From Solemya velum gill symbiont (GTDB lineage Bacteria > Pseudomonadota > Gammaproteobacteria > Chromatiales > Chromatiaceae), in assembly GCF_000787395.1 (NCBI RefSeq), contig NZ_JRAA01000001.1, forward strand, positions 620,001 through 684,000: a stretch of 64,000 nucleotides of DNA, given 5' to 3'. The first letter of the stretch is position 1; every line of letters begins with the position of its first letter. Under the pieces are notes generated by a model that saw only the letters and a program-made list of their open reading frames with translations, made no database searches and had not been told where the DNA came from. The position numbers were made by a program, and so were the translations under genes. Positions 1-64,000 of the stretch are shown piece by piece.

Positions 1-2379
1 CAGAAAGACTGAGTCGCTACGCTCACCAGGCATGTGCTGCCAGATCTCTTCAGCGGTAAAGCTAAGGATTGGTGAAAGCCAGCGAACCAATGCTTCGGCA
101 ATGTGATACATGGCAGTTTGTGCTGAACGCCTTGCAAGGCTGTCTGCCTGGCATGTGTACTGCCGGTCCTTGGTGACATCCAGGTAGAAGCCTCCCATGT
201 CAGTGACACAGAAGTTATGAATCTTCTGGAAAATCAGGTGAAAGCTGTAGTCACGATAAGCTTCGATGATCTCATCCTGCAACTGCGCAGCTCGTGCAAC
301 AGCCCAGCGATCGAGTGACACCATCTTGTCGGCAGACACCATGTTGACAGACGGATCGAAACCGTCGAGGTTCGACAACAGGTAGCGTGCCGTGTTGCGA
401 ATACGTCGATAAGCATCGGCAGTACGCTTGAGAATCTCTTCAGAGACGTTCATCTCGCCGCGATAATCAGTTGCGGCCACCCACAAACGGATGATATCCG
501 CGCCCAGGTTCTTGATCACCTTCTGCGGCTGCAGTACGTTACCCTCTGACTTGGACATCTTGCGACCGTTGGCATCGACGGTAAATCCGTGGGTGAGAAC
601 GCTCTTATAAGGCGCGTGACCATACATGGCGGTCGACGTCATCAGGGATGACTGGAACCAGCCACGGTGCTGATCGGAACCCTCAAGGTAGAGATCTGCA
701 GGTGCATGCAGGCCATCACGATGATTCAGTACAGCGGCATGAGTAACGCCCGAATCGAACCATACATCCAGCGTATCCGTTACCTTTTCGTAGTCAGATG
801 CTTCATCACCAAGGAATGCCTCAACATCGAGAGAGAACCACGCCTCGATTCCCTGCTGCTCGACCTCTGCCGCAACACGCTCGATGAGTTCAGTTGTATT
901 CGGGTGCAATTCGCCAGTCTGCCGGTGAATAAAGAGTGTAATCGGGACACCCCATGTGCGCTGGCGCGAGATACACCAGTCCGGGCGTCCCTCGACCATA
1001 CCCTCGATACGCGCCTGGCCCCATTCAGGCATCCAGTGTACTTTTTTGATTTCTTCAAGTGCTGCCTTGCGCAAGCCATTCTGTTCCATGCTGATAAACC
1101 ACTGTGGTGTAGCACGGAAAATGATCGGTGTCTTGTGACGCCAGCAGTGCGGATAGCTGTGCACCAGCGCCTCTTCACGCAGCAGTGCGCCACGCTCCCG
1201 CAGCACATCGATAACGTGAGCATTGGCTTTCATCACATGTTCGCCAGCAAACAGCTCTGTGCCTTCAACAAATACACCATGACTATTGACCGGATTGTCG
1301 ACCGGCAGGTCGTAATACTGTCCGGCAACAAAATCCTCGACACCATGCCCCGGTGCTGTGTGGACAGCGCCAGTACCGGTCTCGAGCGTGACATGCTCAC
1401 CGAGAATAATCGGTACCTGTCGATCATAGAATGGATGCTGCAGCATGAGGTTTTCGAACTCACCGCCCTTTCCATAGGCGAGCACATGACAACGCTCGAT
1501 ATTCCAGCGATCCATGGTCTCCTTGAGCATGCCCTCGGCAACCATCAGGCGCTCTTTACCCGCATCATTTTCCACCTGAACAATGGCGTACTCGAGTGCG
1601 GGATTGAAGGCCACAGCCTGGTTCGCCGGTAGAGTCCACGGCGTGGTAGTCCAGATGACAACCGACATCGGGCCCTCACCGTGGTGATCAGGCACCGAAT
1701 GACAGCGTGCGAAAAATGCTTCCTCGTCAATGACGCCAAAACGCACATCGATTGCATGTGACTGCTTGTCCTTGTATTCGACTTCGGCCTCGGCAAGCGC
1801 AGATCCACAATCAGTACACCAGTGCACCGGCTTGGCTCCCTCGTGCAGATGGCCGTTGTCTACGATTTGCCCCAGGGAGCGGATGATCTCTGCCTCGACC
1901 TGGTATTGCATCGTCAGGTAGGGATTCGCCCAGTCACCAAAAACACCAAGACGCTTGAAATCCTCGCGCTGGCCATCGACCTGTTTGGTCGCATACGTAC
2001 GACACGCCTTGCGGAACTCGGCAGCAGTAACCTTTTTGCCTGGCTTGCCGACTTTCTTCTCAACCTGCAGTTCGATTGGCAGTCCATGACAATCCCAGCC
2101 GGGTACGTATGGCGCATCATAACCGTCCAGGGTGCGTGACTTGACGATGATGTCTTTCAGAACCTTGTTAACCGCATGGCCGATATGAATCTCGCCATTC
2201 GCGTAGGGAGGTCCATCGTGCAGAATAAAAGTCGGACGTCCCTTGCAGGCCTCGCGAATCTTTTCATAGAGACCTGTCTGCTCCCAATGGTGCAGCAGCG
2301 TGGGTTCACGTTGTGCCAGGTTACCCTTCATCGGAAAGGCTGTTTTTGGCAAATTCAGTGTCTCTTTGTAGTTACTCAC
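1..2379 (-). CDS. ileS: Isoleucyl-tRNA synthetase (partial, C-terminus beyond window)
   Basis: Class I aminoacyl-tRNA synthetase that charges tRNA-Ile in the cytoplasm. The frame reads 793 codons without a stop and runs off the left edge; the family is about 940 residues, so roughly the last 150 (tRNA-binding and zinc region) are missing. The HIGH signature appears as [13 protein letters not shown] near residue 60 and the KMSKS loop as KMSKSEGN near residue 600. The editing domain ([23 protein letters not shown]) lies between them. The start is GTG at 2379, because the protein begins [13 protein letters not shown] as in relatives and no ATG lies upstream in frame. It follows ribF by 37 bases, the usual gammaproteobacterial ribF-ileS order. 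The family assignment is certain. Confidence 0.97.
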
Positions 2380-2416
2380 AATAGTTCTCAGGTCTGTATC
2401 AATTCTTTATAACGGT

Positions 2417-3349
2417 TCAACGTTTCTCAAGCGCTTCCTGCGCATGGATAACGTCTTTATTAATCTGCATTTTCAAATCATCAAAGGATTCAAATTTTAT
2501 CTCGTTGCGCAGGTGTGCAACAAACTCCACCTCGATATGCATTCCGTACACCTCCCTGTCGAAGTTAAACAGGTGCACTTCCAGGATGACTTGTTTACCA
2601 TCATCGACAGTCGGTCGACTGCCGATATTTGCAACACCCTCGACAGGCGTGTCACCAAGCCCCTTCACGCGTACTGCGTAGACACCGTGCAACGGCGTCT
2701 TGCGACGGTGCGCCGGAATATTCAGCGTCGGAAAACCGATCGTACGTCCACGCTTGTCACCATGCGCGACTCGCCCGCAGACTGAATAGGGCCTTCCCAG
2801 CAGCGCCGTGGCTGTCTCGAGGTCATCATCCGCGAGGCACTGGCGTATCCGCGTGGAGCTGACGCGCTCACCATCAATCATGTGTGTATCCATATCGTCT
2901 ACAGCGAAACCGTGCAGTTCACCGGCATCGCGCAGCATCGTAGCGTTGCCACTGCGTGCACGCCCAAAGCGAAAATCGTCACCCACGTAGAGATGCTCAA
3001 CACCAAGACCACGTACCAGTATCTCGTCGATAAAGGTCTCTGCTCCCATGGAAGCCAGTCGACGGGAGAATTCCAGTATGAGCACCGTGTCAATTCCACA
3101 CGCCTGTAATACCTGGAGCTTCTCGCGTAAACGCGTCAGACGCGCCGGGGCTTCGTCGGGACGAAAATACTCGGTTGGCTGCGGTTCGAAGGTAATTACG
3201 GTCGAACGCAAGCCCAACTGGCTGCCGACATCATGCAACGAGCGAAAAACAGCCTGGTGCCCACGGTGTACACCGTCAAAGGTACCAATTGTGGCGACAC
3301 AGCCATGATCTTCGGGGCGTAGATTATGAAGCCCGCGTATTAGACGCAT
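2417..3349 (-). CDS. ribF: Bifunctional riboflavin kinase / FAD synthetase
   Basis: Phosphorylates riboflavin to FMN and adenylates FMN to FAD. The N-terminal nucleotidyltransferase domain has GTFDGVHRGH at residues 22-31. The C-terminal riboflavin kinase domain starts near residue 183 and shows GDKRGRTIGFPTLNI followed by GVYAVRV. At 310 residues it has the normal family length. It lies directly upstream of ileS on the same strand. The other usual neighbour, murJ, is absent and pyrC lies upstream instead. Both domains look intact. Confidence 0.97.
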   Translation of the reverse strand: MRLIRGLHNLRPEDHGCVATIGTFDGVHRGHQAVFRSLHDVGSQLGLRSTVITFEPQPTEYFRPDEAPARLTRLREKLQVLQACGIDTVLILEFSRRLASMGAETFIDEILVRGLGVEHLYVGDDFRFGRARSGNATMLRDAGELHGFAVDDMDTHMIDGERVSSTRIRQCLADDDLETATALLGRPYSVCGRVAHGDKRGRTIGFPTLNIPAHRRKTPLHGVYAVRVKGLGDTPVEGVANIGSRPTVDDGKQVILEVHLFNFDREVYGMHIEVEFVAHLRNEIKFESFDDLKMQINKDVIHAQEALEKR

Positions 3350-3458
3350 ATTCGAGCGGATGCTGACGAAAAACGCAATTATATCAGGATTAAAGCGTCA
3401 GGCTGCCTCATTTTCCGGCTCTTTGCCGAATGGAACGTATCGCACTCATATTCAAACA

Positions 3459-3472
3459 CCCGGACAACCGGG
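3459..3472 (-). terminator. Weak candidate hairpin between pyrC and ribF
   Basis: CCCGG and CCGGG form a 5-bp stem around a 4-base loop, just past the pyrC stop codon. On the minus strand it is followed by a T-rich but interrupted stretch, so termination would be weak at best. Confidence 0.25.
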
Positions 3473-3490
3473 AAATTCTGCAGCAAGCCG

Positions 3491-4828
3491 TTAGCGACCG
3501 GTGAATTCAAGTCGCCGACCCGCGATCACATTGGAAATGACACCCTGATCATAGACAATTTCACCATTGACAATCGTGGTGTCAATCGTCGAACCAAGGG
3601 TATCTCCCTCAAGCGGTGACCAGCCACACTTGTACAGTATATCCTGACGCTCAATTGTTATTGGCTTATCCAAATCGACCAATACCAGGTCCGCCCAATA
3701 GCCTTCACGTAAAAAACCGCGTTCCTTGATACCAAACAGCTGCGCCGGTGCATGAGAGCACTTGTTGACGACCTGTTCCAGCGTCAGAACACCATCGTGG
3801 TACAGCTCGAGCGCCATTTGCAGGGCATGCTGCACCAGGGGCAACCCTGCAGGTGCCTTGAAATAGCTGTTATCCTTCTCTTCAAGCAGGTGTGGTGCAT
3901 GATCGGTGGCGATAACATCGATTCGGTCTTCCGCGAGGGCCTTGCGCAGTCCTGCTTTATCCGAGGCCTTTTTAACCGCCGGGTTGCACTTGATCAGGGT
4001 GCCTTTGCGCGCATAATCGCTTTCATCAAAATAGAGATGATGCACACATGCCTCGGTGGTAATACGCTTGTCGAGAACAGGGCCCGGTTCGAACAACTCA
4101 AGCTCGCGTGCCGTCGTCATGTGGAGTACGTGCAGACGGGTGCCATGCTCTTTAGCCATCGCAACAGCCATTGAGGATGACTTGTAGCATGCCTCTTCGC
4201 TACGAATCAGCGGGTGATACTCAATCGGGACATCTTCACCGTATTTCTCACGATAGATTGCCTCGTTCTGTTCGATCATTGGCGAATCTTCACAATGCGT
4301 CGCTATCAGCATTGGCGCATCACGAAAAACCATTGCCAGTGTCTCGGGGTTATCGACCAGCATGTTGCCCGTTGATGCACCCATGAATATCTTGATACCG
4401 CAGGTCTGATCCGGCTTCAGTTTACGGATCTCGTCAATATTGTCGTTGGTGGTACCCATATAGAAGGCGTGGTTCGCCATGCAGCGGCCGGCCGCCAACT
4501 GGTACTTGGCTTCGAGCGCCTCAACTGTAATCGTTTGAGGATTGGTATTCGGCATCTCCATGTAGCTGGTGATACCGCCCGCAGCTGCCGCACGAGATTC
4601 GGTCGCCATATCCGCCTTGTGGGTCAGGCCCGGCTCACGAAAATGAACCTGGTCGTCAATCATGCCCGGCAGCAGATGCTTGCCGCCTGCATCGATCACC
4701 CTGTCATTGGCCTGCACACTGATTTCGCCACCAACCTGCGCAATGCGTCCATCAGCAACTCGCAGATCACCCTCGCTGATACGGCCCTCGTTAACAATGC
4801 GGGCATTCTTGATCACTATTGATTTCAT
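3491..4828 (-). CDS. pyrC: Dihydroorotase, class I type, with a D-x-Q-x-H metal motif
   Basis: Predicted to cyclise carbamoyl aspartate to dihydroorotate in pyrimidine synthesis. The fold is an amidohydrolase: an N-terminal beta domain, IDDQVHFREPG at residues 57-67, then THCED, LHVLHMTT and a C-terminal DVIATDHAPH. Canonical enzymes carry D-x-H-x-H at the first site; here it reads D58-D-Q60-V-H62, so one metal-binding histidine is glutamine. From memory, this variant occurs in a recognised class I subgroup, including Bacteroidetes proteins annotated as dihydroorotases. The remaining ligands are present and the length (445 residues) is normal. The start codon abuts the gloB gene with no gap, so pyrC and gloB are probably co-transcribed. 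A non-catalytic or alternative amidohydrolase role cannot be excluded. Confidence 0.9.
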   Translation of the reverse strand: MKSIVIKNARIVNEGRISEGDLRVADGRIAQVGGEISVQANDRVIDAGGKHLLPGMIDDQVHFREPGLTHKADMATESRAAAAGGITSYMEMPNTNPQTITVEALEAKYQLAAGRCMANHAFYMGTTNDNIDEIRKLKPDQTCGIKIFMGASTGNMLVDNPETLAMVFRDAPMLIATHCEDSPMIEQNEAIYREKYGEDVPIEYHPLIRSEEACYKSSSMAVAMAKEHGTRLHVLHMTTARELELFEPGPVLDKRITTEACVHHLYFDESDYARKGTLIKCNPAVKKASDKAGLRKALAEDRIDVIATDHAPHLLEEKDNSYFKAPAGLPLVQHALQMALELYHDGVLTLEQVVNKCSHAPAQLFGIKERGFLREGYWADLVLVDLDKPITIERQDILYKCGWSPLEGDTLGSTIDTTIVNGEIVYDQGVISNVIAGRRLEFTGR

Positions 4829-5608
4829 TTAGTCATACTCCCTGTCTTTCCAGGTTCGTACTGCGGTAAAAACTTCTGTGCCGCCAGACAATGATCTGCC
4901 GGCATATTTCTCTGCTGCAGCAATGACATGCGCTTCAGCTGTCCTCAAAAAAGGATTCGTCTCCTTCTCCAGCGACAGCAGCGATGGCACTGTCGGCTTG
5001 CCTGCCTTGCGTCGTTCACTGTCATTATGGATTCGTTCGGCAAGTACCTCACTGTCAGGCTCGACCCATTTTGCAAAACCGAGGTTGGCCAGTGTGTACT
5101 CATGCGCACAGTAGACAAGGGTATCACCCGGCAGTGATGCAATTGCCATCAGCGAGTGATGCAGCCGTTCATGCGTACCACTGAACACCCTGCCACAACC
5201 TGCAGCAAACAGGGTGTCACCGCAAAACAGCATGCCATGCCCAAAATAGGCGACATGCCCCTCGGTATGTCCCGGCACATCCATGACTTCAAACTGCGCA
5301 CCAATTTCAGGCAATTCAACCTTGTCACCGGCACCGACCCGTTCTGTCAGCGAGGAGATCGGCTCATTGCGCGGGCCAAAAACGGGAATACCGGGAAACG
5401 CCTCAAGAAGCTCCCGGACACCACCGACATGGTCACCATGTTTATGAGTAACAAGTATCGCACTGAGAACCAGCCCATTCTCTGAAAGATATTCAAGCAC
5501 GGGATCTGCATCACCGGGATCAACGACCCCTGCAGAGCCGCCATCTCCACCTGTCAGGCACCAGATATAGTTATCGTCAAATGCAGGTATCGGAAAAACA
5601 TCAATCAT
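4829..5608 (-). CDS. gloB: Hydroxyacylglutathione hydrolase (glyoxalase II)
   Basis: Hydrolyses S-lactoylglutathione to lactate and glutathione, the second step of methylglyoxal detoxification. The metallo-beta-lactamase motif THKHGDH is at residues 54-60. Further metal ligands follow in PGHTEGHVAY and FCGDTLF, and CAHEYTLANL matches the glyoxalase II substrate region. At 259 residues it has the usual bacterial length. The start overlaps the hisI stop by four bases (ATGA) and the stop abuts the pyrC start, so hisI-gloB-pyrC looks like one transcript although the three pathways are unrelated. Confidence 0.96.
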   Translation of the reverse strand: MIDVFPIPAFDDNYIWCLTGGDGGSAGVVDPGDADPVLEYLSENGLVLSAILVTHKHGDHVGGVRELLEAFPGIPVFGPRNEPISSLTERVGAGDKVELPEIGAQFEVMDVPGHTEGHVAYFGHGMLFCGDTLFAAGCGRVFSGTHERLHHSLMAIASLPGDTLVYCAHEYTLANLGFAKWVEPDSEVLAERIHNDSERRKAGKPTVPSLLSLEKETNPFLRTAEAHVIAAAEKYAGRSLSGGTEVFTAVRTWKDREYD

Positions 5609-6054
5609 TTGTAGAGCTCTTCAGGATTGATCAGGGGTTCACCGTCGATGACAACCCTGTCACCATCAACCTTGTGATAGAAACAGCTGCGGCGACCTGT
5701 GTGACAAGCGGGACCTGTCTGATCAACCTTCAGCAACAGTGCGTCACCATCACAATCGAAACGCATCTCGATCAGTTTCTGAATCTGCCCCGAGGACTCT
5801 CCCTTGCGCCAGTAGGCCTGGCGTGAACGCGACCAGTAGCAGACACGACCGGTTTCCAGCGTCTCCTCGATTGCGGCACGGTTCATCCACGCCATCATGA
5901 CAACCTCACCACTGTCGTACTGCTGTGCAATCGCAGGCACTAATCCATCGCTGTTGTATTTGAGCGCTTCCAGGGTCTCGCCCAGCGTCTTGGCATCACC
6001 TGCAGAATCCTGCTCGCGTAACTTGAAAAATCCCATCGCTGTATCCACGCCCAT
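5605..6054 (-). CDS. hisI: Phosphoribosyl-AMP cyclohydrolase (stand-alone HisI)
   Basis: Opens the purine ring of phosphoribosyl-AMP in the third step of histidine synthesis. The signature WSRSRQAYWRKGESSG and the zinc-site cysteines in RFDCDGD and GPACHTGRRSC are all present. There is no fused HisE domain, so phosphoribosyl-ATP pyrophosphatase must be encoded elsewhere. The 149-residue frame has about 20 extra N-terminal residues before the domain; a second in-frame ATG at 6036 (MGFFKLREQ) is an alternative start. It is first in the hisI-gloB-pyrC run and is divergent from the sensor gene at 6130. Confidence 0.95.
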   Translation of the reverse strand: MGVDTAMGFFKLREQDSAGDAKTLGETLEALKYNSDGLVPAIAQQYDSGEVVMMAWMNRAAIEETLETGRVCYWSRSRQAYWRKGESSGQIQKLIEMRFDCDGDALLLKVDQTGPACHTGRRSCFYHKVDGDRVVIDGEPLINPEELYK

Positions 6055-6129
6055 TTCTACTATTGGGTTTAAGTCAGTCTGAGATCATTGTAAGCCATTT
6101 CCAACGATTATTTGATGTAAAATAGCCGC

Positions 6130-7080
6130 ATGAAGCAGACTGACAACCTCAAACAAAGTGTCGAGATCCAACGCGCCTCCCTGCATAACATGCTGGTAGA
6201 CCCGACACAGCGTATTGCGCATGAACTGGCGGCCGTATGGGGCGACCTTGAAACTATCAATTCGCTGCTCGGTAATGCCTTCTCAATGGTGCCCTTCGCA
6301 ACCTATCTCTATGTTGTAGATGCAGAGGGTATCCAGCAGAGCTTCAATGCATCACGCAACGGCTTTATCGAGCTCGACTACCACCGCAACCGCTCACAGC
6401 GACCTTACATGCAGCCCTATCCGCCGCGGGACACCATGTCGCTGTCTGAATCCTATATCAGCATGCGCAGCAAGCGTCCCTCGGTCACGGCCATGCAGCC
6501 GATCATCAAGGATGGTGAATTCGTTGGATTTTTAGGTATCGATTTCGACTTGCGCGAACTGCCGCTGACACGTGCAATCTATGAGGAACCGCACCAGTGG
6601 CACCAGCTCAAGGGCGACCCTGCCATACGCGGACAGCTGTTTCAGCAGAGTCGCGCCGAAAGCATGCTTGACCAGCATATCGACGATATTCTGCCCGTTA
6701 TAGAAGAGCTGATGGCAGAAAGCGGCGTGTTTCACGGCAAGATCCACTTTGCATCAAGCCGTGCAACCATCTGGCACATCGACGACCCATATCGCTACCG
6801 GCTTCTCAACTATGACGCCCTGATCGACCCGGATATCTGTCTCGCCTATCCACACCGTGCCTATCCTGACAATGCACTGGTACCGAAATCTGCGCTGCAG
6901 CCGATCCTCGAGACCTTCAAATACCTGCGCTTTGCAGATGAAACCATCTATTTGCGTGCCGGCTCGGTGAATATTTTCAATGGAATTGTCGGGTTGAACT
7001 TTTCCTGCGATGGTTCACACTATATCCCCCATGAGCAGTTCCTCGCCCGGGATTCCGATTTCTGGGGCGGTATTGCCTGA
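6130..7080 (+). CDS. PDC/Cache sensor domain protein, soluble, function unknown
   Basis: A 316-residue protein resembling PDC sensor domain proteins widespread in gammaproteobacteria. The first half (about residues 50-165) looks like a Cache-type ligand domain, with FATYLYVVDAEGIQQSF, DYHRNRSQRPYM and GFLGIDFDLRELPL. The second half is conserved in the family (IHFASSRATIWHIDDPYRYR) but has no function I can name. No signal peptide, membrane segment, kinase, GGDEF, EAL or methyl-accepting domain is visible, so it would act in the cytoplasm if it senses a small molecule. No clear Shine-Dalgarno sequence precedes the ATG. The bolA gene follows on the same strand after 33 bases. Confidence 0.75.
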   Translation: MKQTDNLKQSVEIQRASLHNMLVDPTQRIAHELAAVWGDLETINSLLGNAFSMVPFATYLYVVDAEGIQQSFNASRNGFIELDYHRNRSQRPYMQPYPPRDTMSLSESYISMRSKRPSVTAMQPIIKDGEFVGFLGIDFDLRELPLTRAIYEEPHQWHQLKGDPAIRGQLFQQSRAESMLDQHIDDILPVIEELMAESGVFHGKIHFASSRATIWHIDDPYRYRLLNYDALIDPDICLAYPHRAYPDNALVPKSALQPILETFKYLRFADETIYLRAGSVNIFNGIVGLNFSCDGSHYIPHEQFLARDSDFWGGIA

Positions 7081-7113
7081 CACATATCTATTTCGTGAAG
7101 AGTGAGAACTGCA

Positions 7114-7428
7114 GTGAGTCGTAAAGAAGAGATTGAACACCTGCTCCAGGAAAGCTTTACCCCGATGTTTCTGGAGGTGGCAGATGAATCCCATATGCAC
7201 AGTGTTCCCGAGGGTTCCGAGTCACACTTCAAGGTCACCTTGGTGAGCGATCAATTTGATTCCAAACCACTGGTACAACGTCACCGTGCCGTGAACAGCT
7301 CACTTGCTGCACTGCTTGCAGACGGCATCCACGCACTCGCACTTCACACCATGACACCAGAAGAGTGGTTTGCTAAAGGCGGAGTTGCTCCCGACTCACC
7401 ACCTTGTCTTGGTGGTTCTAAAAAGTAA
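7114..7428 (+). CDS. bolA: BolA family protein
   Basis: A 104-residue BolA-fold protein. The core FLEVADESHMHSVPEGSESHFKV (residues 20-42) closely follows E. coli BolA, ending with HALALHTMTPEEW and the SPPC motif. BolA proteins affect transcription and morphology under stress and partner glutaredoxins around iron-sulfur clusters. The proposed start is GTG at 7114, where MSRKEEIEHLL aligns with BolA N-termini and a GAGA sequence sits seven bases upstream. An in-frame GTG at 7102 would add four residues. The next gene is a glutaredoxin-like protein 20 bases downstream, which fits the known BolA-glutaredoxin partnership. Start certainty is moderate and family certainty is high. Confidence 0.9.
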   Translation: MSRKEEIEHLLQESFTPMFLEVADESHMHSVPEGSESHFKVTLVSDQFDSKPLVQRHRAVNSSLAALLADGIHALALHTMTPEEWFAKGGVAPDSPPCLGGSKK

Positions 7429-7448
7429 CAGATCAGAGGTTTTCAAAC

Positions 7449-7826
7449 ATGATATTCGAAGGACTTCGCTGGATTATCGGCCGTGGTGTGCTTGCCTACG
7501 AAAAAATGACTGCACCGGAACCACCTGTGTACAGCATGGAGCAGCAAGCCGCGATTGATGCACAGACACAGGGACTGGCGCTGTATGAATTCAAGGCATG
7601 TCCTTTCTGCATGAAAGTACGCAAAGAGCTTCGCCGCAAGGGATTTAACGTTGAACTGCGTGATGCAAAACGCAATCCCGCGTGGGGAGATGAACTCAGG
7701 GAAGAGGGTGGGAAATACCAGACACCCTGCCTGAAAATCACCAGTGGTGACGGCCAGGTTGAATGGCTTTACGAATCGGATGACATTATTGACTGGCTCG
7801 GCAAAAATATTGTCATCCAGGCCTGA
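7449..7826 (+). CDS. Glutaredoxin-like thioredoxin-fold protein (CPFC)
   Basis: A 125-residue protein whose C-terminal 80 residues form a glutaredoxin or GST-N-like thioredoxin fold. The dithiol active site is C51-P-F-C54, followed by KVRKELRRKG, the cis-proline region YQTPCLKI, and YESDDIIDWL. The first 40 residues are an extension (FEGLRWIIGRGVLAYEKM) that may be an amphipathic helix; it is too polar for a confident membrane anchor. It probably reduces disulfides or glutathione mixed disulfides. It is not a CGFS monothiol type, although it sits beside bolA. It is last in a three-gene run, and rimI faces it from the opposite strand 45 bases away. Confidence 0.85.
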   Translation: MIFEGLRWIIGRGVLAYEKMTAPEPPVYSMEQQAAIDAQTQGLALYEFKACPFCMKVRKELRRKGFNVELRDAKRNPAWGDELREEGGKYQTPCLKITSGDGQVEWLYESDDIIDWLGKNIVIQA

Positions 7827-7871
7827 ACCGGGCAACGAAACAGTTTCGATTTGCAGTTTGTAACTGACTAA

Positions 7872-8339
7872 CTACAAGAGTGACATGGCGTAAACCAGCG
7901 CATCCTCTCTCTTGTCACCATCAGGATAGTAGTTGGGGCGAAAACCGATCTCATTGAAACCGTAATCAAGGTAGAGTTGTTGGGCAACGACGTTTGACGC
8001 ACGCACCTCGAGAAACAGGGTTTCAACACTCCGCTCTCGTGCAATAGCGATAAGACGGTCCAGCAGCTGTCTGCCATACCCCCGTCCCTGCAGGTGCGGG
8101 TGAATACAGATATTCAGCAGGTGTGCTTCACCGGCTGCAGCACTCAACATGGCATAACCGATGATTGAGCTTTCCTGCTCGGCGATGATACCGATATAAC
8201 CAGCCTGCAGGCAGTCACGAAATATCCCCCTGGTCCAGGCGTGCTTATAGGCGATCGTCTCAATCTTCATCACTGCACCGAGGTCTTGACGGGTCATCTC
8301 ACGGCATGAAATTTCGTCCGGCTTGATTACTGCGCTCAC
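7872..8339 (-). CDS. rimI: Ribosomal protein S18-alanine N-acetyltransferase (GNAT)
   Basis: GNAT-fold acetyltransferase expected to acetylate the N-terminal alanine of ribosomal protein S18. The acetyl-CoA loop is visible as HLQGRGYGRQLL near residue 80-90, followed by LEVRASNVVAQQLYLDYGF, characteristic of RimI. The length of 155 residues is normal. The start is GTG, and GTGA overlaps the stop of the upstream uracil-DNA glycosylase gene by four bases, indicating translational coupling. A related small GNAT with another substrate is possible but less likely given RimI-specific sequence and context. Confidence 0.92.
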   Translation of the reverse strand: MSAVIKPDEISCREMTRQDLGAVMKIETIAYKHAWTRGIFRDCLQAGYIGIIAEQESSIIGYAMLSAAAGEAHLLNICIHPHLQGRGYGRQLLDRLIAIARERSVETLFLEVRASNVVAQQLYLDYGFNEIGFRPNYYPDGDKREDALVYAMSLL

Positions 8340-9019
8340 GACAAGTCTCCGAGCTTGCGCATCGCAAATTGCAGATCTTCCCAGCTTTTTCGTTTCTCTG
8401 ACGGCTGGCGCAGCAGGTAGGCAGGATGATAGGTCACTATCATCGGCACCTTCTGCCCTCCATAGTGGTAGAGCTCACCACGCAGCTGGCCAACCGGTTT
8501 GTCACTATCCAGCAGACTGGTCGCTGCAACCCCACCTACCGCAAGCAGTAATTTCGGTGCGACCAGTTCGATCTGGCGATTGAGATAGTGGCGGCAGGAG
8601 ATCATCTCTTCTGGCGAGGGATTACAGTTTCCCTGCGGTCGGCATTTGAGAATATTGGCAATATAGACCTGCTCACGACTGAATCCGCAGGCGAGCAGCA
8701 TCTGGTTGAGCAACTGCCCCGCCCTGCCGACAAAAGGTTCTCCCTGCCTGTCCTCGTCTGCGCCGGGAGCCTCGCCGATGATCATCAGCTCTGCATGCTG
8801 ATTGCCTGCGCCAAAAACTGTTTGTGTGCGTGTGGCAGCAAGTCCGCAGCGATGACACGTCTCAACAGCCTGCTGAAGGGATTCCCAATCATGCAACTGC
8901 TCTTCAGCTTCATCCGGCTGTGTAACGTCTACAATATCACCAGGCTGGTGTTGCTGACGACGCGACCACAGCTGGATGCCCATGGCATCCAGCATGCTGT
9001 GTTGTCGCTGGTCCAACAT
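8336..9019 (-). CDS. Family 4 uracil-DNA glycosylase, iron-sulfur type
   Basis: Removes uracil from DNA in base excision repair. The catalytic motif [20 protein letters not shown] and the C-terminal HPAYLLRQ motif mark family 4. Cysteines at positions 55 and 58 (CHRCGL), with more in [10 protein letters not shown] and MISCRHYL, fit the C-x2-C...C...C pattern that binds a 4Fe-4S cluster. The 50-residue N-terminal region is polar and variable, as is common. Only nine bases separate it from the leuA stop upstream, and it overlaps rimI downstream. Confidence 0.94.
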
Positions 9020-9028
9020 ATATCTGGC

Positions 9029-10575
9029 TTACACGTCTGCTGCTTGCGGATGTTCCCTCACTTCGGGCTCCAGCAAGCGGTTGAGGCCATTGAGATAGGC
9101 TTTTGCCGAGGCGATGACGATATCGGTATCGGCTCCAGAACCGTTAATGATGCGGCCACCTTTCTCGAAGCGTACGGTCACATCACCCTGGGAATCTGTA
9201 CCCGAGGTAATGTTATTTACCGAGTAGAGCTGCAGGTGCGCACCGCTATCGACAATCGACTCGATCGCCTTGTATGCGGCATCGACCGGACCACTACCGA
9301 TTGCTGAACCACTGACCTCCTCGTCATCAACAGACAAGACGAGCTCTGCCGTAGGGGTTTCGCCGGTTTCGGAACAGACCTTCAGCGAAATGAGTTTGAT
9401 ACGCTCCTGCAGGGCTTCTCCACTGCTTTCAGACATCAGCACCTGGAGATCTTCATCGAAGATTTCATGTTTCTTGTCAGCGAGATCCTTGAAGCGGCTG
9501 AAGACGACATTCAGTTCAGCCTCAGTCTCAAACTTGTGCCCGAGCTCTTCGAGGCGGGTACGAAAAGCGTTTCGCCCGGAGTGCTTGCCGAGCACCATGC
9601 GGTTCTGCGACCAGCCGACATCCTGTGCACGCATGATCTCGTAGGTCTCACGACTCTTGAGTACACCATCCTGGTGAATACCGGACTCGTGTGCAAATGC
9701 ATTCGCACCGACATCGCCTTGTTCGGCTGTACCGCAAAACCGGTAATGTTGGATACCAGCTTGGAGCAGGTGACGATCTGCGTGGTATCAATGCTGGTCT
9801 CACAGTCGTAGACATCGTGACGTGTACGCACTGCCATCACCAGCTCTTCGAGCGAGGCATTGCCTGCACGTTCACCAAGGCCATTGATAGTACACTCAAC
9901 CTGGCGCGCGCCATTCTGCACAGCAGCCAGTGAATTGGCCACGGCAAGACCGAGGTCATTGTGACAATGCACTGAGAAAATCGCCTTGTCAGAGTTGGGC
10001 ACACGCTCAATCAGCTGCTTGATGGTATCGCCAAACTGCCACGGCATGGCATAGCCGACCGTATCAGGAACATTAATCGTGGTTGCACCGGCATCGATCA
10101 CTGCCTCGAAAACACGGCACAGAAAATCGATCTCCGAGCGCCCCGCATCCTCTGCGGAAAATTCAACATTATCGGTAAAGTTGCGTGCTCGCTTGACTGC
10201 ATAAACGGCCTGTTCGACCACCTGGTCGGGGCTCATGCGCAACTTGTGCTCCATATGGATCGGAGAGGTTGCGATAAATGTATGAATACGCGCCGAATTG
10301 GCGTTCTTCAGTGCCTCACCGGCACGATCAATATCGGCATCAAGGGCACGTGCAAGGCCGCAAACTGTAGAGTCAGTAACAGTCTCGGCAACCGCCTTGA
10401 CAGCCTCAAAATCACCCACACTGGCAATTGGAAAACCCGCCTCGATAACATCGACACGCAGCTTCTCCAGCGCCTTGGCAATGCGCACTTTTTCATCTTT
10501 GGTCATGGATGCGCCGGGGCTCTGCTCACCGTCACGCAGTGTTGTATCAAATATGATGAGTTTGTCGTTACTCAT
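9029..10575 (-). pseudogene. leuA: 2-isopropylmalate synthase with a single-base frameshift
   Basis: First committed step of leucine synthesis: condensation of acetyl-CoA with 2-ketoisovalerate. The 5' part (10575 to about 9713) encodes [16 protein letters not shown] and [13 protein letters not shown], then leaves frame after GFAVQPNKA near residue 288. The 3' part, in another frame, resumes with [16 protein letters not shown] and runs through the regulatory domain to 9029. Adding one base near 9712 (expected ATT GTC, observed ATGTC) joins them into 515 residues, the normal family length. All other signatures look conserved, which fits either a sequencing or assembly error or a very recent mutation. 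I see no slippery heptamer that would support programmed frameshifting. If real, the strain would lack this LeuA unless a second copy exists. Confidence 0.9.
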
Positions 10576-10596
10576 GGAATCCTCTCCTGATCAGCC

Positions 10597-10616
10597 CCAT
10601 AGTTTACGGACTATGG
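10597..10616. other. Hairpin in the leuA leader
   Basis: CCATAGT and ACTATGG form a 7-bp stem around a 6-base loop, about 20 bases upstream of the leuA start. On the leuA transcript the ribosome binding site AGGAGAGG follows the stem closely. It could shelter the start region or be a protein-binding site. I found no leucine-rich leader peptide with it. Confidence 0.35.
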
Positions 10617-10757
10617 CAGATCGTTCAATCTTTTCTATATAAATTCAGGGTATTGCGGTGGATTTAGTGCCCTCGCCAGGGCAGGTCGGTCGTATTAAGC
10701 CCCGCAGGGCAGCAGACCAGGGAGTGATAGCATGAGTAGAACAGGCGCACACGGACG

Positions 10758-10783
10758 ATCATTACGACTGAAAGTCGTATGAT
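10758..10783. other. 11-bp hairpin in the leuA-gcvT intergenic region
   Basis: ATCAT-ACGACT pairs with AGTCGT-ATGAT around a GAA loop, with one T bulged at 10763. No T-run follows on either strand, so it is not an obvious terminator. Its role is unknown; the surrounding 10620-10860 holds no gene I can support. Confidence 0.4.
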
Positions 10784-10887
10784 GAGCCGAATTGTGGCGT
10801 GCGCACTGTGTCATCAGGTTTTCTCTGCTTGACGCCAGGTTGATTCCCGGAGTCGTGAAAGACCAATATAACCCGCTTTTCTTCCTT

Positions 10888-10920
10888 TGCCAATAGCCAG
10901 AATCAAAGGTACTATTGGCA
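10888..10920 (+). promoter_or_regulatory. Inverted repeat and weak promoter just before the glycine riboswitch
   Basis: TGCCAATAG (10888-10896) and CTATTGGCA (10912-10920) are perfect 9-base inverted repeats with a 15-base spacer. A poor sigma-70-like pair, TTTGCC (10886-10891) and TACTAT (10910-10915) with an 18-base spacer, overlaps them. This would start transcription about ten bases before the first aptamer. If that promoter is real, the repeat sits where a repressor or activator would bind. The assignment is inference. Confidence 0.35.
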
Positions 10921-10930
10921 CTTGACCACA

Positions 10931-11155
10931 ACTCTGCGGGAGAGATTGGCTGTCTGTACGCAGACGCGCCAACGCCGAAGGCGCAAACCGCCCGGAATCG
11001 CTCAGGCAAAAGGACCGCGGAATTGGCACATAACTGCCAGGTCAACTCTGGAGAGCAGCCACCAGATTGGCTCACCGACGGGGCAGGGTGAATTTCAGGA
11101 AATCCCGAACCAGGGACAACCTTTCACTCAAACTCTCAGGTTCGAGGACAGAGGG
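10931..11155 (+). promoter_or_regulatory. Tandem glycine riboswitch upstream of gcvT
   Basis: Two aptamers in series. The first (about 10931-11021) has CTCTGCGGGAGAG, GCCGAAGGCGCAAAC, CGCTCAGGCAAAAGGACCG. The second (about 11045-11155) has CTCTGGAGAG, CACCGACGGGG, AACTCTCAGGTTCGAGGACA and the closing GAGGGG. These match the consensus of the tandem glycine-binding class known to precede glycine cleavage genes. A strong terminator hairpin begins inside the closing strand of the second aptamer, so ligand-stabilised pairing should compete with termination. The expected behaviour is an ON switch that raises gcv expression when glycine is abundant. Aptamer limits are approximate. Confidence 0.93.
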
Positions 11156-11192
11156 GCGGCACCAGGAAAATATGGCCTGGTGCCGCCCTTTT
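11154..11192 (+). terminator. Riboswitch-controlled intrinsic terminator
   Basis: GGGCGGCACCAGG (11154-11166) pairs perfectly over 13 bp with CCTGGTGCCGCCC (11176-11188) around a 9-base loop, followed by TTTT. The 5' strand overlaps the end of the second glycine aptamer, which is the expected arrangement for conditional termination before gcvT. Confidence 0.93.
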
Positions 11193-11221
11193 GCGTTTGA
11201 ACTGTCGCTACGGAGTCGACC

Positions 11222-12313
11222 ATGGATCAAAAAACCATTCTGAATGAAAGCCATCGCGCCATGGGCGCCCGCATGGTGCCTTTTGGCGGCTGGGATATGC
11301 CCGTCAACTACGGCTCGCAAATCGAGGAGCACCATGCTGTACGCCAGGATGCCGGTATGTTCGATGTGTCGCACATGCTGGTTATTGATATCAAGGGAAG
11401 CGACAGCACACATTTCCTGCGTCACCTGATCGCCAATGATGTCGCACGCCTGAAAGAGTCGGGCAAGGCACTTTACTCCTGCATGCTCAATGAACAGGGC
11501 GGCGTTATTGATGACCTGATCGTCTACTATCTCGATGACACCTGGTTCCGCATGGTGGTCAATGCCGGCACCGCCGACAAGGACCTCGGCTGGATTATCG
11601 GCCAGTCATCCGGTTTCGATATCGAAGTGGCACCACGCCGTGACCTGGCGATGATTGCCGTACAGGGCCCAAATGCAGTGGCGAAGACCCTGCCGCTGCT
11701 GAATGACGAGATTCGTGATTCTGCCGGTACTCTCAAGCCTTTTCATGCAACATGGGACAGCAGCTGGTTTATCGGACGCACCGGTTATACAGGTGAGGAT
11801 GGTTTTGAAATTATCCTGCCGGAAAATGATGCTACTGACTTCTGGCAGCAGCTGGCAGATGCGGGCGTACGCCCATGCGGACTCGGCTCACGCGACACCC
11901 TGCGCCTGGAGGCCGGAATGAATCTCTACGGTTCAGATATGGATGAAGAGACCAGCCCGCTTGAGGCCGGACTCAAATGGACCATTGCGCTTGAGCCTGC
12001 AGAACGTGATTTTGTTGGGCGCCAGGCGCTGGAAGCGAAGCTTGCCGAAGGCAACCTGAAAACATTTGTCGGCCTGGTCCTGGAGGGACGCGGCATCCTG
12101 CGTGACCACCTGCCCCTTTTTGATGGTGACAAGCAGATCGGTGAAATCACATCCGGCGGCTTTTCACCGACACTCGAACGCAGCATCGCCTATGCACGGG
12201 TTGATGCCGATGCACCAGAGCAATTTGAGGTCGAGATTCGAGGCAAGCGCCTGCCGGTCAGAAAAACAAAAATCTCATTTGTGCGCAATGGCAAAGCCTG
12301 CGTCGATTTGTAA
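11222..12313 (+). CDS. gcvT: Glycine cleavage system T protein (aminomethyltransferase)
   Basis: Transfers the methylene group from aminomethyl-lipoyl GcvH to tetrahydrofolate and releases ammonia. The 363-residue protein starts with [14 protein letters not shown] and [14 protein letters not shown] of the folate-binding fold, and has [10 protein letters not shown] and [15 protein letters not shown] typical of GcvT. The C-terminal domain carries [12 protein letters not shown]. It is the first gene of gcvT-gcvH-gcvPA-tpx-gcvPB, and its leader holds the glycine riboswitch and terminator. The ATG is preceded by CGGAG seven bases upstream. Confidence 0.97.
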
Positions 12314-12354
12314 AACAAACAGAATTCAAAGATTAATTTACCTGGAGAAAGAAT

Positions 12355-12750
12355 ATGAGCAACGTACCAGCTGACCTGAAATATACAAATTCGCATGAGT
12401 GGATCCGTAACGAGGGTGACGGCATTGTCACTATCGGCATTACCGACCATGCACAGGAGCTACTTGGCGACCTGGTATTTGTTGAACTGCCGGAAGTCGG
12501 TGCAAGCGCAGAAACAGGTAGTGAAATTGCAGTAGTCGAATCAGTCAAAGCCGCATCTGACGTATACAGCCCACTCGATGGCGAGGTTATCGAAGTCAAC
12601 GAGGCGCTCGTGGATGCACCTGAGCAGGTCAACGATTCTGCATACGAGGATGGCTGGCTGCTCAAGCTCAAGCTTGCCGATGCCGGTGCGCTTGATGCCC
12701 TGATGAACGCTGAAGCATATACAGCACATGCAGAGTCCGAGGATCACTAA
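12355..12750 (+). CDS. gcvH: Glycine cleavage system H protein (lipoyl carrier)
   Basis: Small carrier that shuttles the aminomethyl group between P, T and L proteins on a lipoyl arm. The attachment lysine is K65 in [15 protein letters not shown], and [18 protein letters not shown] is the usual N-terminal strand pattern. The length (131 residues) is normal. A GGAGA ribosome site precedes the ATG. The stop overlaps the gcvPA start as TAATG, so translation is probably coupled. Confidence 0.97.
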
Positions 12751-14111
12751 TGCCGTTTATTCCACACACGGAACACGACATCGAGAAAATGCTGAAGACC
12801 ATCGGGGTCAACAGCATCGATGACCTGTTTGATGAAATTCCGGATTCACTGAGGACCGACAAGTTCGATGCGATTCCGCAGGGTATTTCGGAGATGGAGA
12901 TCTCCGCACTGATGCACGAAAGAGCCAACCAGGATGGTGTGCCAACCTGTTTTATCGGTGCAGGCGCTTACGATCACCACATACCTGCAGCAGTCTGGGA
13001 ACTGACTACCCGCGGTGAGTACTACACCGCCTACACGCCATACCAGGCCGAGGCAAGCCAGGGCACCCTGCAGCTGTTGTATGAATTTCAATCGATGTTG
13101 ACAGCCCTGACCGGTATGGATGTTTCAAATGCGTCCCTGTATGACGGTGCATCCGCACTCGCCGAAGCGATCCTGATGGCAGTACGTGCCAATCGCAAGT
13201 CAAAGTCGAGAAAAATCCTGGTACCGCGCTGCCTGCATCCGGAATATCGGAAAACAGCCAAAACCATCGTCACCAACCAGAAAATTGAGCTGGTCGAGAT
13301 TCCTTTCGATGCAGAAACCGGGCGCACCGACCTGGCTGCGCTGGATGCCTATAGCGATGAAGATATCACTGCACTGGTCATCCCCCAGCCAAACTTTTTT
13401 GGTGTACTTGAAGATGCCGATGCACTCACAAGCTGGGCGCAAGAGCGTAATATTTTCACCATCGCAGTCGTTAATCCGCTTGCAATGTCCATGCTGACAC
13501 CGGCAGGTGAATGGGGAGATGGCGGTGTCGATATCTGTGTTGGAGAAGGCCAGCCACTGGGCATTCCACTCGCCTCAGGCGGCCCCTATTACGGTTTCAT
13601 GTGCTGTAATCAGAAACATGTGCGCCAGATGCCGGGACGTATCATCGGTCGTACCGAGGATCTTGAAGGCAAGGTCGGTTACGCCTTGACCCTGCAGGCT
13701 CGTGAACAGCATATCCGTCGCTCAAAAGCGACTTCCAACATCTGCACCAACCAGGGATTGATGGTTACTGCGTCAACCATTCACATGGCAATGATGGGTG
13801 GAACCGGTCTGGCACATGCTGCATCAAACAGCCACCAGGCCCTTGGCAAACTGAAAGATGCGCTGACTTCAATCGAAGGTGTCGAACAGCTTTTCTCTAC
13901 ACCGGCATTTAATGAAAGCGTGCTCAAGCTCGATGCGCCGGTCAAAGATGTATTGCGCTCACTGGCCACGAACAACCTGCTAGGCGGATACGACCTTGGC
14001 AAGGATTACCCGGAACTGGGTAACGCGCTGCTCGTCTGTGCAACCGAAAAACGCACTGATGCAGAAATCGAAAACTACCGCGACAAGCTGAACGGGATTC
14101 TGAATGCATAA
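12750..14111 (+). CDS. gcvPA: Glycine dehydrogenase (decarboxylating) subunit 1
   Basis: N-terminal half of the two-subunit form of the pyridoxal-phosphate P protein, which decarboxylates glycine and loads GcvH. The protein (453 residues) begins [15 protein letters not shown], contains [16 protein letters not shown] and [15 protein letters not shown], and ends without the lysine-bearing domain, as expected. The partner subunit is gcvPB at 14707. A split P protein is common in Gram-positives, archaea and many non-enteric proteobacteria; E. coli has one fused chain. It is coupled to gcvH by a one-base overlap. Confidence 0.96.
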
Positions 14112-14164
14112 CGCCAGCCTTATCATCCAGACACATCCCGGCCAGTCCCGAAGGAGTTAACAGA

Positions 14165-14665
14165 ATGGTTGCTATTACAAGACGAGGCACTCCCTGTAAT
14201 ACGATTGGCGAACTGCCTGCAGTTGGTACCAAGGCGCCAAATTTTCGCCTTGTCACCGAGAATCTCAAGAACTGGACGCTGAAAAACTTCAAGGGAAAAA
14301 AGAAAACTCTCTATATCGTCCCAAGTCTCGATACACCGACCTGCGCCATGTCGACAAAAATATTCAACGACCGTATCGCCAGTGTCGACGGGGTTGTCAT
14401 CATCATCTCGGCTGACCTGCCGTGGGCGATGAAGCGCTTCTGCAGCACAGAGGGTCTTGAGCATGTCGTCAACCTGTCAATGATGCGAGACAAGAAATTT
14501 GGCAAGGATTACGGTGTCCTGCTTGTCGACGGCCCACTCGAGGGCATTACTGCACGTGCCGTGGTGGTTCTTGATGAAAATGACGTCGTGGTGCATACCG
14601 AGCTTTCACAAGAGATAGCGACAGAACCTGACTATGATGCCGCACTCAAGGCAATTGGCGCCTGA
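14165..14665 (+). CDS. tpx: Thiol peroxidase (atypical 2-Cys peroxiredoxin)
   Basis: Periplasmic-type or cytoplasmic Tpx that reduces alkyl and hydrogen peroxides through thioredoxin. The peroxidatic cysteine is C60 in SLDTPTCAMS and the resolving cysteine is C93 in KRFCSTEG, equivalent to C61 and C95 of E. coli Tpx. The length (166 residues) is normal and no signal peptide is seen. A clear AAGGAG site precedes the ATG. The gene sits between gcvPA and gcvPB on the same strand with gaps of 53 and 41 bases, an unusual place that would put it under glycine riboswitch control if no internal promoter exists. Confidence 0.95.
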   Translation: MVAITRRGTPCNTIGELPAVGTKAPNFRLVTENLKNWTLKNFKGKKKTLYIVPSLDTPTCAMSTKIFNDRIASVDGVVIIISADLPWAMKRFCSTEGLEHVVNLSMMRDKKFGKDYGVLLVDGPLEGITARAVVVLDENDVVVHTELSQEIATEPDYDAALKAIGA

Positions 14666-14706
14666 GTCGGACACAGATAAACAGATAGATACAGACGGAT
14701 AAACCG

Positions 14707-16155
14707 ATGCTGATTTACGAACAATCACACACTGGCCGCCGCGCCACTGCCCAGTCACCTGCTGCCATGGGAGATGTCAGCGACATCCCTGCAGAACTGC
14801 TACGCAAGGAGACGGCGGCATTGCCACAGGTCTCCGAAATGCAGGCAGTGAGGCACTATACGCGCCTGTCACAGAAAAACTTCTCTATCGACACCAACTT
14901 CTACCCGCTTGGTTCGTGCACCATGAAGTACAACCCGCGTGCGTGTAACACGCTCGCCATGCTGCCCGGAATTCTCGCACGCCATCCGTATGCACTCGAG
15001 TCGCACAGCCAGGGATTCCTGGCCTGCATGTATGACCTGCAGGAGATGTTGAAAGTGGTCACCGGTATGCAAGCTGTCTCCCTGACACCTGCAGCAGGTG
15101 CACAGGGTGAGTTTGCCGGTGTTGCCATGATTCGTGCTTACCATGATGCAAATAATGATCATGAGCGCACCGAGATCATCTGCCCCGACGCTGCACATGG
15201 AACCAACCCGGCTACTGCAGTCATGTGTGGCTACAAGGTCCGGGAGATCCCGACCAAGTCAGATGGTGATGTTGATGTTGATGCACTGAAAGCCGCACTT
15301 GGTCCACAAACAGCCGGGATCATGTTGACCAATCCCTCAACACTTGGTGTATTTGAACAGCGCATCGAGGAGATCTCCCGTCTCGTGCACGAGGCAGGCG
15401 GCCTGCTCTACTACGATGGCGCCAACCTCAATGCGATTCTCGGCAAGGTTCGTCCGGGCGACATGGGTTTTGACGTGATTCACATGAACCTCCACAAAAC
15501 TTTTTCTACACCACATGGTGGTGGCGGTCCGGGTGCCGGCCCTGTCGGTGTCAGCAAGCGCCTTGAGCCCTTCCTGCCAGTACCAATGGTTGCCCATGAT
15601 GGTGAAAACTACCGCTGGGTAACGGAAGAGGAACGCCCCCAGTCCATCGGCAAGCTGTCGGCTTTTGCAGGCAATGCAGGTGTTCTGATGCGTGCCTATA
15701 TCTACGCACGCATGCTTGGTCGTGACGGCATGTTGCGAGTCTCGGAATACTCAACACTGAATGCCAACTACCTGATGGCATTGCTGAAAGAGTCGGGTTT
15801 TGAGATCGCATTTCCTGACCGCAGGGCGACGCATGAATTTATCGTCACCCTGAAGAAGCAGGCGAAAGAGCTCGATATCAAGGCGATGGATTTTGCCAAG
15901 CGCATGCTCGATTACGGTGTACACGCACCCACAACCTACTTTCCGCTGCTTGTTCCGGAATGCCTCCTGATTGAGCCGACGGAGACCGAATCAAAAGAGG
16001 ATATCGACTACTTTGCCGAGGTCATGCAGAAGATCCAGCACGAGGCAGAGACAGAGCCACAAACTGTCACCGGGGCACCATTCACACAGCCGGTTCGTCG
16101 TCTTGATGACGTCAAGGCGGCACGTGAACTCGATCTGCGCTGGAGTGGAAAATAG
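14707..16155 (+). CDS. gcvPB: Glycine dehydrogenase (decarboxylating) subunit 2
   Basis: Catalytic C-terminal half of the P protein. The pyridoxal-phosphate lysine is K264 in [17 protein letters not shown], and [15 protein letters not shown] and [13 protein letters not shown] are characteristic. At 482 residues the length is standard. It needs GcvPA for activity. The gene is separated from gcvPA by tpx, and dgkA follows after three bases, so the transcript probably continues into dgkA. Confidence 0.97.
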
Positions 16156-16158
16156 GCT

Positions 16159-16530
16159 ATGAAACCTGGGAACACAGGCTTCACCCGCATCATCAAGGCG
16201 AGCGGCTACTCAATCAAGGGAATCAAGGCAACCTTCAAGCATGAGGCAGCCTTCCGACAGGAAGTTGCTGCTTCCCTGATACTTGTACCGCTGGCACTTT
16301 ACCTTGGAGATAGCGGAGTGGAGCGTGCCTTGCTGCTCGGTAGCTGGCTGCTGGTTCCACTGGTTGAGCTTATCAACTCATCGATTGAAGCTGTGGTCGA
16401 CCGAATTGGCCCTGAACATCACAAGCTATCTGGAAGAGCGAAGGATATCGGTTCTGCCAGCGTTGCACTGGCGATCATGATTGCCGCAATCATGTGGGCC
16501 CTGATCCTTGTACCAAAGTATCTGACCTGA
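16159..16530 (+). CDS. dgkA: Diacylglycerol kinase (integral membrane, DgkA type)
   Basis: Small inner-membrane kinase that phosphorylates diacylglycerol to phosphatidic acid, recycling the by-product of periplasmic glucan and lipid A modification. The 123 residues contain an amphipathic start, EAAFRQE, then three hydrophobic helices. The catalytic signature ELINSSIEAVVDRIG is at about residues 70-84, followed by KDIGSASVA. It starts three bases after gcvPB and is convergent with tatD. Family assignment is firm; its link to glycine metabolism looks positional only. Confidence 0.95.
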   Translation: MKPGNTGFTRIIKASGYSIKGIKATFKHEAAFRQEVAASLILVPLALYLGDSGVERALLLGSWLLVPLVELINSSIEAVVDRIGPEHHKLSGRAKDIGSASVALAIMIAAIMWALILVPKYLT

Positions 16531-16555
16531 TCTCTATCCGGCCTTGTCACACACA

Positions 16556-16716
16556 AGGCAGCAAGTGCCTCGGATCGGGTCGCATTGGCGCAGCCCGTTC
16601 AAGCTGCAGAGAAAGCGAAAGTGTGTCTGAGCAAACGCAGTGAGCGAGTTCCTTTCGCGCCGCAGCTTGAACGATCAGGCGGAGACAGGCGACCCGATGC
16701 GGGGTGCTTGATGCCT
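16556..16716. repeat. Nested inverted repeat between convergent dgkA and tatD
   Basis: Outer arms 16556-16583 and 16689-16716 pair at 23 of 28 positions by Watson-Crick rules, with three more G-T wobbles. A middle pair, GTTCAAGCTGC (16597-16607) and GCAGCTTGAAC (16662-16672), is perfect. An inner pair, GCGAAAG (16615-16621) and CTTTCGC (16652-16658), is also perfect. All three nest in the correct order, giving one long stem-loop about 160 bases in span. There is no T-run and no coding potential I can support. It could be a bidirectional transcription boundary, a non-autonomous repeat element, or a structured RNA. It lies between the two converging gene ends. Confidence 0.7.
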
Positions 16717-16741
16717 GATCACATCAAACGAAGCTCACAGC

Positions 16742-17521
16742 CTATCTTGATGCAGGAAACAGGCGATAGAAATTTTCCGTCGTAATCTTCATAACCTCGT
16801 CGACCGACAACCCTCTCAACTCTGCAATCTTTTCTGCCACGTAAGAGACATAGCCGGGTTCATTTGGCTTGCCCCGGAATGGAACCGGCGCAAGATAGGG
16901 AGAGTCAGTTTCGATCAGGATGCGATCAAGTGGCACCTTGCTCGCAACTTCGCGCAACTCTTCGGCGTTTTTGAATGTCACTATGCCTGAGAAGGAGATG
17001 TAGAAACCAAGTTCCAGGGCCTGTTGTGCCATTTCCCATGTCTCGGTAAAACAGTGCATGACGCCACCAGCCTCTTCGGCATGCTCTTCACGCAGAATAC
17101 GGATGGTATCTTCTCGTGCATCACGGGTATGGATAATGAGTGGCTTGCTGCATTCACGCGCAGCACGAATATGGGTACGAAAACGCTCCTGTTGCCACTC
17201 GACATCATCCTTGTTGTAGTAGTAATCCAGCCCGGTCTCGCCTATGGCAACATTCTTCGGATGCCCGGCCAGCTCAACCAACTCTTCAACACTCGGCTCC
17301 CTTCTGTCCCTGTCGTTGGGGTGTACACCGACGGAAGTTGAAATTGACGCAAAGGGCTCAACCAGCTCCAGCATTGCAGGATAACTTTCGAGGTCAATCG
17401 AGACGCATAGCATATGATCAATGCCATGCTCCATGGTCTTTTGAACCATGGTTTCAAATGAATCGTTGTAGTGCGACAGGTTAACCCTGTCGAGATGACA
17501 GTGCGAATCAATCAGCCCCAT
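16742..17521 (-). CDS. TatD family metal-dependent hydrolase (DNase)
   Basis: A TIM-barrel metallohydrolase of the TatD/YcfH group, associated with 3'-5' exonuclease activity in DNA quality control. The metal ligands H7 and H9 lie in IDSHCHLD, with GETGLDYY, PLIIHTRDA, MHCFTE and IETDSPYLAP further on. The length of 259 residues is normal. Placement next to holB, tmk and pilZ is the standard position of the YcfH paralogue in E. coli and relatives. The exact in vivo substrate of this paralogue is less certain than the family. Confidence 0.94.
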   Translation of the reverse strand: MGLIDSHCHLDRVNLSHYNDSFETMVQKTMEHGIDHMLCVSIDLESYPAMLELVEPFASISTSVGVHPNDRDRREPSVEELVELAGHPKNVAIGETGLDYYYNKDDVEWQQERFRTHIRAARECSKPLIIHTRDAREDTIRILREEHAEEAGGVMHCFTETWEMAQQALELGFYISFSGIVTFKNAEELREVASKVPLDRILIETDSPYLAPVPFRGKPNEPGYVSYVAEKIAELRGLSVDEVMKITTENFYRLFPASR

Positions 17522-17523
17522 GA

Positions 17524-17874
17524 TTACATGGTATAAGTTGCTGATTCACTATCCAGCAGGCCAGCCAGCAGGCCCTCGATACTTGTGCGCAGGCGACCAT
17601 TATCCTCTTCGCTAAACTGCACACCGACTCCGGGTACTCTCGAGACGGATGATTTTGGTGTCAACCAGACGACCTTTCCGGATGTCGGGAACTTCTGTTT
17701 TAAACCGGGCAATTTGACCATCAGAATCAACTGGTCGCCGGGCACATAATCCTCATCAGTCTTGATAAAGAGACCACCGTTGTTTACATAGGGCATGAAG
17801 CAACGATAAAGCTCTTCGCGGCTATCGAATTCAGCCACCATCATCTTTTTACCGCGAGTATTTCTTTTCAGCAT
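17524..17874 (-). CDS. pilZ: PilZ domain protein (type IV pilus assembly)
   Basis: A 116-residue PilZ-domain protein resembling Pseudomonas PilZ, which is required for type IV pilus assembly. Residues NNGGLFIKTDEDYVPGDQLILMVKLPG and GKVVWLTP...RVPGVGVQF form the domain. The N-terminal c-di-GMP binding motif RxxxR is not clear, as in true PilZ, which binds c-di-GMP poorly. It starts one base into the holB stop and ends two bases before tatD. The holB-pilZ-tatD order matches Pseudomonas. No other pilus gene is in the window. Confidence 0.88.
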   Translation of the reverse strand: MLKRNTRGKKMMVAEFDSREELYRCFMPYVNNGGLFIKTDEDYVPGDQLILMVKLPGLKQKFPTSGKVVWLTPKSSVSRVPGVGVQFSEEDNGRLRTSIEGLLAGLLDSESATYTM

Positions 17875-18842
17875 TACGTTCCTGCCTCCATTAATTCCAG
17901 CGCCAGGGTCTCGAACTGCATTTGTACATTCAGGTTACGCGACCTGATACCCTGCTGCAGCGATGATAATTTATCCAGAACACTAAAGAGTTTCACCGAA
18001 TCCAGTTGTGGAATCAAGTCTTTCAACCAATCTGCAAGCTCCCGGTCATGCATTTGCATAATGCCAGATTCGTTTGCTCGCGCCAGATCAAGTGTCCAGT
18101 GATAGATCCAGTTGGCTATCATGCCGGTCTCATCCTTGCTCCAGGCCATTCCGACCTCGACAAGATTCGCCTTGCCTGAGAGCAGTGCGGCAAAGCGCCT
18201 CTTCTCCTCGCGGTAACTATCCAAGCCATGCTGCTGGAATTCAAGCGCCTTGAGTGGCGCACCACGAACACAATCAAGAAGTCCGGGCCATTCATCATCT
18301 GGCTGTTGTGCAGTCAGCCACTCAATCGCCTCCTGCTTTGCAGGCAGGGGAAACATCAGGTGCTGGCAGCGTGAGCGGATCGTTGCCGGCAATTCCCATG
18401 GAGCATGACTGACAAGCAGGATATGATTCCCCGGATTGGGTTCCTCAAGCGTCTTGAGCAGGCTGTTTGCTGCTGCCGAGTTCATTGCTTCCGCTGGTGA
18501 AATCAGTGTAATGCGACAGGCTGCAATCTGAGGGGTAAGCGCTGTAGAGGTGACAAAGGCGCGTATCTCGTCAACCTTAATTGTCTTACCACCCTCCTCA
18601 GGCTCCATATCAACAAAATCCGGATGATTGCCCGCCTTGAGCAACTGGCAACCGTGACAACTACCGCAGGGCTCATTGTTGCGTGGCGAACTGCACAGCA
18701 TGTAATTGGCGAACGCACGAGCGAAGGTCTGCTTTCCCGTTGAGCGAGGACCTTCAAGCAGGATTGCATGCGGCAGACGGCCTTTCTCTTGGTAACTGCA
18801 GAGGCGTTCCCACTGCTCTTGTTGCCACGGCAGGCAATTCAT
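17874..18842 (-). CDS. holB: DNA polymerase III delta' subunit
   Basis: Clamp-loader subunit of the replicative polymerase. The N-terminal AAA+ fold has GPRSTGKQTFARAFA at about residues 31-45, and the zinc-binding cysteines appear in MLCSSPRNNEPCGSCHGC. The sensor region contains NSLLKTLEEPNPGNHILLVS and RSRCQ. The Walker A sequence is degenerate, as expected for delta', which does not hydrolyse ATP. At 322 residues it is normal. Its start overlaps the tmk stop by four bases. Confidence 0.95.
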   Translation of the reverse strand: MNCLPWQQEQWERLCSYQEKGRLPHAILLEGPRSTGKQTFARAFANYMLCSSPRNNEPCGSCHGCQLLKAGNHPDFVDMEPEEGGKTIKVDEIRAFVTSTALTPQIAACRITLISPAEAMNSAAANSLLKTLEEPNPGNHILLVSHAPWELPATIRSRCQHLMFPLPAKQEAIEWLTAQQPDDEWPGLLDCVRGAPLKALEFQQHGLDSYREEKRRFAALLSGKANLVEVGMAWSKDETGMIANWIYHWTLDLARANESGIMQMHDRELADWLKDLIPQLDSVKLFSVLDKLSSLQQGIRSRNLNVQMQFETLALELMEAGT

Positions 18843-19477
18843 TCTGCAGCGCCCAGAATATCAGTCATTACCTGTGACAGCTGCAACTGAACCTGCTCAA
18901 GTGGCTTTGATGCATCGATCACTTTGACGCGTTCTTTATGCTGCCGGGCGATTTCCAGGTATGCATTGCGTACCCGCTCAAAAAAGTCGTGACGCTCTTT
19001 TTCGAAACGATCTGGCGCCGATCGCTGGTTGGCGCGAGCCATACCGACATTCACGGGCAAGTCCAGCAGCAGGGTAAGATCAGGCCGTACCTCTTCCTGC
19101 ACGAAGCTCTCCAGCAGTCGGATCGATTCAATATCAATGAGTCGTCCACCACCCTGGTAAGCATAAGTTGCATCTGTAAAACGATCGCAGATGACCGTTT
19201 TTCCTTCGGCCAGTGCTGGCAATATTTTTGCGTGCAAGTGTTCGGCACGTGCTGCGAACATCATCAGCAATTCAGTCTTATAGGACATGCCATCGTGCTT
19301 GTGACCCAGCAACAGTTCACGCAGTTGCTCACCTAATTCGGTACCCCCGGGCTCACGTGTCATCAACAACTCATGGCCGCGCTTTTCGAGCAACTCCTGC
19401 AAGTAGGCAATATTACTGCTCTTGCCAGCGCCCTCGATACCTTCAACCGTGATAAACAGCGCCTGTTCCAAACTCAT
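18839..19477 (-). CDS. tmk: Thymidylate kinase
   Basis: Phosphorylates dTMP to dTDP. The P-loop EGIEGAGKSS is at residues 12-21, with the DR motif in VICDRFTDATYAYQGGGR and LLLDLPV later. The start chosen is the ATG at 19477, which overlaps the mltG stop as TAATG and gives the usual MSLEQALFITVEG beginning. An in-frame upstream start at 19513 would add 12 residues not seen in relatives. At 212 residues the length is standard. It is coupled to mltG upstream and holB downstream. Confidence 0.95.
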   Translation of the reverse strand: MSLEQALFITVEGIEGAGKSSNIAYLQELLEKRGHELLMTREPGGTELGEQLRELLLGHKHDGMSYKTELLMMFAARAEHLHAKILPALAEGKTVICDRFTDATYAYQGGGRLIDIESIRLLESFVQEEVRPDLTLLLDLPVNVGMARANQRSAPDRFEKERHDFFERVRNAYLEIARQHKERVKVIDASKPLEQVQLQLSQVMTDILGAAE

Positions 19478-20532
19478 TACTCGCTTCTCTGCTTGCGCCG
19501 CTGGATCTGGCATTTATTGACTGCACGATTATGTTCTTTGAGTGTTGCAGAGAAGTAGTGTCCGCCATTGCCGGTAGCAACGAAATAGAGCGACTTGCCA
19601 TCTGCCGGATGCAGGGCAGCATAAATTGCGTCACGACCAGGCATTGCAATTGGTGTTGGTGGCAAGCCTGCCCGCGTATAGGTGTTATAAGGCGTATCTT
19701 TCTTCAGATCGCGACGGCGGATGTTGCCGTCGAAATTGTCAATCCCGTAGATTACGGTCGGATCAGTCTGTAGCAGCATGCCCTTCTCGAGGCGCCTGGT
19801 AAAAACTCCGGCGATCTCCGTACGCTCTTCTGGTAGCCCTGTCTCTTTCTCAATAATGGATGCGAGAATCAAAGCCTCGTAGGGCGTTTCCAGGGGCAAG
19901 TCTTTATCTTTTTGCTCCCACTCTTCAGCAAGAATATTCTGCATTGACTGGTAGGCTCGTTGCAGAAACTCCTTGTCTGTCGTTCCACGCGGGAAAAGGT
20001 AGGTATCCGGATAAAATTGCCCTTCCGGATGCTGACCCTGGAGTCCAATCGCTTCCATCAGCTGTTCGGTACTGAGACTCTCGGAGAGTGTTTGCACAAT
20101 CATCGGGTGAGTGCGTACGGCAGACAACACCTGCTGGAAGTTCCAGCCTTCAATCAGGGTAACAGAGTACTCAATGACCTTCCCCCTGACCAGCTGGTCA
20201 AGCAGGGCTACAGCTGTGGTGCCACCTGGAATATGGTATTCACCCGCCTTGATCCGGTTTGCATCGGCTCGTTCGCGTGCCAACAGGCGCAAGTAGAGTG
20301 GTTGGCGCAAGATCCCCTTGTCTGCAAGGTCATTCGCGATAGCAGTCAGCGTGGTGCCCGGTTCGATGCGGTAATTAATCCCTCTATCCGAGAGTACCAG
20401 AGGCGCTTGTTGAAAGCGCTGATAATCGTGCCATAGCCAGTAACCGGCTGCAGCACCTACAACCAGTAACACCAGTAACGCAATGAAGACACCGCCCTGT
20501 TGCGGTGAATGTATATGACTCTCAAGCCTCAT
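19477..20532 (-). CDS. mltG: Endolytic murein transglycosylase (YceG family)
   Basis: Inner-membrane enzyme that cleaves nascent peptidoglycan strands and sets glycan length. A single membrane helix spans about residues 15-34, followed by a LysM-like region (IEPGTTLTAIANDLADKGI). The catalytic glutamate is E228 in SIIEKETGLPEER, and the C-terminal YNTYTRAGLPPTPIAMPG and YFVATGNGGHYFS are family hallmarks. The length (351 residues) is normal. The start overlaps pabC by 11 bases and the stop is shared with the tmk start. Confidence 0.95.
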   Translation of the reverse strand: MRLESHIHSPQQGGVFIALLVLLVVGAAAGYWLWHDYQRFQQAPLVLSDRGINYRIEPGTTLTAIANDLADKGILRQPLYLRLLARERADANRIKAGEYHIPGGTTAVALLDQLVRGKVIEYSVTLIEGWNFQQVLSAVRTHPMIVQTLSESLSTEQLMEAIGLQGQHPEGQFYPDTYLFPRGTTDKEFLQRAYQSMQNILAEEWEQKDKDLPLETPYEALILASIIEKETGLPEERTEIAGVFTRRLEKGMLLQTDPTVIYGIDNFDGNIRRRDLKKDTPYNTYTRAGLPPTPIAMPGRDAIYAALHPADGKSLYFVATGNGGHYFSATLKEHNRAVNKCQIQRRKQRSE

Positions 20533-21352
20533 GTTTCATCAGTTTCCTGTTGATTGTTTCCAGCAGGTCATGCGAAATCGCATCCAGGCTGTACTCACGC
20601 CCCGCCAGTCGCCTGACAGGAACAATACCGTTAACTGCATTGGTCAGGAATATCGCGTTTGCGCCTGACAACTCGCCTGGGGTGACACGCACTTCCCTGC
20701 ACGAAATTCCCAATACTGCCGCCTGCGCAATCACCTCTTCGCGCATCACACCAGCAACACCACTACCATCCAGTAGCGGGGTAAACATTTCACTTCCAGT
20801 GATCCAGAAGATGTTCGACATAACACCTTCGACTACAAATCCTTCGCTGTCACACACAACTGCCTCTCGGCAATTGTTGGATTCTGCTTCACGTGCTGCC
20901 AGCACCTGCTCCAGGCGGTTGAGATGCTTGATTCCCGCATGAGGCGAACCGCTCGCCAGGCAAGTTTCACATAAATGAATATCGATCCCATGTTCACGGT
21001 CATGATGATCGAATCCTGCCGACTGGCGGAGGATAACAATTCGTTGTGTATCTCCCTCAGCTGGAAAATATCCGTTTCCGGCAGCTCCACGCGTAACTAT
21101 CAGTTTGACAACACAACGCCCGGATTGCTCCCCATGATGAAAAATTTCCTGCTGGATTTCATCTCTGATCTGCTGCTCTTGCGGGACTTCGATAGCAAGC
21201 CTCTTGCAGCCACTGGAGAGACGTGCGTAATGACGCTGCCAAAGTGGCATCTCATGACCAATAACGGCGATGGTCTCGAAGAGGCCATCGCCGTATTGAA
21301 GTCCACGATCAAGCAATGAAACAGTGTCACACTGCTGACCGTTTACCAGCAT
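20522..21352 (-). CDS. pabC: Aminodeoxychorismate lyase
   Basis: Pyridoxal-phosphate enzyme releasing p-aminobenzoate and pyruvate from aminodeoxychorismate in folate synthesis. It is a fold-type IV aminotransferase relative: GLQYGDGLFETIAV near residue 18-31, the lysine in AGIKHLNRLEQVLA, and the cofactor-binding SEGFVVEGVMSNIFW. The length of 276 residues fits. Its place between fabF and mltG is the same as in E. coli. A branched-chain aminotransferase-like activity is possible in principle but the context argues for PabC. Confidence 0.93.
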   Translation of the reverse strand: MLVNGQQCDTVSLLDRGLQYGDGLFETIAVIGHEMPLWQRHYARLSSGCKRLAIEVPQEQQIRDEIQQEIFHHGEQSGRCVVKLIVTRGAAGNGYFPAEGDTQRIVILRQSAGFDHHDREHGIDIHLCETCLASGSPHAGIKHLNRLEQVLAAREAESNNCREAVVCDSEGFVVEGVMSNIFWITGSEMFTPLLDGSGVAGVMREEVIAQAAVLGISCREVRVTPGELSGANAIFLTNAVNGIVPVRRLAGREYSLDAISHDLLETINRKLMKHEA

Positions 21353-21357
21353 CCCGA

Positions 21358-22602
21358 TTAGTCGGTGTAGCGGCGAAACACAAGTGTCCCGTTGGTTCCA
21401 CCAAAGCCGAATGAGTTGGAGAGTGCGACATCGATTTTCATATCACGTGCGGCATTTGGCACATAATCGAGATCGCATTCCGGATCTGGATTATCGTGAT
21501 TGATGGTTGGCGGCGCCACCTGGTCACGAATTGCCAGCGTGGTAAAAATCGCCTCTACACCACCAGCTGCACCGAGCAGGTGTCCAACCATTGACTTGGT
21601 TGAGCTAACGCAGAGTTCATTGGCATGTGCGCCAAAAGCACCCTTGATGCCATTGGTTTCAGCCACGTCACCAGCGGGTGTCGAGGTACCATGAGCATTT
21701 ATGTAGTCAACCTCGTCGGTATTGATGCCAGCATCTTCCAGCGCCAGTTCCATGCAACGTCCACCACCGGCGCCATTCGGGGCAGGTGCTGTCATGTGAT
21801 GCGCATCGGAATTCATTGCACAACCGGGAATTTCAGCATAAATGGTCGCACCACGTGCCTTGGCATGCTCCAGCTCTTCAACAACCATGACTCCGGCTCC
21901 GTCACTGAGAACAAAACCGTCACGGTCCCTATCCCATGGACGACTTGCAGTCGTTGGATCATCGTTGCGCGTTGAGAGCGCACGTGCTGCAGCAAATCCG
22001 CCGATACCGATTGGCGTAGTCGCATATTCCGTACCACCGGCAATCATGACATCTGCTGTGCCGTACTGGATCATGCGTACCGCATCAGCGATATTGTGTG
22101 CACCCGTACTACATGCAGAAACAATCGAGATGTTCGGACCCTTGAAACCGTACTTGATCGAGAGGTTTCCGGAAACCATGTTGATGATCGCTGCGGGAAC
22201 AAAGAAAGGAGAGATCTTGCGCGGTCCTCTTTCAAGAAAAGCGCCATAGTTGTTCTCGATGGTATAGATACCACCAATGCCGGCACCGATGGCAACACCG
22301 ATACGCTCTGCATTCTCCTCTGTTACTTCCAGGCCAGAATCCTGGATCGCCTGGATGCCTGCTGCCATACCGTAATGGATAAAGGGATCCATCTTGCGGG
22401 CATCTTTTTTGGAGATATAGTCTGTGATATCAAAGTCGACAATCGTGCCGCCGAAACGCACACTGAACTCCGAAATATCAAAGTGTTCAATCGGACGAAT
22501 ACCGCTGACACCGGCCTTGATATTTTCCCAAGACGTTGAAACGTCATTACCAACTGGCGTAACAAGACCCAGACCCGTTATCACTACCCTGCGTTGAGAC
22601 AT
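21358..22602 (-). CDS. fabF: Beta-ketoacyl-ACP synthase II
   Basis: Elongating condensing enzyme of type II fatty acid synthesis. The catalytic cysteine lies in [12 protein letters not shown] near residue 163, with the histidines in [11 protein letters not shown] and [12 protein letters not shown], and the glycine-rich end [14 protein letters not shown]. The start chosen is ATG at 22602 ([14 protein letters not shown]); an upstream in-frame start at 22626 would add eight residues not typical of the family. This gives 414 residues, the normal size. It follows acpP after a 114-base gap containing two hairpins. Confidence 0.97.
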
Positions 22603-22630
22603 GTAGGACCCACCTCGTGGTATCAAATCA

Positions 22631-22693
22631 GCTTTTCACCAGTGAAAAGCGTAAATACAATTGAGGCCGCGCTCAACTGGAGCTGACGGCCTC
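22631..22693 (-). terminator. Paired hairpins between acpP and fabF (possible attenuator)
   Basis: The first hairpin met by transcription joins GAGGCCG (22663-22669) and CGGCCTC (22687-22693), with an inner GCTC/GAGC pair. The second, 22631-22650, is GCTTTTCAC paired with GTGAAAAGC around two bases. Neither has a solid T-run, so partial termination or mRNA end protection is more likely than a full stop. This could let acpP exceed fabF in expression. Confidence 0.4.
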
Positions 22694-22716
22694 TGGAATT
22701 TCTTTACCTGAATCGA

Positions 22717-22950
22717 TCAGCTGGCGTTTGCGTTGATGAAATCAACAGCCTGCTTGACAGTGGTGATACCCTCTGCCTCTTCATCAGGAATTTCAGTCTC
22801 GAACTCTTCTTCAAGCGCCATTACCAGCTCGACAGTATCCAGAGAGTCGGCACCAAGATCGTCGACAAAAGAAGCTTCCAGGGTGACTTCTTCCTCTTTA
22901 ACACCAAGTTGATCTACTACGATCTTGCGTACACGGTCTTCAACACTCAT
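22717..22950 (-). CDS. acpP: Acyl carrier protein
   Basis: The 77-residue acidic carrier of growing acyl chains. The phosphopantetheine site is S36 in [20 protein letters not shown]. An AGAGGAAA ribosome site precedes the ATG. It lies between fabG and fabF as in most gammaproteobacteria, and has its own likely sigma-70 promoter at 22995-23022, consistent with the high expression expected of ACP. Confidence 0.98.
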
Positions 22951-22994
22951 TCTAGTTTCCTCTGTATGGGGATTAAATCAAAATAATTAGCATA

Positions 22995-23022
22995 ATTGTA
23001 TTGGGTTTTATCTGTTCGTCAA
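22995..23022 (-). promoter_or_regulatory. Candidate sigma-70 promoter of acpP
   Basis: On the minus strand TTGACG (-35) and TACAAT (-10) are separated by 16 bases. The -10 ends 44 bases upstream of the acpP start. Both hexamers are near consensus; the use of this site is inferred. Confidence 0.55.
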
Positions 23023-23070
23023 CGCGGAAATTCCCTAACACGAGACACTTCCGCATAGTTTACCCGACAT

Positions 23071-23811
23071 TTACGCCATATACATGCCTCCATTGACATG
23101 CAGGGTTTCACCTGTGACATAGGCGGCGCCATCGGATGCAAGAAATGCAACCACTGACGCAATCTCCTGTGGCTCGCCGAGGCGCGCCAACGGAATCGAA
23201 GCAAGCAGCGCATTACGCTGCTCTTCCGGCAATTCACGCGTCATATCGGTATCGATAAAACCTGGCGCGACTGCATTAACTGTAATACCCCGGCTCCCCA
23301 CCTCGCGCGCAAGCGACTTGGAAAAACCGAATATACCCGCCTTGGCGGCTGAATAGTTCGTCTGACCCGGATTACCGGATGCGCCAACCACGGAGGCTAT
23401 ATTGATGATACGACCAGTTTTGGCCTTCATCATGCCACGTAAACAGGCTTTTGACACGCGAAAAACAGATGTCAAATTGGTATCCATTATCGACTGCCAC
23501 TCATCCTCTTTCATCCGCATGAGCAGGTTGTCTCGGGTAATGCCGGCATTGTTAACCAATACGGTCGGTACACCGAAGTCGGCATTGATGGTTTTGATAA
23601 CCGAGTCAACGGACTCCTGGTCGGTCACATTGAGACAGAGTCCACGCCCCTCGATACCCTGCTCGGATAAATAGGCTGAAATTGCTTCTGCACCCTTGTC
23701 AGTCGTTGCAGTACCGATAACAGTCAATCCTGCGCGGCCAAGTTCCTCGGCAATCGCGCGCCCAATACCACGGCTGGCGCCCGTTACAAGTGCTATTTTC
23801 TGTTCAGACAT
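23071..23811 (-). CDS. fabG: 3-oxoacyl-ACP reductase
   Basis: NADPH-dependent reduction of beta-ketoacyl-ACP. A short-chain dehydrogenase with the cofactor motif TGASRGIGRAIAEE near residue 10, NNAG in VLVNNAGITRDNL, the catalytic serine in ASVVGASGN, and YSAAKAG. The C-terminal YVTGETLHVNGGMYMA is characteristic. The ATG at 23811 gives MSEQKIALVTG; a TTG one codon upstream is possible. It overlaps fabD by eight bases. Length is normal at 246 residues. Confidence 0.97.
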   Translation of the reverse strand: MSEQKIALVTGASRGIGRAIAEELGRAGLTVIGTATTDKGAEAISAYLSEQGIEGRGLCLNVTDQESVDSVIKTINADFGVPTVLVNNAGITRDNLLMRMKEDEWQSIMDTNLTSVFRVSKACLRGMMKAKTGRIINIASVVGASGNPGQTNYSAAKAGIFGFSKSLAREVGSRGITVNAVAPGFIDTDMTRELPEEQRNALLASIPLARLGEPQEIASVVAFLASDGAAYVTGETLHVNGGMYMA

Positions 23812-24745
23812 CAAGACTCTCCATCAATTTTTCCAGGCTTGCCGGATCAAACAGCGGCATTGCACCCAGCTTGCGGTCGATACGTCGTGCAAGACCAGTC
23901 AGTACCTTACCGGGACCCGCTTCAACCAGCAATGAGACGCCATCAGACTGCATACGCTGCACTGTTTCGGTCCAGCGAACTGGCGAGTAAAGCTGCTCAA
24001 CCAGCATCTGGCGTATGCTGTCGGCATCGTCAGCAACGTCAACATTCACATTATGTATGACAGGAATTGCGGGTACATTGACCTCGATTCCCGACAGTAC
24101 TTCGGCAAGCTTATCAGCTGCCGGCTTCATCAGGGCACAGTGAGAAGGAACACTTACCGGCAACGGCAGAGCTCGCTTTGCACCCGCCTCCTTGGCCGCT
24201 TCGATGGCACGAGCCACGGCTGCAGCATGACCGGCAATCACAACCTGGCCGGGTGAATTATAGTTTACTGCCTCGACGACCTCTTCGCCGGCTGCATCAG
24301 CGCACACCTGGCGAACAACATCATCATCGAGTCCGAGAACAGCCGCCATTGCACCAACACCCTCTGGTACCGCCTGCTGCATCAACAAGCCGCGCTCGGC
24401 AACAAGCCTGACCGCATCCGTGAACTGCAGGGATCCACTGCATGTCAATGCTGAATACTCTCCCAGGCTATGACCTGCCATAACGACTGGATCACTACCA
24501 CCCTGCTGCTTCCACACGCGCCACGCTGCAACACCTGCAGCCAGCATTGCGGGCTGGGTATTATGTGTCTGGTTGAGATCCGATTCCGGGCCGTCCTGTA
24601 CCAGTTTCCACAAGTCGAAACCAAGCGCATCCGATGCCTCGGCAAAGGTCTCTGCCACGACAGGATAGGCTGCCTGCAGGTCTGCTAGCATGCCAATTGA
24701 CTGCGAGCCCTGCCCCGGGAATAGAAATGCAATCTGCTGTGTCAT
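23804..24745 (-). CDS. fabD: Malonyl-CoA:ACP transacylase
   Basis: Moves malonyl from CoA to ACP for chain initiation and elongation. The active serine is S93 in AGHSLGEYSAL, with FLFPGQGSQSIGML at the N-terminus and the histidine in VPSHCALMKPA. The length of 313 residues is typical. It lies between fabH and fabG, 33 bases after fabH, in the conserved plsX-fabH-fabD-fabG-acpP-fabF cluster. Confidence 0.97.
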   Translation of the reverse strand: MTQQIAFLFPGQGSQSIGMLADLQAAYPVVAETFAEASDALGFDLWKLVQDGPESDLNQTHNTQPAMLAAGVAAWRVWKQQGGSDPVVMAGHSLGEYSALTCSGSLQFTDAVRLVAERGLLMQQAVPEGVGAMAAVLGLDDDVVRQVCADAAGEEVVEAVNYNSPGQVVIAGHAAAVARAIEAAKEAGAKRALPLPVSVPSHCALMKPAADKLAEVLSGIEVNVPAIPVIHNVNVDVADDADSIRQMLVEQLYSPVRWTETVQRMQSDGVSLLVEAGPGKVLTGLARRIDRKLGAMPLFDPASLEKLMESLDV

Positions 24746-24778
24746 TGTTCTTGTCTGTTCTTGTTGTTTACTATCGGT

Positions 24779-25747
24779 TCAAAATTTGAGTAGCGCCGAA
24801 CCCCAGGTAAAACCGCCTCCGAAGGCTTCCAGTAATACGGTTTCTCCCCGCTGTATACGTCCATCACGCACAGCCACATCAAGTGCAAGCGGGACAGAGG
24901 CTGCCGATGTGTTTCCGTGCTGGGAAACAGTCATAACGACATGATCCATATTCATTCGCAATTTGCGTGCTGTCGCCTGGATAATGCGGGTATTTGCCTG
25001 GTGCGGAACCAGCCAGTCGACATCCGACTTCTCCATGTTGTTCGCCGCAAGGGTCTCATCGACAATACGTCCAAGCGTATTGACCGCCATGCGGAATACC
25101 TCGTTGCCCTTCATCTCTACAAAGGCAGTACCACTGATCACGGCATCATAATCTGTCGAAACGCCAGCGGGCACATGCAGCAGGTTTTCGTAAGAACCAT
25201 CCGCATGCAGGTGCGTGGAGAGAATACCCGGCTCATCGCTGGCCTCGAGTACAACTGCTCCGGCGCCATCGCCAAACAGGACACAGGTACCGCGGTCATT
25301 CCAATTGAGAATGCGTGAAAAAGTCTCAGCACCCACGACCAGCGCCTTGCGAGCAGTACCGCTGCGAACAAACTGGTCAACAACACCCAGTGCGTAGACA
25401 AAACCGGTGCATACGGCCTGTATGTCGAATGCTGCACAGCCATGAATATCAAGGCGCTGTTGCAGCAGGCAGGCTGTTGACGGGAAAATCTTGTCAGGTG
25501 TTGTGGTCGCAACCACGATCAGGTCGATATCAGTTGCAGTGACACCAGCCATCTCCATCGCCTTGCGAGAAGCATGTTCAGCCAGGTCACAGGTGGTCTC
25601 ACCCTCAGCGGCAATATGACGCTTCTCGATTCCGGTGCGTTCACGAATCCACTGATCCGTGGTATCAACGATCTTCTCGAGATCATGGTTGGTGAGTATC
25701 TTCTCGGGCAGATATCCGCCCGTTCCGGCAATCCTTGAGTAAATCAA
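24779..25747 (-). CDS. fabH: Beta-ketoacyl-ACP synthase III
   Basis: Condenses acetyl-CoA with malonyl-ACP to start fatty acid synthesis. The catalytic triad is visible as C113 in [10 protein letters not shown], the histidine in [10 protein letters not shown], and the asparagine in HGNTSAAS. The start appears to be TTG, because [15 protein letters not shown] aligns with relatives and no ATG is in frame. TTGA overlaps the plsX stop by four bases. A rare start with tight coupling may tune FabH levels. The length is 322 residues. Confidence 0.96.
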
Positions 25748-26781
25748 GCTTCACTCCCTGGCAGCAGGTGTGCCTCGACTTTCTTTTCTATTCTACGTGG
25801 GATATCTGTATGCACAGCCTTGTCCGCAATTTTAATCGCGTTACCGAAAGAGAGCTCATCGGCGCCTCCGTGACTCTTGATAACAATACCGTTGAGGCCC
25901 AGCAGGTTTGCTCCATTGTAACTACGCGGATCAATCCGCTTACCGAAACTTTTCAGTATTGGCATCGCCAGCAGTGCAGCCATTTTGCTGAAAAGACTCT
26001 GCTTGAAACCGGCCTTGAGATAGTGGCTAATCATCTTGGCAACACCCTCGGAGGCCTTGAGCGCAACATTTCCGACAAAACCGTCTGCGACTACCAGGTC
26101 AACCGAGCCGTCATAGATGTTATCCCCTTCGACGTAACCAACATAGTTGAGATCACTGCCGGAAAGAAGTTCGTGTGCTTTTTTGACCTGCTCGTTGCCC
26201 TTGATCTCCTCTTCGCCAATATTGAGCAAACCGACAGTCGGAGATGTATTGCCATCCAGAGCAGCTACCTGCTCAACACCCATCACGGCAAACTGGTAGA
26301 GGTGTGAGGCACTCGAATCAACGTTAGCACCCAGGTCGAGCATCCAGGTATGGCTTTTGGTGTTGGGGAGAGCTGTGATGATCGCAGGGCGATCAACATG
26401 CGGCAGCATTTTCAGAACAAAACGTGCGGTGGCCATCAGGGCTCCGGTATTACCCGCACTGACGCAGGCATCAGCCTCGCCGGACTTGACCAGGTCAATG
26501 GCGACTCGCATCGAGGAGTCTTTTTTTCTGCGCAGGGCTTGTGATGGTAGTTCATCCATACCAACAACCTCGCTGGCATGATGAATACGAATGCGTTTGC
26601 AGCCTGTAGGCATAGCAGCCTTGATCACATCTTCCTGCCCGACGAGGATTAGCTCGACAGCAGGATTGGATGCCACGTAGGCGCAGGCAGCTGGAACCAC
26701 GACAGAAACGCCGTGGTCGCCTCCCATGGCATCCAGTGCAATACGTACCATCCCTTCAGACGGGGCCGCAGAAGAGGCCAT
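25744..26781 (-). CDS. plsX: Phosphate acyltransferase
   Basis: Converts acyl-ACP to acyl-phosphate for PlsY-dependent phospholipid synthesis. [10 protein letters not shown] sits near the N-terminus, and the family motifs [12 protein letters not shown] and [16 protein letters not shown] are intact. The reading frame starts at 26781 ([14 protein letters not shown]); the internal ATG at 26751 is an alternative that many relatives would support. Neither has an ideal ribosome site; an AAGGG lies in the end of rpmF. It is second in the rpmF-plsX-fabH order. Confidence 0.95.
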
Positions 26782-26792
26782 GGGGTGGGTTC

Positions 26793-26966
26793 TTAACCCT
26801 TGTCGACTACTTTACGTCCGCGATAAAAACCATCAGCGGATACGTGGTGACGCAGGTGTGTCTCGCCCGAGGTTGGGTCGACAGACAGCGTCTCTTTCTT
26901 CAGGCCATCATGTGAACGGCGCATACCGCGCTTTGATGGTGTTTTACGATTCTGTTGTACTGCCAT
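26793..26966 (-). CDS. rpmF: 50S ribosomal protein L32
   Basis: A 57-residue ribosomal protein starting [20 protein letters not shown] and ending [12 protein letters not shown]. It has no zinc cysteines, as in the C-minus form. An AGGAGAG ribosome site lies six bases before the ATG. It sits between the yceD homologue and plsX, the near-universal arrangement. It is missed by length-limited gene calls but is clearly coding. Confidence 0.97.
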
Positions 26967-26987
26967 TGTTCTCTCCTGACTAACGGA

Positions 26988-27500
26988 TTAGTCGTTACTC
27001 TTTTTAAGCTGCGCGAGAACATCAAATGGGTTCTCATGCACCGCTTCTGTTTCCAATTCTTCGCCACTTTCTGTTGTTGCCGCTTCACAATCGAGGTGAC
27101 GCGGAACTGCCGGTATAGCCAGCAACAACTCGTCCTCGACCAGTTGCAGCAGGTTGACACGCTCTTCTTCAAGAATCAGCGGATCAAACTCCGGCTCCAG
27201 GCTCTCAGCCTCGTCTAACCCTTGCACGACAACCAGTGAAACCTCGGCATCGACGCTAAGATCAACTGGCTCCATGCAGCGCTGGCACTGCAACAGCAAT
27301 ACGCCCTCTACCCTGCCTTGAAGCAACGGGCGGTGACGGGTATCACGGGTAAACCGGAACCTGAAGTCAACACTCCCTTCCTGACTGGCCAGCATGGGCG
27401 CGATGCGCTCGAATTGATCGAGCTGTGCGCTTCCGCTGCTGCTGCTCTCCTGTCTTGCAAAACGCTCAGGATCGACAAGTTCGGGACACTGTGGCGACAT
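26988..27500 (-). CDS. yceD: YceD/DUF177 family protein (23S rRNA accumulation)
   Basis: A 170-residue DUF177 protein; family members are linked to 23S rRNA accumulation in bacteria and chloroplasts. The core is the motif LLLQCQRCMEPVDLSV (CxxC pair) followed by an acidic DEAESLEPEFDPLILEEE stretch and NPFDVLAQLKK at the end. The start chosen is the ATG at 27500 (MSPQCPELVDPERFAR); the open frame extends to 27548 but those residues do not match relatives. It lies directly upstream of rpmF, as usual. Confidence 0.93.
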   Translation of the reverse strand: MSPQCPELVDPERFARQESSSSGSAQLDQFERIAPMLASQEGSVDFRFRFTRDTRHRPLLQGRVEGVLLLQCQRCMEPVDLSVDAEVSLVVVQGLDEAESLEPEFDPLILEEERVNLLQLVEDELLLAIPAVPRHLDCEAATTESGEELETEAVHENPFDVLAQLKKSND

Positions 27501-27593
27501 AGGGGCGCAATAGTATTGCAACACCCTGTTTTTGTCAAAAGAAATCAACGAGTTTCGGCTAAAAAACTGCGGCCGTGAATTCTGACGAAGAAC

Positions 27594-27615
27594 AATCCCC
27601 GCGACAGCGGGGATT
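27594..27615 (-). terminator. Hairpin after the oad operon
   Basis: AATCCCCGC and GCGGGGATT make a perfect 9-bp stem around GACA, 21 bases past the oadB stop. On the minus strand a T-rich stretch (TGTTCTTCG) follows, giving a moderate intrinsic terminator. yceD begins about 94 bases further on. Confidence 0.55.
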
Positions 27616-27635
27616 CAGACTAAAACTCTTGCAGG

Positions 27636-28926
27636 TCAGCCACCTACAACTGCAAGCAACACACCGGCAGCAACTGCGGAGCCGATAACACCAGCCACGT
27701 TTGGCCCCATTGCATGCATCAGCAGGAAGTTATGTGGATTTGACTCCAGTCCAACTTTATTCGCGACACGTGCAGCCATGGGTACCGCCGATACGCCGGC
27801 AGCGCCAATCAGTGGGTTAACCTTACCGCCACTTATCTTGCACAATACCTTGCCCATCAGTACGCCTGTTGCAGTTCCGATCATGAAGGCGACTGCACCA
27901 AGGGCCAGGATACCCAGTGTTTCTACACTGAGAAACTTGTCTGCCGAGAGCTTGGAGCCGACTGAAAGACCAAGAAAGATGGTGACGATATTGATAATCT
28001 CGTTCTGAGCAGCCTTGCTGAGGCGATCAACAACCCCGCTCTCCTTGAGCAGGTTACCGAACATCAGCATACCGATAAGGGGCGCGGCTGATGGCAGAAA
28101 CAGGATAGTCAGCACCAGTACGGAGAAGGGGAAGAAGATTTTCTCCAGCTTGCTCACAGGGCGCAGCTGACTCATAACAATACTGCGCTCCTTTTCGGAG
28201 GTCAGTGCTCGCATAATCGGCGGCTGAATAATAGGCACCAGCGCCATGTATGAATAGGCAGCAACCGCGATCGCACCGAGCAGGTCGGGTGCAAGCTTGG
28301 AAGCAAGAAAAATCGCTGTCGGGCCATCGGCACCACCGATAATTGCGATCGCTGAGGCATCGGCAAGAGTAAACTCAAAACCAGGAATCAGGTTTAGCGC
28401 AAGGGCGCCAAGCAGGGTTGCAAATATTCCAAACTGCGCTGCCGCACCCAGAAACAGGGTTTTTGGCATTGCGATCAGCGCACTGAAATCTGTCAGCGCA
28501 CCGACACCCATAAAAATCAGCAGGGGTGCGATACCACTGGCAACAGCTGCGTTGTAAAACTGGTTGAGCATGCCATCCGAATAGCCGAGATCACTGGCTA
28601 ACTGGGCTCCGGATAACTGCATCGCAGCACCCGCCTGTTTCCATGCCGCTCCAATCTGGTCAACCTCTACCTGCAACAGGGTCGCAAATAGCTCTTTATG
28701 CTCAAACGATCCGTAATGCATCAGCTGTTCAACCGCACTTTCGGCGAGACCGGCAACGGGAATATTGGCCAATATCGAACCAAACCCGATCGGCAACAGC
28801 AACAGAGGCTCAAACCACGTGAGATCGCAGATAGATCAGCAGCGCACCGATAAACATCATCAGCAACTGCCCCCATGCAAAGTTGGCTATCCCCATCGAT
28901 AGCCAGAGCGCTTCAAAACCTTCCAT
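27636..28926 (-). pseudogene. oadB: Oxaloacetate decarboxylase beta subunit with two nearby frameshifts
   Basis: Membrane subunit that couples carboxybiotin decarboxylation to sodium export. The start at 28926 overlaps the oadA stop (TGATG) and encodes [13 protein letters not shown] then a first helix, stopping after [10 protein letters not shown]. The rest resumes in another frame from about 28802 ([18 protein letters not shown]) and runs to 27636 with [17 protein letters not shown] and [13 protein letters not shown] intact. Adding one base near 28828 and one near 28812 restores [20 protein letters not shown], a family-typical sequence, and a normal 430-residue protein. Both losses are in short homopolymers, which favours sequencing or assembly error. 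Translation restart at TTG 28802 would give a protein lacking the first helix. Confidence 0.88.
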
Positions 28927-30722
28927 CAGGAGAGTACCAGCAGGGTTTCACCGACTTGCACAGAATCGCCTTCCTTGACGCTGACCGTGGTAACCGTACC
29001 GCTCCTCGGAGCACGTACTTCGGTTTCCATTTTCATCGCTTCGAGGATCATGATGACGTCACCGTCATTGACCACGTCTCCGGTGGTCACATTGATCTTG
29101 TAAATGTTACCTGCAAGCGGCGATGGAATATCTTCACTTGCACCACCAGCTGCCGGTGCAGGCGCTGCTGCCGGAGCAGGAGCTGCGGCAGTCTGTACAC
29201 TGGTAACAGCCCCGCCAGGACCAACGACCACATCGTAAGTTACGCCGTTAACGCTGACAGACAATGCTTCCGGTTCAACAGCACTCTGCGGAGAAGCTGC
29301 TGCGGGCGCAGCTGCTGCAGTCGCATCCTCGGCTGTTGGTACCGGTTCGAAGGCATCCGGGTTATTGCGATTCTCAAGAAACTTGAGGCCAATCTGCGGG
29401 AACTGGGCATAGATCAGCACATCATCTTCAACGCTGTCTGCCAGATCGATACCCTTCTCACCGGCGATCTCTTGCAACTCATCAGTCAACTTGTCAAATT
29501 CCGCTTCGAGAAGATCTGCAGGGCGACAGGTAATCGGCTCTCCGCCTTCCAGTACACGTGCCTGAAGTTCAGCATTGACCGGTGCAGGAGATGCGCCATA
29601 CTCACCTTTCAGGATGCCTGCTGTCTCTTTTGAAATTGACTTGTAGCGCTCTCCGGTCAGAACATTCAGTACCGCCTGGGTGCCAACAATCTGGCTGGTC
29701 GGTGTGACCAGCGGGATATAGCCAAGGTCCTTGCGAACTTCAGGAATCTCCTTGAGTACATCATCAAACTTGTCTGCCGCACCCTGCTCTTTCAACTGGC
29801 CTTCCATGTTGGTCAGCATGCCGCCGGGAACCTGTGCGATAAGAATACGTGAATCGATTCCTCTCAAAGAGCCTTCAAACTTTGCATACTTCTTGCGCAC
29901 TTCGCGGAAGTAAGCAGAAATCTCTTCGAGCAATCCAAGATCAAGCCCCGTATCACGTTCGGTATCCTGCATGATTGCAACAACTGATTCAGTTGCCGAA
30001 TGGCCATAAGTCATCGCCATGGATGAGATTGATGTATCAACAACATCAACGCCGGCTTCAGCTGCCTTGACGTGTGTCGCGGTGCTCATGCCGGTTGTGG
30101 CATGGGAGTGCAATGCGATAGGAATATCCAGTGCCTCCTTGAGTCGGGTCACCAGCTCAACAGCTACATAAGGCTTGAGCAGGCCCGCCATATCCTTGAT
30201 ACAGATAGAGTGACAACCGAGGTCCTCCATCTGCTTCGCCATATCAACATAACCATCAATCGAGTGGACCGGGCTTGTTGTATAGGAAATCGTACCCTGT
30301 GCATGCTTTCCTACCTTGAGCGTTGCTTTAATTGCAGTCTCAAGATTGCGAACATCGTTCATCGCATCAAATATACGGTAAACATCCATACCGTTTTCTG
30401 CTGAACGCTCAACAAAACGTTCAACAACATCATCTGCATAGTGCCGGTAACCGAGGATATTCTGTCCTCTCAGCAACATTTGCATCGGTGTATTTGGCAT
30501 CGCCTCTTTCAGCAGGCGCAGGCGCTCCCACGGATCTTCACCAAGGAAACGGATGCAGGCATCAAAGGTTGCTCCACCCCAGGTTTCAAGCGACCAGAAA
30601 CCGACCTGGTCGAGTTTCTCCGCGATTGGCAGCATATCGTCGATACGCATACGCGTTGCAAAAAGGGATTGGTGAGCGTCACGAAGGACGTTATCGGTGA
30701 TTCCGAGTTTGTTCTGTGTCAT
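28926..30722 (-). CDS. oadA: Oxaloacetate decarboxylase alpha subunit (biotin carboxyltransferase)
   Basis: Transfers the carboxyl group of oxaloacetate to its own biotin. The N-terminal carboxyltransferase barrel ([26 protein letters not shown]) is followed by the conserved PYR-carboxylase region and an alanine-proline-rich linker near residues 470-525. The C-terminal biotinyl domain has its acceptor lysine K564 in LEAMKMETE. The length of 598 residues is normal. It lies between oadG and oadB in the usual G-A-B order. A pyruvate carboxylase B-subunit role is possible for related proteins, but the membrane neighbours argue for Oad. Confidence 0.96.
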
Positions 30723-30741
30723 GGTCGTTATCCGCTTGGTT

Positions 30742-30984
30742 TTAATTATGTCGCTTGCGCCACACGGCTACTGCTGCCGCGATGACCGGAATGATATTGG
30801 CATCAACTCCGCTGTCGCGAACCGGTGCCTTTGATGGAAGCGCCTCTTCCTCGCCGCCAACAGTAATGGCCAACCAGCTCATCGCTTTCATTGTCATGAC
30901 CAGTATGGTCAGGAATATAAAGACGCTCCCCATACCCAGTAACATGAGCTGTGCGCCTTCTAGCATGAGATCTGAAACCTGCAT
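30742..30984 (-). CDS. oadG: Oxaloacetate decarboxylase gamma subunit
   Basis: Small membrane subunit assembling the alpha and beta subunits. One hydrophobic helix covers about residues 9-30 ([18 protein letters not shown]), followed by a soluble tail ending in [16 protein letters not shown], the usual OadG end. The start is set at ATG 30984 because GGAGG lies eight bases upstream; the ATG at 30990 is only two bases from it. At 80 residues it has the expected size. It is first in the operon, 19 bases before oadA. Confidence 0.92.
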
Positions 30985-31122
30985 TTCCATTACCTCCCGA
31001 TCACGAATTAGAGTTAACCGAACACTGTCGGCATAGAATTAAAATGCCGTCTGCCAGTCATAAGTGTTGGTTATTCAAAACCAAATTTCATTGCACTGCA
31101 ACAATTTTTTAACTTTTTAGTC

Positions 31123-31160
31123 GGACAACTGTCCTATTTTGCACTTGTTTTTCCGGACAA
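31123..31160. promoter_or_regulatory. Palindrome and repeated CGGACAA upstream of oadG
   Basis: GGACA-AC-TGTCC at 31123-31134 is a 12-base palindrome, and its CGGACAA half recurs at 31154-31160, 32 bases away on the same face of the helix. The 245-base gap between oadG and tilS has no gene, so this is a candidate regulator site for oadG. No regulator is identified. Confidence 0.3.
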
Positions 31161-31235
31161 TTTTCTCTGACCGAAAGATAGTTTACTCAATAACAGGAAA
31201 GATTTCACATCCCCTCCTTTCAGGGGAATCAACTA

Positions 31236-32540
31236 TTAATAGTTTGGCCAGCCCTTACCCCGCCGCCAATCGATTTTAATGTCTGCAGTGTCACTGATCA
31301 GCATGTCGGCGATTGCAATCAATTCACCCTCCCTGAACAACAGTGGCACGCGCTCCCTGAGCCAGGCTGGTACATCATTCATATGGAACAGCGCCTTCAG
31401 ATCACGATGCATACCTCCCTGCAGAAGACGCTCACCACCACGGCGAAAACCGACCTCCAGCGGCATATTGAATTGACCTCCGGCCGAATGCAGAACACCC
31501 AGGTTCCCCGGCAGCTGCAGCGGCTCACCACCCTTCCACGATGAGCGCCAGTTGCTATCGTGCTCCGGCAATAGCTGGTGCGCGATCAGCCGGTCTGCAT
31601 GACGAGCAATAAAGAGGCTGTTCCAGGTAAACGCAGGTTGACGGTCAGCAGGAGACTCTAGCTGCTTCAAGAGTTCATACAACCTTGCTCTTGGAGGAGA
31701 TCCAAAGCCACGTGATTCACACCACTTTCTTACCAGCAGCGCCTGCATCTTCTCTTCGTGCTCAAGCAACACGGGGAGAAGCAGACAAGCCCGCTCATCC
31801 ACGCATGCAGCCAGCTCGTCTTCTATCTGTATGCCAAGCAGTTCATCTGATTCCTGCAGCAGTCCGGCACTGGTTGCCAGGCTGCCTGAAGCAGCTGGCC
31901 AACGATTCTGAAGTAACGGGATAACAGAGTGGCGCACAAAATTTCTGTCCAGCGACTCATCCAGGTTGCTCGGGTCATCAATCCATTCAAGCATTCTGTT
32001 ATTCGCATAATCAAGTAGTTGCTGACGTGAGCAATCGAGTAGTGGACGCATCAGCCACCCGTCGGCAAAAGGTCTCAGCAACGGCATACCGGCAAGACCA
32101 CGCAGACCGGAACCGCGCATCAGGTTAAGCAACAGCGTCTCCGCCTGGTCATCGAGATGATGTGCAGAAAGCAGCACATCCCCCGGCTCCATGATGGCAG
32201 CGATCGCATCGTAACGAGCCTGTCGCGCTGATGCCTCGGGGCCATCTCCATTTTCAACCTCAACCGTGAGAACGCTCAACTCTATATTGTGACTTTCACA
32301 CGCCTGCCGGCAATGGTCTGTCCATGCCTCTGCTCTCGGATGAAGCTGGTGATTGACATGCACTGCAGCGAACCGAACCGGCAGCAGTGACTTCCTGATT
32401 GCCACCATTGCATCGAGCAACACGATCGAATCAACACCACCGGAAAGCGCCAGCAAAAAACGCCCCGTCGGGGGCGCTTTTTTGATCACCTGCAGCAGTT
32501 GCTGCGGATTGAAGGCATCATCCCTCTTCAAAACGCCCAT
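31236..32540 (-). CDS. tilS: tRNA(Ile)-lysidine synthase
   Basis: Converts C34 of the CAU-anticodon tRNA-Ile to lysidine so that it reads AUA. The ATP-binding PP-loop is [15 protein letters not shown] near residue 31, with [21 protein letters not shown] and the C-terminal substrate domain. The start is uncertain: ATG 32540 overlaps accA by 23 bases and TTG 32531 has a better-spaced GGAG site, while the open frame extends to 32582. At about 434 residues it is normal. It is immediately downstream of accA. Confidence 0.94.
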
Positions 32541-33477
32541 ACTCCATGATGCGCTTGTAACGCAGCTCAAGCAGCTCTTCACTATCTATCGACTCAACCC
32601 GCTCAAGCGTCTCCAGCAGCGAGGCCTTGAGAGACCTTGCCATGGTATCCGGGTCACGATGTGCACCACCAAGCGGTTCTTCAATGATGGTATCGATCAG
32701 CCCGAGCTCTTTGAGCTTGTCCGAGGTAATCGCCATGGCATCGGCAGCAAGTGAAGCCTTGTCGGCATCCTTCCACAGAATTGAGGCGCAGCCTTCTGGC
32801 GAAATAACAGAATAGGTACTGTACTGAAGCATTTGCACCCGGTCACCAACACCAATCGCAAGCGCACCACCAGAACCACCCTCGCCAATCACGGTACAGA
32901 TAACAGGTACGCGCAGACGTGCCATTTCGCGCAGGTTACGTGCGATTGCTTCACTCTGTCCACGCTCTTCAGCACCGACACCTGGATAGGCACCCGGGGT
33001 ATCGATAAAGGTAAATATCGGGAGTTCAAAGCGTTCAGCCAACTCCATCACGCGTAACGCCTTGCGATATCCTTCCGGACGGGGCATACCAAAGTTGCGA
33101 TGCAGCTTCTCCTTGGTATCGCGTCCTTTCTGATGACCAATCAGTACGACCGGGCGTTCGCCGATACGGCCAATGCCGGCGATGATCGCAGGGTCATCTG
33201 CATAGGCACGGTCGCCATGCAGCTCTTCGAAATCATCAACAATGCGTTCAATATAATCGAGAAAATAGGGCCGCAGTGGATGACGCGCCACCTGGGAAAT
33301 CTGCCATGGTGTAAGACTGGAGAAAATCGTACCTGTCAGCTCGCTACTCTTGGTTTCAAGCCTGGTGATTTCATCCTGGATATTTATCTCGGCGTCAGTA
33401 TCTACCAGGCGCAACTCTGCGATTTTCGCCTCGAGTTCGGCGATCGGCTGTTCGAAATCTAGAAAATTGAGATCCAT
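32518..33477 (-). CDS. accA: Acetyl-CoA carboxylase carboxyltransferase alpha subunit
   Basis: Transfers carboxyl from biotin to acetyl-CoA together with AccD. The 319-residue protein starts [19 protein letters not shown] and shows [37 protein letters not shown], and [16 protein letters not shown], all diagnostic. It lies eight bases after dnaE and overlaps tilS at its end, matching the dnaE-accA-tilS order of E. coli. Confidence 0.97.
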
Positions 33478-33485
33478 AGGGTGAA

Positions 33486-36400
33486 CTATACAGAAGTTTC
33501 AGCGACTGCGGAATCCTGCATTTCGCTATAGCCGAGTCGAACAGACTCTTCTCCAAGCGTCCTTCTCAATGTCTGCAACAGCGCCTCCTTCGGATGAAGG
33601 CTCCACTGATCCCCGAGCAGCAAACTGCCAGTGTAATGATCTCCCCTGTAATTAAGACAGACGCGACTGTTGCCACCACAGTAAGGCTGCATTAACTGCA
33701 TCAGAGATTCCACAAATGATGCCGGTGTTTCGCCTGCCTTGCGCCACTGACTCTCTTCAATCACAAGATACAATTGTCGACATGAGAGCTGACGCGCCTC
33801 TTCGAGCAGCACTGCATTATCAGCACGGATACTGATCGCATCCCGGTAGGAGTCATAGGAGAGCGTACCTTCAATCAACAACATATTGCCGTTCACCAGA
33901 AACTCTTCGAGCCGTTCCAGAGCATCGGAAAAGAAGGCAACATCGCAACGAGCTTTTCCGTCCTCGATCAACACGCTTGCCATGGTACCGCGTTGTGTTT
34001 CCCGCCTGTTGATTGCGGTTACAAGCCCGGCGAGTCGGACTCGCTCACCACGTCCCTTCTCTTTGGGTGGAGCAGCTGTCTCCAGCTGCTGCAGGCGACG
34101 TACCCCGAGTGCATCCAGGTCAGTCTCGTAAGCATCCATTGGATGTCCCGTAAGATAGAGCCCGAGTGTCTCCAGTTCGCCCTGCAGGAGAATTTCGTTC
34201 TGCCACTCATCATGCGACGGTAAAATACTTTCATCCATTGATGGCTGTTCACTGTCGTCTGACCCCATGCCAAACAGGTCATCCTGGCCAGCTGCATCCA
34301 TGGCATTCTGCTGTTCTGCCATTTTCAACGCCATCGGAATTTGTGCCGAGAGTGTCGCCCGGTTGGAACCAAAACTGTCCATTGCACCGGAACGAATCAG
34401 TGATTCGAGAACACGGCGATTGACCTTTTTCAGATCAATGCGCTGACACATGTCGAACAGGTCCCTGTAGCCTTTCTCACCACGGCAAGTGACAATCTCC
34501 TCGATAGCCGCCTCGCCAACACCCTTGATCGCACCTAACCCGTATATAACTCCACCCTCGTTGCTGACCGTGAAGTAATAGGCGGAACTGTTGACATCGG
34601 GCGGCAGCAGTTCCAGTTCGAGTTGCTTGCACTCCTCGACAAAAATTTTGACCTTGTCAGTCGAATCCATATCCGACGAGAGGACTGCAGCCATGAACTC
34701 AGCCGTGTAGTGCGTCTTGAGCCACAGTGTCTGGTAGGAAACCAGTGCATAGGCAGCAGAGTGCGACTTGTTGAAACCATAGCCGGCGAATTTCTCCATC
34801 AGATCGAAAATATAGGTGGAGACCTCCTCGTCGACATCATTTTCTGTTGCACCCTGAAGGAATATTTCGCGCTGCTTCGCCATCTCCTCGGGCTTCTTCT
34901 TGCCCATTGCACGGCGCAGCAGGTCGGCGCCGCCCAGGGTGTAGCCCGCAAGATCCTGGGCGATCTGCATAACCTGTTCCTGGTAGAGAATGACACCGTA
35001 TGTCGAACGCAGAATCGGTTCCAGCGTTGGGTGCGCGTATTCAACCTGTGCACGCCCATGCTTACGGTTGATGAAGTCATCAACCATGCCCGATTGCAAG
35101 GGTCCGGGGCGAAACAGGGCAACCAGCGCCGTGATATCGTCAAAGTTATCCGGCTGAAGCTTGCGAATCAGCTCCTGCATACCGCGTGATTCAAGCTGAA
35201 ATACTGCTGTCGTATGTCCGGTCTTGAGCAACTTGAAAGCATCGACATCATCCATCGGTATCTTGGCGATATCCAGCGCTTCAAGACCCTCCTTCTTACG
35301 CTGACGGTTGACGTGACCAATTGCCCAATCGATGATCGTCAGGGTACGCAGGCCAAGAAAGTCGAACTTGACCAGGCCCACTGCCTCGACATCATCCTTA
35401 TCGAACTGGGTCACGAGATTGGCACCGCCGGCTTCACAGTAGAGCGGGGTGAAATCTGTCAGTACTGTCGGCGCTATGACCACGCCGCCGGCATGCTTAC
35501 CGGCGTTTCTGGAAATACCTTCCAGCTTCAAAGCCATGTCGATTAGTTCCCTGACCTCCTCATCCTCGTCGTAGGCCTGGCGAAACTCCGGATTCTCATC
35601 CATCGCTTTTGTCAGCGTCATGCCAACTTCGAAAGGGACCAGCTTGGCAACCCTGTCAACAAATCCGTATGGGTGTCCCAGTACACGCCCGACATCACGC
35701 ACCACCGCCTTGGCGGCCATCGAACCGTAGGTAATAATTTGCGATACCGAATCGCGCCCGTAAGTTTGCGCCACGTAATCAATGACACGGTCTCGGTTAT
35801 CCATGCAGAAATCGATATCAAAGTCAGGCATCGAGACTCGCTCGGGATTGAGAAAGCGCTCGAACAGCAAATCATGTTCAATCGGGTCGAGATCAGTAAT
35901 CTTGAGTGCATAGGCAACCAGTGAACCGGCACCCGAACCACGCCCGGGACCTACGGGTATGGCGTTATCCTTGGCCCACTGGATGAAGTCGGCAACGATC
36001 AGGAAGTAACCGGGAAAACCCATCTGGTTGATGACGTCGAGCTCAATCTGCAGGCGCTCGTCGTAAGGCGCCCGTTGCGCTTCAATCTCTTCCGGGTTAT
36101 CTGCAAAAATTGTCTGCAGACGTTCATCAAGTCCCTTCCTGGAGATATCTGCAAAATACTCTTCCGTGGTCATCCCCTCGGGGATCGGAAACTCCGGCAG
36201 GTAATTCTTACCCAGGCTTAGCTGAAGGTTACAGCGCCTGGCAATCTCGACACTGTTGTGCAAAGCCTCGGGGATATCGGCAAACAGTTCACACATCTCA
36301 TCTTCGCTGCGTAGATACTGCTGCTCGGTATAGAGGTGAGGACGCCGTGAGTCGTCTAGTGTGCGGCCTTCATGGATACACACCCTGACCTCATGTGCAT

Positions 36401-37028
36401 CATAATCCTGCTTGCCGATGAAACGTACATCATTGAGCGCAACCAGCGGAACCTGTTCTTTTGATGAGAGCGTAACCATTGCATGTACGGCCTCCTCTTC
36501 ATTGGGCCGCCCTGTACGGCTCACCCCAAGATAGAGAGATGCTGGAAAACAGCTCTGCCACGCGGCAAGGCTTTGCACAGCCTCCTGCTCCTTACCGGCA
36601 AGCAGCTGCTGCCCGATATCACTGTCAAAACAGGGAAGAATGGCAATCAGGCCGTCAGCTGCCTCGTCAAGCCAGTCGCGTTCGATCATCGGCACACCGA
36701 GGTGTTGCCCCTCACGGTATGCACGCGAGATCAAACGATTCAGGTTGAGATAGCCTGCCTCGTTCCTGACCAGCATCAGTAACCTGTGGGGGTGACTCGT
36801 ATCCTCTTCATTATGTATCAGCAGGTCGACACCGATGATCGGTTTGACCCCGGCAGCCAATGCCGAACGGTAAAACTTGACCATGGCGAAGAGATTGGAA
36901 CGGTCAGTCAGCGCAACTGCAGCCATGCCTTGCTGTGCAGCTTTCGCAGCCAGCGGCTTGATACGCACCAGTCCATCGACGAGTGAGTATTCGGAATGAA
37001 TGCAGAGATGGACGAACCTTGGTTCCAT
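33486..37028 (-). CDS. dnaE: DNA polymerase III alpha subunit
   Basis: Replicative polymerase catalytic subunit. An N-terminal PHP domain ([14 protein letters not shown]) precedes the polymerase palm, where the catalytic aspartates lie in [15 protein letters not shown] near residue 400. Further on are [15 protein letters not shown], the helix-hairpin-helix region and an OB-fold domain ([19 protein letters not shown]) near residue 985. The start chosen is ATG 37028 (MEPRFVHL); TTG 37037 is possible. At 1,180 residues it is normal and has no intein. Confidence 0.97.
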
Positions 37029-37098
37029 TACGATCAAACAGCCTGGTAGATATTCTGATTATGAGAGGCTTTTATTTTGCGTTGCCCGCGCCGCTGCA

Positions 37099-37689
37099 TC
37101 AAGATGATTTTACTGATACGTGCAATGCTTTCTGCACGGGAGAAAAAGAGCGACGATGAATTGGCGTAACACCAAGGCTTTGCAGGGCCTCCATGTGTAC
37201 TTTTGTCGGGTATCCCTTGTGCAATGCAAAGCCGTAACCCGGGTAACAGGCATCCATTTCGACCATTTCCGAGTCGCGTGTCACCTTTGCAAGGATTGAA
37301 GCTGCTGCAATCTCTGCGTGCAGGCTGTCACCCTTGACGATCGCCTCTGCCCTGCAATTCAGTCCCGGTGGAATGCGGTTGCCGTCAATCAGTGCGAGCG
37401 CAGGGAGAATGGGCAATGCTTCAATCGCACGTCGCATTGCCAGCATGGTTGCATGCAGTATATTCAACTCGTCGATCTCGGCGACTTCTGCACGCGCAAG
37501 AGCCCAGCAGAGTGATTTTTCGCGGATCTCATCAGCGAGGTAATCACGGCGCTTTGCCGTCAGTTTTTTGGAGTCATCAAGACCAATGATTTCGACATCG
37601 GGATCGAGGATGACGGCTGCCGTCACGACCGGTCCGGCAAGCGGGCCGCGCCCAACCTCATCAACACCACATACCAAAGTCTCAGGCAT
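37099..37689 (-). CDS. rnhB: Ribonuclease HII
   Basis: Removes ribonucleotides and RNA primers from DNA. The catalytic acidic residues appear in [14 protein letters not shown], with [15 protein letters not shown] and [19 protein letters not shown]. The start is ATG 37689, which overlaps the lpxB stop by eight bases and gives [11 protein letters not shown]; the open frame extends five codons further. At 196 residues it is normal. It sits between lpxB and dnaE as in E. coli. Confidence 0.96.
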
Positions 37690-38851
37690 GATTGGCACCA
37701 CCACCCGTATATCTCAGCTGATCAAGTACCGCCTCGGCGGCAGATGCAGCAGCAGCACAACGTAATTGTTCGTGGATTTCTGTATATCGCTTTACGATAT
37801 TCTGTGTTTGTTCTTTATCCGTAAACATCTGCACTACAGCAGGCGTCATCAATTCTGCACGGCAACGCTCCTGGATAAACTCGGGCGCCAACATTTCGTC
37901 ACATAACAGGTTTGCAATCGCCAGGTAGGGAATTTTTATCATCCTGAACAGCCTGATATAGGCCGCGGTAAGACTGCTCACCTTGTAACCCACGACCATG
38001 GGGCGCTTGCACAGCATCCCCTGCAATGTCGCTGTACCGGAAGCCAACAGAACAACATCCGCCGCTGTGATGACTGCTGTTGCGTTGCGATTGACAAGTA
38101 CCAGGTTCAATTCAGAACGGAACGGCTCAGCCAACTTCTCGAACAGGTCGCGCGTCGTTGCGTTAACCAGTGGAACCACGACGTGCAGATTATCCAACTG
38201 TGCACTGGCCTCGACAGCTGTTTGCAGAAACGGGCGAGCAAGGCGCTCAACTTCTGTTGCCCTGCTTCCCGGTAACAACGCGAGTATATTAGCATCCTCG
38301 GGCACGCCGAGCTCTTCACGCGCCTCACGCCTGTTGGGACTCATCGGCAACTGATCTGCCATCTGGTGCCCGACATAGGTTGCCGCGACATGGTGTCGGT
38401 GCAGAAAACTCTCTTCAAATGGAAACAGGCACAGGACCCGGTCAACCGAGGCGCGTATCTTCTTTACACGCTTCTCCTTCCACGCCCACACGCTTGGTGA
38501 GACATACTGGATCGTCTTGATACCTGTTTCTTTCAGGGAGCGGGCAAGCCCAAGGTTAAAATCAGGCGCATCGATACCGATAAAAATATCCGGTTTCTGC
38601 TCTATCAACCAGAGACGCAACTGCTTGCGCAGTTTAAGCAATTCCGGCAAGCGCGGCAGTACCTCGAAAATACCCATGATGGAGAGTTTCTCCAACGGAA
38701 TCCTGCTGTCGAGACCGGCGGCGGTCATCTCCGGACCACCAACACCGATAAACCTGATATCTGCATGACGGGACTTCAGCGCGACCATCAGCGCGGCACC
38801 TAGCAGGTCACCCGACGGCTCTGCGGCAACCACGGCTATTGTCAATGACAT
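37682..38851 (-). CDS. lpxB: Lipid-A-disaccharide synthase
   Basis: Glycosyltransferase joining UDP-diacylglucosamine to lipid X to form the lipid A disaccharide. Diagnostic stretches include [23 protein letters not shown], and [14 protein letters not shown], with [13 protein letters not shown] and [19 protein letters not shown] in the donor half. The length (389 residues) is typical. It shares one base with the lpxA stop and overlaps rnhB at its end. Confidence 0.97.
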
Positions 38852-39621
38852 CAGCGAACGATACTTCGTTGAGAATTTTCCAGGAAGCTGACGAATGATT
38901 CGAGTGCTGCAATTCCGTTAGCTGTTGATGCAATCTCCTTGATTGCATCGTCCAGTTTCCTGCCGCTCAGATAGAGAATCTTGTAGGCATTTTTAATTGC
39001 ACGAATTGTCTCTGGCTCAAAACCACGTCGCTTGAGACCTTCACTGTTGATACCGTGAGGTTGAGCAGGATTCCCGCTCACAAGCGTACAGGGGGGGACA
39101 TCACGGTTCACACCGCTACCCATGCCTGCAAAGGCGTGCTGCCCAATACGGCAGAACTGGTGCACCAGTGTAAAGCCGCTGAGGATGACATGATCCTCGA
39201 CAGTGACGTGGCCAGCCAGTGATGCGCCGTTCGAGAGAATCACGTGATCACCGACAAGACAATCGTGAGCGACATGGGTCGACACCATCAGCAGGTTATC
39301 GCTGCCGACTCGCGTCAATCCCTGGTCCTGGGTTGTACCTCTATGTAGAGTTGCATATTCGCGGATGGTGTTGCGATCACCGATTTCGAGCCGGGTCGGT
39401 TCACCCTTGTACTTGAGGTCCTGGCACGCCTCACCGACTGATGCAAACTGGTAAATTCTGTTATCAGTGCCGATACGTGTGGGGCCATGGATCACCACGT
39501 GCGGACCTATGACGCTACCGGATCCGATCTCGACGTCAGCGCCGATGATGCTGTAGGCACCCACCTCAACGTCATCTGCAAGCCTTGCTTGTGGATCTAC
39601 AATCGCTGTTGGATGAATCAC
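38851..39621 (-). CDS. lpxA: UDP-N-acetylglucosamine acyltransferase
   Basis: First step of lipid A synthesis: transfers a hydroxyacyl chain from ACP to UDP-GlcNAc. Built of hexapeptide repeats forming a left-handed beta-helix (IHPTAIVDPQARLADDVEVG, VIGPHVVIHGPTRIG), with the catalytic histidine region in STHVAHDCLVGDHV and an alpha-helical C-terminus. The length of 256 residues is standard. It lies between fabZ and lpxB. Confidence 0.97.
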   Translation of the reverse strand: MIHPTAIVDPQARLADDVEVGAYSIIGADVEIGSGSVIGPHVVIHGPTRIGTDNRIYQFASVGEACQDLKYKGEPTRLEIGDRNTIREYATLHRGTTQDQGLTRVGSDNLLMVSTHVAHDCLVGDHVILSNGASLAGHVTVEDHVILSGFTLVHQFCRIGQHAFAGMGSGVNRDVPPCTLVSGNPAQPHGINSEGLKRRGFEPETIRAIKNAYKILYLSGRKLDDAIKEIASTANGIAALESFVSFLENSQRSIVR

Positions 39622-39652
39622 ACGTCTGTTCCGCTAGATGAGAATCCTGAAA

Positions 39653-40096
39653 TCAGATTTCACGTGCTGTACACATGATTTCTGCTGAAGCAGCAAGCTC
39701 GCCATCAACGGTTGCCTTGGCGCTGAAGACCCAGATAGAGCGTTTGCGCTTGATGAATTCGACTTCCATTCTCAGCTGATCGCCTGGTACTACAACGCGC
39801 TTGAAGCGAGCCTTGTCGATTCCGACAAAATAGTAGATTGAATTCTCCGACACTTCCTCTGGCTGTGACTCCATCGCCAACAGGCCCGTGCACTGTGCAA
39901 GCGCCTCGATAATCAAGACACCGGGCATAATCGGCTTGACCGGAAAATGTCCGGTGAATTGTGGCTCATTCATGGTGACATTCTTGATCCCGACGAGACG
40001 CTTGGTACCTTCGATCTCGACCACTCTGTCCACTAGCAGAAAGGGATAACGATGGGGCAAATGCTCCATGATCCGTTGAACATCCATTACGACCAC
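39653..40096 (-). CDS. fabZ: 3-hydroxyacyl-ACP dehydratase
   Basis: Dehydrates hydroxyacyl-ACP in fatty acid elongation and draws on the hydroxyacyl-ACP pool shared with LpxA and LpxD. Hot-dog fold with [18 protein letters not shown] and the catalytic histidine and glutamate in [23 protein letters not shown] 40096 has a GGAGAG site five bases upstream; ATG 40087 ([10 protein letters not shown]) is 14 bases from it, so the GTG is preferred. About 147 residues. It lies between lpxD and lpxA. Confidence 0.96.
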
Positions 40097-40156
40097 AATT
40101 TCTCTCCGATTCGACTGTGCCTGGGCACAAATTTTTATTGAAAGTGCATCCTGCGG

Positions 40157-41185
40157 CTATTTTTTCATTTTCTCGAGTGCACTGATGCGATCAGCCATCG
40201 CATCAATTCGCCGCAGCCTGGCTATCATACGCCGCCACAGGCCAGACTCGACAGCAGGGACGCCACCACTGACATTACTTCTCTCTTTCAGGGAACGCGT
40301 CACCATCGCGCGCGCCCCGATATGGCAGTAATCACCAATCTGGAGGTGTCCGACAATACCAGCCTCACCTGCAATAGTGCAGTGACTGCCTATCGTTGTA
40401 GAGCCTGCAATACCAACCAGGCCTGCGATTGCCGTATGTGCGCCAATCACGACATTGTGAGCAATCTGTATCTGGTTATCCAGCTTGACACCATCACCAA
40501 TCACCGTATCACGCAGGGAACCGCGATCAATCGATGTATTGGCACCGATCTCAACAAGATTTCCGACCACCACACGTCCGATCTGGGGCACTTTAAGCCA
40601 CTTGCCCGCCTCGTTCGCAAATCCGAAACCGTCACTGCCGATTACTGCTCCAGGATGAAGCAGGCAGTGCGTGCCAATCTCAACTCCTTCACACAGGGTC
40701 ACGTTGGCAATCAGGCGACTGCTCTCTCCAACAATGGCGTTATCGAGAATCATGCAACCAGGCCCAATATAAACACCTTCACCAATCACGGCATTGGCAC
40801 CGACAACCGTGTTTGCACCAATCTCGGCACTGGTAGCAACTGTTGCCGTGACATCGATCACTGCAGAATCTGCAACGCCAGGCACGACCGCTCTGGGTGG
40901 ATTGAAATACCTGCTCACCATGGCAAAACCCAATGAAGGGTCAGGGTGAAGAATCCTGTTGCAGTCCAGCCCTTCGGCATCCTTCTCGGCAACTAATATG
41001 CATCCGGCACTGCTTTTTTCCACCTCTCGTTTGTAGCGACTGTTCGTGAGAGCCGCAACATGGTGGTTTTGCGCATCGTGCAGGGTAGCGACTCCGTCAA
41101 CCAGGTGATTGCCATCACCTTCCAACACGCCCCCGGTTATCGTTACCAACCGTTCAAGACTAACAGGCATGGCGTGATTACTCAT
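40157..41185 (-). CDS. lpxD: UDP-3-O-acylglucosamine N-acyltransferase
   Basis: Third step of lipid A synthesis: adds the N-linked hydroxyacyl chain. An N-terminal uridine-binding domain is followed by hexapeptide repeats ([20 protein letters not shown]) and the C-terminal helix ending [11 protein letters not shown]. The catalytic histidine region is [20 protein letters not shown] 41185 overlaps the skp stop as TGATG; GTG 41188 is an alternative. 342 residues, as expected. Confidence 0.97.
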
Positions 41186-41721
41186 CACTTGCTGACTGAT
41201 TCGCCCTTGTTCGCCTCAAATGCTGCCTGCATACGTTCCAGTACCTGGTTTGAAATATCGGCACGCTCGCTTGCATGGACCACTGCGGCTTCAAACACCA
41301 GGTCGATAGACTGTTCCCTCGCGATCGACTCAATCGTCTCGGCGATCAGAATACGTAAACGGTTCTGCTCATCGGTCTTCTTGAATGCAATATCTTCATC
41401 AAGCTCACTTGTTGCCTCTTTCAGACGACGTCTTTCGGTGAGAACCTTGCGTTCCAGTGCGGTGCGATCTTCAAAAGAGAGAGAGCCGGAATCCTTGAGT
41501 TCAAACTCAAGCTCTTTAAGCTTTTCGCGGCGTGAATCAAGCACCTTGTTACGGCTCAGATATTCCTGCTTCAAGCCCTCTTCTATCGCGGCAACCTGGG
41601 GCGACTTCTTCATAATCAGGGGTACATTTACAAAGCCGACCTTGTGAGATGTCTCGGCACTTGCCGTGGATACCTGCACAAAAAGAAGTGCCAGCAATAC
41701 GGTTCTTGTCAATTTCAGCAT
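41185..41721 (-). CDS. skp: Periplasmic chaperone Skp/OmpH
   Basis: Holds unfolded outer membrane proteins in the periplasm for delivery to BamA. A signal peptide covers about residues 1-22 ([19 protein letters not shown]). The mature protein is a coiled-coil rich OmpH domain with [15 protein letters not shown] and long charged helices. At 178 residues it is normal. The bamA-skp-lpxD order is conserved across gammaproteobacteria. Confidence 0.95.
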
Positions 41722-41754
41722 AACGTTGTTTTTAACCTGGTTTCAGGCGCGCAC

Positions 41755-44139
41755 TCAGAAGCGCGTACCAAAAGTGAACTGAAACTCTTCGACCTCATCA
41801 GTCTCCGTTTCGTTCAATGGCAGTGCATAACTGACATTCAGCAGGCCAACCGGGGAGAGCCAGCTCATGCCGATGCCAGCACTGTAACGCAGCTCACCGA
41901 CATCAAAATCACTGATGTCCGGGTCGAAAACATTACCGAAATCGACAAAGCCGACAAGACGCATGCTGTCTTTCAGATCAGCTAGCGGTGGTGGCGTCCA
42001 GAATTCGAGTGAACCAGTCATGCTGATGGTGCCGCCAATTGCATCGCTACAGCTTGAGTCCTCGGCAATGCCAAGATATTCACACTCGGTCGGACCCATC
42101 GAGTAGGCCTGGAAACCACGCACAGAACCCGGGCCGCCAGCATAAAACCTTTTGAAGAAAGGAAATTCACTGCTGTCACCATATTCGGCGCCGTAGGCGA
42201 GATTGACACGACCTGCAAGCACGAAATCTTCCCAAACCGGTACGTAGGTCTTCTGGTTGTAATTTGCCGTGAAGTACTGAAGATCACTACCTGGTGTAGC
42301 AACCTTGAGGCCTGCGGAGATCTGGCTACCGTTGGTTGGGAAGTAAGCCCGGTTACGGCTGTCATGTGTCCAACCGAAACCTACAACATAGTTCAGATAG
42401 CTGTCATTGCCATCCTGCCCGCAAATAAAGTCTTCCGCAGGATTCAGGTCCCCGGTCTGATCACCTGGAGTACAGTAATCCCCATCAGTACCACCGTCAT
42501 GTGGATCAACAATCTTCAGCTTGGTGTAGTCGATATCGGCCGTGACACGAAAACGGTCATGCTCGGTAATCGGGAAACCGAAGTTGATGCCAATTCTGCC
42601 ATCATCAGTTGCATAGTCGGTTGTTACCGAACCGCTGACATTACTCATGTCGGTTTCACTATAGCGCAAGGTAAAGCCCTGGCTAACGCCATCCATAGTG
42701 AAGTAGGGGTCGGTATAGCTGAGTTCGTAATAGGTCGTGACATCACTGGTATTGAATCCCAGCTTCACCTTCTTGCCGGTTCCAAAGAAGTTCTCTTCAC
42801 TGATACTCGCCTGCAGTGAAACACCTCCCGACTGCGAGTAACCGACACTAGACATCAATTCACCGGAGCGGTGCTCAACCACGCTGACATTGATATCAAT
42901 CTGGTCAGGCGCACCTGGTACAGGCGACGTGGTGATATCCACCTTGTCAAAATAACCGAGTCGCAACAGGCGCTCTTTCGACCTGGTCACCTGCTCGGCT
43001 GAATACCAGGCAGATTCCATCTGGCGGAATTCACGACGCAGCACGCGATCACGTGAACGTGTATTGCCCTGGATATTGATTCTGCGCACGTAAACGCGGC
43101 GACCTGGCTCAATGTAGAAAGTGACTGCGACTGTTTTCTTCTCTTCATCGATTACCGGAATCGGATTGACCTTGGCAAAAGCGTATCCCTGGTCAGATAG
43201 TGCACTGGTGAGGCGCTCGGCACTACGTACAACCAGCTTGCGTGAGAAGGGTTCGCCACGCACGAGGTGAATCAGCGGAAAGAGTTTCTCTGGCTCGACA
43301 ATCGTCTTGCCCGCGATCTTTACATCGCTGAGCGTGTAGACATCACCCTCGCTGATATTCATTGTCAGGTAGACTTTTCCACTCTCGGGGCTGATGTTGA
43401 CCTGGGTAGAATCGACATCGAACTTGATATAGCCGCGATCCATGTAATAGGAGCGCAGGGTCTCGATGTCGGCCGTCATCTTCTGGCGTGAATAGCGGTC
43501 TTCCTTGGTAAAACGCGAAATAATACTTCCGGTCGATTGTGACAATTCATCTTGCAGATCATCCTCGTCAAACGCCGTGTTACCGACAATGTTGATCTCC
43601 TCAATGGTGGCTGTCCTGCCCTCTCTGATCAGCAGGTCGACTGCAACACGGTTACGCTCAAGAGGAGTGATCACGGAATCGATCTGGACACTGTACTTGC
43701 CACGATCGAAGTAGGCGCTCTTGAGCCCCTCCTTGGTACGATCCAGCAGCAGCTCATTAAAAACCCGGCCCTCAACAAAGCCTACGGAACGCATACTCTC
43801 AAGGATCGTCTCGTCATCGATATCCTTGTTGCCTTCCAGCGTGATCGAGGCGATTGCAGGACGCTCGACAACTGAGACCACCAGAACATTACCGTCCTGC
43901 TCCAGTTGAACGTCCTTGAAAAAACCGGTGCCGTAGAGTGAACGGATAATTTCAGCAGGCGCATTCTGATCGACGCGATCACCCACTTCATAGGGAATAT
44001 AGCTGAAGACGGTACCAGCCGATATTCTCTGTAATCCCTCTACGCGGATATCTTTGATAGAAAAGCTTGCAGCGAAGCCAACTGAACAGATCAGCAGCGC
44101 AATTACTACAACAAAAAGACGAGATGTTTGCTTCATCAT
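41755..44139 (-). CDS. bamA: Outer membrane protein assembly factor BamA
   Basis: Essential insertase of the outer membrane beta-barrel machine. A signal peptide (about residues 1-23, ending GFAASF) is followed by five POTRA domains (IKDIRVEGLQRIS, IEEINIVGNTAFDEDDL, RINIQGNTRSRDRVLRREF) and a C-terminal 16-strand barrel ending QFTFGTRF. The VRGF motif of loop 6 lies in PGSVRGFQAYSMGP. Two cysteine pairs occur in extracellular loops (DYCTPGD...FICGQDG and TECEYLG...SSCSD). The start is ATG 44139; an upstream frame to 44169 is unlikely. About 794 residues. Confidence 0.97.
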   Translation of the reverse strand: MMKQTSRLFVVVIALLICSVGFAASFSIKDIRVEGLQRISAGTVFSYIPYEVGDRVDQNAPAEIIRSLYGTGFFKDVQLEQDGNVLVVSVVERPAIASITLEGNKDIDDETILESMRSVGFVEGRVFNELLLDRTKEGLKSAYFDRGKYSVQIDSVITPLERNRVAVDLLIREGRTATIEEINIVGNTAFDEDDLQDELSQSTGSIISRFTKEDRYSRQKMTADIETLRSYYMDRGYIKFDVDSTQVNISPESGKVYLTMNISEGDVYTLSDVKIAGKTIVEPEKLFPLIHLVRGEPFSRKLVVRSAERLTSALSDQGYAFAKVNPIPVIDEEKKTVAVTFYIEPGRRVYVRRINIQGNTRSRDRVLRREFRQMESAWYSAEQVTRSKERLLRLGYFDKVDITTSPVPGAPDQIDINVSVVEHRSGELMSSVGYSQSGGVSLQASISEENFFGTGKKVKLGFNTSDVTTYYELSYTDPYFTMDGVSQGFTLRYSETDMSNVSGSVTTDYATDDGRIGINFGFPITEHDRFRVTADIDYTKLKIVDPHDGGTDGDYCTPGDQTGDLNPAEDFICGQDGNDSYLNYVVGFGWTHDSRNRAYFPTNGSQISAGLKVATPGSDLQYFTANYNQKTYVPVWEDFVLAGRVNLAYGAEYGDSSEFPFFKRFYAGGPGSVRGFQAYSMGPTECEYLGIAEDSSCSDAIGGTISMTGSLEFWTPPPLADLKDSMRLVGFVDFGNVFDPDISDFDVGELRYSAGIGMSWLSPVGLLNVSYALPLNETETDEVEEFQFTFGTRF

Positions 44140-44198
44140 GGTTAACGAGCCCGGGGTTATATTATTCATTCTTGAGCAACAAAAAATCGATTACTCGG

Positions 44199-44226
44199 AG
44201 TATAAAGGAGTTTTGCCAATGTTGAA
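44199..44226 (-). promoter_or_regulatory. Candidate promoter of bamA
   Basis: On the minus strand TTCAAC and TATACT are separated by 16 bases, with the -10 about 60 bases before the bamA start. The -10 is good and the -35 weak. I did not find a convincing sigma-E site, which controls bamA in E. coli. Confidence 0.4.
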
Positions 44227-44285
44227 ACGGGAAGCTGAACCTTAAGGAGCCTCAGATTTTGTCTACCTGAAAAAATTGCCGATTA

Positions 44286-44402
44286 AATTACGTCAGCTCA
44301 AGGCGAGAATCGCACGTAATTGCATCGCAATTTTGAGGATTTACAACGTAGAATTGGTGAATTCTCACGGTAAGGTCAAAAATTATGGCCTGACCAGAGA
44401 AT
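44286..44402. other. Alternative stem-loops between rseP and bamA
   Basis: AATTACGT (44286-44293) pairs with ACGTAATT (44314-44321). An alternative, mutually exclusive stem uses AATTGC (44318-44323) and GCAATT (44327-44332) inside CTCAA/TTGAG (44297-44301, 44333-44337). A separate stem nests ATTCTC/GAGAAT (44361-44366, 44397-44402) around GGTCA/TGACC (44374-44378, 44391-44395), close to the rseP stop. No gene is apparent in the 269-base gap. Confidence 0.4.
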
Positions 44403-44408
44403 CCTTAA

Positions 44409-45758
44409 TCACCCGAAAAACCTGCCAAAATCGACATAGAGCGCCAGCAGCATGATGCCGAGCATGATCATCATGCCGATTCCCTGTGCGCGTGCCTGCA
44501 CTGAGTCCGGCAGGGGCCGCCCGGCAAGGAATTCGATCAGGTAGAAAACCAGGTGCCCCCCATCCAGCACCGGAATCGGCAGTAAATTAAGAATGCCGAT
44601 CGTCACAGACAGCATTGCCAGGAAGCGAACAAAGGCGCCAATACCGATTTCCGCGGTGTCTCCTGCAGCCTTGGCAATGGTCACGGGGCCGCCAAGACTC
44701 TCGACAGAGAGCTGGCCGCTAAGCATGCCCCCGATCACTTTCAGTGTCAGGGCTGACATTTTCCAGGTTTCCTGCGCTGCTCTCTCCAGAGCGGCGAGCG
44801 GAGTGTAGTGAATCTCGGATCGATAGCGGCCAAAATCGACGTCATCGGTATAGCTAACGCCGGCAAAACCGATCACGCTGTCGCCACTCCCCTTCTCTCC
44901 CGGGATCAACTGCAGGAGCTGTAGCCGTCCGTTACGCTCAACTTCGACCTCAAGGCCGCGCCCCGGATTTTCACGGATTTCGCGGCTCCAGCCATGCCAG
45001 TCTTGAATTGGCTTGCCATTCACGCCGGTAACCCTGTCACCGGGCTGAAAACCGGCAGCCTCTGCAGGAGAGTCAGTGACAACCTCTCCGATTACGGCAG
45101 GAATATGGGGGAGCTTCTGTACCAATCCGATTTGACTGACAGCACCCTGGCTCTCGGTAAGCACCAACAGGGATTCAGCAGGCAGAAAGAGCTCTCTCTG
45201 CATACCATCCTCTCCAACGACGCTAACAGGCGCAGCCTCTCCGTCGACGGCATACTCAACCAGCTGATAAATCACACGCTCCCAGCTATTTGCCGACTCT
45301 CCGCCAACCTCGACAATCTCGTCACCGGAGCGGAATCCCGCAGCTGCAGCTGCAGATTCCGGGATCGGCTCATCCAGTATCGGCTTGAGCCCGGTTTCGC
45401 CGGAGAGAAAAATTGCCCAGTAGGCAAATATCGCAAAAATCAGGTTGGCAAGCGGACCGGCAAGTACGATTGCCGTCCTCACACCGAGTTTCTGACGGTT
45501 GAATGCCTTTGGCAGTTCTGCCTCGTCGACTCCGCCTTCACGCTCATCGAGCATTTTTACGTATCCGCCCAGCGGTATCGCGGCGACGACATACTCAACG
45601 CCATCGCGTGCAGTTCTTTTCCACAAAGGTGAGCCAAAACCGACCGAGAAGCGCAGCACCTTGACGCCCAGCTTGCGCGCCACCCAGAAGTGACCGAATT
45701 CATGCACGGTTACCAGCAATCCAATCGCGATTATGGTCCAGAAAATGGTTTGCAGCAT
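44409..45758 (-). CDS. rseP: RseP/EcfE site-2 protease
   Basis: Intramembrane zinc protease that cuts the anti-sigma factor RseA during envelope stress. The zinc motif HEFGH is at residues 19-23, and the third ligand is in NLLPIPVLDGGH near the C-terminus. Two PDZ domains lie between (for example VGGESANSWERVIYQLVE and PGDRVTGVNGKPIQDW). At 449 residues it is standard. It ends upstream of bamA and starts six bases after dxr. Confidence 0.96.
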   Translation of the reverse strand: MLQTIFWTIIAIGLLVTVHEFGHFWVARKLGVKVLRFSVGFGSPLWKRTARDGVEYVVAAIPLGGYVKMLDEREGGVDEAELPKAFNRQKLGVRTAIVLAGPLANLIFAIFAYWAIFLSGETGLKPILDEPIPESAAAAAGFRSGDEIVEVGGESANSWERVIYQLVEYAVDGEAAPVSVVGEDGMQRELFLPAESLLVLTESQGAVSQIGLVQKLPHIPAVIGEVVTDSPAEAAGFQPGDRVTGVNGKPIQDWHGWSREIRENPGRGLEVEVERNGRLQLLQLIPGEKGSGDSVIGFAGVSYTDDVDFGRYRSEIHYTPLAALERAAQETWKMSALTLKVIGGMLSGQLSVESLGGPVTIAKAAGDTAEIGIGAFVRFLAMLSVTIGILNLLPIPVLDGGHLVFYLIEFLAGRPLPDSVQARAQGIGMMIMLGIMLLALYVDFGRFFG

Positions 45759-45764
45759 AATCGC

Positions 45765-46937
45765 CTAGCCTCTTCGTGCCAGATGCTGATTCGCCACACT
45801 GCGACTCTCACGGTCCACATCCACCAGGTGCGCGATTGATTCGGCTTCGCTGTTGGCAACATCTGCAAGCGTCTCTTCAATGAGTACCGGAATATCTGTA
45901 AAGGTGAGCTTGCGCTGAAGAAACGCATCCACCGCGATCTCGTTAGCGGCATTCAGTACCGCGGCGCTGACACCTCCACTGGAGATTGCATCATAGGCCA
46001 GCTGGAGGCAGCGAAAACGTTCAAAATCCGGTGCTTCAAAATCGAGACGGGCCACTTCAAACAGGTCAAGCGACGCCACCCCGGAGGTGATCCGTTCGGG
46101 CCATGCCAGTGCATGGGCGATCGGTGTACGCATATCAGGATTACCCATCTGCGCCAGCACCGAGCCGTCAACATACTCAACCATCGAGTGAATCACGCTC
46201 TGTGGATGCACCACCACCTGGATATCCTTGCATCCGACATCAAACAGCCAGCGTGCTTCGATCACTTCCAGCCCCTTGTTCATCATGGTGGCCGAATCGA
46301 CGGAGATCTTCTTGCCCATATCCCAATTCGGATGGGCACACGCCTCTTCAGGCGTAACAGACTGCAACTCTGACAGGGATTTTGAGCGGAATGGTCCACC
46401 CGACGCCGTCAGCAGGAGTCGCCTGATACCATTTTCGACCTCTGTATCGGGTGCTGGCATACACTGGAACAGCGCATTGTGTTCACTATCGATGGGAAGA
46501 AGCCGTGCACCATTCTCCTTGACGGTGCGCATAAACAGCGAACCCGCCAGAACCAGCGACTCCTTGTTGGCAAGCAAAACACGTTTACCAGCCCGGGCAG
46601 CAGCAAGAGATGAACCGAGGCCAGCGGCACCAACGATTGCAGCCATGACCGTATCAACTTCCGGCAGGGCAACAACTGTTTCGAGTGAAACTGAACCACT
46701 GAGGACTTCTGTATCAAGATTTGCGGTAAGAACCTTCTCACGTAGCCGGCCTGCGGCCTGCGGATCAACCATAACAACGTATGGCGGTTTGAATTTCTCA
46801 ACCTGGGACCACATGGCATCGACACTGGTGTTGGCAGCAAGAACCATTACCTGGTAACGATCGGGATGGCGCGCGATGACATCCAGCGTGCTAGTACCGA
46901 TAGAGCCGGTCGAGCCCAGTACGACTACACCGATCAT
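45765..46937 (-). CDS. dxr: 1-deoxy-D-xylulose 5-phosphate reductoisomerase
   Basis: Second step of the methylerythritol phosphate route to isoprenoids. The NADPH motif GSTGSIGTSTLDVI is at residues 8-21, with LANKESLVLAG, PIDSEHNALFQC and TASGGPFR in the catalytic part. The length of 390 residues is normal. It overlaps cdsA by four bases at its start, and the cdsA-dxr-rseP order is conserved. Confidence 0.97.
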   Translation of the reverse strand: MIGVVVLGSTGSIGTSTLDVIARHPDRYQVMVLAANTSVDAMWSQVEKFKPPYVVMVDPQAAGRLREKVLTANLDTEVLSGSVSLETVVALPEVDTVMAAIVGAAGLGSSLAAARAGKRVLLANKESLVLAGSLFMRTVKENGARLLPIDSEHNALFQCMPAPDTEVENGIRRLLLTASGGPFRSKSLSELQSVTPEEACAHPNWDMGKKISVDSATMMNKGLEVIEARWLFDVGCKDIQVVVHPQSVIHSMVEYVDGSVLAQMGNPDMRTPIAHALAWPERITSGVASLDLFEVARLDFEAPDFERFRCLQLAYDAISSGGVSAAVLNAANEIAVDAFLQRKLTFTDIPVLIEETLADVANSEAESIAHLVDVDRESRSVANQHLARRG

Positions 46938-47758
46938 CCGTCAAAACCACCGAGCATGATCATTAATGCGAGAAACACGGGCGCTGCAGAAACCAGGCTG
47001 TCGATACGGTCCCAGACACCACCGTGTCCGGGCAGTAGCCGTCCACTGTCTTTCTCGCCGGCACGGCGCTTGACCATGCTCTCGAAGAGATCACCGGCAA
47101 CCGATACCGAGGCGACAATGAGCGCTATCGCCGTCAGTGAAACATAACCGACAGGAACAGCGATGAGTTGCTTGACTACAACTACCCACAACAGGGCTGA
47201 GAGCATTGCACTGAAAAATCCTTCCCAGGTCTTGTTTGGACTCAGCACCGGAGATAATTTATTGCGTCCGAAACGCTTGCCTCCAAAGTATGCGGCAGTA
47301 TCGGCAAGCCAGATCAGGAAGAGTAACGCCAGGGTCAGTTGCGGTCCAACTTCCGAAGAAAGATGCAGGCGTGACAGTGAGAACCAGGCAAAGGGAAGCA
47401 GCATGAGACCAAACAGTGCCACCACGGGCTGATTGGAAACCTGCTGAAGTGGCTTGCGCCCCCACACAAAGAGTGCGGCTGTCATCCCCATCCAGATTCC
47501 GGCAATCGCCAATATAGCAAGGTTGAGAACCGGGTCAGAGGCATTCAGCCACAAACCGATCATCAGGCCGGCCATGCTCAACAGGTAAAACAGCCTTTCG
47601 GCAATACCACGCAGACCCGCAAGTCTTGCCCACTCATTGCCGCATAGAAGGATAACGAGTAGCAGCGCGCCGGAGAACATCGGGTTGGAGAGCTTCAGAA
47701 CTCCCAGTATGACCAGTGGCGCAAGCAGTAATGCCGTAATAACTCTAAGCTTTAGCAT
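46934..47758 (-). CDS. cdsA: Phosphatidate cytidylyltransferase
   Basis: Makes CDP-diacylglycerol, precursor of the major phospholipids. The protein has several membrane helices and the signature SVAGDLFESMVKRRAGEKDSG...LPGHGGVWDRIDSL near the C-terminus. At 274 residues it is normal. It lies between uppS (14-base overlap) and dxr. Confidence 0.96.
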   Translation of the reverse strand: MLKLRVITALLLAPLVILGVLKLSNPMFSGALLLVILLCGNEWARLAGLRGIAERLFYLLSMAGLMIGLWLNASDPVLNLAILAIAGIWMGMTAALFVWGRKPLQQVSNQPVVALFGLMLLPFAWFSLSRLHLSSEVGPQLTLALLFLIWLADTAAYFGGKRFGRNKLSPVLSPNKTWEGFFSAMLSALLWVVVVKQLIAVPVGYVSLTAIALIVASVSVAGDLFESMVKRRAGEKDSGRLLPGHGGVWDRIDSLVSAAPVFLALMIMLGGFDG

Positions 47759-48494
47759 TTTTCACCCCCAACTGCTCACTGGTACGCCCGAAACGACGCT
47801 CCCTGTTGGCATAATCATTCAGGGCCAGGCGTAATGAGTCTGCCGAGAAATCGGGCCACAAGGTGTCGCTAAAATAGAACTCTGCGTATGCTGCCTGCCA
47901 CAAAATGAAATTACTGATCCTCAACTCCCCGCCGGTGCGGATAAAGAGGTCAACTTCCGGCAGGTCTGAAAAGGAGAGCTGCTGAGAGAAACTGTTTTCA
48001 TCAATATCATCGGCACTGAGTTGACCATCGGCGACCAGGCGTGCTGTCTTTTGAGCTGCCTGCACGATGTCCCAGCGACCACCGTATGAAACAGCAAGTT
48101 GCAGTACCATGCCACTGTTGCCGGCTGTTCGCTTTTCAGCAGCAACAATGGTATCCACAAGTTTCGATGAGAGGTTGGAGCGATTCCCGATGACACGGAA
48201 ACGGATGCCTTGCTCCTGGAGCAGTTTCACTTCACGAGTCAGGGCTCGCAGAAACAGGTCCATCAAAAAGCTGACCTCTTTCTCCGGCCTGCTCCAGTTC
48301 TCACTGGAAAAGGCGAACAGTGTCAGCACCTCGATACCGGCAGTGACACTTTCTTCAATGACTGCACGCACACTCTCGGCACCGGCCTTGTGGCCAGCCT
48401 GGCGTGGTTTGCCTTGCTGCCTGGCCCAACGCCCGTTGCCATCCATGATAATGGCAACATGGCGTGGCACTCCTCGCCAACCGTCGTGACTCAT
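47745..48494 (-). CDS. uppS: Undecaprenyl diphosphate synthase (cis-prenyltransferase)
   Basis: Builds the C55 carrier lipid for cell wall and O-antigen synthesis from farnesyl diphosphate. Motif IIMDGNGRWARQQG is near residue 15, with GHKAGAESVR, LTLFAFSSENWSRP and the C-terminal LFIRTGGELRISNF and FSDTLWPDF. The length of 249 residues is typical. It is the first gene after frr and overlaps cdsA. Confidence 0.97.
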   Translation of the reverse strand: MSHDGWRGVPRHVAIIMDGNGRWARQQGKPRQAGHKAGAESVRAVIEESVTAGIEVLTLFAFSSENWSRPEKEVSFLMDLFLRALTREVKLLQEQGIRFRVIGNRSNLSSKLVDTIVAAEKRTAGNSGMVLQLAVSYGGRWDIVQAAQKTARLVADGQLSADDIDENSFSQQLSFSDLPEVDLFIRTGGELRISNFILWQAAYAEFYFSDTLWPDFSADSLRLALNDYANRERRFGRTSEQLGVKNAKA

Positions 48495-48528
48495 TATCCT
48501 GCTCTCAGAGGAAATTGATGCAGAAGCA

Positions 48529-49086
48529 TCAGATTGACATCAAGTCTTTTTCTTTGACTTCCAACGCCTGGTCAACTTCCTTGACATGCTGATCTGTCAA
48601 TTTCTGGATAATCTCCTGGCCACGACGCTCATCATCCTCGGAAATCAGCTTCTCTTTAACCAGGTTTTTGAGATCACTGTTGGCATCACGGCGAATATTA
48701 CGTACCGCTACCTTGGCGCCCTCACCTTCGCTGCGGACAACCTTGATCAGGTCCCTGCGACGCTCCTCGGTCAGTGGCGGCATGGGCACACGAATAACAG
48801 TACCTGCAGTATTGGGATTGAGACCAAGATCAGACTCGAGGATCGCTTTCTCAACCGCGCCCACCATGTTCTGCTCCCATGGCTGAATTGACAGTGTGCG
48901 ACTATCCTCTACAGAGATGTTTGCAACCTGGTTGAGTGGTGTTGGATTGCCATAGTAGGAGACGCTCAGGTGATCGAGCAGGCTCGGATGCGCCCGGCCA
49001 GTCCTTATTTTTGACAGTTCGCGCGCCAGTGCCTCGACACTCTTGCCCATTCTGTCCGCTGCATCTTTTTTGATGTCATCAATCAT
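48529..49086 (-). CDS. frr: Ribosome recycling factor
   Basis: Splits ribosomes from mRNA after termination with EF-G. The tRNA-mimic helical protein is 185 residues long, with [16 protein letters not shown] near residue 25 and [16 protein letters not shown] in the second half. Its start overlaps the pyrH stop by four bases. The pyrH-frr pairing is near universal. Confidence 0.97.
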
Positions 49087-49805
49087 CTGTCTTTCTCTCC
49101 TGCGTGCACAAGCGTACCAACCTCTTCACCTTCCACGAGACTCAGCAAAGCGCCGGCCTCATTGATATCCATAACCCGCAGCGGCATACCGTGATCACGG
49201 CACAACAGAATCGCTGTGAGATCCATTACACCGAGATTCTCGCGCACTACCCGATCATAATCCAGTCTTTCGTAACGTTTTGCCTGCGGATTTTTCAGCG
49301 GATCATCATCATAGACACCATCAACCCTGGTTGCCTTGATCAGGAGATCGGCACCAATTTCGACTGCTCGCAGAGCCGCCGCGGTATCCGTGGTGAAAAA
49401 GGGGCTGCCAGTTCCGGCTGAAAAGAGAGCTACACCGCCCGTTTCCAGAAAACGAACTGCTGCGTCACGCTGGTAGGGCTCACACACCTGTTGCATATCA
49501 AACGATGAGTAGACACGACTCGGTACCTGTAAACGACGCAGAAAATCGTGCATCGCAAGCGCATTCATGACAGTTGCCAACATCCCCATGTGATCACCGG
49601 TGACACGGTTAATGCCACTTTGCACCAGTCCGGCACCGCGGAAGATATTGCCGCCACCAATAACCAGGCCAACCTGCACACCCCTGGCGACGAGTTGTTG
49701 AAGATCAGCGGCAACGCGCTGCATGATCTCCGGATCAATGGCGGAATCGCCATTGCCCATGAGGGCCTCACCGGAGAGTTTCAGTAAAATACGCTGATAG
49801 CTCAT
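49083..49805 (-). CDS. pyrH: UMP kinase
   Basis: Phosphorylates UMP to UDP; allosteric hexamer in bacteria. Family features include [11 protein letters not shown] near residue 8, [12 protein letters not shown], and [16 protein letters not shown], with [21 protein letters not shown] near the end. Length is 240 residues. A strong terminator upstream separates it from tsf, so it probably has its own promoter in the 29 bases before it or is read through. Confidence 0.97.
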
Positions 49806-49834
49806 TGAGTCATATCCTGTTGAATCACGCCCAG

Positions 49835-49861
49835 AAAAAAGGCGCCCCGTTCGGGACGCCT
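49835..49861 (-). terminator. Intrinsic terminator after tsf
   Basis: On the minus strand AGGCG-T-CCC pairs with GGG-G-CGCCT around a short loop, followed by TTTTTT. It lies eight bases past the tsf stop and would end the rpsB-tsf transcript. Confidence 0.88.
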
Positions 49862-49868
49862 GTTCGGA

Positions 49869-50753
49869 TCAGGAACCCTGGACCTGCGCCATAACCTCGG
49901 CTGCAAAATCCTCTTGTTTCTTCTCAATCCCCTCACCCACTTCGTAGCGCGTGAAGCTAATCACCTTTGCACCTGCCTTTTCAAGCAGCTTGCCGACAGT
50001 AACATCGGGATCCTTGACGAAAGCCTGACCGTTAAGAGTGATCTCCTCGAGGTACTTGCGAACACGCCCTTCAATGATCTTGTCGACGATCGCTTCAGGC
50101 TTGCCGCTCTCAAGAGCCTGGGCGCGAAAGATTTCACGCTCGCTGGCGAGCTTCTCGGCAGGAACATCGTCTGCAGAAACACATACAGGGTTGCTTGCAG
50201 CAATGTGCATTGCGATATCACGACCCAGCTCTGCGTCACCACCTTCCATATCGACGAGAACACCGATACGCACACCGTGACGATAAGAGTAGACTCCGCC
50301 ACTGGAGTTGATACGTACAAAACGGCGCACGGACATGTTTTCACCGATTTTTGAAATCAGTGCATCACGTGTCGCAGCAATTGTTGCCTCTTCACCATCA
50401 TGCAGAGGCATATCGACCAGTGTCTCAACATCCGCAACATCAGAGTTGAGCGTACGCTCTGCAACTGCATTGGCAAAAGATGAGAAGTTTTCATCCTTTG
50501 CAACAAAGTCAGTCTCACAGTTGACTTCAACCATTGCGGCTGACTTGTTGTCATCGCTGGCAGCAAAAACAATCAGACCTTCCGCAGCAATGCGTCCAGC
50601 CTTCTTGGCAGCTTTCGCCTGACCGGATTTACGCATATTCTCGATAGCGGTTTCGATATCGCCATCTGTTTCGACCAGTGCTTTCTTGCACTCCATCATG
50701 CCTGCGCCAGTTCTTTCACGCAGCTCTTTAACCAAAGACGCGGTAATCGCCAT
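49869..50753 (-). CDS. tsf: Elongation factor Ts
   Basis: Guanine nucleotide exchange factor for EF-Tu. N-terminal UBA-like domain [19 protein letters not shown] (residues 9-27), then the [10 protein letters not shown] motif in the core. Length 294 residues. It follows rpsB by 58 bases on the same strand, the universal rpsB-tsf pair, and ends before a strong terminator. Confidence 0.98.
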
Positions 50754-50811
50754 TACATCGACCTCGTAGGAATTGAATTAGGTTTGGGTTCCAGTAAGCC
50801 TTGCGAAGGAA

Positions 50812-51615
50812 TTAACCTTCTACAGGTGCTTCCGGTGCAGGTTCAGCTGCTGCTTCTGGAGTAGGCTCTGCAGCCGCTTCAGGTGCTGGTGCTGCAGGTG
50901 CAGTGTCACCACCGGCTGCAACTGTTGCTGCACTGGCACGACCTTCAAGAACCGCCGCAGATGCGCCCTGTACATATAGCTGTACTGCGCGGATAGCGTC
51001 ATCATTTCCAGGAATGACGTAATCGATTGCATCCGGGTCATTGTTGGTATCAACGACAGCAATAACAGGAATCCCCAGCTTGCTGGCTTCAGCTACAGCA
51101 TTCTTCTCGTAACCGCTATCTACAATAAAGAGCGCATCGGGAATGCCGTTCATGTGCTTGATGCCACCAAGACTGCGGTTCAGCTTTTCCATTTCACGAG
51201 TAAGAGTCAGTTGCTCTTTCTTGTTGAAACGGGTTGAAAGGCTACCATCCTCGCTCATGCTCTCAAGATCCTTGAGGCGCTTGATAGACTGCTTGATGGT
51301 TTTGAAGTTTGTCAGCATGCCGCCGAGCCAACGATGGTTGACATAGGGCATATTGCAACGCTCGGCTTCTTCGCGAATCACATCGCGTGCCGCACGCTTG
51401 GTGCCGACAAAGAGAACTTTGCCGCCATTGGCTGCAAGGGATCCGATGAAATTCATCGCATCATTGTGCAGTGGCAGGGTCTTCTCAAGATTAATGATGT
51501 GGATCTTGTTACGCTCGCCAAAGATGTAGTTAGCCATCTTCGGGTTCCAGTAGCGGGTCTGGTGACCAAAATGTACGCCTGCTTCAAGCATCTGGCGCAT
51601 GCTGATATTTGCCAT
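50812..51615 (-). CDS. rpsB: 30S ribosomal protein S2 with an Ala/Pro/Glu-rich tail
   Basis: Ribosomal protein S2, binding the small subunit near S1. The core [20 protein letters not shown] and [21 protein letters not shown] are standard. Residues from about 220 on form a low-complexity tail of alanine, proline and glutamate (repeats like [18 protein letters not shown]), longer than in E. coli. The tail is probably disordered. GGAG lies ten bases before the ATG. A strong promoter lies upstream at 51750-51778. Confidence 0.97.
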
Positions 51616-51633
51616 TTTTTAATAACTCCAATA

Positions 51634-51743
51634 TCGGGTTGGGCCTCCATGTATCCCGACTCTCAACCTTCAAGAGGCACCCAGAAAATCGTGTCGATAC
51701 ATGTGCGGATTAACTTCACTGAAGCGACTTTGCTCCATGAAGG
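51634..51743 (-). promoter_or_regulatory. 5' leader of rpsB, possible S2 autoregulatory site
   Basis: About 127 bases separate the promoter from the rpsB start. Just before the ribosome site, TCGGG (51655-51659) pairs with CCCGA (51634-51638) around a 16-base loop. S2 is known to repress its own operon through such a leader in gammaproteobacteria; whether this leader does is inferred. Confidence 0.35.
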
Positions 51744-51749
51744 GCGCGA

Positions 51750-51778
51750 TTTATAGCATAATGCGCGCCCAATCTCAA
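51750..51778 (-). promoter_or_regulatory. Sigma-70 promoter of rpsB-tsf
   Basis: On the minus strand TTGAGA (-35) and TATAAA (-10) have a 17-base spacer ending TGC, an extended -10. This is close to consensus and fits a highly expressed ribosomal operon. Confidence 0.8.
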
Positions 51779-51840
51779 TCTTTAACGGATAAGAGTCTGT
51801 ATAATCCGCAGCAATACCTAACAGGGCAAACAACGAAATT

Positions 51841-52608
51841 ATGGCCGTCACAATAAAAACAGCAGAAGAAATCAACAAGATGCGTATCGCCGGGCGACTC
51901 GCAGCTGATGTTCTGGACATGATCGGCGAACACGTCAAGATCGGCGTGAGCACCGAAGAACTCGACACTATTTGCCATGACTACATAGTCAATGCACAAC
52001 AGGCAATTCCTGCCCCACTGAACTATCACGGCTTCCCGAAATCGATCTGTACATCTGTCAACCACCAGGTTTGCCATGGCATTCCAGGCGGCAAAAAACT
52101 TAAGAATGGCGATATTATCAATATCGATATCACTGTTATAAAGGATGGCTTCCACGGCGATACCAGCCGTATGTTCATTGTCGGCGAGGGTTCGATTCTC
52201 ACCAGGCGCCTGATCGACATTACCCGCCAGGCGATGTGGAAAGGTATCGAGATGGTAAAGCCGGGCGTCCATATTGGCGATATCGGCCATGCGATCCAGA
52301 CTCTTGTCGAGTCCAGTGGTTACTCAGTCGTACGCGAGTATTGCGGTCATGGCATCGGGCGCGAGTTTCACGAAGATCCGCAGATTCTCCACTATGGCAC
52401 ACCAGGTAACGGACTCACCCTCCAGGCAGGCATGTGTTTTACGATTGAGCCCATGGTCAACGCCGGTAAGCGTCAAATCAAACTCCTGCCCGACAAGTGG
52501 ACAGTTGTCACCAAGGATCGCAAGCCTTCTGCCCAGTGGGAACATACGCTGGCTGTCACTGAAGATGGATTCGAAGTCTTCACCCTGGGTGCAGAAGAAC
52601 GGAGTTGA
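51841..52608 (+). CDS. map: Methionine aminopeptidase, type I
   Basis: Removes the N-terminal methionine from nascent proteins. The 255-residue pita-bread fold shows NHQVCHGIPGGKKLKNGDIINIDITV, GYSVVREYCGHGIGREFHE, and the C-terminal EHTLAVTEDGFEV, containing the two-metal ligands. It is divergent from rpsB and three bases upstream of glnD. A TATAAT hexamer at 51800-51805 could be its -10 but lacks a good -35. Confidence 0.97.
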   Translation: MAVTIKTAEEINKMRIAGRLAADVLDMIGEHVKIGVSTEELDTICHDYIVNAQQAIPAPLNYHGFPKSICTSVNHQVCHGIPGGKKLKNGDIINIDITVIKDGFHGDTSRMFIVGEGSILTRRLIDITRQAMWKGIEMVKPGVHIGDIGHAIQTLVESSGYSVVREYCGHGIGREFHEDPQILHYGTPGNGLTLQAGMCFTIEPMVNAGKRQIKLLPDKWTVVTKDRKPSAQWEHTLAVTEDGFEVFTLGAEERS

Positions 52609-52611
52609 ACA

Positions 52612-55233
52612 ATGCTTCCTGCTGAAATTGAACTCCCACTCCTGAAGACACTGGAATCTGCAGGAGACCATATCGGCGAGCTCAAAAGTTATATCGATGC
52701 CATCAACCAGGCCCTTCTAGCTGCTTTCAAAAAGGGCGCTTCCATCGATAGCGTCATTACGGGGCGTGCACACCTGGTCGATAAGCTGTTGCAGTCGATC
52801 TGGGAGCAGAAATGTGACCCTGATTGCGGAGCGGCCCTTATTGCTGTTGGTGGTTACGGCCGTGGTGAACTCCATCCCTCCTCGGACATTGATCTGCTGT
52901 TCCTTGTAGAAGAATCCCTTCAACAGGAGAGCGAAGAACAGATTTCTGCCATTGTCACCCTGTTGTGGGATATTGGGCTGAATATAGGACATAGCGTTCG
53001 CACACCGGAAATGTGTGCCACCGAGGCAGAGAATGACATCACTGTGACCACTACCCTGATGGAATCCCGCCTGCTGGCTGGTAGCGAAAGCCTCTACACC
53101 GAAATGCAGGCTGCAACCGGGCCGGACAAGGTGTGGCCGCCAGATGCCTTCTTCCAGGCCAAGCTTGAAGAACAACAGAGGCGGCACAAAAAATACGATG
53201 ATACCGCGCACAATCTGGAACCCAATATCAAGGGCGGCCCTGGCGGCCTGCGCGATATCCAGATGATCCAATGGGTCGCAAGGCGCAAATTCGGAGTGAC
53301 ATCACTCAACGAACTGGTCGAACGCGGCATTCTCACCGAGGCCGAGTTCAGATCTCTTGAACTGGGTAAAAAACACCTGTGGCGCATTCGTTTCATGTTG
53401 CACACAATTACCGAGCGCGAGGAGGATCGCCTGCTGTTTGACCTGCAGCAGAAACTGGCAGCAGCATTTGAACACAGGGACAACGAGGCCAACCTCGCAG
53501 TCGAGCAGTTCATGCAGAAGTACTACCGGACCATTGCCCGACTGCAGCGTCTCAACGAGATACTCCTGCAATACTTTGAGGAATCGATCCTCAACGCGGA
53601 TGAGAAGCGCGAAATTACAGTGCTGAACCGCCGTTTTCATATCGTCAATGGCTACATCGGGGCTGTCGACAGCCAGATTTTCAGCCACAGGCCGCTGGCA
53701 CTGCTGGAAATCTTCTTTCTCATCACCCAGAACCCCATGATCCGTGGCATACGTGCCTCAACGATCCGCCTGATACACGAGCACTTGCACCTTATCGATC
53801 GTCGTTTTCGTAACGACCCGAAGGCAAAACAGCTTTTCCTGCAGATTGTCAGACAATCGCATGGTGTTTACCGAGTGCTGCGCAGCATGAACCGTTATGG
53901 CTTGCTGGCTGCCTATATTCCCGCCTTCACCAATATCGTCGGACGTATGCAATACGACCTGTTTCATGTCTACACAGTCGATACGCATACCCTGTTCCTG
54001 ATTCGAAATATGCGACGCCTGACGGTTCCTGAACTGAGCAGTGAATTCCCTTTGGCGAGTGAGATAATGGCTTCAATTGATCAGCAGGAGACCCTGATTC
54101 TGGCCGCCCTGTTTCACGACATAGCAAAAGGTCGTGGCGGTGACCATTCGGAACTCGGTGCGGTTGATGCGCTTCATTTCTGCCGTGCACACAATTTGTC
54201 CGAACAGCAGGTGCACCTGATCTCCTGGCTGGTAAAAAACCACCTGGTGATGTCGATGACTGCGCAGCGCAAGGACATTGAAGATCCGGACGTCATCCGC
54301 AACTTCGCAAAGCTTGTGATGACGCCGAAACACCTCAAGCACCTCTACCTGCTGACACTGTGCGACATGCGTGCAACCAATCCGAAACGCTGGAATGGCT
54401 GGAAAGATACCCTGCTTAAACAACTCTACCGCCACACGCTCAGAGAGCTGAACAATCCACAGTCTGAAGCGGATGATTACTCCGAGCTGCAGAAAAAGCA
54501 GACACAGGCACGCGAGGAACTTGCCGATCAGGACCAGAAAGCGGTGACACAATTATGGATGCAATTTAGTACTGACTACTTTCAACACCATAGTGTGCAA
54601 GAGATAGCCTGGCACGCTGATGTCATTCTCTCCACCCCGGAACATGAATATCCACAGGTTCGTATCCAGTGTGAAATGAAGCCGGGTGCGAGCGAGATTC
54701 TTATTGTCGATATCGATCATGACAACCTGTTTGCCATCATCACCTCGATAATTGACCAGTGTGCGCTCAACATAGTACAGGCACGCTGTGAAACCACGGA
54801 TGACAACAAGGCAATCAACAGCTTTTCGGTACTTGAGGAGGACGGTAGCCTGATCTGTGACAGGCACCGCGAGGAAGAGATTCGCTCTCGCCTCATCGAC
54901 GATATAAAGAATCTTACCGAGCCACCGGTCAATTCACGACATGTTCCGCGCCAGCTTAAACATTTCGAGATTCCCACGACCATCGAGTTCAGCCAGGACA
55001 AGACCAACATGCGCACTTTACTGCGACTGCAGACTGCTGACAGGCACGGTCTGCTGTCGCGCGTCGGTCTCGCCCTCAGCCAGGCTGAGGTGCGTCTGCT
55101 GAACGTCATTATCGCTACTGTGGGAGCAATGGCAGAGGACACTTTCTTCCTGGTCGACCGTAATGACGAACCCATTACCGACCCGGAGCATCTTGAACGC
55201 ATCAAGTCGCTGCTGCTAGAGCACCTCGAATAG
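52612..55233 (+). CDS. glnD: Bifunctional PII uridylyl-transferase / uridylyl-removing enzyme
   Basis: Nitrogen-status sensor that uridylylates PII proteins when glutamine is low and deuridylylates them when it is high. The nucleotidyltransferase domain has GGYGRGELHPSSDIDLLFL near residue 80. An HD domain follows with LAALFHDIAKGRGGDHSELG near residue 500. Two ACT domains occupy the C-terminus (SEILIVDIDHDNLFAIITS and LLRLQTADRHGLLSRVGLAL). At 873 residues it is normal. It follows map, as in E. coli, and ends before a strong terminator. No PII gene lies in the window. Confidence 0.97.
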   Translation: MLPAEIELPLLKTLESAGDHIGELKSYIDAINQALLAAFKKGASIDSVITGRAHLVDKLLQSIWEQKCDPDCGAALIAVGGYGRGELHPSSDIDLLFLVEESLQQESEEQISAIVTLLWDIGLNIGHSVRTPEMCATEAENDITVTTTLMESRLLAGSESLYTEMQAATGPDKVWPPDAFFQAKLEEQQRRHKKYDDTAHNLEPNIKGGPGGLRDIQMIQWVARRKFGVTSLNELVERGILTEAEFRSLELGKKHLWRIRFMLHTITEREEDRLLFDLQQKLAAAFEHRDNEANLAVEQFMQKYYRTIARLQRLNEILLQYFEESILNADEKREITVLNRRFHIVNGYIGAVDSQIFSHRPLALLEIFFLITQNPMIRGIRASTIRLIHEHLHLIDRRFRNDPKAKQLFLQIVRQSHGVYRVLRSMNRYGLLAAYIPAFTNIVGRMQYDLFHVYTVDTHTLFLIRNMRRLTVPELSSEFPLASEIMASIDQQETLILAALFHDIAKGRGGDHSELGAVDALHFCRAHNLSEQQVHLISWLVKNHLVMSMTAQRKDIEDPDVIRNFAKLVMTPKHLKHLYLLTLCDMRATNPKRWNGWKDTLLKQLYRHTLRELNNPQSEADDYSELQKKQTQAREELADQDQKAVTQLWMQFSTDYFQHHSVQEIAWHADVILSTPEHEYPQVRIQCEMKPGASEILIVDIDHDNLFAIITSIIDQCALNIVQARCETTDDNKAINSFSVLEEDGSLICDRHREEEIRSRLIDDIKNLTEPPVNSRHVPRQLKHFEIPTTIEFSQDKTNMRTLLRLQTADRHGLLSRVGLALSQAEVRLLNVIIATVGAMAEDTFFLVDRNDEPITDPEHLERIKSLLLEHLE

Positions 55234-55251
55234 CAGGATAGCCAGACCAGA

Positions 55252-55286
55252 ACGCAAAAGACCGCCACGAGGGCGGTCTTTTGCGT
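55252..55286. terminator. Bidirectional terminator between glnD and hppA
   Basis: ACGCAAAAGACCGCC pairs perfectly over 15 bp with GGCGGTCTTTTGCGT around a 5-base loop. It lies 19 bases after the glnD stop, with T-rich tracts in both strands. A smaller hairpin, CCGGGG/CCCCGG at 55300-55315, lies closer to hppA and could add to termination of hppA. Confidence 0.88.
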
Positions 55287-55341
55287 TAATAATTGTAATC
55301 CGGGGCAAGCCCCGGGCAGCAATCAAACATCTCTTGCTCTC

Positions 55342-57348
55342 TTACATATTAACCAACAGCGGTGCGATAACCAGTGAGACTATCGCCATTACGTTGATGA
55401 GGATGTTCATTGATGGACCAGAGGTATCCTTGAAGGGGTCGCCTATGGTGTCACCAACAACGACGGCCGTGTGAGTCTCGGAACCCTTGCCACCAAGATT
55501 ACCCTTCTCGACATACTTCTTGGCGTTATCCCAAGCACCACCGGCATTCGCCATGGTGATTGCCAACAGAACACAAGCCAGCAGAGCGCCACCCAGCATA
55601 CCACCTAGCGCTTCAGGACCAAGACCGAAACCGACAACGATTGGTGCACCAACGGCAATCACACCTGGCAGCACCATCTTCTTCAGTGCAGCGGTAGTTG
55701 CAATATCGACACAACGCTCAGTATCAGGCTTGGCTGTACCTTCCAGAAGACCGGGGATCTCGTGGAACTGGCGACGAATCTCATGGATCATGTCGAACGC
55801 GGCTTCACCGACAGCAGTCATAGTCAGGGATGCAATCAGGAATGGCAGCATGCCACCAATCAGCATTCCACCAAGTACCAGCGCGTTACCCAGTTCGAGA
55901 GCAAAATCCGGCTTGCTTGCTGCAATGGTTTCCACGAAGGCGGTAATAATCGCCAGTGCAGCCAGTGCAGCAGCACCGATTGCAAAGCCTTTACCGATCG
56001 CCGCTGTAGTATTACCCAGTTCATCAAGTGAATCGGTAATAGCGCGAACTTCAGGACCAAGTTCCGCCATCTCGGCAATACCGCCGGCGTTATCGGCAAC
56101 AGGACCGTAAGCATCGATTGCCATAGTAATACCGACGGTAGCCAGCATGCCGACAGCCGCGATACCGACACCGTAGAGACCGGCGAGCCAGTCAGAGGCA
56201 ATAATAATGGCAACAATCGACAACAGAGGAATCACCACTGATTGCATGCCGATTGCAAAACCGGCGATGACAACGGTTGCAGGTCCGGTATCACCGGCTT
56301 CAGCAATCCTTCTTACCGGGGAACCGTTAGTGTAGTACTCGGTTACCAGTCCGATGACGATACCGCCGAGCGCGCCAGCAAGCACTGAACCCCAAACGCC
56401 GACCGAAACACCTGTCATGGTCACTACGAAGTAGGCCAGAACCATGAAAAGAATGGTCGCTCCCATGGTGCCGATACGCAGTGCCACCGCAGGCTCCTTA
56501 CCGGAAACCAGCTTGACTGTGGCAATACCGAGAATCGAGCTCAACAGGCCGGCAGACGCCAGCAGCAATGGCAGACTCATGAGTGCTTCCTGCGTACCCA
56601 AACTGGCAAGCGTCGCCGCTGACAACGTTGATGCAATCGCGATAGTAGCGATCATGGAGCCACAGTAGGACTCGAAAATATCCGATCCCATACCGGCAAC
56701 GTCACCAACATTATCACCGACATTATCAGCAATAACACCCGGATTACGTGGATCATCTTCAGGGATACCTGCTTCTATCTTGCCAACCAGGTCGGCACCA
56801 ACGTCCGCACTCTTGGTGAAGATACCGCCACCGACACGAGAGAAGAGCGCAACCGTGGAAGCACCCATGCCGAAACCGTGGATCGCATGAGCCGTCTCGG
56901 GATCACCGCCAAACACCAGGTAGAGAGAACCAAGGCCAATCAGACCCAACGAGGCAACTGCCAGTCCCATGATGGAACCGCCAAAGAAGGCAACTGAAAG
57001 TGCTGCCGCTGGACCTTCGTCTTTTGCAGCACAAGTGGTGCGCGAGTTGGCGTGGGTGGCCGTATACATACCAATCCAGCCAGCGGTAGCAGATGCAAGT
57101 GCACCGACCAGGAATGCCAGCGCTGTTTTCCAGCCAAGGCTGAAGTAGAGGCCAACCAGCAGAACCAGGGAAAACATACCCAGCATACTGTATTCGCGTT
57201 TGATAAAGACCATCGCACCGTGATGAATCTCATCACCGATCTCGCCAACTCGGTCGATTGTCACCGGGTGGCGCTTGACCATACTAAAAATGACAAAGCC
57301 TAGTACAAGCCCTATCACTCCAAAAGAAACTGCTATTTCACCAGTCAT
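55342..57348 (-). CDS. hppA: Membrane-bound ion-pumping pyrophosphatase
   Basis: Couples hydrolysis of pyrophosphate to outward ion transport. About 16 membrane helices; the substrate loop has [20 protein letters not shown] and [14 protein letters not shown]. At the K+-selecting site the sequence is [10 protein letters not shown]: alanine there is known to mark K+-dependent enzymes, where K+-independent ones have lysine. The K+-dependent group includes both sodium and proton pumps, so the ion is not settled. Length 668 residues is typical. It is a single gene flanked by terminators. Confidence 0.95.
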
Positions 57349-57458
57349 AACTTACCCCACTTATATGTGTAATTTTTTTTACAATGTAACTTGAATGGTT
57401 TTTTACTTAGCAGGACAAAGTCTATGCTTTGAATGTCTCTAAGTATAGGGATTCAGGC

Positions 57459-57493
57459 ATAAAAAAATGCACCACTAGGGTGCATTTTTTTAT
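57459..57493 (-). terminator. Intrinsic terminator after purA
   Basis: A 15-bp A/T-flanked stem (ATGCACC / GGTGCAT at its core, loop of five bases) ends in a run of seven Ts on the minus strand. It lies just past the purA stop. Confidence 0.88.
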
Positions 57494-57510
57494 GGTGTAT
57501 TGCACAATGC

Positions 57511-60034
<2,524 letters not shown>

Positions 60035-60049
60035 TCTCTATGTCGTTTT

Positions 60050-60235
60050 CTACAGACGCACCAGGTAAAGCAGGACAAGGCCGGCAATCATACTGATTAT
60101 CCCCGCCGTTCGCATCGAATTGTCGTCCATGTCGGACATTTTACGCATTGTCTCGCGAAATTTCTGTGGCGAGAGAAAGGGAAAAATTCCCTCGATAATC
60201 ATTAACAGCGCAAGTGCCGCCCACAGATCCTGCAT
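60050..60235 (-). CDS. DUF2065 family small membrane protein (YjeT-like)
   Basis: A 61-residue protein with two hydrophobic helices (about residues 4-20 and 43-60) and a charged linker QKFRETMRKMSDMDD. Relatives such as E. coli YjeT also lie between hflC and purA. No function is known. The start is supported by its fit to the family; hisZ follows 15 bases later. Confidence 0.88.
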   Translation of the reverse strand: MQDLWAALALLMIIEGIFPFLSPQKFRETMRKMSDMDDNSMRTAGIISMIAGLVLLYLVRL

Positions 60236-60256
60236 AGTCTAGCCCGGGTCAATCCT

Positions 60257-60282
60257 GAAAAAGGCCGGGACAAGCCCGGCCT
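60257..60282 (-). terminator. Intrinsic terminator after hflC
   Basis: On the minus strand AGGCCGGG pairs with CCCGGCCT around a 5-base loop and is followed by TTTTT. It lies 25 bases past the hflC stop and upstream of the DUF2065 gene. Confidence 0.85.
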
Positions 60283-60307
60283 GTGCAACTAACTCAACAA
60301 TCTGATT

Positions 60308-61165
60308 CTACTGCGATTGCTGATTCAAGTAACGAAAAAATTCCGATTCAGGATTCAACAGCATCACGTCACCACCCTGCTCGAAGATGGTGCGATAGGA
60401 GCTGAGACTGCGCCAGAAGGCATAGAATTCAGCATCCTGTTCAAATGCAGTGGCGTAAATCTCTGCAGATTTCGCATCACCCTCACCACGGATTTTCTCC
60501 GCATCACGATAGGCTTCAGCTAGCAGTTCAGTACGCTCGCGCTCTGCCTCTGCGCGAATCCTTTCGGCTGCCTCGGCACCCTGTGCACGCAGCTCCTTGG
60601 CCGCACGTTCACGCTCGGTACGCATACGACGGTAGATCGCCTCGCTCAACTGCGGGGGGAAATCAACCTTCTTGACACGTACGTCGATAATTTCAACACC
60701 AAGGTCAGATGCATCTTCAGAAGCCGACTTCGCAAGCAATTCCATGATTTCAGCACGTTCACCAGAGATAACTTCCTGGATGGTGCGCTTGGCGAACTCG
60801 TCACGCAGTGCCGTGTTGATTCGTTCGCCCAGCAGCTCAGCTGCACGTCGCATGTCACCGCGCGTGGTACGGTAGAACTTTTCGACCTGTAAAATGCGCC
60901 ACTTGACGAAAGAGTCCACCACGACGAACTTCTTCTCAATGGTGAGAAATTCCTGTGGACGTGAATCAAGCGTCTGTATGCGGCGGTCAAACTTGATTAC
61001 GGAGTTGATCAGCGGGATACGGAAATGGACACCCGGATCATATTCGGTCTCGACGATCTCACCGAGACGCAGCTTGATAGCAACCTCGCGCTCATCGACG
61101 ACAAATGCCATAGAAACCAGTGCAACCAGTGCAACCAGTACGATTCCAACGATTAATTTACCCAT
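60308..61165 (-). CDS. hflC: HflC, modulator of FtsH protease
   Basis: SPFH-domain protein forming, with HflK, a large membrane assembly around FtsH. One N-terminal membrane helix (about residues 2-22) is followed by the SPFH domain and a coiled-coil helix rich in glutamate, alanine and arginine (RTERERAAKELRAQGAEAAE). ATG 61165 overlaps the hflK stop as TGATG; a start one codon upstream is possible. 285 residues. Confidence 0.96.
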   Translation of the reverse strand: MGKLIVGIVLVALVALVSMAFVVDEREVAIKLRLGEIVETEYDPGVHFRIPLINSVIKFDRRIQTLDSRPQEFLTIEKKFVVVDSFVKWRILQVEKFYRTTRGDMRRAAELLGERINTALRDEFAKRTIQEVISGERAEIMELLAKSASEDASDLGVEIIDVRVKKVDFPPQLSEAIYRRMRTERERAAKELRAQGAEAAERIRAEAERERTELLAEAYRDAEKIRGEGDAKSAEIYATAFEQDAEFYAFWRSLSSYRTIFEQGGDVMLLNPESEFFRYLNQQSQ

Positions 61166-62343
61166 CAACGAGTCCTCCTGTCACGGCTGCCACGCGAATC
61201 AACACGCTCTGTTGCCTGGCTGTCGCCGGGATCTGCCGCCGTCGTCCCAAGATCATCGAACTGCTCCTGCTGAGGAGCTGTACGGGTGCGCTGCTTCATC
61301 AACTGGTCCAGCGGAATGTAGGTAAGATTATTGCTTGAGTTGGTATCCATGACCACTTTACTCGTGTCACTGTAGACCTGCTCAACAGTTTCCAGATAAA
61401 GACGCTGGCGTGTCACTTCTGGCGCCCTCTTGTACTCGCCAAGGAGCGAGAGAAAGCGCGCAGACTCACCTTCAGCCTCTGCAATGACCTGGGCCCTGTA
61501 GGCCTTGGCATCTTCAAGACGACGGGCAGAAGCACCACGTGCACGCGGTACAATCTCGTTAGCATAGGCCTCGGCCTTGTTTTCGAAGCGCTCCTTGTCC
61601 TCGCGCGCCTTGTTGACGTCATCAAACGCCTCTTTTACAGCAGGTGGTGCACCCGCACGCTGAATATTGACACCAACAATCTCGAGACCCGTCTGATAAC
61701 GTTCGACCAAAGTACGCAGGCCCTGCTCTACAGCGTCTGCAATCTGGCTACGATTTTCCGAGACGATAATGCTGTCGAGTGGATTCTGTCCCACAACCTC
61801 ACGCAGCGTCGTTTCGGTCGCATCGCGTATGGTTTTCTCCGGGGCAAAGTCCCTGAACAGGTAGGTTTCAGGAGCTGAGATGCGATACTGCACCTTGAGT
61901 TCCAGGTCGACGATATTTTCATCGCGCGTCAGCATGTGTGCTTCAACTTGAAAGTTCTCGACATTATCAACGTTAACCTTGATAACTTCCTCTATTGGAT
62001 AAGGGATATGCCAGTTTGGCCCCGGTTGGGTAACATCCCCGAAGGCACCAAAACGCAACACAACACCACGTTCTGCCGGCTGCACAATATAGAACCCGCT
62101 CGCAGCCCAGACTGCCGCAGCAACCACCAACAGTGCAGCGACACCCTTGCCGCCAATACCGCTGGGAAAGCCACCGCCACCACCGGAGCTTTCACCGCCG
62201 CCGTTGCCACGCGATTTGCCAAACAGCCCGCCAAGCTTCTTCTGCAGATTCTTGACTACTTCGTCTAGATCAGGCGGGCCGTCATTACGATTGCCTCCAC
62301 CCCAGGGGTCGCGATCGCCGCCACCCGGTTGATTCCATGCCAT
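61165..62343 (-). CDS. hflK: HflK, modulator of FtsH protease
   Basis: Partner of HflC. A glycine- and asparagine-rich cytoplasmic start (NQPGGGDRDPWGGGNRNDG) precedes a membrane helix near residues 70-90, then the SPFH domain (PAERGVVLRFGAF, DENIVDLELKVQYRI) and a helical tail ending in polar residues. 392 residues, within the family range. It is 110 bases after hflX and coupled to hflC. Confidence 0.96.
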   Translation of the reverse strand: MAWNQPGGGDRDPWGGGNRNDGPPDLDEVVKNLQKKLGGLFGKSRGNGGGESSGGGGGFPSGIGGKGVAALLVVAAAVWAASGFYIVQPAERGVVLRFGAFGDVTQPGPNWHIPYPIEEVIKVNVDNVENFQVEAHMLTRDENIVDLELKVQYRISAPETYLFRDFAPEKTIRDATETTLREVVGQNPLDSIIVSENRSQIADAVEQGLRTLVERYQTGLEIVGVNIQRAGAPPAVKEAFDDVNKAREDKERFENKAEAYANEIVPRARGASARRLEDAKAYRAQVIAEAEGESARFLSLLGEYKRAPEVTRQRLYLETVEQVYSDTSKVVMDTNSSNNLTYIPLDQLMKQRTRTAPQQEQFDDLGTTAADPGDSQATERVDSRGSRDRRTR

Positions 62344-62453
62344 TCAAAACTCCGGAATAGTAATTTAATAATGGACAAATAATGCCAAAGCACGAATTCT
62401 AGCCGGATTGGCGCACAATTCATACCATACACTTCAAGTGATTTTGGACTACT

Positions 62454-63746
62454 TCACTCTGCGGATGGTTCCTCGCCCAACAGAGGGAAGTTCTTTTTGA
62501 GTTGATTGAAGCTGCGCAGGGGCATCCTGAAACTGACGATCGTATCGCCCTTTTCCGAGTATTTCTCCTCGAGGATGTCTGCTTCACGGTAGAGTGCAGC
62601 TCGCAATGCGCCTTCTGACGGGGGCAATTCGACTGTTTTCGTCACCTGCTCACTCGCCGCGAGTTCTGCCAGCACCTCGATAAGCAGGTTAATTCCCTCA
62701 CCACTGACGGCAGAGAGCCAGACCTTGATCGGACGCCCCTCATCATCTCTTTCGATACGCGGCTCGACCTCTTCCATTCGGTCGATCTTGTTCATTACGA
62801 TCAGCTGAGGGATGGTTTCCGCGTTGATCTGTTGTAACACATCATCCACTTCGGCAACCTGTATTTGATATTGCGGATTGGAGGCATCAACAACATGCAA
62901 CAGCAGGGAAGCATCAATGGTCTCCTGCAGGGTTGACTTGAATGCCGCGATCAACTCGTGCGGAAGACGCGAAATAAATCCGACCGTATCTGCCAGCACC
63001 AGCGAGGTATTATTCGGTAATTCAAGCCGCCTGAGTGTTGGATCAAGTGTCGCAAACAGTTGGTCCTGAGCGTAGACATCGGCCTCAACGAGACGATTGA
63101 AGAGAGTGGATTTGCCGGCATTGGTATAACCGACCAGGGAAACGGTAGGCGTATCTGCACGGCGACGTGCCTTGCGCCCCAGTTCGCGCTGGGCATCAAC
63201 TTTATCAAGACGCTTCTGGATACGGGTGATACGCGCCCCGATGAGCCGCCGGTCTGTCTCCAACTGGGTTTCACCCGGTCCACGCAGGCCGATACCACCC
63301 TTCTGACGTTCGAGGTGAGTCCAGCCTCTTACCAGACGCGTGGAGAGGTGCTTGAGCTGCGCCAGCTCAACCTGCAGCTTGCCCTCGAAGGAGCGTGCAC
63401 GCTGGGCGAAAATATCCAGCATCAGGCCGGATCGATCGAGTACCCGGCAGGAGAGTTCGGCTTCGAGGTTGCGTTCCTGGGCAGGTGATAGCTCATGATC
63501 AAATATCACCAGCTCGCCGTCGTGCATGGCAAGCAGTTCCTTGAGCTCTTCGAGCTTCCCCTTGCCGATAAATGTCCTGCTATCCGGTGATGTACGCACA
63601 CCTGTCAGCTGTGCAATCGCCTCTGCACCGGCAGAACCGGCGAGTTCAGCAAACTCCTGGAGCTCCTCCTCGTCTGGCTGCCCGGAAAAACCGACATGCA
63701 CAAGGACGGCACGCTCACCACTATCCGGGCGTTCGAAAAGCTCCAC
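62454..63746 (-). CDS. hflX: GTPase HflX
   Basis: Ribosome-binding GTPase that splits stalled or heat-stressed ribosomes. N-terminal HflX domain (QLTGVRTSPDSRTFIGKGK, FDHELSPAQERNLE) and a G domain with P-loop VGYTNAGKSTLFNRL near residue 206, DTVGF in ADTVGFISRLPH, and NKID in VMNKIDRM. 430 residues is normal. It lies 29 bases after hfq. Confidence 0.97.
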   Translation of the reverse strand: MELFERPDSGERAVLVHVGFSGQPDEEELQEFAELAGSAGAEAIAQLTGVRTSPDSRTFIGKGKLEELKELLAMHDGELVIFDHELSPAQERNLEAELSCRVLDRSGLMLDIFAQRARSFEGKLQVELAQLKHLSTRLVRGWTHLERQKGGIGLRGPGETQLETDRRLIGARITRIQKRLDKVDAQRELGRKARRRADTPTVSLVGYTNAGKSTLFNRLVEADVYAQDQLFATLDPTLRRLELPNNTSLVLADTVGFISRLPHELIAAFKSTLQETIDASLLLHVVDASNPQYQIQVAEVDDVLQQINAETIPQLIVMNKIDRMEEVEPRIERDDEGRPIKVWLSAVSGEGINLLIEVLAELAASEQVTKTVELPPSEGALRAALYREADILEEKYSEKGDTIVSFRMPLRSFNQLKKNFPLLGEEPSAE

Positions 63747-63775
63747 GAGTTAATCAGAACCTGAAAATAATGATA

Positions 63776-64000
63776 TCAGGCGTTACCCGGCTCAGGCTGG
63801 TCAGAATCTTCTTCAGTGGCGAGACGGACATTCCGTGCTGGCACAATGGTGGAGATGGCGTGCTTGTAGACCATCTGGCTGACAGCATTCTTGAGCAGAA
63901 CAACAAACTGATCGAAAGACTCGACCTGGCCCTGCAGCTTGATGCCGTTCACAAGGTAAATCGAAACAGGTACACGCTCCTTACGCAGCGCGTTGAGGAA
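63776..64000 (-). CDS. hfq: RNA chaperone Hfq (partial, N-terminus beyond window)
   Basis: Sm-like hexameric protein that pairs small RNAs with mRNAs. The visible 74 residues begin in [20 protein letters not shown], then [18 protein letters not shown] and the Sm2 region [15 protein letters not shown], followed by a short acidic tail ([12 protein letters not shown]). About ten residues are cut off at the right edge. hfq-hflX-hflK-hflC is the usual order. Confidence 0.96.

Follow-up and report, generated by a model that had tools for sequence, protein, structure and literature searches.

The hairpin at positions 16556–16716 of the window (the whole stretch of 64,000 nucleotides analysed here) is one copy of a dispersed repeat family, which has several copies per genome, and its single nested fold has been kept by compensatory change. 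We hypothesise, with a probability of about 0.6, that the element is a dispersed, insertion-type, mobile palindromic hairpin that is recognised as a folded single strand.

Position and fold of the window element

The limits of the element, 16556–16716 on the plus strand, come from folding and from a covariance-model match at 16558–16716, the models having been built with the window copy included. The nested arms proposed in the original prediction extend over about 160 bases, as claimed. The outer stem pairs 16556–16583 (plus strand, the 5′ arm) with 16689–16716 (plus strand, the 3′ arm), which are 28 nt each and form helices of 5, 11 and 10 pairs, giving 26 pairs, of which 23 are Watson-Crick and three are G-T, in agreement with the first count. 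Inside it are the two strands of an internal loop, GGCGCAG (16587–16593, plus) and GGCGGAG (16678–16684, plus), both of which contain the motif CGNAG. The middle stem, formed by 16596–16607 and 16662–16673 (both plus), is indeed perfect, but it has 12 bp rather than the 11 originally given. The inner stem of 7 bp is as described, with GCGAAAG (16615–16621, plus) pairing to CTTTCGC (16652–16658, plus). It encloses a conserved tip (16624–16650, plus), which consists of TGTCTGAG (16624–16631), a variable hairpin, and GAGTT (16646–16650).

The predicted minimum free energy of the plus strand of 16540–16730, folded as RNA, is −90.7 kcal/mol (z −5.16), a value equalled by none of 200 dinucleotide shuffles. 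The minus strand of the same region gives −84.2 kcal/mol (z −4.49). In the plus-strand fold a competing 7-bp hairpin (16541–16547/16553–16559) replaces the outermost five pairs of the element. Windows that cut through the outer arm of single copies are unremarkable, with z of −1.32 and −0.02.

The element lies in a gap of 211 nt with convergent ORFs on either side, and no T-run follows it on its 3′ side, both as first reported. The upstream ORF (16159–16530, plus strand, 123 aa) ends 25 nt before the element, and is presumably diacylglycerol-kinase-like, judged by eye. The ORF list places the downstream neighbour at 16742–17521 (minus strand, 259 aa); we take it, again by eye, to be TatD-like, and it has a homologue at E ≤ 0.001 in 20/20 genomes. 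Reading of the 161-bp element found no GTAG foot, and the T-rich 3′ tail hairpin that is common in copies elsewhere is absent from this one. At 14165–14665 of the window, a thiol-peroxidase-like ORF (by eye) lies between two glycine-dehydrogenase subunit ORFs.

Copies within the genome

BLAST of 16540–16730 against the genome of origin (2.70 Mb, 10 contigs; here G000) finds 10 places. A covariance model, R1, was built from these 10 copies, and has 20 matches in the same genome at E ≤ 1, of which 15 reach E ≤ 1e-8; at least two of the weaker ones stem from the opposite strand of a copy. Scanning G000 with the tip pattern gives 13 matches, and 0 with the reversed control. A dispersed repeat was one of the possibilities originally raised, with many copies as the sign of a repeat family, and this is what the counts give.

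The stems have been maintained among these copies. In an alignment of the 10 copies made with MAFFT and not fitted to a structure, both partners have changed in 30/50 pairs and 91.9% of cells are paired, and in 500 shuffles none reached any of the five measures used. Structures slid by 1–3 columns are paired at 36.5–42.3%; this control is lenient because that alignment was also the source of the structure, but the double changes are nonetheless numerous. Both sides change in 17/19 modelled pairs of the outer stem and in 7/9 pairs of the modelled helix of the middle stem. The inner helix GCGAAAG/CTTTCGC has no double change among the 10 copies, and is therefore uninformative there. At one site shared with the sister genome (L058/L029) the outer arms have undergone matched changes, TTGCGTTTC/GAAACGCAA in one and TTGCATTTC/GAAATGCAA in the other. 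Conservation of pairing, which had been suggested as a check, is thus found among the copies. The idea of a decayed palindromic mobile element is not supported, since pairing is renewed by double changes and not lost.

The internal loop is also conserved. Among the aligned copies CGNAG is present in 10/10 for strand 1 and in 9/10 for strand 2, and the two strands may form sheared G.A pairs. In one copy (L034:1501–1663) the outer arms now pair poorly, and the 5′ arm is similar to the one in the L072 pair; comparison of the arm sequences suggests an exchange of arms by recombination.

The strand that folds

Mismatches were counted as G.T or A.C on the TGTYTGA strand after aligning the arms in a way that treats every mismatch alike. 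For isolated mismatches flanked on both sides by three Watson-Crick pairs, the ratio G.T:A.C is 8:1 in the genus, 18:3 in the class and 25:12 across bacteria; with two pairs on each side it is 15:3, 27:16 and 60:36, respectively. Unrestricted counts give 54:19 in the genus (20 elements), 103:116 in the class (84) and 200:197 across bacteria (140). The unrestricted count is therefore symmetric outside the genus, and this has to be counted as contrary evidence, although the helix-restricted count is the cleaner because the unrestricted one also takes in loops and sequence beyond the stem ends. Overall, the counts modestly support the conclusion that the TGTYTGA..GAGTT strand folds as a single strand.

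This bears on the suggestion that selection does not act on a folded single strand, the repeat being either a cruciform or chromosome-structure element of the DNA or a quasipalindrome maintained by template switching. The symmetric loose counts (103:116 and 200:197) are what such an element would give, and some copies have very long, nearly perfect stems (e.g. L236), which also fit. However, G.T exceeds A.C at isolated mismatches, and the tip and internal loops are conserved and yet non-complementary; for a quasipalindrome, template correction would be expected to erase the conserved mismatched loops as well. We regard this explanation as improbable.

The original prediction took the G-T pairs as a sign of selection at the level of RNA, and proposed a structured RNA. 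The bias towards G.T persists at isolated mismatches, and the covariation supports the view that the element is structured, but the RNA part of the proposal does not follow: the bias fits folded RNA and folded single-stranded DNA alike, and cannot tell them apart. An RNA family, whose transcribed copies act in trans or protect or terminate transcripts and whose dispersal is secondary, would account for the G.T excess on the sense strand. It would also account for several features of location. The hairpin strand carries the upstream gene at 56/89 pan-bacterial sites, the flanking ORFs are convergent around 6 of 14 copies in G000 (and co-directional around the other 8; ORFs called as the longest), and a T-rich 3′ tail follows 34/64 elements, compared to 3/64 with such a sequence upstream. 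Against it, the window copy has no T-tail, the compared loci have no conserved gene neighbourhood, and no Rfam family matches at gathering score. The genomic arrangements described in the following sections, namely filled and empty sites, inverted sites, and copies placed in inverted pairs, in tandem arrays (about 500 bp) or on either side of cargo, also argue against it, and overall we consider a structured RNA family unlikely, though less so than a cruciform or quasipalindrome.

Comparison with the sister genome

The sister genome (G001) provides one pair of filled and empty sites. The flanks of its copy L043 align at 90% and 85% to a single place in G000, where about 40 nt lie between them. 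A deletion in G000 is equally possible as a gain in G001, and no direct repeat of 7 or more, as expected for a target-site duplication, was found at this one site. The approximately 40 nt left in G000 contain the REP-like sequence GCGCCGCTCCTAC. A similar sequence is present in several short copies on their 3′ flank, and the element may perhaps insert into REPs. GCGCCGCTCCTAC itself has 7 exact copies in G000 (G000:C1:1178736 and six others), a genome with no detected Y1_Tnp.

The two genomes have four further sites in common, of which one could be judged by one flank only; the element therefore moves slowly. At two of the four (L053/L028 and L058/L029) the orientation of the element relative to its flanks is the same in both genomes. 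At the others, L061/L035 (one flank only, as the G001 contig ends) and L066/L036 (both flanks), a long-type element is inverted relative to the flank, which could result either from flipping in place or from separate insertion. Inversion at two shared sites would also fit recombination between the arms, as the cruciform or quasipalindrome explanation would have it. The site of the window element is uninformative in G001, because the contig ends inside tatD.

Distribution beyond the genus

Similarity at the DNA level is confined to the genus, being found in 2/38 genomes, both of the same genus. The fold extends further. Covariance-model matches are present in 11/96 genomes of the family at E ≤ 0.1, including G000 and G001. 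A broader model, R2, was trained on copies from the family, using 33 matches at E ≤ 0.001 from 20 of 31 sources; several of the 11 sources left out were omitted since the other strand of the same copy had scored and would have entered the alignment as an antisense row. R2, which includes the window copy, matches the window only at the element. In the class it finds 57/369 genomes at E ≤ 0.01, from 44/272 genera and including G000, a lower bound because at most 8 candidates were scored per genome. The strict core pattern has no match in the genome contig collection.

The tip can be followed across phyla. The exact tip CTGTYTGAGCGNAGCGAGTTC occurs in at least 117 stretches, while its chance expectation is about one per 257 billion bases at equal base frequencies. 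By title, the listed sources include Lachnospiraceae, Bacteroidales, Flavobacterium, Sphingobacterium, Variovorax, Haemophilus, Nitrospira, Patescibacteria, Desulfosarcina, Acidobacteria and others. In viral contigs the exact tip is limited to 8 stretches, and the plasmid queries made gave a single record, a Variovorax replicon. Across 18 genomes, mostly selected for known presence of the element, the tip pattern gives 194 matches and its reversed control 4; G008, the negative choice, has none.

Both the tip, as TGTYTGA-[hairpin]-GAGTT, and the pairing that flanks it recur in Bacteroidota, Firmicutes, Nitrospirota, Patescibacteria and Haemophilus. Folding at z < −3 is predicted for 64/114 tip windows, compared to 9/113 windows placed at random in these loci, with 25 shuffles per window. 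Deep conservation of the pairing was analysed with no gaps and no model, using 115 elements from 107 loci, with the arms set against each other at seven offsets. With an offset of −1, pairing is seen at all seven positions, at frequencies of 0.56–0.93; each position exceeds the maximum of 200 shuffles and has 4–5 types of pair. At the six remaining offsets only scattered positions do so. R2 matches the tip in 60/70 loci chosen among the at least 117 listed (full-length GC 0.27–0.76), and detects second hairpins without the exact motif in these chosen loci as well. The model-free offset analysis is the cleaner of the two, because the loci were picked by the motif, which itself scores in R2.

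Arrangement of copies and associated genes

Copies often occur in pairs. Where two exact tips lie on opposite strands among the at least 117 stretches listed, they are divergent with their tails outward in 8/8 loci, and same-strand pairs are found at two of the listed loci (L237 and L268). Haemophilus influenzae has 6 tips as 3 pairs, 208–233 bp apart, and Variovorax paradoxus has 21 tips, of which 16 form 8 pairs, 210–266 bp apart. G004 has 47 tip matches, many of them in tandem units of about 500 bp. One such array is L071 (G004:C1:1964700–1968300), in which each unit of about 500 bp carries one minus-strand and one plus-strand hairpin. Opposite-strand copies can also be further apart, as in L139 and L339, where they face each other around ordinary genes at 2.7–3.8 kb. 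The T-rich tail often contains a second hairpin, around a sequence like GGTTACTTTTCTTT.

Some pairs bracket genes of a more specific kind. On a Nitrospirales chromosome (L331:2105–3317), two same-strand copies, identical at 99% over 214 bp, bracket a PIN toxin and a FitA-like antitoxin. Three copies on one strand in Desulfosarcina alternate with two genes, one for a helix-turn-helix and one for a HicB-like protein, with more helix-turn-helix and PIN/M78 genes alongside. Another same-strand pair brackets an ORF with a metallo-beta-lactamase fold. In G049, two hairpin pairs bracket a membrane-like ORF of 424 aa and an ORF of 466 aa, and in G129 a hairpin pair flanks an ORF related to the latter, which shares 67% identity along most of its length and is split over two frames (residues 1–91 and 88–447). 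The 466-aa ORF (L068:1361–2761, L137:2161–3108) is nuclease-like by eye and has inverted hairpins around it in two families. It has no match above cut-off in Pfam, PADLOC or NCBIfam, VRR_NUC giving E 0.098. No transposase was recognised between paired hairpins in the cases read. Ordinary neighbours dominate the 17 loci inspected by eye, and cargo therefore seems to be the exception.

Search for a mobilising enzyme

A further explanation is a non-autonomous element of the REP or TIR type, mobilised by tyrosine transposases of the IS200, RAYT or TIRYT type. The general design is shared, including dimers, clusters and, in some families, long inverted repeats (PMC3733652), and the reverse complement of some tails contains GTAG (CTTTGCCTAC). 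G000 has no Y1_Tnp at E ≤ 0.001. In the class, Y1_Tnp is present in 41/57 element-positive and in 199/312 element-negative genomes, with no clear association, and 16/57 element-positive genomes are without it. Regions around Y1 genes were then inspected, comprising 20 with short IS200-like frames (111–175 aa) and 20 with longer frames. The hairpin is present in 1/20 of the former, in a region preselected for it, and the model matches 0/20 of the latter, where a loose regular-expression hit (L319) fails the model. Of seven longer-frame regions inspected for repeats, six have inverted repeats of other sequence around the gene. An element of the REP or TIR type moved by such transposases is thus very improbable, and a Y1, IS200 or RAYT partner is rejected as far as tested, both on its absence from G000 and on the regions lacking the hairpin. 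As a separate observation, the longer-frame Y1 genes of L317, L325, L311 and L308 have inverted repeats like CCCGGGTCAGAG, 763–777 nt apart, reminiscent of published TIRtrons.

Other partners were considered. GIY-YIG was found at 0/117 listed loci (out of at least 117), a weak result as the regular expression was strict. The 466-aa ORF is present in 13/369 genomes of the class and has hairpins within 1.5 kb only in G129, apart from the query copy in G049, which also has hairpins nearby. Since it is mostly far from hairpins, it is better regarded as cargo than as a partner. Clustering of 688 ORFs from 158 partly overlapping loci, inspected by eye, gave no recurrent neighbour family that would suggest a mobiliser, the larger clusters consisting of common or low-complexity frames.

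Proposed mechanism and significance

For the mobile hairpin recognised as a folded single strand, which is our preferred explanation, we propose that the sense strand would become exposed in single-stranded form, as lagging-strand DNA or as a transcript, and then fold. An enzyme acting in trans would recognise the tip and the internal loops, and would copy, move or flip the element. Two nearby copies could bracket a gene and carry it. Solitary copies in convergent gaps, the window copy among them, would be tolerated passengers, and may incidentally act on the 3′ ends of mRNA. The window copy has no T-rich tail hairpin and lies in a genome with no detected Y1; it is therefore probably mobile only with help, or immobile.

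A wider and more tentative proposal, which we think possible but would not yet favour, is that all these copies belong to one ancient family of folded-single-strand mobile hairpins, spread over many phyla and characterised by a TGTYTGA/GAGTT tip, a symmetric CGNAG internal loop and a T-rich tail hairpin, which would be moved or flipped by an enzyme and would serve as a cassette boundary for toxin-antitoxin or nuclease-like genes.

Dispersed hairpin repeats have so far mostly been catalogued per species, and for the best studied of them, the REPs, RAYT transposases provide the explanation. In the present case a single tip and a single nested architecture recur in Gammaproteobacteria, Bacteroidota, Firmicutes, Nitrospirota and Patescibacteria, over a wide range of GC content and apparently without RAYT. 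Three ideas thereby become testable: an enzyme that recognises the fold, a reading as RNA or as DNA, and pairs of hairpins that act as portable brackets around defence-like cargo. Annotators would also gain a model for a structured repeat to which no Rfam family was matched here.

Comparison with known systems

Rfam (release 15) has two matches in the window, both far below gathering score. In sets of 9, 12 and 11 loci it has none on the element, and only 5S rRNA and tRNA elsewhere, in two loci. Searches of open-access literature showed no description of the element, although an earlier one under a species name is possible; the listed publications that contain one of the motif strings are on other subjects, judged by title and the start of the abstract.

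Integron attC sites are imperfect palindromes that are used as folded single strands. Copies of the element can likewise bracket toxin-antitoxin genes, but in contrast to attC most of the copies read stand alone between ordinary genes. Prokaryotic MITEs are also short, non-coding and multi-copy, and differ in presence or absence between genomes, as the element does; the difference is that no parent transposon was found in the cases read, and no target-site duplication at the one polymorphic site.

ERIC, YPAL and other stem-loop families, of 100–200 bp and intergenic, have been named species by species (PMC2267715). They are like the element in size, intergenic location and stem-loop folding, the comparison with the 92 families listed there being by description only. 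E. coli appears in that list with ERIC and PU-BIME, and a search of E. coli genomes with the window copy gives no match (20,395 records, E 0.01, word size 11).

The REP, BIME and REPIN sequences associated with RAYT are likewise dispersed intergenic palindromes, occurring singly and as pairs of alternating orientation. A REP, however, is 20–40 bp long with a GTAG tag, whereas the element is a nested hairpin of about 160 nt with internal loops and a TGTYTGA/GAGTT tip, and the association with RAYT is not seen for the element, either in G000 or in the 40 Y1 regions. Dispersed palindromes in dimers and clusters include some families in which long inverted repeats replace REPs (PMC3733652). These TIRtrons and TIR families are likewise long, sometimes self-complementary, arranged in dimers or clusters, and present in several phyla. 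The longer-frame Y1 regions analysed here carry other inverted repeats (e.g. CCCGGGTCAGAG) and no element, the published TIRs being compared by description only. In its general class the element thus resembles REP, TIR and ERIC, and it differs from them in its phylum span, its conserved tip and its missing transposase.
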